35,324 nt of DNA from Thermoprotei archaeon (GTDB lineage Archaea > Thermoproteota > Thermoprotei > Thermofilales > B15-G2). The notes under the pieces were generated by a model, which was given only the letters and a program-made list of their open reading frames with translations, was not told where the DNA came from and searched no databases. Shown piece after piece: positions 1 through 35,324 of the stretch (within the stretch, counting starts at the first letter, position 1; the number at the start of each line of letters is the position of its first letter). The translations under genes and the position numbers were made by a program. Location of the stretch: assembly GCA_003650815.1 (NCBI GenBank), contig QMSB01000010.1:1-35324 (forward strand). Reading direction: 5' to 3'.

Positions 1-1
1 A

Positions 2-751
2 GAGCAGGTATTCGTAGTGCAGTCTATGGGGCATAAGCCAGACGAATACTTAATGGAATACTTTCTTCTAGTCGAGACACTAAAAGATCTCGGAGCAGAG
101 AAAGTTATAGGAATAATTCCCTACTTTGCCTACGCTAGACAAGATCAGAGATTCAAGCCTGGAGAAGCCTTAAGCATAAAAACAGTAAGCCGGCTAATAG
201 AGTTTGTAGGGACAGACAAGCTTTACACCATAGATTGTCATAGACATAGAGTGAAAGAAACCGAATTTTCGCAGATAATAAAGATACCTGTTGAGGATCT
301 CTCAGCAATGCCTCTACTAGCTGATTATGTAAAAAATAATTACTCTCTGGAGAACCCCGTCGTCATAGGACCTGACGCGGAGGCATATGAATGGGCCAGA
401 AAGGCAGCCGAGGTTCTTGGCTGTGATTACGATGTTCTGGAGAAAAAGAGAATTACTGAAAGAGAGGTAGTTATAAGACCCTGCGAAATTAATGTAAGTG
501 GTAGAGACGTGTTGATAGTTGATGATATAATAAGTACTGGAGGCACAATGGTGGAGGCTATAAAAGTACTAAAGCGAGAGAGAGCCAGAAGAATCATAGT
601 AGCCTGTACACACCCTCTACTGGTAGAGGATGCTCTAGCTAAAATATACTCCACGGGAGTATTTGATGTTATAGGAACGGATACTGTGTGGAGTCCTGTG
701 AGCGTAGTAAGTGTCGCGCCTCTTATAGCTACGGTGATTAAACGTGAATAA
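2..751 (+). CDS. prs: Ribose-phosphate pyrophosphokinase (PRPP synthetase), 5' end truncated by window edge
   Basis: Reading frame open to the window start (EQVFVVQSMGHKPDEYLMEYFLL...); YFAYARQDQRF, CHRHR, and PRPP-binding VLIVDDIISTGGTM motif. Confidence 0.95.
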   Translation, partial: EQVFVVQSMGHKPDEYLMEYFLLVETLKDLGAEKVIGIIPYFAYARQDQRFKPGEALSIKTVSRLIEFVGTDKLYTIDCHRHRVKETEFSQIIKIPVEDLSAMPLLADYVKNNYSLENPVVIGPDAEAYEWARKAAEVLGCDYDVLEKKRITEREVVIRPCEINVSGRDVLIVDDIISTGGTMVEAIKVLKRERARRIIVACTHPLLVEDALAKIYSTGVFDVIGTDTVWSPVSVVSVAPLIATVIKRE

Positions 752-780
752 CTTTCTTATTTTTAAAGAGCTTTGCTTAG

Positions 781-1110
781 GTGAGCTTTGTGAAGAAATG
801 TACACCCCTCTGCCCCTACTTTAGGTGTCAAAGAAGAGCTACAGAATATAGAAGAAATCCCAGGACAGGAAGAACAATAGTATGGTGTACGTTTGCAGAC
901 GATATCTGTCAGGGATATAGGTGTATGTTTGCTCAATGTGCAGTACACGCACTTAACCCCAGCACTGGAGAGTGCACAATAACACTACGTAGCAGAAAAA
1001 GAAAGAAAGATATAACTATAGAAGAAGAGGCTGAGATCTTAGATAAAGAGTATCTTCGTATAAGAGATAAGCTAAAGAGACTTGGAGGGAGAATTGATGA
1101 AATAGAGTGA
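781..1110 (+). CDS. Conserved hypothetical cysteine-rich protein (GTG start)
   Basis: 109 aa ORF with multiple Cys (CTPLCPYFRC...WCTFADDICQGYRCMFAQC...GEC); ends 5 bp before the radical SAM gene. Confidence 0.75.
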   Translation: MSFVKKCTPLCPYFRCQRRATEYRRNPRTGRTIVWCTFADDICQGYRCMFAQCAVHALNPSTGECTITLRSRKRKKDITIEEEAEILDKEYLRIRDKLKRLGGRIDEIE

Positions 1111-1115
1111 CTTAA

Positions 1116-2327
1116 ATGAAGTTTTCTTTCAGAGAATACGTATTCTTAAGGGAAAATATACTTAGAAAACTAAATAATATATTGTCAAAAGAATCTAAGG
1201 TTAGGGCGAGGAGCGACTGGCATGCCCGACGACAGCCGAGACCATGCGGTCTCACAGTGCACTCGGCACTAGGGTGTACAAATGCATGTGTCTACTGTTA
1301 CATACAAGATATGGGGTTTGATTACAGACGAGCTAAGCCGTATGGGCTGTCTGGTGAAGAGATAGTGTATGCAATTATATCAAATAGGTTCTTTGTTCCA
1401 GGAAAATATGGGACGTATTTAGCTTACGGCAGTATAACTGAACCTTTCTTGACTAAGGAGATAACAAGTAAGACTATTGAATATATTTCAGCTACAGCCA
1501 AGTTCTTAGGAAACCCTATGCAGATATCAACAAAAAGCTTTATTGATGAACATACGGCTGGAGTATTGAAAAAAGTTACTGGTTTAAAGCCGCTCAGTGT
1601 CTTAGTGACTCTCCTAACTTTGAGGGAAGGGCTTTATAAAAAGCTAGAACCTAGGGCTTCTCCTCCCTTGAATAGACTTAAAACTATCAGAAATCTCTCT
1701 AAGAGAGGTCTACCTGTTTTTGTCTTCTATAGACCTCTCATACCAGGTGTTCTCTCCGCAGAGGACTTTGAAGAAACTGTAAACGAAGCTAAAAGACACG
1801 GGGCTTTAGGGGTTGTAGTGGGAGGTTTTCGTGTGACAGCAAATATCATTGAAAGATTTGAGAAGCTTGGATTAAATACTATAGAAATAAAGCGGCGCGT
1901 CAAGAGAGCTCTAAAGAATCACGAGCAGGTATCTCTTGCGCTTAGAGACCTTAAAGAGGAGTTTCTAAAAATAGCTAGAGAGAAGGGATTAATAGTCGTA
2001 AAAACAGCCTGCTGTGCCAATACTATTAGCTTTAAGTGCATTACTGGTGAAATTATACCTTGTGCAGGACTGTGTTATCTGAAAAATATGTGTACTTCCT
2101 GTTCTCTGAAGTGCTATAATCACCTACCTAAAGTCGTTGAAGATGATCTTATATTCGCTATCAATTATCTTCTTAAAGAAAACGTGACTTCGTCAAAAAT
2201 AGATATTAGGGACAAAAGCATAGCAATAATGCTCAGTAAACGAGCTTTCAGGAGGGCTAAGAGAAGAAAAATCAGAATAATCTTAGAAACAATCTATAGG
2301 AGAAAAGTTATCTTCCTAAAGTCTTAG
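1116..2327 (+). CDS. Radical SAM protein, SPL-like, with C-terminal Cys cluster
   Basis: CTNACVYCY (CxxxCxxC-type SAM/4Fe-4S motif); C-terminal CC-x8-C-x7-C-x3-C-x5-C-x2-C-x3-C cluster. Confidence 0.9.
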   Translation: MKFSFREYVFLRENILRKLNNILSKESKVRARSDWHARRQPRPCGLTVHSALGCTNACVYCYIQDMGFDYRRAKPYGLSGEEIVYAIISNRFFVPGKYGTYLAYGSITEPFLTKEITSKTIEYISATAKFLGNPMQISTKSFIDEHTAGVLKKVTGLKPLSVLVTLLTLREGLYKKLEPRASPPLNRLKTIRNLSKRGLPVFVFYRPLIPGVLSAEDFEETVNEAKRHGALGVVVGGFRVTANIIERFEKLGLNTIEIKRRVKRALKNHEQVSLALRDLKEEFLKIAREKGLIVVKTACCANTISFKCITGEIIPCAGLCYLKNMCTSCSLKCYNHLPKVVEDDLIFAINYLLKENVTSSKIDIRDKSIAIMLSKRAFRRAKRRKIRIILETIYRRKVIFLKS

Positions 2328-2759
2328 CCCACATACAGGACACTGCTTCGCTAAGGTCATTTTAGATCCACAGTTTGGGCATAGGAAAGGATACTTCTTT
2401 CCGCATTTTTTGCATACTATATCGTTAGGATTCATTGGAGAACCGCAGTAAATGCAGACTGAAGGTATAATGTTGATATATTTCTTAGAAATATATGCTG
2501 AAGCATAGCTGTTAGTATCGTATACTAAATAATAGCCAAGTTTTCCTCTGAGTACTACACTAAGTTTTTCAAGAATTTCTTTTACGGTTAGAGGATCGCA
2601 GTGAATAGCATACTGGAGTCTAAGAGTATCAAGTCCTACTTCACTCGAAGCCTCTATAGAAGCGCTTATTCTTTTTAAGCATCTAGCTTCCTCCAATATT
2701 TCTTTAATAGCCTTATATTCTCTTCGCGGAATTATTATCTCAAGTACTTTCACTAACAA
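2316..2759 (-). CDS. Hypothetical protein with C-terminal double zinc ribbon
   Basis: CIYCGSPMNPNDIVCKKCGKKYPFLCPNCGSKMTLAKQCPVCG. Confidence 0.75.
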   Translation of the reverse strand: MLVKVLEIIIPRREYKAIKEILEEARCLKRISASIEASSEVGLDTLRLQYAIHCDPLTVKEILEKLSVVLRGKLGYYLVYDTNSYASAYISKKYINIIPSVCIYCGSPMNPNDIVCKKCGKKYPFLCPNCGSKMTLAKQCPVCGLRL

Positions 2760-2787
2760 ATAAATAACATGTGTATTTTATAAATAT

Positions 2788-3078
2788 GTGGTATTTAGGC
2801 TCAGGGACTTTTTTAATAAAGTTATTTGGGATCCTAGGGAAAGACCTGAAGACTACGTAGTAATCTTTCTTTCACGTGGTGCACCGGATGATAGAGAGAT
2901 AGTCTCTTTAAAGAATCTAATAAAGGTGTATCATAGAGGATTTGAGATAAGAACAGAGAGTGGTGTGAAGTATATTCCGTTTCACAGGATCATAAGAATA
3001 GTTAATATTAGAGAGGGTAAAATAATTTTTAGTAGTCCTCGTCTTGATAAACGGGATGACGAGGCTCGAAAGGGATGA
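2788..3078 (+). CDS. DUF504/UPF0248 family protein
   Basis: VVIFLSRGAPDDREIVSLKNLIKV...GVKYIPFHRIIRI pattern typical of DUF504. Confidence 0.75.
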   Translation: MVFRLRDFFNKVIWDPRERPEDYVVIFLSRGAPDDREIVSLKNLIKVYHRGFEIRTESGVKYIPFHRIIRIVNIREGKIIFSSPRLDKRDDEARKG

Positions 3079-3104
3079 ACGGTGATTAGCCCGCGCAGGG
3101 CCGA
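3056..3104 (+). ncRNA. Candidate box C/D sRNA (degenerate boxes)
   Basis: C ATGACGA 3056-3062; 12-nt guide ggctcgaaaggg; D' ATGA 3075-3078; acg; C' GTGATTA 3082-3088; 12-nt guide gcccgcgcaggg; D CCGA 3101-3104. Same spacing as stronger candidates in the window. Confidence 0.45.
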
Positions 3105-3179
3105 CCAGCTACTTTGCGTAAATAAATATTATTGTAAATTTTGAGTCGTCTTACAATCGGTATTTTCTTTGGTATGTAT

Positions 3180-3614
3180 CTATTCTACTCTTATTTCATG
3201 CCCGTAGCTTTTCTTTGGTAGCATTAATATTAACATGCCTTTCTTAAAGGTAGCAGTAGCCTTTTTAGGGTCTATTGGCTGAGGTAAGCGTATACTTTTT
3301 CTGTAGCTAGAGAATTCTGTTCTTTTGACATTAGACATTAAGTCGTAGATCTCTACCTTTCTGTACATTTGCGCTTCTATGATAATAGTATCTTCCGTCA
3401 GCTTTACGTTAATGTCTTCTCTTCTTCTGACGCAGGGTAAGTCGATTATAACTACGTATTTATCCGGATACTCTCTTATCTCTGCAAGCGGCTCGATGCA
3501 TTCGACTGCATGGTCACCCATTATTTCTTCAGTAAATCTTCTTTCGAGATAATCCATAAATTCGTCTACTTCTTTTTTCAGTCTTCTTATAGCCTCAAAG
3601 AACTCATATGACAT
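3180..3614 (-). CDS. Hsp20/alpha-crystallin family small heat shock protein
   Basis: REYPDKYVVIIDLPCVRREDINVKLTEDTIIIEAQ...FKKGMLILMLPKK alpha-crystallin domain pattern. Confidence 0.85.
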   Translation of the reverse strand: MSYEFFEAIRRLKKEVDEFMDYLERRFTEEIMGDHAVECIEPLAEIREYPDKYVVIIDLPCVRRREDINVKLTEDTIIIEAQMYRKVEIYDLMSNVKRTEFSSYRKSIRLPQPIDPKKATATFKKGMLILMLPKKSYGHEIRVE

Positions 3615-3626
3615 ATTCTCCCCCTC

Positions 3627-4370
3627 TTATACATAAGTTAAGGGTGGGGTGTACTCATAGGATTTTTGAGCATGCCTAAAAGTCTCAAGAGTCCTTTTCA
3701 TTAATTCTTTTAACTTTATTCTATATTCTTCGCTTTGTTCTATTAGAGGTCCTAGATCTACTTTCACATCATATATCTTACTGAAGACTTCAAGTACTGA
3801 TACAGCAGCACCTGGATCAGGATACTGCAAGTGGGATTCTGCTAGCAGAGCTATGCAGGATCCTTTCTTCTTCATTCTTTCTTTAAGTAAGAGAGCATAA
3901 TATCCCGCCATAAAGCCTTCTTTGAGTAACTTTACGTTATTTTTCCTTAGAAACTCTCTGTCTTCTTCTGTTGCTCCTATTCCATATACTTTTGGCTTTT
4001 CTATGTCTATTCTATTGGGTACTGGAATTCCTCCGAAGGTTATTACGGTTTTAACGGATTTTTCTTCAGCCCATTTTACTATTTTAGTAGCTAAATGTCT
4101 TAAGGCATCGAGCGGCAGAGGAATCTCTGAGAGAACTACTACTAAGTCTCCTTTAGTATATATTCTCACCGGAGAAAGTGGGCGTTCTTTATGTAAAACT
4201 ATTATTGGCGGAAATAATATGGAATCCAAGTAGCCTGAGTAATTCATCTCTAACTTTTCCACAAGGTAAGATGAAGCTATTGCTCCGACTAATCCTACGT
4301 CAGGTAAGCAATTAATTAATATAGCATTAGATGGGATTTGCTCTTCTTCTACTATTGTTATTTTTTCCAT
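3627..4370 (-). CDS. PAC2 family (proteasome assembly chaperone-like) protein
   Basis: LINCLPDVGLVGAIASSYLVEKL...YGIGATEEDREFLRKN...LLAESHLQYPDPGAAVSVLEVF. Confidence 0.85.
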   Translation of the reverse strand: MEKITIVEEEQIPSNAILINCLPDVGLVGAIASSYLVEKLEMNYSGYLDSILFPPIIVLHKERPLSPVRIYTKGDLVVVLSEIPLPLDALRHLATKIVKWAEEKSVKTVITFGGIPVPNRIDIEKPKVYGIGATEEDREFLRKNNVKLLKEGFMAGYYALLLKERMKKKGSCIALLAESHLQYPDPGAAVSVLEVFSKIYDVKVDLGPLIEQSEEYRIKLKELMKRTLETFRHAQKSYEYTPPLTYV

Positions 4371-4417
4371 ACAAAGTAGAAATGCTCAGAGAAGGTAATA
4401 AGTCTTTATGTAGTATG

Positions 4418-5116
4418 TCAGCTATTTTCACTCTCTTCTAGAAATGTGTCTATTCCGGGGTATTTGGTATCTAAGACTTCTACTATTTTTTTGACTCTCT
4501 GAGGACCTAAACCAGCTTTTCTAAGTTCGCAAGGATGAGCTGTGAAGAATTTTCTTGGACAACCGAAGACACTAAGTATTCGGTTAGCGAGAGAGGGACC
4601 TATACCTGGCAGTGCTGTTAAGAGACCTATTTGAGCGTCTTTGATTGTTTTATAAATTTTGATGTGTTTTGTTTTAATAGGAAGCGTGCTAGACGCGGCT
4701 TTGCTTCTAGCGTTTACTTTTTTCAGCATAGAATATATTACGTAGCCTGTTTCGTCAGGGTTTTTTGTATACACGATGGGCACACCCATGAGAGCTAATG
4801 AGGCTAAGGCTCCCAGCACCTGCTGTTTTTTGACTAATCGAACTTCAAGAACGCTGTCTAAATCTCCTTCTAATACAAATATTGGGCTACTGTAATATCT
4901 CCTCATATATGTTATTTGCTTAAACAGTCTCTTGTCTATTATAGAGTTTATTAGATCATTTGCTGTTTTTCTTTCAATAACTATTTCATCAGAAACTAAA
5001 TAGTCACCTACAGGCAGTCTTTTAACTTCTACTTCTACTTTAAGTCGTCGCAAAGCCTCTATTACTCCCTTCCCTTCCTCCCTATCATCTGCTATTACTT
5101 TTAGCATGCTTATCAC
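4418..5116 (-). CDS. xpf: XPF/ERCC4-type structure-specific nuclease (short crenarchaeal form, no helicase domain)
   Basis: ERCC4 motif [17 protein letters not shown]...[21 protein letters not shown]-terminal HhH ([17 protein letters not shown]). Confidence 0.92.
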
Positions 5117-6342
5117 GAATTCTTGCCTTTTCGACCAAGTTTTATATGGGCTTTAGCTAGAGTTCTTGAAGCTAAAACTGCTAGAAGATTAAGTTCACCG
5201 GCGAGTACAGCGGCAGCTATTATTTCTGCTAATTTGAGAGCATTCGATCCAGGAGGGTCTCCTGAACCTTCGCAACCGAGTATTCTTAAGGCCTCTCTTT
5301 GCGTCGGAAGTCTAGTGCCTCCTCCCACTGTCCCTACTTCAAGAGACGGGAGAGTAACGCTGATGTAGAGATTACCATCTCTCACTTCAGTCCATGTAAT
5401 TCCCATAGAGCTCTCTACTATCTGTGCACAGTCCTGTCCCGTAGCTATGAAAATAGCAGCTATTATATTAGCGAAATGTGCATTAAATCCCAGAGAGAAT
5501 GCCCTTGCTGATCCTAGGAGATTTTTTCTAACATTAACTTCGTGAATTTCTTCGGCTGTAGTGCGAAGTGTTTTTTCAACTATCTCTTTCCTAATCTCGG
5601 CTTCAGCTACTACAGTTTTTCCTCTTCCTAAGAGAAAATTTACAGCACATGGTTTCTTATCTACACACATATTGCCACTGATAGCTATACACTTCGCCTG
5701 AGGATAGTTTTCCTCAATGAATTCTGCTGCACGAGTAGTAGCTATTGTGACCATATTCATTCCCATAGCGTCTCCTGTCGTAAATTTAAATCTCAGCCAG
5801 ACATTGTTTCCGGCAATAAAGGGTTCTATATCTACTAACTTGCCGTGTCTTGTAGTCTTCTCGGCTTCCGCCTTAATATCACTAAGGTGCTCTTTCACCC
5901 ATTTCACAAAATCTACTGCATCAGCTATAGAGGGTAGCACGAAAAGAGGAGCCCGCGTCATTTTATCTTCTATTACTCTTACTTTTGCTCCTCCAGAAAG
6001 AGTTATTGCTTTACATCCACGGTTAACGGAGGCTACCAGCGCTCCTTCTGTAGTCGCAAGTGGAATGAAGTACTCTCCTTTAGCGTACTCTCCTTCAACC
6101 ATCAGGGGTCCCGCTATGCCTATTGGAATCTGTGCAACACCTATTGTGTTTTCGCAGTTTCTGCCAACTACTTCATTGAAATCGACTGAATATTTACCGA
6201 TATTTTCTAGCTGAACAGAGATCTTCTTTTCGAGAAACCTTCTTCTATAGTCTGTTGCCTTATTCGAATCACACAGCAACTTGTCTAGCTCATGTAGCCT
6301 AATTTCACCCTTCAGCAGCTTCGACAAGACCTCGTCACTCAT
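5113..6342 (-). CDS. hmgA: Hydroxymethylglutaryl-CoA reductase
   Basis: [54 protein letters not shown]; class I HMGR motifs. Confidence 0.97.
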
Positions 6343-6374
6343 ATGGTATACCGATAGAAAACATAAGTCTGATG

Positions 6375-6383
6375 CTTTTAAGG
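6375..6383 (-). promoter_or_regulatory. Putative TATA element for hmgA
   Basis: CCTTAAAAG on minus strand about 33-41 nt upstream of the hmgA start. Confidence 0.4.
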
Positions 6384-6592
6384 CTATCGAGAGTAACTCT
6401 GAACTATATCTTATGCTTTATTGGTGAACTTAACAATAGATATTAATTTAAATTAAATTTATTTAACATTACAGTAGTTGATTAAGTAGATCGTTTACAA
6501 ATCCTTATAGAGAATGCAGTTAATGACATAATGGACATAAAACATTTGCAATAATGCGGAGCTACTGTTTTGCGGTGAATCTAAGGCTATCC

Positions 6593-6600
6593 TTAAATAC
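6593..6600 (+). promoter_or_regulatory. Putative TATA element for the Gfo/Idh pair (leaderless start)
   Basis: CTTAAATA about 21-28 nt upstream of the GTG at 6621. Confidence 0.4.
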
Positions 6601-6620
6601 GAAGTTTAAAAGTAGATACC

Positions 6621-7634
6621 GTGAGCGAGCTCAATTTAGCGATTTTAGGCGCAGGCTACATGGGAGGGGTTCATGCTTTATCGTGGACTAAGGTTCCAGG
6701 AGCAAAAATCAAGGTTATTTACTCTAGGACAAAAGAGAAAGCAGAAATATTAGCTAAAAAATATGGAGCGGAAGCATCTTCTTCGTGGAGAGAGGTAGTT
6801 TCTCGCAACGACGTAGATGTAGTAGACATATGCTTACCCACATTCATGCATAAAGAAGTATGTATTGAATCATTAAAACGAGAAAAACACGTTCTGCTAG
6901 AAAAGCCCCTAGCGACTAGCCTGGAAGAAGCCTACGAGATAATGAAAACGGCAGAAAAGGCTAGGACTAAAGTTATGGTCGCCCACTGTCTGCGATTCTT
7001 TCCTGTGTACTCAAAGATAAAAAGCGAGGTTTCAAGAGGAGCTCTAGGGGAAATAATTTCTGTAAGGGCTATGAGATCGAGCACTTTTCCTACGTGGGGT
7101 TCTAATGCCTGGTTTAAAGACCCCGAAAAAAGCGGGTCATTTTTTGCAGATCTATTGATACATGACTTCGACTATATTAGGTGGCTTGTAGACGCCGAAG
7201 CAAAGAAGGTCGTAGCTAGGATAACACCAAAGCCAGTGTGGGCATTCGTAAGACCATCCGACTATGGAGTCGCGAAGATATTTTTTGAAAACGGTGTGAT
7301 TGCTCATGTTGAAGGAGGCTGGGCTATGCCTAAGACTTGGCTCTTCACAATGCATATAGAAGTCTACGGGAGCGAAGGATATCTAGAGTACAACAGCGTA
7401 GATTCTAATCCTCTGTTTCTCTACACTGAGAGATCTATAGAGCTCATTAAGCCAGGGCATTTGGTAGGATACGAACTTGAAATAGCTCATTTCGCGGAGT
7501 GCATTCTTAAAGACAAAGAACCTATGGTATCGCTTGTAGATGCGTATAAGGCTCTTGAGCTGTCGCTGGCTGCATTGAAGTCATCACTGAGTCGTGAGCC
7601 CGTAAGCTTACCTTTACGAAAGGTGAAAACATGA
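6621..7634 (+). CDS. Gfo/Idh/MocA family oxidoreductase
   Basis: NAD-binding LAILGAGYMGGVHA; LLEKPLATSLEEAYEI (EKP motif). Confidence 0.92.
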   Translation: MSELNLAILGAGYMGGVHALSWTKVPGAKIKVIYSRTKEKAEILAKKYGAEASSSWREVVSRNDVDVVDICLPTFMHKEVCIESLKREKHVLLEKPLATSLEEAYEIMKTAEKARTKVMVAHCLRFFPVYSKIKSEVSRGALGEIISVRAMRSSTFPTWGSNAWFKDPEKSGSFFADLLIHDFDYIRWLVDAEAKKVVARITPKPVWAFVRPSDYGVAKIFFENGVIAHVEGGWAMPKTWLFTMHIEVYGSEGYLEYNSVDSNPLFLYTERSIELIKPGHLVGYELEIAHFAECILKDKEPMVSLVDAYKALELSLAALKSSLSREPVSLPLRKVKT

Positions 7635-8527
7635 GGAGGTGTAAAGTAGGACTTATTTCAGCCAAAAGATTCCCGGCAGTCTCTTTCTTAAAGAGCCTCT
7701 TAGAGCATTCTGACGTGTCTAGTGTTCACGTACTTAAGGAAGACTATATCAGAGTATCAAAATATGTCGAAAGAGGACTAGGTAAGGTAAGTGTACATGA
7801 AGAACTTGAGAGTCTTTTTGATGAAGTGAACTCTCTTGTGGTAGTATCGACAGACCGGAAAGATAGGGCTTGTGCTTTACAAGCACTAGAGAGGAACATA
7901 CCGGTGCTGATAGATGGTCCTATAGCCGATGATATGAATGGCTTAAAAAAAGCTATAGGCAGCGCCGATAATCTTTACGCAGTTAATGTTCTTCTATACG
8001 ACGAGTGTTTCAGAGAACTCGTTAGTCTCGCTAGGAAAGATACACTAGGGGAAGTACTCTCGGTGTCTGTGACAAGCAGGCTAAAAGTATATGATAGAAA
8101 GTCTGTTCTAGATTCTCTATACAGCTTCCTCTATGTACTTATTGATTTACTCAGCAAGACTGTTGAAGAGCCTATAGAGAATACCGTAGTAGCTGCTGAA
8201 GCGAGCGATGCAGGCATATTTACTCTCTTTGAGACATCGAATAAGAGACTGGTCAGTATAGATGTGCACTACTGCAGAGATAGAAATGAGATAAGGGGCA
8301 TAGTACTAGGCACAAGTGGAGCTGTTGTACTGAAGTGGCCAAAGAGAGATATATTGGTATATTCAACGCAATATACTGGTAGAATTTACTACGGTGAAGA
8401 GTTCTCAATGATAGTCCTCGATAAATTCTTAAGAGGGCTTCTTGAGGAGGCGAGAATAGATTCTGAGCGTCTGGAGTACTTACATGAAATATTATTCGGC
8501 TTAAGGAAAGTTACTAAAGGAAAGTAA
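7631..8527 (+). CDS. Divergent Gfo/Idh-like protein lacking canonical motifs
   Basis: Overlaps the previous gene by 4 bp; similar layout (ALQALERNIPVLIDGPIADD in place of SLKREKHVLLEKPLATS). Confidence 0.7.
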   Translation: MRRCKVGLISAKRFPAVSFLKSLLEHSDVSSVHVLKEDYIRVSKYVERGLGKVSVHEELESLFDEVNSLVVVSTDRKDRACALQALERNIPVLIDGPIADDMNGLKKAIGSADNLYAVNVLLYDECFRELVSLARKDTLGEVLSVSVTSRLKVYDRKSVLDSLYSFLYVLIDLLSKTVEEPIENTVVAAEASDAGIFTLFETSNKRLVSIDVHYCRDRNEIRGIVLGTSGAVVLKWPKRDILVYSTQYTGRIYYGEEFSMIVLDKFLRGLLEEARIDSERLEYLHEILFGLRKVTKGK

Positions 8528-8938
8528 GGGAGGGGTTTTGTCTGCTATTGCACATAGATCTCTGATGCTGTATGCTCTCTCTATTTTTTCCGGAGAGATT
8601 TTGAAGCTTTCAGGAGTTTCGTCTAGTTCCTCGGCTTTCACGAATCTCCACTTCTTTTCACTTCTTATCCTAATAGCTATAAATGCATATCCTCCAGCTC
8701 TCTCAGCAAAATCAAGAAGTTTATTGATTTTGTCTTTCTCTATGTAGATAGGTTCTCTAGACTTTCTATATTTTATTTCAAAAATAAAAATACAACCATT
8801 TTTCAGTGCTACGAGGTCGGGGCAGAATCTCTTTTGTACTCTAGCACCGCTGGCAGGACCTCTAATACAGGCGAAACCCTTATCCCATAGTATCTGCGCT
8901 AATTCTCTTTCCCACTTAGCTCCTTTGTCTTTTTTCAT
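8501..8938 (-). CDS. hjc: Holliday junction resolvase Hjc
   Basis: KGAKWERELAQILWDKGFACIRGPASG...CPDLVALKNGCIFIFEIKYRK: archaeal Hjc nuclease motifs (E, D, ExK). Confidence 0.9.
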   Translation of the reverse strand: MKKDKGAKWERELAQILWDKGFACIRGPASGARVQKRFCPDLVALKNGCIFIFEIKYRKSREPIYIEKDKINKLLDFAERAGGYAFIAIRIRSEKKWRFVKAEELDETPESFKISPEKIERAYSIRDLCAIADKTPPLLSFSNFP

Positions 8939-9981
8939 AGTGTTTCAAAGAGCTTCTTTATACTTTCTTCATATGGAGGATAAGCAATTCCCTTTTCTGT
9001 GATAATAGCTGAGACTTTATCGGGAGGTGTTATGTCAAAGGCAGGATTTAGGACTTTAATTCCTTTGGGGGCTATTTTAACTCCTCTAATAGTGGTTACT
9101 TCACTAGGATCTCTATTCTCTATTATTACTTCTTCTACCTTTGACTTTAAATCAAAAGTGGATAATGGTGCAGCAACGTAGAAGGGAACTTTGTGTGTAT
9201 GTGCAACGCAGGCTATGGTATAAGTGCCTATTTTATTTATTACATGTCCATCTTTTAATATTCTGTCAGCACCTACTATTATTTTGTCGACTAATCCTTT
9301 ACTTATTACATAGCCAACCATATTATCTGTAATAAGTGTGACATCTATTCCATCGTACATAAGCTCGAAACAAGTAAGTCTAGCTCCTTGGAGGAGAGGT
9401 CGAGTTTCAGTAGCTACTACTTTAATATGTTTGCCGGACTCTATTGCGGCTCTTATTACTCCTAGTGCAGTGCCGTAGCCAGCCGTAGCTAGGGCGCCTG
9501 CATTACAGTGAGTCAGTACAGTATCTCCGTCTTCAAGCAACTTAGAGCCTATTTTTCCTAGTCTTCTATTTGTTTCTATATCTTCTTCAAGTATCTTTAG
9601 TGCTTCCTTAATTATAGCATCTTTGAGGTCTTGTGTGGACGAGTATTCTTTATTAATTATGTTTTTCATTCTTTCAATCGCCCAGAATAAGTTCCTAGCA
9701 GTTGGTCTAGTTCTCCAGAGAGTTTCGCATGCTGAAAGTAGCTCTTTTCTGAGGCTTTCTACACTTGAGGCCTTACTGTGATATGCGGCTAAAGCTACTC
9801 CAAGGGCTGCCGCCACACCAATTGCTGGGGCTCCTCTTACCTCCATAGTCTTTATAGCTTTGGCGACTCTCTGAGGATCTGTGGTTTCTATATACTCTAA
9901 TTCATCTGGAAGCAATGTCTGGTTTAATATAAGAACTGTGCCGTCCTTCCATATGAGTGGTTGCAGACTGTTCTTATTCAT
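8935..9981 (-). CDS. mtnA: S-methyl-5-thioribose-1-phosphate isomerase (MtnA / aIF2B-like family)
   Basis: MEVRGAPAIGVAAALGVALA; THCNAGALATAGYGTALGVIRAA; ETRPLLQGARLT; GADRILKDGHVINKIGTY. Confidence 0.92.
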   Translation of the reverse strand: MNKNSLQPLIWKDGTVLILNQTLLPDELEYIETTDPQRVAKAIKTMEVRGAPAIGVAAALGVALAAYHSKASSVESLRKELLSACETLWRTRPTARNLFWAIERMKNIINKEYSSTQDLKDAIIKEALKILEEDIETNRRLGKIGSKLLEDGDTVLTHCNAGALATAGYGTALGVIRAAIESGKHIKVVATETRPLLQGARLTCFELMYDGIDVTLITDNMVGYVISKGLVDKIIVGADRILKDGHVINKIGTYTIACVAHTHKVPFYVAAPLSTFDLKSKVEEVIIENRDPSEVTTIRGVKIAPKGIKVLNPAFDITPPDKVSAIITEKGIAYPPYEESIKKLFETL

Positions 9982-10030
9982 ACTATGATTATAGTAAGGG
10001 TAACTCTTTATAAGTATCTGCTCAGGAGGA

Positions 10031-11095
10031 GTGTATGTGAATGAATATTTGTGGGTTGATGTGTTGACGCCTAAGCAGGCGAGAATAGCTGTTGAAATTT
10101 ACAGAGCTTTGTCAAGGAGTTACCCGTTTCTTATAACTGCAAGAAAATATGATTATACTTTAAAAGTTTTAGAAAGGTTTAATGTGCCCTACATAGCACT
10201 GGGGGGTCACGGAGGTAAAAGCCTTGAAGGAAAACTCTTAGCGAGTGCCGGAAGAACTCTCGATTTAGCGAAGTATATTATTGAAAGAGAGTATAAAATC
10301 AAGTGTCTTATATCGTATCCTTCGCCTGAAGCAGTGAGAGTGGCTTTTGGTTTAGGTATACCGATCATAGTTTTGACAGATACTCCTCATGCTTATCATG
10401 TGTCTCTTTTGACCCTGCCTTGTGCTAACTTTATAGTGATTCCAAAGTGTATTGATCCGGAAAAACTTGCCTTCGCAGTAAGTGACTTAAGCAAAGTGAG
10501 AACTTTTGACGGCGTTTTTGAAAAAATATGGATAAGAGAGATTCCTCCTAAAATAAATGAAATAAAGGAAATAGGTTTGAAAGCAGGAGAGTACTTGGTA
10601 TTTAGAATGGAAGAGGCTAAAGCCGCATATTATTCGTGGAAGATCCTGTCTCCAGTGTTGAGAGTTGCCACTATGCTAAGAGGCATCTTTGACGAAGAAA
10701 ACTTTGTCTTTATGCCCCGATATTCTGATCAAGAAAAGTTAATTCGAGAAACATTCCCTAGAGCTAGAGTCTTGGAGAAGGCTGTGGATTCTCTGGTTTT
10801 ATCCTATTATGCCCTGGCAGTTATAACTGGTGGCGGCACATTAGCTCATGAAGCAGCACTTGTGGGGACGCCTTCAATTACTCTCTTCCCTCGACACTAT
10901 GAAGTGGAAGAGTATCTTCAGAGAAGAGGTTTCCCTCTAAGGCATTTTATACAGCTGGACAGAGAAACACTTAATGAGGTACGGCATTTCGTTGAAAAAC
11001 AGACTAGAGAAAGAGAGAAGTACTTAAGTCTTCTTAGAGAACTCGAGGATCCCTTGCCGCTTATCGTAAAATTAATAAGATCCTTAGAAAGATAA
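10031..11095 (+). CDS. DUF354 family protein (glycosyltransferase/epimerase-like fold)
   Basis: LWVDVLTPKQARIAVEIYRAL...ISYPSPEAVRVAFGLGIPIIVLTDTPHA; ITGGGTLAHEAALVGTPSI. Confidence 0.8.
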   Translation: MYVNEYLWVDVLTPKQARIAVEIYRALSRSYPFLITARKYDYTLKVLERFNVPYIALGGHGGKSLEGKLLASAGRTLDLAKYIIEREYKIKCLISYPSPEAVRVAFGLGIPIIVLTDTPHAYHVSLLTLPCANFIVIPKCIDPEKLAFAVSDLSKVRTFDGVFEKIWIREIPPKINEIKEIGLKAGEYLVFRMEEAKAAYYSWKILSPVLRVATMLRGIFDEENFVFMPRYSDQEKLIRETFPRARVLEKAVDSLVLSYYALAVITGGGTLAHEAALVGTPSITLFPRHYEVEEYLQRRGFPLRHFIQLDRETLNEVRHFVEKQTREREKYLSLLRELEDPLPLIVKLIRSLER

Positions 11096-11136
11096 ATTTT
11101 TAAGCTACTATTAGTGTTGTAGAGAGGGGTTAAATA

Positions 11137-11457
11137 ATGGAATATGTGTATGCATCCTTGCTACTACACTATGCAAAGAAACCGATAACAGAAGAAAATG
11201 TGAAAAAAGTCTTAGAGGCTGTAGGAGTTTCGGTAGATGAAGTACGACTTAAAGCACTTGTAGCTGCATTAAAAGAGATAGATATAGAAGAAGCTATTAA
11301 GTCGGCTGCTGTACCTGTTGCTGCGCCAGCAGCTGTAGCTACGGCTGCGCCAACTGCCGCACCTGCTGCTGAGGAGAAAAAGGAGGAGGAAAAGGAAAAG
11401 AAGGAAGAAGCCTCCGAAGAAGAAATAGCAGAGGGCCTAGCTTCGCTTTTTGGCTGA
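11137..11457 (+). CDS. rpl12: Ribosomal stalk protein P1 (L12e)
   Basis: [31 protein letters not shown]...Ala-rich hinge, acidic EKKEE stretch, terminal GLASLFG. Confidence 0.95.
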
Positions 11458-12222
11458 GCTCTCTATTTTTGAGTATTTTCTCAGCAGTTCAGCTAGCTTT
11501 TTTGGCTCATCACAATATAGCCTAACTACTATCTCCTGTCCTCTTACAAATGATGGAATTCCCTTTACTCCGATTATGTCAACGAGTTTTCTTGAACCTT
11601 GAGATTTTATAGCTTTAGCCTTTAGTGGAAATTTTAGCGGAGTTGTTCTATTTATGATCAGGCCTCTATCTGTAAGAACATAGTGTGTTGGAATTAAGTA
11701 ATAGGGGCGGCCTCTACTCTGGTAGTATCTGTGGGTTATTTTATATGGAATATACGACACAATTATAAACGATGAGAAGAATACGAGAAATCCCACGAAT
11801 TTAGAGAATGTCTCATCATGTACGTACTTCTGAACAATACCAATTATATAAGCCATTAACGTTTCCTTTAGCCCTGGAATTATTAGTATTACGAATAAAA
11901 TTACTAAAGGTAAAAAGAATGCTAGCGCCATGATCCATTCCGAGCCAGCTTCTTTCTTTAAAAAAATCTTATCTCTTTCTCTTAATTTAATTATTCTAGC
12001 TGAGCTTACTTCTAGTAGCTTTTCTCCACCTAAGATATACTCGAGGTCCTTTATGGTTTTTCCAGTCTGTTTTCCAGTAAATATCATAGTTACAGCAAAC
12101 ATTACTACGAGGTATACGATGATCAGGTAGAAGTAATACTGAGGAAAGTAGGCTGAGACAAACGCTATAGCTACTAGTGTAATTATGCTGATAAGTATAG
12201 ATGTGCTCCTTCGGTAATTCAT
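11437..12222 (-). CDS. Membrane protein of unknown function (PH-like region after TM segments)
   Basis: Several hydrophobic segments then [25 protein letters not shown]. Confidence 0.7.
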
Positions 12223-12286
12223 AACTTTCTCCCAGCAGAGATTAGAGAAGAGTTATTTAAATCCTATCATTGAGGAGGAATTGAGA

Positions 12287-15121
12287 TCAGTCCAGCTTTT
12301 TATCCCAGAAAATCCTTGTCTTAATAAATCTTTTTTCTGCCTCTATGACTTTTAAAATCAAGTCTCTCTCGTCTCTAGCAGATGATAAGATTTTAGTAGC
12401 GGTAGCAACACCTATTCCTCTTCCAGCCAACACTAATGCCGCTTTTCTTCCATATGATAAGTAAAGAAGAGCTGATTTTTGCAAGTAATTAAGTAGATCT
12501 TTTTCTTCAGGTGATAGCTTTTTTCTACTTTTGAACTTTTTCAACACGCTGATAGCCTTGCTTATCTCTCTTGGGACTATAGTCATTACAGATGATTTGC
12601 AGAGAGGGCATTCAATGCTATCAGGCAGATTTTTTACTTTAAGTGAAGTAGACCAGTTAAGGCAGTGCATACATAATATGCCTATAGTTTTATTAAGTAG
12701 GCGGTCTCGAACTATGTTCACTATGAGCGATGTTGGCACTAGCTCATAAGAGTGCTCGTATCTGGCATAAGACTTAATAATAGCGTTAGCTAGAGGAGAG
12801 AATTCTTTTTCTATAAATCTGTATGTTACATTAATTTTTCCACACTTTATTAAGTTTATAATGTTCAGTGTGCCAGTTAGGTCAAACTTAGACATTAAAA
12901 CTTCTTTTAATGCTTCTTTACTTAACGGAGTATTATCGTAAATCTCTATAAGCTTTCGTAGCAATTTAAGCGAGACTTCCTTCTCCAATATACCGAATCT
13001 CCTTGCTACATGAATAAATTTAATTCTGTATGCCGGGCTCCTTTTTGCTCCGCTTAGAATTAAGTCTCTTATATTATTTCTCTTTAAAGAAAATACTTCG
13101 AGAATATCGTTTATATTAAGTCCTCTAGGAGAGTATATTAGTATTCTATAGGGGTCGCTGTAGTATTTTACAGAAAGTCCTCTTTTCTTAGATAAGTACT
13201 CTGCAATAAGTAAAGCTAATGTATTATTTATTCTTGACCCGAAGCATCCATGAATTACTGCTGTGTCCTTGCTATACTCGATGTATACTGTGCGGTCATC
13301 AGGGACTGGGTGACCTTCATTTATCTGTTTGCGAATAAAGTTTACTAATTTCTTAAAAAGATCCTCACTAAGGTTATACTCTCTAATTATATTACTTTTT
13401 ATTCTTTCGTTTGATGAGAGAATGTACTCAGCTAGTCTCCTCCTTAATGATCCTACTTCACGAGCAGTTTTAAAAGCCACGGGAACCATTTCTCCTATCC
13501 AGGAAGGCACTGCTGCAAGAGGATTTTCTGAGGGAAATACTTCAATAACCCCGGCTGCTTCGTCTATGAACTCTATTTTCCAGACTCTACCAGCTAAGAT
13601 GAAGTCATAGTCTTCCTCACAGAAGCTAGCGACGTATTCTTCGTCAAGTTCACCTATATATTTATTTGAAACTACATCATGTACTTTAAATCGCTTGACG
13701 TCTGGTATAGTAGATGCGTGTTCAAAATAGTACTTATAGATTCCTTTTCTTCCCTTTAAGTATTTGTGGTCAAGTAATATTAGATACCCTAGCTCCTGCA
13801 GAAAAGTGACAAGCTCTATGAGTTCATTTAATGTGAGGCCTCGGTAGTAATGTGACCTTGATATTACTCTGTATAGATTATATAAGCTTATTTCTTTGTA
13901 TTCTATAAGCATACCTATTATCTGGTGAGCTAGTACATCATAGGGTTTGTCTGGAATTAAAATGGCTTCATAATTTCCTTTAGTAGCTCTCCTAGACAGA
14001 ACTAAGGATTCCATTAAGTCATCTTCATCAATAGCCACTATAATTCCTCTCGACACTTTCCCTATTCTGTGACCTGCTCTTCCCACTCTTTGAGCTAGCT
14101 TAATGGCTTGTCTAGGAGACATGTACTGTATGACTAAGTCTATGTGTCCTATATCTACGCCTAATTCAAGAGAAGAGGTGCATATGATCGCCTTTATTTT
14201 TCCTTCCTTAAAACCGGTTTCTACAGAAATTCTCTCTTCTCGGGAAAGCGAGCCGTGATGTACGAAAAGAGGAATCGACGGGTCTAAAAGTTTAATACGC
14301 GATGCCAGTCTTTCGACAAGATCCCTAGTATTAGTAAATATCAAAATACCTCTCTTTCTGTTAAGAGTTTCTATTATGTACCTGGCTCTGGCAACGGCCT
14401 CTGGAGATAGTCCTGTCTTATTAGATAGTTCTTCATCTATGTTTGAAGGAACTGGATATAGAACTTTAATATCTAGTCTCTTAGCTTCCTCGACAATTAT
14501 GTCGTAAACTGGCTGAGGGCCTCCAAGAATCTTTTTGGCTAAATTAACGTTTCCTATGGTTGCTGAAAGTCCTATACGCTGTATCCTATATCGAGAGATC
14601 TCTTCTAGTCTCTCTAAGGCTAAGGAGAGCTGGACTCCTCTCTTGTCGTCTATTACTTCATGTAGTTCATCTACGATGATCCATTTTAAATTTCTTAAAG
14701 CTAGTCTGAGTTTTTTGCCCACGAGAAGAAATTGTAGTGTTTCAGGAGTAGTTATTAGGATTAAGGGAGGCTTAGCGGAGATTTTTCTTCTTTCAGATTT
14801 TGTAGTATCACCGTGACGAATAGCTATGCTTATTCCTACTTCGCTAGCTATTCTTTCCATTCTTCTAAAGATATCTCTGTTTAAAGCTCTTAGAGGAGTT
14901 ACATAGAGAGCTTGAATTCCACTATTTCTGTTTTGTAGTATCATAGAGTATACTGGGAGAAGTGCTGCTTCTGTTTTACCAGAACCTGTTGGAGCAATAA
15001 TCAGAGTATTAAGTCCCTTTAGAATTAGCGGTATTGACGCTAGCTGAACTTTAGTAGGTTTAATATACCCGTATTTTTTCAGTACTTTTCTCAACTCCGG
15101 ATGAAGTAAATTAAATACCAT
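12287..15121 (-). CDS. Lhr-like DEAD/DEAH-box superfamily 2 helicase with Zn-binding C-terminal motif
   Basis: IIAPTGSGKTEAALLP, VDELHEV, GLSATIGN, CTSSLELGVDIGHIDLV, QRVGRAGHR; CMHCLNW...CPLC. Confidence 0.93.
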   Translation of the reverse strand: MVFNLLHPELRKVLKKYGYIKPTKVQLASIPLILKGLNTLIIAPTGSGKTEAALLPVYSMILQNRNSGIQALYVTPLRALNRDIFRRMERIASEVGISIAIRHGDTTKSERRKISAKPPLILITTPETLQFLLVGKKLRLALRNLKWIIVDELHEVIDDKRGVQLSLALERLEEISRYRIQRIGLSATIGNVNLAKKILGGPQPVYDIIVEEAKRLDIKVLYPVPSNIDEELSNKTGLSPEAVARARYIIETLNRKRGILIFTNTRDLVERLASRIKLLDPSIPLFVHHGSLSREERISVETGFKEGKIKAIICTSSLELGVDIGHIDLVIQYMSPRQAIKLAQRVGRAGHRIGKVSRGIIVAIDEDDLMESLVLSRRATKGNYEAILIPDKPYDVLAHQIIGMLIEYKEISLYNLYRVISRSHYYRGLTLNELIELVTFLQELGYLILLDHKYLKGRKGIYKYYFEHASTIPDVKRFKVHDVVSNKYIGELDEEYVASFCEEDYDFILAGRVWKIEFIDEAAGVIEVFPSENPLAAVPSWIGEMVPVAFKTAREVGSLRRRLAEYILSSNERIKSNIIREYNLSEDLFKKLVNFIRKQINEGHPVPDDRTVYIEYSKDTAVIHGCFGSRINNTLALLIAEYLSKKRGLSVKYYSDPYRILIYSPRGLNINDILEVFSLKRNNIRDLILSGAKRSPAYRIKFIHVARRFGILEKEVSLKLLRKLIEIYDNTPLSKEALKEVLMSKFDLTGTLNIINLIKCGKINVTYRFIEKEFSPLANAIIKSYARYEHSYELVPTSLIVNIVRDRLLNKTIGILCMHCLNWSTSLKVKNLPDSIECPLCKSSVMTIVPREISKAISVLKKFKSRKKLSPEEKDLLNYLQKSALLYLSYGRKAALVLAGRGIGVATATKILSSARDERDLILKVIEAEKRFIKTRIFWDKKLD

Positions 15122-15188
15122 ATTTGTCCCTAAAATCCTGGGTGTAAAGTATAATACAGGGGAAGTAAAATATTTTCCGGGGATATTA

Positions 15189-15398
15189 ATGTCAAAGAGT
15201 AAGATACCTCCTCATAAGCACTGTAAGGTATGTGGGAAGGTAATATCACCGGATCAGGACTACTGCAGTAGCAAATGTGAAGCTATAGATATAAAGCAGA
15301 AGAAGGAGGCAGAGTTTGTTAAAAAAGTAAGTCTGATAGTAATAGCTTTCTTCCTACTAGCAATGATCCTATCAATGTTGAGAGGACTTGGCGGATAA
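15189..15398 (+). CDS. Small zinc-ribbon protein with C-terminal TM helix (DUF2116-like)
   Basis: HCKVCGKVISPDQDYCSSKCE followed by LIVIAFFLLAMILSML. Confidence 0.75.
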   Translation: MSKSKIPPHKHCKVCGKVISPDQDYCSSKCEAIDIKQKKEAEFVKKVSLIVIAFFLLAMILSMLRGLGG

Positions 15399-15509
15399 CT
15401 AGCTAACTAGGGTATGGAATACCTATTGGAAATACTTAGGGAATATTCACGTATATATTTGTGATATTGAATGTCTCTCTAATTAATTCGAATTGTAAAA
15501 CAACTTCTG

Positions 15510-15806
15510 ATGCATATGAAGCTGAAAATAGAGTTTTTTAAATCAAAAACATGCGTAAACTGTCCTAAAGTAAAAGCTCTCCTAAAGAAAATATTAGCTG
15601 AAAAGGGTATTCGATATGAAGAAGTAGTTATTGAGAGAGATATAAAAGAAGATCCTGATGCTCTAACAGATTTATTAATGCTTGATGCACTTTCGGTGCC
15701 AGTGGTTAAAATAGGTGATAGAGTACTGTACGAAAATGATGCATTAAAAGAAGAGAAGCTGAGAGAAGCCGTTGACGAATTTTTATATCAAGAAAATTTG
15801 AGTTAG
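15510..15806 (+). CDS. Thioredoxin/glutaredoxin-like protein
   Basis: IEFFKSKTCVNCPKVKALLKKIL (CxxC) and SVPVVKIGDRVLYEND. Confidence 0.85.
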   Translation: MHMKLKIEFFKSKTCVNCPKVKALLKKILAEKGIRYEEVVIERDIKEDPDALTDLLMLDALSVPVVKIGDRVLYENDALKEEKLREAVDEFLYQENLS

Positions 15807-15871
15807 AGAGAAATGCATTCGATAGCTATATATAGCTCTGATACTAAATCCAAAGAATAGGTGTAAGGCTT

Positions 15872-18064
15872 ATGTCTATGAAAATTAAAGCAGTTCTTAA
15901 AGATAAGTCGAATGAAAACCAGCTATATGTAAGGAGGTCTGATGGAGTAATGATACCTTTTGACAGGGAATATATTGTTCAAAGCCTTCTTAGAGAGACC
16001 AAGCTCGCGAAAATACTGTTTGGAGTAGAGCCTATGAGCAGAGAAGAGGCAGAGTTTATTGCAAAAGAAGTAGAGAACGAGATTCGCAGAATGAAACTTA
16101 AGTTTCTTAGCGGGCCTTTGATCAGAGAGCTAGTATGCGTAAAGCTACTTGAACGCGGCTATGATATTTATCGTAATGTATACACTAGGGTGGGATGCCC
16201 GCTTTTCGAAGTTTATGAGATCGATAAAGGTAGTGGATTTGAGGCCAAGGAGAACGCTAACTTACAGCTAAACCCTGAGACCTTTCATAAGAAAAAGGCA
16301 GATAGGATGTGCAAAGAGGCTTACCTCTTAATGATGCCTCCCTACATGGCTGACGCTCATTTAAGAGGAGATATTCATATACACGATTTAGAATATTTCT
16401 TCACCAGACCATTTTGTCAGGACCATGACCTACGCTTCTTCTTTTATTATGGGTTAATGCCTGATGGTACAGGTACTCATACTGCAGTAGCAGGGCCTGC
16501 TAAACATCCAGAGGTGGCTATTCTTCATGCAGCTAAGGTTCTAGGCAGTGCTCAAGTGAATTTTTCAGGAGGACAAGGATTCTTCAACTTCACTGTGTTT
16601 ATGGCGCCCTATCTTCAAGGGCTCAGTAGAAGAAGGATAAGGCAGCTAGCCCAGATGTTTCTCTACGAAATGATGCAAGCCTACGTTGCGAGAGGAGGGC
16701 AGCCCGTATTCAGTTCAATACAAATAGAAGCTGGTGTTCCCAAGGTTTGGAGAGAGGCTCCTGTTGTGTATGCAGGTAAAGTATGGAAAAACTTAACCTA
16801 CGGGGATCTGGAGGACGAGGTAAAGGCTTTCGCGTTAGCTCTGTTAGAGGAATATATTAAGGGAGATTATCGTGGCAAAATGTTTAACTTTCCTAAACCA
16901 GAAGTGGTTCAGCGCAGAAGTTACTGGACTAACGACGAATATGAGAAGGTGATGCATAAAGCAGCGGAATTAAGTGCGAAGTTTGGGTCGACTTACTATG
17001 ATAACGTCATTCCGTCTTATAGAGGAGGAGAGGACGGAGTATCGTGCTATCAGTGTTGCGCGTACTCTTTCTCCGAAGGACCTGATAGCGATATGTTTTG
17101 GGATAAAGTGAATTTTATTGATGGAGCGCACTTTGCAATGGGAGGATTGCAAGTAGTTACAATAAACATGCCGAGATTAGCGTACAAGGCTAGGGGAGAT
17201 GATGATAAACTATTCGAGGTATTAAGAAAGACCATGGAGATAGCTAGAGATGTTCTGCTTTATAAGTATGAAGTTATGAAAAGACAATACGAAGCGGGAT
17301 TAATACCATTTGCTTCACAGAAGCCTAAGGGTAGTAAGTATCCGCTAGTCAATTTAGATGACTTAGTTCTCACAATAGGAGTAGTGGGAGTTAATGAAAT
17401 GGTGCAGTGTCATGTAGGATACCAGCTTCACGAGCATAGTGAAGCTCTGAGATTTGCTCTAAGAGTTATTGTTGAAATGGAGAGGATTAAGCGTGAATTC
17501 GAGGAAGATACAGGGAGGAAATTCGCTATAGCTAGGACGCCGGCGGAAAGCTGTGCACAGAGGCTGGCTGTCTGTGATCTAATTCACTATAGAGACCAGG
17601 CCGTAAGATACGTCAAAGGAGATATCAAGACAGCTTTGTCTAGGATTAAGTATACAAGAGATTTGCCCATATACTACACGAACGGAACTCACGTAAATGT
17701 TTCTGCTAAGATACCTTTACTTAAACGTATGAAAATAGAGCAGAAGTTCTTCCCAATATTATCTGGAGGAAATATATTCCACATATGGTTGGGCGAGGCG
17801 AATCCAGACCCCGAAGCGATTTTCAAGCTTAACAGGAGAATAGCTCTTGACTCATGGATAGGATACTGGAGCTACACTAAAGATCTGACAGTATGTAGAG
17901 TATGCGACTTCACCTCAGGGGGGCTCTTTGAAAAATGTCCACGATGCGGATCAGGGGATATCAGCTGGTACAGCAGAATTACTGGATACTACCAGGAGGT
18001 ACAGGGCTGGAACGAAGGAAAGAAGCAGGAGTTAAGAGATAGATATCGCATTTCCCTTAGTTAA
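15872..18064 (+). CDS. nrdD: Anaerobic ribonucleoside-triphosphate reductase
   Basis: ATP-cone N-terminus; NFSGGQGFFNFTVFMAPY; C-terminal CRVCDF...CPRCGSGD Zn site and RITGY glycyl-radical region. Confidence 0.95.
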   Translation: MSMKIKAVLKDKSNENQLYVRRSDGVMIPFDREYIVQSLLRETKLAKILFGVEPMSREEAEFIAKEVENEIRRMKLKFLSGPLIRELVCVKLLERGYDIYRNVYTRVGCPLFEVYEIDKGSGFEAKENANLQLNPETFHKKKADRMCKEAYLLMMPPYMADAHLRGDIHIHDLEYFFTRPFCQDHDLRFFFYYGLMPDGTGTHTAVAGPAKHPEVAILHAAKVLGSAQVNFSGGQGFFNFTVFMAPYLQGLSRRRIRQLAQMFLYEMMQAYVARGGQPVFSSIQIEAGVPKVWREAPVVYAGKVWKNLTYGDLEDEVKAFALALLEEYIKGDYRGKMFNFPKPEVVQRRSYWTNDEYEKVMHKAAELSAKFGSTYYDNVIPSYRGGEDGVSCYQCCAYSFSEGPDSDMFWDKVNFIDGAHFAMGGLQVVTINMPRLAYKARGDDDKLFEVLRKTMEIARDVLLYKYEVMKRQYEAGLIPFASQKPKGSKYPLVNLDDLVLTIGVVGVNEMVQCHVGYQLHEHSEALRFALRVIVEMERIKREFEEDTGRKFAIARTPAESCAQRLAVCDLIHYRDQAVRYVKGDIKTALSRIKYTRDLPIYYTNGTHVNVSAKIPLLKRMKIEQKFFPILSGGNIFHIWLGEANPDPEAIFKLNRRIALDSWIGYWSYTKDLTVCRVCDFTSGGLFEKCPRCGSGDISWYSRITGYYQEVQGWNEGKKQELRDRYRISLS

Positions 18065-18845
18065 GAGTTTTTAGGAGTTCTTCTAAATCCTTTGTATCAT
18101 GTTTAATCTCTTTTAATCTCTTTATTTCCTCCTCTATGATAGATTTTAGCTTAGTTTTCCAGTAATCAGGAGCTTCTTTGAAAATTCTACAAGCCTTATC
18201 AAGCAGTCCCGTCCTGATAATATAGGTGTAATATTCGTCTAAGGGGACAGTACTTATTCTATTACCTTTCATGATAATAACATATCCTGCTTCATAGTCA
18301 ACACCTTCCTTTACCTCTTCCTCGGCTTTACGAAGAAGTGATATGTCAACTACTTTACTACCATAAATTTCAGCAGCTCTAACTACTTTATCTAAAGCTC
18401 CTCCGAGACTCGCTATCTCCCTTAAGTCTTCTTTCGACAGCGGCAACGAATATCTTTTAGCGCCTATAACCATGTGTCCCGAAAGCCCTTCTACATTAGC
18501 TGTAGGTATTTTGACATCTAAAAAAGAGTCACAAACAAATAACTCTATTAATTCACTCTCTCCAGAAGGATAATGAATTCTGACAGCTTCGCTCCAAAGC
18601 TTTGCACTAACTTCTCCTAAAATTACTGGACCTTCGAAGAAAGGTACATTGTATTTAGATGCAAAAAATTTTGCTAATCCTTCTGTTGGTCCTAAGATTT
18701 CAAAAATTACTGCATTTTTCCAGTTCTTACAGGTCTTTAATTTTATCTCTCTTCGACTACTAACAACTAATCCTACTTTCCCTAATTCCTGAATTAATTT
18801 ATTCTCATCGACTTGATCGTCTTTAATAAATCCGAGTACACCCAA
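18057..18845 (-). CDS. Hypothetical protein
   Basis: Long 262 aa ORF between well-identified genes; 8 bp antisense overlap with nrdD 3' end. Confidence 0.65.
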   Translation of the reverse strand: MGVLGFIKDDQVDENKLIQELGKVGLVVSSRREIKLKTCKNWKNAVIFEILGPTEGLAKFFASKYNVPFFEGPVILGEVSAKLWSEAVRIHYPSGESELIELFVCDSFLDVKIPTANVEGLSGHMVIGAKRYSLPLSKEDLREIASLGGALDKVVRAAEIYGSKVVDISLLRKAEEEVKEGVDYEAGYVIIMKGNRISTVPLDEYYTYIIRTGLLDKACRIFKEAPDYWKTKLKSIIEEEIKRLKEIKHDTKDLEELLKTLN

Positions 18846-18913
18846 TTATAGCACCTATCTTTATATCTATCTATAGTAGATATTTTTAACGGAAAAAGAG
18901 TAGCGGTAAGCCG

Positions 18914-18962
18914 ATGATGACCGTGTTGGTGTGTGAACCATGAGCATAGACGGGCGAGCTGA
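18914..18962 (+). ncRNA. Box C/D sRNA, predicted 16S rRNA C1402 guide
   Basis: C ATGATGA 18914-18920; guide ccgtgttggtgt; D' GTGA 18933-18936; acc; C' ATGAGCA 18940-18946; guide tagacgggcgag; D CTGA 18959-18962. D guide contains complement of CGCCCGUC. Confidence 0.75.
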
Positions 18963-19145
18963 GGAGTAAAGTCACTAAACTAGTTTAAAATTAATTAAAG
19001 GGAGCTCCGAATAGGGTCTACTTAAGTTCAAGCCGATTCCGCGAAGTTTTCTCAGAATCACTTTAGGTGTTTTCTAAGTAATAACCTCATGATATTTTAC
19101 TATCAGAAGAAAAATAATATATATCTATACAAAGCAGAAATAGTG

Positions 19146-21692
19146 ATGTTTAAGCGAACATTGCCTACAGTGTATTTCTTAGTTCTAATACTTTTATCAG
19201 TGCAGCTACCCGTGCTTTCAGAGTCTCAAAAAATTCGCAGAAGTGAGTCTTTGAAAGTATCTGTTAATAGATATTCTCTTGAGGGAGTTGTATACAAAGT
19301 AATAAAAGCGCCTGAGTTCGGCTTTGTTTATATAACTGTGAGAAAGCTTGGAAGATATATAGTTTATATATTTAATAGTGAAGGCTTACTAAAAGTAGTG
19401 AATCCCTATAGACCATTCTTCGCTTACTCTTCTCTCTTAAGAGCCTTAGTGTCTATCACGAGAAACAATAGTAAAGTAGTCATATTAGATCCGCTAAACT
19501 TAGATATTGAAAGAAGCTTAGCGTCTATTACGCGGCCACCACAGGCTACTACACCAATAGACATTATATGTGAAGGCGATAAATTAGTGATATGCTACAT
19601 GGGCGCTTTTTCTGCTGAGGGGGCTACTAGGACTGGTAGAATGATTCAGGTATACTCTTTAATATTGGGTAGAGAGCTTTGGCATACACGGCTCAAAGTT
19701 GGAGTCTATGTAGACGTATATTCATGCCAGTTTTCCCCTAATGGAGAGTATCTAGTTATACATGGCACAGATACCTTATGTAGGATATGTAGAGAGTGGA
19801 GCGATTTTATCGAAATAGTGAAATCTACTACGGGCGAGAAGATAACTAATAGAGATGCATCTAAGTATGGTAAGAGCTGGTATAAGGCTCTTTCAGAAGG
19901 AGTACTAATAAGCGTAGAGAATAAGTATTCTAGACATAAATGGCAAACAATATTTATTGACTATAAAGGCGATTTGAAATGGGCTTTTTCCAAAGATGAT
20001 CCAACTGAAAAATACTATGATGCTGTTGAGATAGATGAAGCAATAATATATTCTTCTATAACAAGTAAAGGTCAGGCTTTAGGAGCTATCGACAAGAATA
20101 CTGGGAGTAGGCTATGGAGATTCGAGTTTTCAGATTCACAGCCCTTTAAGCTTGATGGAGCTAAGGATGGTAGACTTATTGCAGCTAATAGTGATAGAGC
20201 TACTTTATATGACATTGATGGGAGGAAACTATGGGAATACAAATTTAACGACGGGTATCAAGTTGATTATTGCTTATGGATAGATTCAAACACATTTATT
20301 GTAGCTAAAACTAATCTAGTATATTTCTTTAAAATTAAAACTGAGAGAAAATATTTACTAAAAATAGATATAAAAGATGATAAAGGCAGTCCTTTAAAGA
20401 ATACTATCCTAGTAATTTACAATGCTTCAGATATGTCTTTGTTAACGAAAATAGTACTTAAAGAAAAGAGTAGTACTACCTTAACATTACCTAAGGGAGA
20501 TTACTTAATTCAAGTAGAGAAGGAAGGATATGGTGAAACTGTAGAAAAAATTTCGTTGAGTGCCAATATGTCTTTAACTATAAATCTTAATAAAATCGTA
20601 AAAAAGAAGTCTTCCGAAGCAGATTTAGAAAAAGTGGAGGTAAGACTAGTAGATCTTTATGGTAAACCTTTAAGAAATTCTGAAGTTATATTGTATAGAA
20701 AAATTTCAGAAGGGCATTATCAGCTATACTCAAGATTAAGGACAAGTGACGAGGGATTAATATCTTGGGTATTGAAAAAAGAAGATAAAGGAATATTTAA
20801 AATAGTAGTTCCCAAGTATAGTTGGAGCAAAGAGATAGCTGTTGAAATACTTCCATGTAACATAGAACTTCAAGTACTTATATCTGAGAAATATCCCCTA
20901 ATAATAGAGGCAATAATACCACCTAAAGTGTCTATTAAAATCTTTAATGAAAGTGGGCTTACTGTATATTCAGATGATATTGAAGGAGCTACTGTTGTAG
21001 AGCTAAAGCCAGGCCTATATAAGCTAGAAGTATTTGCAGAAGGATATAAGAAGGAAGTAAAAGTTATCAAAGTACCTGAAGTAATGAAAGTAAGCCTATA
21101 TCTAGAAGAAGAAAAAAGAAATAAAGAAAACATTATGCTTACATCGATTAAAGACGTAATTAATACTCTTAAAGAACACTCCCTAAAGAGTGAAATCCTG
21201 AATAGGAGAATCCCTGCTCCTCAGTTTAAAGTAATTGATGTAGAAGGTAGAGTTCTAAGTTTAAGAACCTTTAAAAACAAAATAATTATCCTTGAATTTT
21301 TCTACATAGGCTGTCATGGATGTGAAGACCTTATTCCGCTACTGCACAATCTCTCACGTTACGACAATGTAGTCATAATTTCAATAGATGTAAGACCTAA
21401 TATCGATACTCGAGATAAGCTCTTAAATTATATGGAAAGATTTAATATAACGTGGTACGTAGTTGGAGATACATCAAATTTAGCTGAAGTTTACAGAATT
21501 TCAGCAACACCTACAGTTTTTGTTATTAAAGATGGTTATATTTTAGCATCCTTTGTCGGTTATAAAGAAAACATAGTGACAACAGGACCGGGATATTCTA
21601 AAATAATTCTTAGAGTAAAGCTGAGTCAGATATTAGTACTGATAGCTATTGCTGCAATTATATATATAATTTACGAAGAGCTTAAAGAGTAA
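19146..21692 (+). CDS. Secreted/membrane-anchored multidomain protein: beta-propeller-like repeats, carboxypeptidase-regulatory/PEGA-like domains, thioredoxin-like domain, C-terminal TM
   Basis: Signal peptide MFKRTLPTVYFLVLILLSVQLPVLS; propeller-like GSRLWRFEF/GRKLWEYKF; PEGA-like LPKGDYLIQVEKEGYGETVEKI; Trx-like FYIGCHGCEDLIPLL...ISATPTVFVI; TM at C-terminus. Tool ORF starts at 19089; the ATG at 19146 fits a signal peptide better. Confidence 0.85.
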   Translation: MFKRTLPTVYFLVLILLSVQLPVLSESQKIRRSESLKVSVNRYSLEGVVYKVIKAPEFGFVYITVRKLGRYIVYIFNSEGLLKVVNPYRPFFAYSSLLRALVSITRNNSKVVILDPLNLDIERSLASITRPPQATTPIDIICEGDKLVICYMGAFSAEGATRTGRMIQVYSLILGRELWHTRLKVGVYVDVYSCQFSPNGEYLVIHGTDTLCRICREWSDFIEIVKSTTGEKITNRDASKYGKSWYKALSEGVLISVENKYSRHKWQTIFIDYKGDLKWAFSKDDPTEKYYDAVEIDEAIIYSSITSKGQALGAIDKNTGSRLWRFEFSDSQPFKLDGAKDGRLIAANSDRATLYDIDGRKLWEYKFNDGYQVDYCLWIDSNTFIVAKTNLVYFFKIKTERKYLLKIDIKDDKGSPLKNTILVIYNASDMSLLTKIVLKEKSSTTLTLPKGDYLIQVEKEGYGETVEKISLSANMSLTINLNKIVKKKSSEADLEKVEVRLVDLYGKPLRNSEVILYRKISEGHYQLYSRLRTSDEGLISWVLKKEDKGIFKIVVPKYSWSKEIAVEILPCNIELQVLISEKYPLIIEAIIPPKVSIKIFNESGLTVYSDDIEGATVVELKPGLYKLEVFAEGYKKEVKVIKVPEVMKVSLYLEEEKRNKENIMLTSIKDVINTLKEHSLKSEILNRRIPAPQFKVIDVEGRVLSLRTFKNKIIILEFFYIGCHGCEDLIPLLHNLSRYDNVVIISIDVRPNIDTRDKLLNYMERFNITWYVVGDTSNLAEVYRISATPTVFVIKDGYILASFVGYKENIVTTGPGYSKIILRVKLSQILVLIAIAAIIYIIYEELKE

Positions 21693-22362
21693 CATAGTAA
21701 ACATCTATTTCTTCTAGAAATTTTTTCAGCTTATGAAAAGGAACTATAAAAGTTCTATAGAGTACTTTAGTGCTTAAATCCTTGTAAACGATAAGTATAG
21801 GAAAAACATGATTAAACTTGTATCCCTTGTACTTAAAGTAGTCAGCTAGTCTCGTAGTTCTCTCCCAGTGTTTAAGTGCAGCTTTTGAAATTCCTCCGCT
21901 TAGCCTAAACCACTGTTTACAGTCTACACTTAAAATTATGTTACTCTTTATTCCAACGATATCTACTTCATGTCGCTTTCCATGAATTTTAAATCTAAAA
22001 TTTCTTAAGACCTCATATGAGTACTGACTTATTACTTGTGAGCAGAGTTCTTCGAACTCCTTCCACGTAAGCATCTCCACTACTTCTTCAAGAGGACAGC
22101 CCTCATCTAAGGCTTTATAAACGAATCTTGCTAAATCTTTTATGAAAACTTTGTCTTTGTCCAAGAATACGATCTCGTTAGCTATTAATGATTTTAATAG
22201 AGTTTTAAGACATGGAATCATGTTCACTAGTTTATCCAAGAACTCCATAGAATGTTCTTTTTTCGAAGAATATAAAATAGCTAAATAGGCAGCTGGCTTA
22301 GGGCCTCGGGTAATGGTGACGGCCTTTATCTTCCATTGAATAACTTTTTCTTCTTTCATCAT
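21682..22362 (-). CDS. Restriction-endonuclease-like PD-(D/E)XK nuclease family protein
   Basis: LTWKEFEELCSQVI...FKIHGKRHEVDIVGIKSNIILSVDCKQW (E...D...DxK pattern). Confidence 0.75.
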   Translation of the reverse strand: MMKEEKVIQWKIKAVTITRGPKPAAYLAILYSSKKEHSMEFLDKLVNMIPCLKTLLKSLIANEIVFLDKDKVFIKDLARFVYKALDEGCPLEEVVEMLTWKEFEELCSQVISQYSYEVLRNFRFKIHGKRHEVDIVGIKSNIILSVDCKQWFRLSGGISKAALKHWERTTRLADYFKYKGYKFNHVFPILIVYKDLSTKVLYRTFIVPFHKLKKFLEEIDVYYVTL

Positions 22363-22540
22363 TTAGCCCTTAGATATTGTCCTTATCTATTTTATTACTA
22401 ATTCTCTATAACTTAGTTCTTTTATCTCTCCTGACTCAAAATAGATATCGCGTTTAACTCAGTATATATTTAACAAATAATAGCCAGCAGTTAAGGTCCA
22501 TAAATTTAATAGATTACGCCTGTAAATAGTCTGGGTTAAA

Positions 22541-23614
22541 ATGAAGATAGTTGATTTAAAGTGGGCAGTATATCGTTTAGAGAATATTCAGCCTTTTAGA
22601 ATAGCCTACGGGGTGTCTGAAGCTAGCAATAACATATATGTTAAAGTTACATTAGAAGATGGAACCGAAGGTTTTGGAGAAGCCTGCGGGTCTAGGAGAG
22701 TTACAGGAGAGGTTTACGAAACAATAATTTCTTTCCTAAAAATAGTAGCGGAACAAATTGTAGGAGAAAGTATATTTAATATTAATAGAGTTATTGAAAG
22801 TCTATACAAAAATATTAAAGGAAATACTGCAGCAAAAGCAGCTCTGGACATAGCACTTCATGACGCTTGGGCTAAAGCTCTCAGTCAGCCGCTCTACAAG
22901 GCTTTGGGCGGGCAGGTTAATGTAGTTGAATCCGATTACACAATAGGCATAAAAAATATTGATGAAATGTGTAAAGAAGCACAAAACTTTGTAGAAAGGG
23001 GCTTTAAGAAACTTAAAATTAAAGTGGGAGTGAATCCTCAAACAGATCTAGATATTGTTAAGAGAATAAGAGAGAGTGTAGGTTATGATATAGAATTGAG
23101 AGTCGACGCGAATCAAGCATGGAGTCCCAAGACAGCTGTAAAACTAATTAAGCGGATGGAACGCTATGAAATAGAATTCGTAGAGCAACCTGTCCCAGCA
23201 TGGGATTATTCAGGACTTAAATTTGTTAAAGATAGGGTAGATGTTCCTATAACGGCTGATGAGTCTGTATTGACTTCAAGAGATGCTTTGAATTTAATAA
23301 GAATGGATGCCGTTGATCTAATAAACATCAAGTTGATGAAATGCGGGGGAATAAAAGAGGCTATTAAAATTGCTCACGTAGCAGAAGCGGCTGGAATAAA
23401 ATGTATGATAGGCTGTATGAATGAATCTTCTCTTTCGATAGCTGCTGCAGCGCACTTAGCTATGTCTACGAAGAATATAGTTTACTACGACCTAGATTCT
23501 CCTCTAATGCTGAAGAATGATCCATCAGAACCTAAATTGAGATATGAAAAAGGAGTTATAAAGCTGTCTGATCAGCCAGGAATAGGGATAAGTGTTGAGA
23601 AAGTCTTTTCCTAG
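22541..23614 (+). CDS. Enolase-superfamily dipeptide epimerase / muconate cycloisomerase-like
   Basis: KKLKIKVG, ELRVDANQAW, FVEQPVP, ITADESV motifs; Ala-Glu epimerase-like. Confidence 0.85.
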   Translation: MKIVDLKWAVYRLENIQPFRIAYGVSEASNNIYVKVTLEDGTEGFGEACGSRRVTGEVYETIISFLKIVAEQIVGESIFNINRVIESLYKNIKGNTAAKAALDIALHDAWAKALSQPLYKALGGQVNVVESDYTIGIKNIDEMCKEAQNFVERGFKKLKIKVGVNPQTDLDIVKRIRESVGYDIELRVDANQAWSPKTAVKLIKRMERYEIEFVEQPVPAWDYSGLKFVKDRVDVPITADESVLTSRDALNLIRMDAVDLINIKLMKCGGIKEAIKIAHVAEAAGIKCMIGCMNESSLSIAAAAHLAMSTKNIVYYDLDSPLMLKNDPSEPKLRYEKGVIKLSDQPGIGISVEKVFS

Positions 23615-24182
23615 AATTATAGTAGTAACTGGAACTCCTGGAGTAGGAAAGACAACTATTTCTAAAATTTTAGCTAAAAGACTACAGGCAGAATATATCA
23701 GTTTGAGAGAACTGGTACTAAAATACAGACTCGTTTTAAACTACGATAGAGAGCTTCTGAGCTGGATAATAGACGAAGACAGAGTCAGAAGAATTCTAAG
23801 GAAAAGCATTCTAAGAAAGCAGTCTAAAAAAATAGTAATAGATACACACATACTCTCGGTTATTGATAGCGATCTAGTAGATATTGTGGTCGTTCTCAGA
23901 CTGCACCCTAAACTGTTGCTAAAAAGGCTTAAGGAGAGACACTATCCTCTCAGTAAGATTAAAGCAAATATTCAATGTGAGGTTATGGGTCTATGTACGG
24001 CAGAAGCTGTAAGTATTTTTAGTGAAGATAAAGTAGTCGAAATAAATACATCAGACAGAGAGATTGAAGAAGCATTAAATGAAGTAGTTAACGCACTTAA
24101 TAATCCGGAGAAGTATAGGCCGGGAAAGATAGACTGGTCTCAAGTAATTTTTGAAGATGAACTCGTAAAGTACCTCACTTAG
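23592..24182 (+). CDS. AK6/Fap7-type adenylate kinase family NTPase
   Basis: IVVTGTPGVGKTTISKILAKRL (P-loop); IDTHILSVI; VVVLRLHPKLLLKRLKERHY; ...KYRPGKIDWS. Confidence 0.85.
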   Translation: MLRKSFPRIIVVTGTPGVGKTTISKILAKRLQAEYISLRELVLKYRLVLNYDRELLSWIIDEDRVRRILRKSILRKQSKKIVIDTHILSVIDSDLVDIVVVLRLHPKLLLKRLKERHYPLSKIKANIQCEVMGLCTAEAVSIFSEDKVVEINTSDREIEEALNEVVNALNNPEKYRPGKIDWSQVIFEDELVKYLT

Positions 24183-24580
24183 GTTTTAGCTTGCTTAGGT
24201 ATAATAAACGCTACTAGTCTTCTTTGAGCAAGCATATTTAGATACGTTATTAGCGAGACTTCAGCTTCTCTAGGTCTGAGCTTATATTTCTTACATAGTT
24301 CGTTAATTATGTCTTCTATTGTATGATTTCCATCGCATAGCTCCCATACAAAACTTCCGACAGTATCTAAGATTATTTTTCTCTGTTTACTTACTTTAAA
24401 AAGCTTGGTCATCCAAGTATCTTTCATTTTGACTATAAGAGCTATTTCGCCACTTTCATATTTTTTCCACTCTACGAGAGGATTTCGTATAGGCTTACTT
24501 TTAAGGATTATTTCCTTACTGGGCTGCAAAGGCGTCTTTTCAGGCTTCTTTTTCTTCTTAAAGAATGGTAGTTTTATCAT
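24179..24580 (-). CDS. PqqD-like (RiPP recognition element fold) protein
   Basis: ILDTVGSFVWELCDGNHTIEDIINELCKKYKLRPREAEVSLITYLNMLAQRRLV matches PqqD-type pattern. Confidence 0.75.
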   Translation of the reverse strand: MIKLPFFKKKKKPEKTPLQPSKEIILKSKPIRNPLVEWKKYESGEIALIVKMKDTWMTKLFKVSKQRKIILDTVGSFVWELCDGNHTIEDIINELCKKYKLRPREAEVSLITYLNMLAQRRLVAFIIPKQAKT

Positions 24581-24588
24581 TCTCTCTA

Positions 24589-24873
24589 TTATTCGCTCTG
24601 AGACAATTTATATTTTCTGCTAGATTGGAAACATTCTTTGCAGAAATAGATATGCTCAGAAACTTCTATTGCGCAGTCCTCACATATTTGCCTTTCACAA
24701 TTTTCACAAAGAGCTATAGAAAGGTTTTTTCCGCATATCCTGCATAAGGTATCCGCACAACAGGCGCATACATCCTTTTCCTTATCAAAATCCAGTTCGC
24801 AGACTTTCCTACCGCAGAGGGGGCACACGTAGAGAGTATTTACTGAATTGAGACAAATATCGCATACACCCAT
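24589..24873 (-). CDS. Cys-rich zinc-finger protein
   Basis: MGVCDICLNSVNTLYVCPLCGRKVCELDFDKEKDVCACCADTLCRICGKNLSIALCENCERQICEDCA...FCKEC. Start set to MGVCDIC rather than the longer ORF, which would overlap the divergent gene. Confidence 0.75.
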   Translation of the reverse strand: MGVCDICLNSVNTLYVCPLCGRKVCELDFDKEKDVCACCADTLCRICGKNLSIALCENCERQICEDCAIEVSEHIYFCKECFQSSRKYKLSQSE

Positions 24874-24931
24874 AACAGCTACCAAAAATGCTAAGCGCAC
24901 ACTATTTAAAAGACTTTTGGGAAAAAGACTT

Positions 24932-25921
24932 ATGATACTCACTACCTATGTCGGAAGTTTTCCTCTAAGCTACTCAAAAGACAACATTCTAAGAATACTC
25001 AGAGATGTAGAAAAAATACCCATAGATTATCCATGTTATCCTCAGTTAAAAGACTTTATTTTCCAGTTTCTTCAACCAATTTCGCTAAAGAATCCGAGTT
25101 TAGTGACTAAAGACAACGAGTATATTCTAAAGTCGAAGAGCCTAAGGGTATTAGATGAACCCATAGCCGTGGACGACCTATTACTGACGCTGAATTATTT
25201 CAAAAATAAGAAGACTATTAAGGGCATAAGAGCCTGTGTTACTGGGCCCTTTACTTTAGCTTCACGTATAGTAGTTTCAGGAAAAGAAAATGCAGTAGGG
25301 CTAAGGAAGACGGCTCTGACTGAGCCAGACGTAATTAATGCACTAGCGGAGACTATGTCTAATATATGTAAATATTTTGCTGAAGCGGGAGCGGTGTGGG
25401 TTAATATAGATGAGCCTATACTCTCTGTTATTGTAGGCAGAAGAAAAATACTCTATGGACTATCACAGGAATTTATTATAGAAACATTAAATGCTACTAT
25501 AAGTAGGTGTAATGCTAGCATAAGAGGTATACATGTCTGTGGAGTATTATCACCTCTTCTGAGAGATACCTTGCTCATGACAGACTTTAAAGTACTTGAT
25601 CACGAGTTCAAAGATACTCCAGCCAATATCGAAATATTTGATAAACAAACTCTAGAAAAATACGACAAAAAAATATCTTTCGGATGCATATCATCAAAAA
25701 ATACTAGAGTAGAGAACATAGAAGAAACCGTAGCACTAATTAAGAAAGCAGCCAATATAATAGGCATAGAAAACATAGGTTTTATAAAACCTGACTGCGG
25801 TTTTAGAGGACTTAAATCTATATGTGGAGAAGAAGAAGCCTACAGAATATCTATTAAGAAACTTAAGTTACTGAAGACTGCGCAAGAGATTATGAATAGA
25901 GAATATGGATTTAGCGTATAG
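24932..25921 (+). CDS. Cobalamin-independent methionine synthase (MetE C-terminal-like, archaeal short form)
   Basis: ILTTYVGSFPLSYS; ACVTGPFTLAS; VNIDEPILS; GIHVCG; FIKPDCGFRGL. ATG at 24932 used rather than the tool start 24848. Confidence 0.85.
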   Translation: MILTTYVGSFPLSYSKDNILRILRDVEKIPIDYPCYPQLKDFIFQFLQPISLKNPSLVTKDNEYILKSKSLRVLDEPIAVDDLLLTLNYFKNKKTIKGIRACVTGPFTLASRIVVSGKENAVGLRKTALTEPDVINALAETMSNICKYFAEAGAVWVNIDEPILSVIVGRRKILYGLSQEFIIETLNATISRCNASIRGIHVCGVLSPLLRDTLLMTDFKVLDHEFKDTPANIEIFDKQTLEKYDKKISFGCISSKNTRVENIEETVALIKKAANIIGIENIGFIKPDCGFRGLKSICGEEEAYRISIKKLKLLKTAQEIMNREYGFSV

Positions 25922-25970
25922 TCAGCTGGAATGCTCTTCTTCACCAATCGGCGAAGGACGCGCTCATCAT
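25922..25970 (-). ncRNA. Box C/D sRNA, predicted 23S rRNA domain I guide
   Basis: On minus strand: C ATGATGA (25970-25964), guide gcgcgtccttcg, D' CCGA (25951-25948), ttg, C' GTGAAGA (25944-25938), guide agagcattccag, D CTGA (25925-25922). Confidence 0.8.
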
Positions 25971-26407
25971 TCACTATAGGTCCCAAAAAATTCTTCAAAA
26001 ACTGAAAGAATAGTTTTTCTTTTTTCTTCTGAAATAGTGTTTTCAATTTTCTTTAAATAAATCTTCCCTTTCTTAGATAAAACAAGTATCTTTGTAAAAG
26101 GCTTAATATAGTTTGCAGTCACATAGCCGTATGCTAGTAAACCTCTCTCTACAAGTTTCTTAATAGCATTTAGTGTTTTAGGACCCATTACATATGTTCC
26201 ATTAATATCTAGAAGGTCTATTTCATTGGTTATAATGCCTCGTTTTCTCAAGCGGGCTAAGAATTTTTCTAAGGATTCTTCATCAACTCCTTTCTTAAAT
26301 AATGATACTGTGTAGAGAAGGAGCTTCTCTGTAGTACTGAGCTTAGCCATAAAAATCACTGTGGTTGAGTATCTCGAAAATATATTTTTTACGCATAATG
26401 CTCTCAA
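25967..26407 (-). CDS. Hypothetical, possibly winged-helix protein (start may be the internal MAKLSTTEK)
   Basis: Helical EKLLLYTVSLFKKGVDEESLEKFLARLRKRGI...LNAIKKLVERGLLAYGYV; long ORF without competing ORF. Confidence 0.6.
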   Translation of the reverse strand: MRALCVKNIFSRYSTTVIFMAKLSTTEKLLLYTVSLFKKGVDEESLEKFLARLRKRGIITNEIDLLDINGTYVMGPKTLNAIKKLVERGLLAYGYVTANYIKPFTKILVLSKKGKIYLKKIENTISEEKRKTILSVFEEFFGTYSE

Positions 26408-26783
26408 TAGGTCAGTATCTAGATCTTGAGCCAGTTTCTAGCTCTACTTTCAATTTTATTAGAAGCTAGCCATCGAACAATTCCATTGAGGCGCTTTTAT
26501 CACTTTAAGTAAACTTAAAGATTGCTTAAAGACAGGATTAATTCTGATCTTCGTGAACAGGAAAGATAAACTCCCAAGACTCTCAGAATATGTTGATATT
26601 TTCAATACGTTTTAATAACAGCTACTTCAGACAGTTTCATTTATTAGGCTTCAAGAGGCTTAACTGAATGTCCTAGTTCCCAAGGTCTCGGAGCTCTACT
26701 CAAACTTCGTCTCATTTTACTTTTATAGGATTTCCCCTCAGTTAGTTAGAGCTATACTTTATAGTGGGTAACAGTCACTTATA

Positions 26784-27989
26784 TTGATAAAAATGTTTAA
26801 TCAGGTTAGCAGGAAGATAAGAATAGGGACTTCAGGCTATAGTTATGATGACTGGATAGGAGTACTTTATGAAGAACGTGAAAGTAAGTTAAAGAAGTAT
26901 TCACAAGTATTTAATCTCGTTGAAATAGATTCTACTTTTTATTCCACCCCTAAGCCCGAAGTGGTTAAGTACTGGGCGTCAGTAACTCCTAGAGGATTTA
27001 TTTTTACAGCTAAAGTACCAAAAGAGATTACTCATAAATGTAAATTAAATCCAAGGAGAGGTGCTGTAAGAGAGTTCATTAAGTTCTGTAAAGTATTAGA
27101 GCCCTTAAAGGAGTCAGGTAAACTAGGATGCTTAGTCATACAGCTTCCTCCCTCTTTTACTATAAATGAACTGATCAATCTCTCTAAATTTCTTAAAGAG
27201 GTGTCAGCGGAAGATATTCGATTAGCAGTGGAGTTTAGGCATCCTAGCTTGCTAACAGAAAAAGCCTATAAGGTTCTGGAAAAACATAATGCGGCTTACG
27301 TGATTGTAGATGAACCCTTACTGCCTTCTCACACAGTGGTTACGTCTGATTTTTGTTATATAAGATGGCATGGTCGAGGGAAAGCACCCTGGTATAACTA
27401 CCATTACTCGCTGGATGAGCTTAAAGAATGGGTGCCGAAGATACTCGAGTTAGTAGATAAGGTCGAAGTTATATACGGGCTTTTCAATAATCACTTCTAC
27501 GGATATGCTGTTCATAATGCTCTCCAGATGCTCGTACTATTAGGTGTAGCTAGGCGTAACCAAGAGTACTTTTTAAGAAAAATAGACGAGTACTTTACTA
27601 AAAGGGAGCTAGGAGTAAGGAAGCCTATAAGGGAGGTTAAGCCTATACTCATACACGCGCTTAACGTACGTGAGCTTCTCGGGTGCTTAATGGATAGAGC
27701 TAGATACAATAGGATGAATGAAATAAAGAAAACCGAAGTAAAGATACTTGAGCTAGGAGAAAAGAAGATAGTGGCTAGGGTAAAAGACTACTCGATAATA
27801 ATAGACATTGCCGATAAATCAATATTACACGATTGCCCAGACTGGAGTAGAGTTTTAGTAGTAAAGCAGCTATGTAAGCATATTGGGAGGCTTTTCTTAG
27901 AATTACCAGAGAGCCGAGCTAGGGAAATACTCTGTGATATAATACAGAACAAAGATATGTGGAAATTTAGACCGCTTACTCGATATTAG
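26784..27989 (+). CDS. DUF72 (YecE-like) family protein with C-terminal extension
   Basis: [15 protein letters not shown]...[69 protein letters not shown]. Confidence 0.9.
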
Positions 27990-28602
27990 CGTGCTGCCTC
28001 TTTAAATTCTCTTCCTCTTTACCTAAACGAAACATTAACTCTACAATAACGCCGTCAAGTAACGCCATAACAGTGTCTTCGAAGAGAGTTCCTAAGGGAG
28101 CTAATGGTTCATGAATTCCTAATATCTGTCTAGCAAAGTAATCTTTCTCTTTAGCTACCTTAGTACGTCCTGGAACAAATACTATGTGATCTGCTATTTT
28201 TCCTAGAGGAGATTCCGGATACGTCGTAATAGCTATTACTTTTGCTCCCACACTTTTAGCTGTTTCAGCTGCAGTCACTATAAGCTTCGTAGAACCCGAA
28301 CCCGAGATTGCTATAACGATATCTTCTTTACCTATGCTTGGAGTTATCGTTTCTCCAAGTACATACACGTTAAACCCAAGATGCATTAACCTCATAGCAA
28401 ACGCTCTTCCAACAAGCCCTGATCGTCCTGCACCTATTACTAGTATTTTTTTAGATTTCTCGTAGGCTTCAGCAAGAATATCTATCATTTTCTCTACTTG
28501 CCTATCATCTATAAGTTCTAGAGCTTTCATTATAAATAGCGCTATTTCTTTCATTGCTGACTTAACATAAAGTCTACTTCTACTCACAATTAGGTAACTC
28601 AC
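27976..28602 (-). CDS. hxlB: 6-phospho-3-hexuloisomerase (SIS domain)
   Basis: [55 protein letters not shown]...[19 protein letters not shown]. Start may be MKEIALF around 28554. Confidence 0.9.
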
Positions 28603-28635
28603 CTACTTTTAAATATTTTCTTTAAATTCAGTCTT

Positions 28636-28651
28636 ATTTTCTCGAGAAAAT
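28636..28651. promoter_or_regulatory. Perfect 16-bp palindrome ATTTTCTCGAGAAAAT in divergent intergenic region
   Basis: Self-complementary sequence directly upstream of TATA-like TTTATAATAA, between hxlB and the CcdA-like gene. Confidence 0.4.
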
Positions 28652-28700
28652 TTATAATAATGGATAGGAGGTTTATTAAGTTCTGTAAAGAGGTAATTTA

Positions 28701-29309
28701 GTGTACGCTCTCATAGACGGAATAATATTCGGGTTAGCATACACCCTAATATGTCTCCCGGTATGCGGGACTCTAGCTGTAGCAGTTACGTTATTATCGA
28801 TGTCTGGTATTAGAATTTTTTTAAAAACGACTTTTTACTTTATAATAGGGAGAATCCTAGCTATTAGCTTAATATTTGTTGTCTTTGTTCTAGTGGGAGG
28901 ATCTTTTGTAAGTAAGCCATTAAGTATTATTATCGAGGGGATATCTGCAGTAATTCTTCTACTTATAGCTTTCTGGATTCTGAAGGGTGCTAGTGCAGGG
29001 AAAATCGCTTGTTTGAATATAGGTATATGGTCTACCTTAAGAGTATGTCCCGTTCAATCAATTGCTATAATTAAAGCTCTCTCGCTTACCAGCATTAATG
29101 GGTCTATAATGTTTGTAATAGGTTTCTTATTGGTTTCTACTATTCTCATCTTAGGTTTGAGTGTACTAGCGTTTTTTGGAAAATGCTTTTTCATGAAGAA
29201 AGCAGAAGTGATGTATTTGAAGAAAGTTGGAGTAGGAGTTCTAATAGTTGAAGCTTGGTTAATGCTGATACACGTCGTAATGGAGATAAACTTTTACTTA
29301 AGTCAATAG
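28701..29309 (+). CDS. CcdA/DsbD-like polytopic membrane protein (putative thiol electron transporter; GTG start)
   Basis: About six hydrophobic segments; Cys in paired TM contexts (LICLPVCGTL; LRVCPVQS). Confidence 0.55.
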   Translation: MYALIDGIIFGLAYTLICLPVCGTLAVAVTLLSMSGIRIFLKTTFYFIIGRILAISLIFVVFVLVGGSFVSKPLSIIIEGISAVILLLIAFWILKGASAGKIACLNIGIWSTLRVCPVQSIAIIKALSLTSINGSIMFVIGFLLVSTILILGLSVLAFFGKCFFMKKAEVMYLKKVGVGVLIVEAWLMLIHVVMEINFYLSQ

Positions 29310-29341
29310 TACTTTTATATATAAATAAAATATTCATATCT

Positions 29342-30286
29342 GTGAAAAGACTAGTCATTGCTTTGGGAGGAAATGCTTTACTGAGAAAAGGTGAGAAAGG
29401 AACCTTAGAGAATCAATTTAAAAATGCCGAAGTGACAGCTAAAGAAATAGTAGACTTAGCGTTAAAAAATTATAAAATTGTGGTGACTCATGGTAATGGC
29501 CCACAGGTAGGAAACATATATCTTCAACAAGAGTTAGTAGCAGATAAAGTTCCCCCCATGGCACTTGATGCATGTGGAGCAATGAGTCAAGGACTAATAG
29601 GCTATATTCTTACAGTAGCTATTTTGAATGAGCTAATTAAAAGAGGAGCAGCTGATTATACTGTCGTAACTATAGTAACTCATGTTATTGTTGATGATAA
29701 AGATCCGGCGTTCAAGAATCCGAGTAAACCAATAGGACTTTACTACACAGAAGAGGAGGCTATGAGAATACTTAAGGAAAAGAAGTGGGCTTTAAAGCCT
29801 GATCCAAGAGGAGGCTGGCGCAGAGTTGTTCCGTCCCCCAGACCGCTGAAGATACTTGAAGCCCCTATTATCAGAGATCTAGTAGAGAGAGACAAAACTA
29901 TAGTTATAGCTTGTGGCGGAGGAGGTATTCCACTTATATTTAAAGATGGTAAACTTAAAGGAGTCGAAGCAGTAATAGATAAGGATTTGACTTCTGCTAA
30001 AATAGCCGTCGATATTAAGGCGGATATTCTTTTAATACTAACTGATGTGGAGAAAGTCGCCTTAAACTACGGTAAGCCAAATCAGCAGTGGATAGATTCA
30101 ATGACAGTTTCAGAAGCTCGGAGATACATTAGTGAGGGGCACTTTGCTCCCGGCTCAATGCTACCTAAGGTAGTGGCTTCAATAGAGTTTGTCGAGGCTA
30201 GCGGAGAAAGAGCCATAATTACAAAGCTTGGTAAAGCTCTGAAAGCTCTACTGGGAGAGACGGGAACGCACATTGTTAGAGGATAA
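29342..30286 (+). CDS. arcC: Carbamate kinase
   Basis: KRLVIALGGNALLRKGEKGTLENQFKNAEVTA; VVTHGNGPQVGNI; IACGGGGIP; VIDKDLTSAKIA; GHFAPGSMLPKV. GTG at 29342 used, downstream of the tool start. Confidence 0.93.
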   Translation: MKRLVIALGGNALLRKGEKGTLENQFKNAEVTAKEIVDLALKNYKIVVTHGNGPQVGNIYLQQELVADKVPPMALDACGAMSQGLIGYILTVAILNELIKRGAADYTVVTIVTHVIVDDKDPAFKNPSKPIGLYYTEEEAMRILKEKKWALKPDPRGGWRRVVPSPRPLKILEAPIIRDLVERDKTIVIACGGGGIPLIFKDGKLKGVEAVIDKDLTSAKIAVDIKADILLILTDVEKVALNYGKPNQQWIDSMTVSEARRYISEGHFAPGSMLPKVVASIEFVEASGERAIITKLGKALKALLGETGTHIVRG

Positions 30287-30466
30287 TCTTAGCTGATTAA
30301 GGTATTCTAACGCAGACTTATGTGAAGAGAAAAGTGAAAGTACCCTTACTCTCCCATAGGATAGCTTATGTCCACAGTACCTGCATCTAACTTTTACAAA
30401 AGGGTATAAAACACACATGTAATTTCCGCAGCGCCTACACCTTATTATAGCATACTTTTGCATCAA
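30248..30466 (-). CDS. Small zinc-ribbon protein (DUF1922-like)
   Basis: IIRCRRCGNYMCVLYPFVKVRCRYCGHKL; overlaps arcC 3' end antisense by 39 bp. Confidence 0.7.
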   Translation of the reverse strand: MMQKYAIIRCRRCGNYMCVLYPFVKVRCRYCGHKLSYGRVRVLSLFSSHKSALEYLNQLRLSSNNVRSRLSQ

Positions 30467-30518
30467 GAGAACTGTTAAACCAAAAACTATAAGTCTAACT
30501 GTTCTCTCATATAGTAGG

Positions 30519-30567
30519 TGATTAAAGAGATCCGCTCTGAGAGATGATGAGCCCCGACCTCAATGAT
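30519..30567 (+). ncRNA. Candidate box C/D sRNA
   Basis: C GTGATTA 30519-30525; guide aagagatccgct; D' CTGA 30538-30541; gag; C' ATGATGA 30545-30551; guide gccccgacctca; D-like ATGA 30564-30567. Same 49-nt layout. Confidence 0.55.
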
Positions 30568-30590
30568 ATTTTTGGTGACAAGCCTTTAAA

Positions 30591-31046
30591 CTATTTTAGA
30601 AATTCCTCCCAGCTTTTCGGGTATATTCCTGCTAATAATGCCTTAACTGCTAAAATATCAAGGGGGTTCAGAGGTTTTATTTCTTTACATTCGATTTTTC
30701 TCAAATATTCTTGAGCAGATATATACTCAAGAGAATTATTCAATGGATTTTTCAGAATAATATACCTATAAGTAACATTGCCTGGCTGGCTCATGGTGTA
30801 TTGTGAGAAAGCTTTAGAAAATACTATTAAGTAGAAACCTGCTCTAAATCGCGTAATAGTAGATTTGATGAAATAGCTTAATGGTATTTTATTTTCAGCA
30901 GGACCTATAAAATCTAAAGCATCTTCACTAGCCAAATTTTTTCTAGAAGGAGGGTTAAGTAAATCATAGGAGCCTACGCGGTCTTCTACCCTCTTTAACC
31001 CCAGTCTTTTCTTTTTGAGTATAAAGCCTCTTAACTCTAAAGACAT
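30591..31046 (-). CDS. Hypothetical protein
   Basis: 151 aa ORF, no recognised family. Confidence 0.55.
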   Translation of the reverse strand: MSLELRGFILKKKRLGLKRVEDRVGSYDLLNPPSRKNLASEDALDFIGPAENKIPLSYFIKSTITRFRAGFYLIVFSKAFSQYTMSQPGNVTYRYIILKNPLNNSLEYISAQEYLRKIECKEIKPLNPLDILAVKALLAGIYPKSWEEFLK

Positions 31047-31082
31047 TAAAGTATATTTTTAGGTGGAGTTAAATAAACTTGG

Positions 31083-31139
31083 CTGATGAGTCCTGGCCTT
31101 AACTGACTAGACTTAATGATGTGTTTGGCTACCAGCTGA
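31083..31139 (+). ncRNA. Box C/D sRNA, predicted 23S GGUAGCCAAA guide
   Basis: C CTGATGA 31083-31089; 13-nt guide gtcctggccttaa; D' CTGA 31103-31106; C' ATGATGT 31116-31122; 13-nt guide gtttggctaccag; D CTGA 31136-31139. Confidence 0.75.
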
Positions 31140-31338
31140 TCTCTGGCCAAATAATTATAATAACTTTTATTAATTTTAAGATAAATAATCAAGTATTATT
31201 GGAATAAAAAAAGATGAAAATAACTGAAATCTATAAATATGCAAAACAGCTCCGAAACTGCTTTTTTACTTTTAGGTAAAGCTTATAAAATCAGTTGAAG
31301 GAAGGGTAATCAGTGAATAAAAGGGCTGTGGGTTCAAT

Positions 31339-31596
31339 ATGAGTATTGCCCTAGAGAGAATAGTTATCGATATAGTAAAAGAGATAATCGACCAGAATAA
31401 AGGAAATGTCGTCTGCGTGAAAACAAGGGATGTTGCCAAAAAACTCGAAAGGCGAGGTATAAAAGCTTTTCGTTCAAAGGCTGTGTATAGAATAATAACT
31501 AAAGTTCTTATAGAAGTTTTTAATGCTAAAGCAGTCAAGAGAGGAAGAATATATAAGTACTTCATATATAAAAAACCCGTAAAGGAGATAGCATGA
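31339..31596 (+). CDS. Hypothetical small basic protein (possible winged-helix DNA-binding)
   Basis: Amphipathic helical, Lys/Arg-rich 85 aa ORF; preferred over the antisense ORF 31272-31655 because of coding-like composition. Confidence 0.5.
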   Translation: MSIALERIVIDIVKEIIDQNKGNVVCVKTRDVAKKLERRGIKAFRSKAVYRIITKVLIEVFNAKAVKRGRIYKYFIYKKPVKEIA

Positions 31597-31602
31597 AGAG
31601 CA

Positions 31603-31651
31603 ATGATGATAGTCATGCCGACAGAATAATGAAGAATTCTGGGGTAACTGA
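31603..31651 (+). ncRNA. Candidate box C/D sRNA
   Basis: C ATGATGA 31603-31609; 12-nt tagtcatgccga; D' CAGA 31622-31625; ata; C' ATGAAGA 31629-31635; 12-nt attctggggtaa; D CTGA 31648-31651. Confidence 0.65.
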
Positions 31652-31783
31652 GCACTGTTCCTACTAAATAGTTTTTCCTTTTATATTTTAATTTCTATTT
31701 TCTTTCTTCAGTAGATATAAAATGGAGATAGCTCAGTAGCTGGTACACAAATCACGGAAGGTTTTCATATATTCGTAGATAAT

Positions 31784-31795
31784 ACTTCATGAAGT
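31784..31795. promoter_or_regulatory. 12-bp palindrome ACTTCATGAAGT upstream of the 31839 gene
   Basis: Perfectly self-complementary; followed by a further half-site gCTTCAT and the TATA-like TTAAATATTA. Confidence 0.35.
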
Positions 31796-31838
31796 GCTTC
31801 ATAATGGTTAAATATTAATGAAGATATGAGAAAGGTGT

Positions 31839-32285
31839 ATGGACAAATTAAAGACTATCATTGAGGAGATTAAGGAACTTCACCTAGAGTTTAATGAAGC
31901 GGTGTCTTCAGACGATATAGACAATGCAATAAACATAGGATTTAAGCTTTATTCTAAATTAACTGAAGTCTCTAGAACTTATATACTGTTTAATATAATA
32001 GACAATACTGTTAAGGAAACTGTCAGCGATATTATAAGAGATTATGAGCAGGCGCTCTTCTATTTACAGGGAGCCGACGATGCTTTAAGAAGTTTCTCTA
32101 GTGAATCACTACTTAAAGCTAGAAGAGAAATTTTAAGATTGCTTATAGCATATGTACAGGGGTTAATAGGGTTTGTATTAGGTGCATTAGCGATATTAAT
32201 GGATTCCGGAAAAGTAGGCTCTTTAGAAAGCTCAGAGGTCAAAGAATCAGCTAGAAAGAAAAATGTTCTCCTTCATATAATATAG
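31839..32285 (+). CDS. Hypothetical all-helical protein
   Basis: Predicted helical MDKLKTIIEEIKELHLEFNEAVSSDDIDNAINIGFKLYSKL; no recognised family. Confidence 0.6.
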   Translation: MDKLKTIIEEIKELHLEFNEAVSSDDIDNAINIGFKLYSKLTEVSRTYILFNIIDNTVKETVSDIIRDYEQALFYLQGADDALRSFSSESLLKARREILRLLIAYVQGLIGFVLGALAILMDSGKVGSLESSEVKESARKKNVLLHII

Positions 32286-32291
32286 CTAAAT

Positions 32292-32381
32292 TGGCGGGCC
32301 CGCCGGGATTTGAACCCGGGACCTACGGCTAGCCCCCGTTGTTAGGAGGCCGCCGCTCTATCCTGGCTGAGCTACGGGCCC
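32292..32381 (-). tRNA. tRNA-Arg (anticodon CCT) with 12-nt intron (32331-32342); CCA encoded
   Basis: Minus strand GGGCCCG TA GCTC AGCCAGGATA GAGC G GCGGC CTCCTA [ACAACGGGGGCT] A GCCGT AGGTC CCGGG TTCAAAT CCCGG CGGGCCC G CCA; all four stems pair; anticodon CCT. Confidence 0.95.
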
Positions 32382-32430
32382 AACACTATTCTCTCTTTCT
32401 TCTTTATAAGCTTTAACACTTGCACCAGAG

Positions 32431-32697
32431 TTACTTGCGTAATACCTGATCTAACTGGTTTTCATCTAGTACTCTGATTACTTTCCAGTAACTTATTCTA
32501 CCTCTAGCCCTTTGCTCAACTAGTCCTTTAGATTTTAAGAATCTTAGTATTTGATAAAGTATTGAGTATGTTATGCGAGGATTTTTTTCAGAAATTCTCT
32601 GGAATAATATTGGTGTGGAAGTCTCTCCGAGTTCTAATAATTGCCTATAAATTTCCTTTGCTCTAGCTATAGTTAACGGCGATCTACGTCTTCCCAT
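32431..32697 (-). CDS. Winged-helix transcriptional regulator-like protein
   Basis: ARAKEIYRQLLELGETSTPILFQRISEKNPRITYSILYQILRFLKSKGLVEQRARGRISYWKV. Confidence 0.7.
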   Translation of the reverse strand: MGRRRSPLTIARAKEIYRQLLELGETSTPILFQRISEKNPRITYSILYQILRFLKSKGLVEQRARGRISYWKVIRVLDENQLDQVLRK

Positions 32698-32743
32698 GGA
32701 TTAAAATATTCAAGCATAGAAATAAAGCTTTTTAGTAGAGATG

Positions 32744-33097
32744 TCAAGGAATGATTTCCATAGTTAAAATTTTTTCTCCTCGTCTAACCATACTTCTCTC
32801 TTTAACATGTATTTTTGTTATTTTCGCTTTAACGGGAGATTTTACAGGAATATGTGTTTTCATACTTTCGATTACAACTAGTGTTTCACCGGGATAGACT
32901 ATCTTCTCTTCTGAGATATTTAAAGCACTTATTCTACCGGAAATAGGTGAAGTTAATATTAATAATTTATCGTATTTTTTCTTAAATTGAGTAGATAAAT
33001 TAACATTTCTATAGCTTATATGAGAAATCTTCTTTAATTCTACTATTAAGGCTATCCTTTCAGAATTATTTTTTAAAACGATGACATATCTTTTCAT
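32744..33097 (-). CDS. Biotin/lipoyl-attachment domain protein (BCCP of acyl-CoA carboxylase/decarboxylase)
   Basis: SPISGRISALNISEEKIVYPGETLVVIESMKTHIPVKSPVKAKITKIHVKERSMVRRGEKILTMEI. Confidence 0.88.
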   Translation of the reverse strand: MKRYVIVLKNNSERIALIVELKKISHISYRNVNLSTQFKKKYDKLLILTSPISGRISALNISEEKIVYPGETLVVIESMKTHIPVKSPVKAKITKIHVKERSMVRRGEKILTMEIIP

Positions 33098-33194
33098 ACT
33101 TATCTAAGTTTAAATATATCTTTGAAAGTATTCTCCAATACTCTATTTCTCTTTTCAAATATATAATAAATACTGTTTTTCTCGTATTCATATC

Positions 33195-34733
33195 TCACAT
33201 AGGCGGGATGCCGTGCTTCTTAGGAAGCTTTATGTAAGGTCTTTTTGTGAGGAGCATTTCTAGTGTTTTTATCAGGAATGGTCGAGTAGTGTGAGGAGGT
33301 ATTATGTCATCGATATATCCTCTGAAGGCTGCTACAGCTGGTGTAGTTATTTTTTCTCTATATTCTTTAGTAAACTTTAGTAGCATTTCTTGCGGATTTT
33401 CTGCTTTTGCTAGTTCTCTCTTATAGATTATTTCTACTGCGGCTTCAGGACCCATTACTGCTATTTCAGCAGTAGGCCATGCTACGACGACATCTGCTCT
33501 CAAGTGCTTACTCGACATTGCAATATATGCTCCTCCATAGGCCTTTCTTACAATGACTGTTATTTTAGGAACTGTAGCTAAAGAGTACGCGTATATTATT
33601 TTTGCTCCATGTCTTATTACTCCTCCATGCTCCTGATCTATCCCAGGGAGAAAGCCCGGCGTGTCCACAAACGTTATTATTGGGATGTTGAATGAGTCGC
33701 AGAATAGTATGAATCTAGCTATTTTGTCAGAGGAGTTTATGTCCAGACAACCTGCGTAGATTAGTGGTTGATTCGCAACTATCCCTACAGTTCTTCCATT
33801 TAGTCTAGCAAAACCTACTATAGCGTTTTTAGCGAAATTTCCATGAATTTCAAAGAAGGTATCTCTGTCTACTACTCTATTTATTATCTCATACATATCA
33901 TAGGGCTCACGAGGATCTTGAGGAACTATATTATCTAGCTCGTAGTCCTCCCTCTCAGGATCATCTTCAGTGGGTTCTATAGGAGGGTCTTCCATGTTAT
34001 TTGATGGAAGATAGCTTAAAAGAGTCTTTATTAATGAAATAGCATCTTCGTCGTCTTCTGCTAGTAGGTGCGCAACTCCGCTCACTGATGTATGGATATC
34101 AGCGCCGCCCAGTTCTTCAAAAGTGACTTCTTCGCCTGTAGCGGCTTTGACTACACGGGGACCTGTTATGAACATGAAGCTTTTTTTAGTCATTATTATG
34201 AAGTCTGCTAAAGCTGGGGAATAGACGGCTCCTCCAGCACAAGGACCCATTATAGAGACTATTTGTGGGATAACTCCTGAGGCTAACACATTTCTGTAAA
34301 ATATTTCTCCGTATCCTTTTAAGGAGTTTACTCCTTCTTGAATTCTGGCGCCACCTGAGTCATTTAAGCCTATTACTGGAATTCCTAGCTTAAGCGCTAA
34401 GTCGTATAGCTGTGCAATTTTCATAGCGTGCATTTCCCCTACGCTTCCTCCTATTACAGTAAAGTCTTGGGCATATACGGCGACTTTCCTCCCATTTATT
34501 TCTCCCAAGCCCACTACTACACCGTCTCCCGGGACTCTTTTTTCAGCCATGCCAAATTCCGTACACCTTGAAAGAGCTAACATAGAAAGCTCTATGAAGC
34601 TATCTTCGTCTAAAAGCAGGTCAAGCCTTTCTCTAGCAGTTAGTTTTCCCTTAGCGTGTTGCTTTTTTATAGCCTCAGGGCCTCCTCCCAGCCTAGCCCT
34701 TTCTTTAAGTTTTTCAATAGCTGTCCAAGACAT
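33195..34733 (-). CDS. Acyl-CoA carboxylase carboxyltransferase / methylmalonyl-CoA decarboxylase alpha subunit
   Basis: GGGPEAIKKQHAKGKLTARERLDLLLD; GLNDSGGARIQEGVNSLKGYGEIFYRNV; FVDTPGFLPGIDQEHGGVIRHGAKIIYAY; RKAYGGAYIAMSSK. Confidence 0.95.
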   Translation of the reverse strand: MSWTAIEKLKERARLGGGPEAIKKQHAKGKLTARERLDLLLDEDSFIELSMLALSRCTEFGMAEKRVPGDGVVVGLGEINGRKVAVYAQDFTVIGGSVGEMHAMKIAQLYDLALKLGIPVIGLNDSGGARIQEGVNSLKGYGEIFYRNVLASGVIPQIVSIMGPCAGGAVYSPALADFIIMTKKSFMFITGPRVVKAATGEEVTFEELGGADIHTSVSGVAHLLAEDDEDAISLIKTLLSYLPSNNMEDPPIEPTEDDPEREDYELDNIVPQDPREPYDMYEIINRVVDRDTFFEIHGNFAKNAIVGFARLNGRTVGIVANQPLIYAGCLDINSSDKIARFILFCDSFNIPIITFVDTPGFLPGIDQEHGGVIRHGAKIIYAYSLATVPKITVIVRKAYGGAYIAMSSKHLRADVVVAWPTAEIAVMGPEAAVEIIYKRELAKAENPQEMLLKFTKEYREKITTPAVAAFRGYIDDIIPPHTTRPFLIKTLEMLLTKRPYIKLPKKHGIPPM

Positions 34734-34762
34734 TAGAGCACCAAGAATAAGAATAGGTCTAT

Positions 34763-35324
34763 TTATTTTAACTTAGCTTTACACCACCTACATTCCTTAG
34801 ATGCTATCGGTATTTCTTTACTACAATACACGCATATTTTTAGTCCATGATACAAATACTCTCTGCTCGTTTTTATTGCTGTTTTAGAGAAAAGTAGCCA
34901 TGAAAGAAATGTTCCTGTTGAAAAGAGGATTTTAGGGCTAAATGAATTACTTGAGTAAAGTGAGGCATAAGCGAAAAGTATCATTATGAGAAGTGCTAGT
35001 ATAACATCTGGTACTATTCGAATAAAGTACTTTCCGAAGTCTCTATGAAAACGCTTAGCGCCCTCATATATTGCGTCAAAGCTGCTATAGCCTGAGATCA
35101 CATTTGAAACAAGCCCTAAAAAGTATAGTGGTGAAAGTAGTACTGTAAATAGTGCTATTGACCCAACAAAGCCTATCACTAAGTAATCTAGAAACCTCGG
35201 GGCTACTTTAGCTACGCATTTTCTGAAGGAAGTCTTGATAAATAATTCTTCTTCCTTAACGTATTCAATGACAAGTGCTATTAAGATCGAAGAAAAGAGT
35301 AATTCTATAAATAGTATTATAAAC
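34763..35324 (-). CDS. Membrane protein with C-terminal zinc ribbon, RDD-like; N-terminus beyond window
   Basis: Minus-strand frame is open to the window end (FIILFIELLFSSILIALVIEYVKEEELFIKTSFRKCVAKVAPRFLDYLVIGFVG...); C-terminal CVYCSKEIPIASKECRWCKAKLK. Confidence 0.65.
   Translation of the reverse strand, partial: FIILFIELLFSSILIALVIEYVKEEELFIKTSFRKCVAKVAPRFLDYLVIGFVGSIALFTVLLSPLYFLGLVSNVISGYSSFDAIYEGAKRFHRDFGKYFIRIVPDVILALLIMILFAYASLYSSNSFSPKILFSTGTFLSWLLFSKTAIKTSREYLYHGLKICVYCSKEIPIASKECRWCKAKLK

Follow-up and report, generated by a model that had tools for sequence, protein, structure and literature searches.

Archaeal C/D box sRNAs (Dennis et al. 2015, PMC4644070; Breuer et al. 2021, PMC7994747) carry C and D boxes, inner D' and C' boxes separated by a short spacer, and two guides of approximately 10-14 nt, and their rRNA targets follow the N+5 rule. 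About one quarter of their genes overlap the 3' end of an ORF and carry its stop codon, almost half of these having the stop in the C box, and most of the sRNAs overlapping an ORF 3' end are processed out of longer transcripts (PMC7994747). They are also under-represented in annotation (PMC7994747). The locus described here shares with this class the four boxes, two 12-nt guides, a 3-nt spacer, the N+5 rule, an rRNA target (predicted in this case) and the overlap with an ORF 3' end with the stop in the C box. It differs only in lineage and in the combination of guides, and no Rfam family matches it. It is an ordinary example of a well-known class, previously unannotated.

The window, i.e. the whole stretch of DNA that was analysed (35,324 nucleotides), belongs to an archaeal MAG (2.0 Mb, 175 contigs). 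Its minus strand holds a complete C/D box sRNA of 49 nt with 12-3-12 spacing at 25970-25922, in the order ATGATGA GCGCGTCCTTCG CCGA TTG GTGAAGA AGAGCATTCCAG CTGA (Table 1). The C, D, D' and C' boxes, the short spacer and two guides of the usual length are all found, and a fibrillarin gene, representing the protein part of the sRNP, is present in the same genome (E 5.5e-103). The flanks TATAG and CTATA could pair as a short terminal stem, for which the indication is weak.

Table 1. Coordinates of the sRNA elements and of the two adjoining genes
Feature	Position	Strand	Remark
C box ATGATGA	25964..25970	minus	exact to RUGAUGA
D' guide GCGCGTCCTTCG, 12 nt	25952..25963	minus	predicted pairing with 23S domain I CGAAGGACGCG, N+5 on E. 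coli G54 equivalent
D' box CCGA	25948..25951	minus	one mismatch vs CTGA
Spacer TTG, 3 nt		minus	separates D' from C' box
C' box GTGAAGA	25938..25944	minus	one mismatch vs RTGATGA
D guide AGAGCATTCCAG, 12 nt	25926..25937	minus	no convincing target
D box CTGA	25922..25925	minus	exact; adjoins stop codon of converging plus-strand ORF
sRNA with flanks TATAG (25978-25974) and CTATA (25921-25917)	25917..25978	minus	possible 5-bp terminal stem, weak
Upstream ORF, 146 aa	25967-26407	minus	small protein; stop codon inside sRNA C box
Converging ORF	24848-25921	plus	cobalamin-independent methionine synthase catalytic domain (PF01717)

A four-box descriptor (C exact, D' and C' with at most one mismatch each, D exact, guides of 9-15 nt) was run on the whole window (35 kb) and gave two candidates, 25970-25922 on the minus strand and one at 31603 on the plus strand. 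On 100 first-order Markov shuffles of the window it gave none. The Rfam scan of the window assigned no family to the sRNA above the gathering threshold, a tRNA being the sole match in the window. That the stretch 25970-25922 encodes an archaeal C/D box sRNA is well supported. The initial annotation had proposed a minus-strand C/D sRNA at exactly these coordinates, with its C box overlapping the stop of the upstream ORF, and on both points it was borne out: the first TGA of the C box (25969-25967) doubles as the stop of the minus-strand ORF 25967-26407. What it did not mention is that the D box abuts the stop of the plus-strand ORF 24848-25921. With one stop at each outer box, the sRNA occupies the tail-to-tail gap of two convergent genes.

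The stop codon in the C box is an ordinary arrangement, as it is published as common for archaeal C/D sRNAs (PMC7994747). The product of ORF 25967-26407 matched no family above the cut-off, and a search for its close relatives found none. The overlap might serve both partners: L7Ae binding or assembly of the sRNP where the upstream mRNA ends, together with sRNA release, would be in competition with the stability of that mRNA or with termination of its translation; we consider this very doubtful. If true, such competition would tie the ORF's expression to ribosome biogenesis.

The E. coli K-12 23S rRNA (rrlH record) carries GATGAAGGACGTGC at nt 48-61, where G54 is the first G of AAGG, and the motif and N+5 site near G54 that the initial annotation had given are therefore right. 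All 12 positions of the D' guide pair with this sequence, two of them as G-U. The earlier claim of a 12/12 pairing with two wobbles to 23S GAAGGACG thus stands for the E. coli rRNA and fails for a genome of the same class (G029), whose motif is CGAAGGACGCGG and with which the guide forms 11 contiguous Watson-Crick pairs and a terminal mismatch (-21.2 kcal/mol). The N+5 nucleotide on the G029 23S is G56, aligned with E. coli G54. This part of 23S domain I is the counterpart of eukaryotic 5.8S rRNA. The motif in other relatives is GAAGG(G/C)CGTGG, many genomes of the class having GGAAGGGCGTGG, and several genomes of the same order have GAAGGCCGTGG, on which the D' guide duplex would break in the middle. 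We searched the MAG for its own 23S and 16S, and neither is present in the assembly. The 5' end of the 23S is also missing from the guide-bearing genomes G030, G007, the Njordarchaeota MAG L129 and L065 (= G025), none of which has both the guide and a known 23S.

Taken alone, the complementarity is only moderately surprising. Of 20,000 shuffled guides, 168 reached an 11-nt Watson-Crick run in the G029 16S and 23S; when the score was loosened to admit G-U pairs, 504 of 5,000 did equally well.

The best support for the target is that a nearly identical guide turns up again in genomes related to this one, which is stronger evidence than the complementarity. Further sRNAs were reached in two ways, from a match in G030 found with BLAST and with a sequence model built on five candidates; as this model mixes phases and families, it was used only to fetch candidates. 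Two genomes of the same class carry the sRNAs ATGATGA AGGGTGCAAACT CTGA GAA ATGATGA TCGCGTCCTTCG CTGA (G030, L196) and, read by eye, ATGATGA AGGGTGCAAACT CTGA GCT ATGATGA GTGCGTCCTTCG CTGA (G027, L199). A genome of the same order (G002, L213) has ATGATGA AAGGTCGGTGGA GCGA GTAG GTGAGCG GCGCGTCCTTCG CTGA between two ORFs; its inner boxes are poorer, and its guide GCGCGTCCTTCG is identical to the D' guide of the window. In four genomes, that of the window included, the guide YGCGTCCTTCG (TGCGTCCTTCG in G027) thus stands directly against a D-type box, D' in the window sRNA and D in the other three, with N+5 on the same G each time. The three relatives therefore resemble the window sRNA in an 11-12 nt guide in the same register with the same predicted methylation site, whereas they differ in having it in the D slot, in the partner guide (AGGGTGCAAACT or AAGGTCGGTGGA) and, where checked, in the neighbouring genes. 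That the partner guides differ agrees with the rapid guide turnover described in archaea (PMC7994747). Reading the G030 and G027 sRNAs in the phase of the window sRNA was rejected, the complete sRNA beginning 26 nt upstream and the guide in question being the D guide.

Among 400 genomes of the phylum, a stricter pattern of C box, guide and D' box matched in 3 and the same pattern reversed, as a control, in none; only G030 and the window carry the window-type guide among these, the third (G025) being of the ambiguous type treated below. The matches listed from a pattern scan of contigs were mostly bacterial chance matches, the useful ones being L065, L148 and L129. The last, on the minus strand of a Njordarchaeota MAG at about 1239-1189, reads ATGATGA GCACGCCCTTCG CTGA TGC ATGATGA GAGAGCTGGTGGA CTGA with no box mismatches. 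Its related guide GCACGCCCTTCG might address 23S domain I, here in another archaeal phylum; since the 23S is missing from that MAG, we keep it as a possible member only.

Since other genomes of the class also have the guide in this register and the G029 23S matches it over 11 pairs, the nucleotide equivalent to E. coli G54 is the likely, though not proven, target of the D' guide. The sRNA could nevertheless be genuine and its D' guide directed elsewhere, e.g. to domain IV of the 23S around E. coli nt 1811, which we consider unlikely. This alternative draws on superficially similar guides in other C/D sRNAs, namely TACACGCCCTT in G007, G025, G001 and G010 (L193, L194, L197 and L198, respectively) and CACACGCCCTT in G017 (L214). 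These D' guides have CG-CCTT in common with the window guide, and they pair with AAGGGTGTGTA in domain IV with N+5 at approximately E. coli nt 1811, while the D guide in G025 and in G017 pairs 24 nt beyond this (approximately nt 1835), so that the design covers two adjacent sites. In contrast to the window guide they may thus target two adjacent domain IV sites, although their domain I duplex is also strong: for G025 and G017 its energy is equal to or better than that of domain IV. In G001 and G010 the N+5 position moves by one, a base being absent before D'. A target elsewhere is also favoured by the number of shuffled guides that reach 11-nt rRNA runs (168 of 20,000) and by the lack of a 23S in the MAG itself. 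Against domain IV, the window guide could form a duplex there only with four G-U pairs, at -10.7 kcal/mol compared with -21.2 on domain I. The bases by which it differs from the other type (CGCGTCC against CACGCCC) match the G029 domain I motif exactly; they are common to G030 and G002, and G027 retains GCGTCC. With domain IV or domain I as candidate targets, the TACACGCCCTT-type guides, which had first resembled compensatory variants of the window guide, are ambiguous by their pairing, and the sRNAs carrying them were left out of the support for the window guide. G007, G025, G017, G001, G010 and G062 had been considered as a family of the window guide and were set aside, as domain IV is complementary to their guides too and, in G025 and G017, the target of the D guide lies 24 nt off. 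A short degenerate guide pattern can thus lump guide families with possibly different targets, a pitfall for searches of this kind.

That the stretch is no RNA gene at all, being either chance box-like motifs round a stop codon or a hairpin (CTTCGCC GATT GGTGAAG) active where two convergent transcripts end, is highly improbable: stop codons do seed C boxes, box-like lookalikes are expected (PMC7994747), the D' and C' boxes are imperfect and the stretch folds somewhat better than its shuffles (z -2.1), but shuffled windows yield no such site, the guide recurs in register in G002, G027 and G030 with another C' box and the hairpin not retained, and a search for a terminator-like pattern found none.

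The second guide had been reported as having no recognised target, and our scan likewise gave none that convinces: in 16S and 23S, nothing past 8 contiguous pairs including N+5 was found for AGAGCATTCCAG. Two weak leads may be mentioned, a 16S site at approximately nt 175 (CTGGAATG in G016 and G013, 8 pairs) and a 23S site at approximately nt 350-365 (CTGGAAAGC, with an internal mismatch). Both sites vary among the relatives, so the D guide may match the organism's own rRNA better.

The second candidate of the descriptor scan is a C/D sRNA at 31603-31651 on the plus strand, also with 12-3-12 spacing (ATGATGA TAGTCATGCCGA CAGA ATA ATGAAGA ATTCTGGGGTAA CTGA), just 3' of ORF 31339-31596. Its D guide pairs at 11 of 12 positions, two of them G-U, with TTACCCCGGGAG in the 23S of relatives (E. 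coli approximately nt 2441), and its D' guide forms 8 pairs with CGGGCATGAC, 17 nt upstream (approximately nt 2422). The two guides would thus address adjacent sites in 23S domain V. Two more conserved C/D sRNAs, with guides TATGCACCTCCG and TCAATCCCGTCG, were met in one family of the class, where the sequence model caught them by their boxes; their loci are L208 (G052), L210 (G053), L216 (G059) and L217 (G056), and L200 (G044) and L205 (G045).

We consider it quite probable that the locus as a whole is a canonical archaeal C/D box sRNA of approximately 50-60 nt, the D' guide of which acts on the 23S equivalent of G54. Transcription would then produce the sRNA as the 3'-terminal part of the upstream mRNA. 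L7Ae would bind the C/D and C'/D' k-turns and, together with Nop5 and fibrillarin, form the sRNP, and nucleases would trim the sRNA ends. With the D' guide paired to 23S rRNA domain I, the fifth guide base upstream of D' would face the nucleotide equivalent to E. coli G54, which fibrillarin would 2'-O-methylate. The boxes and their spacing, the gene context, the recurrence of the guide, the complementarity to the G029 23S and the fibrillarin gene were observed here, whereas we infer expression of the sRNA, sRNP assembly and methylation, as well as the sequence of the organism's own target.

An unannotated C/D sRNA, and with it a second one, is hereby added for a little-studied archaeal lineage. 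The guide occupies D' in one sRNA and D in others that are otherwise unlike it, and it indicates a methylation site in 23S domain I that probably recurs.
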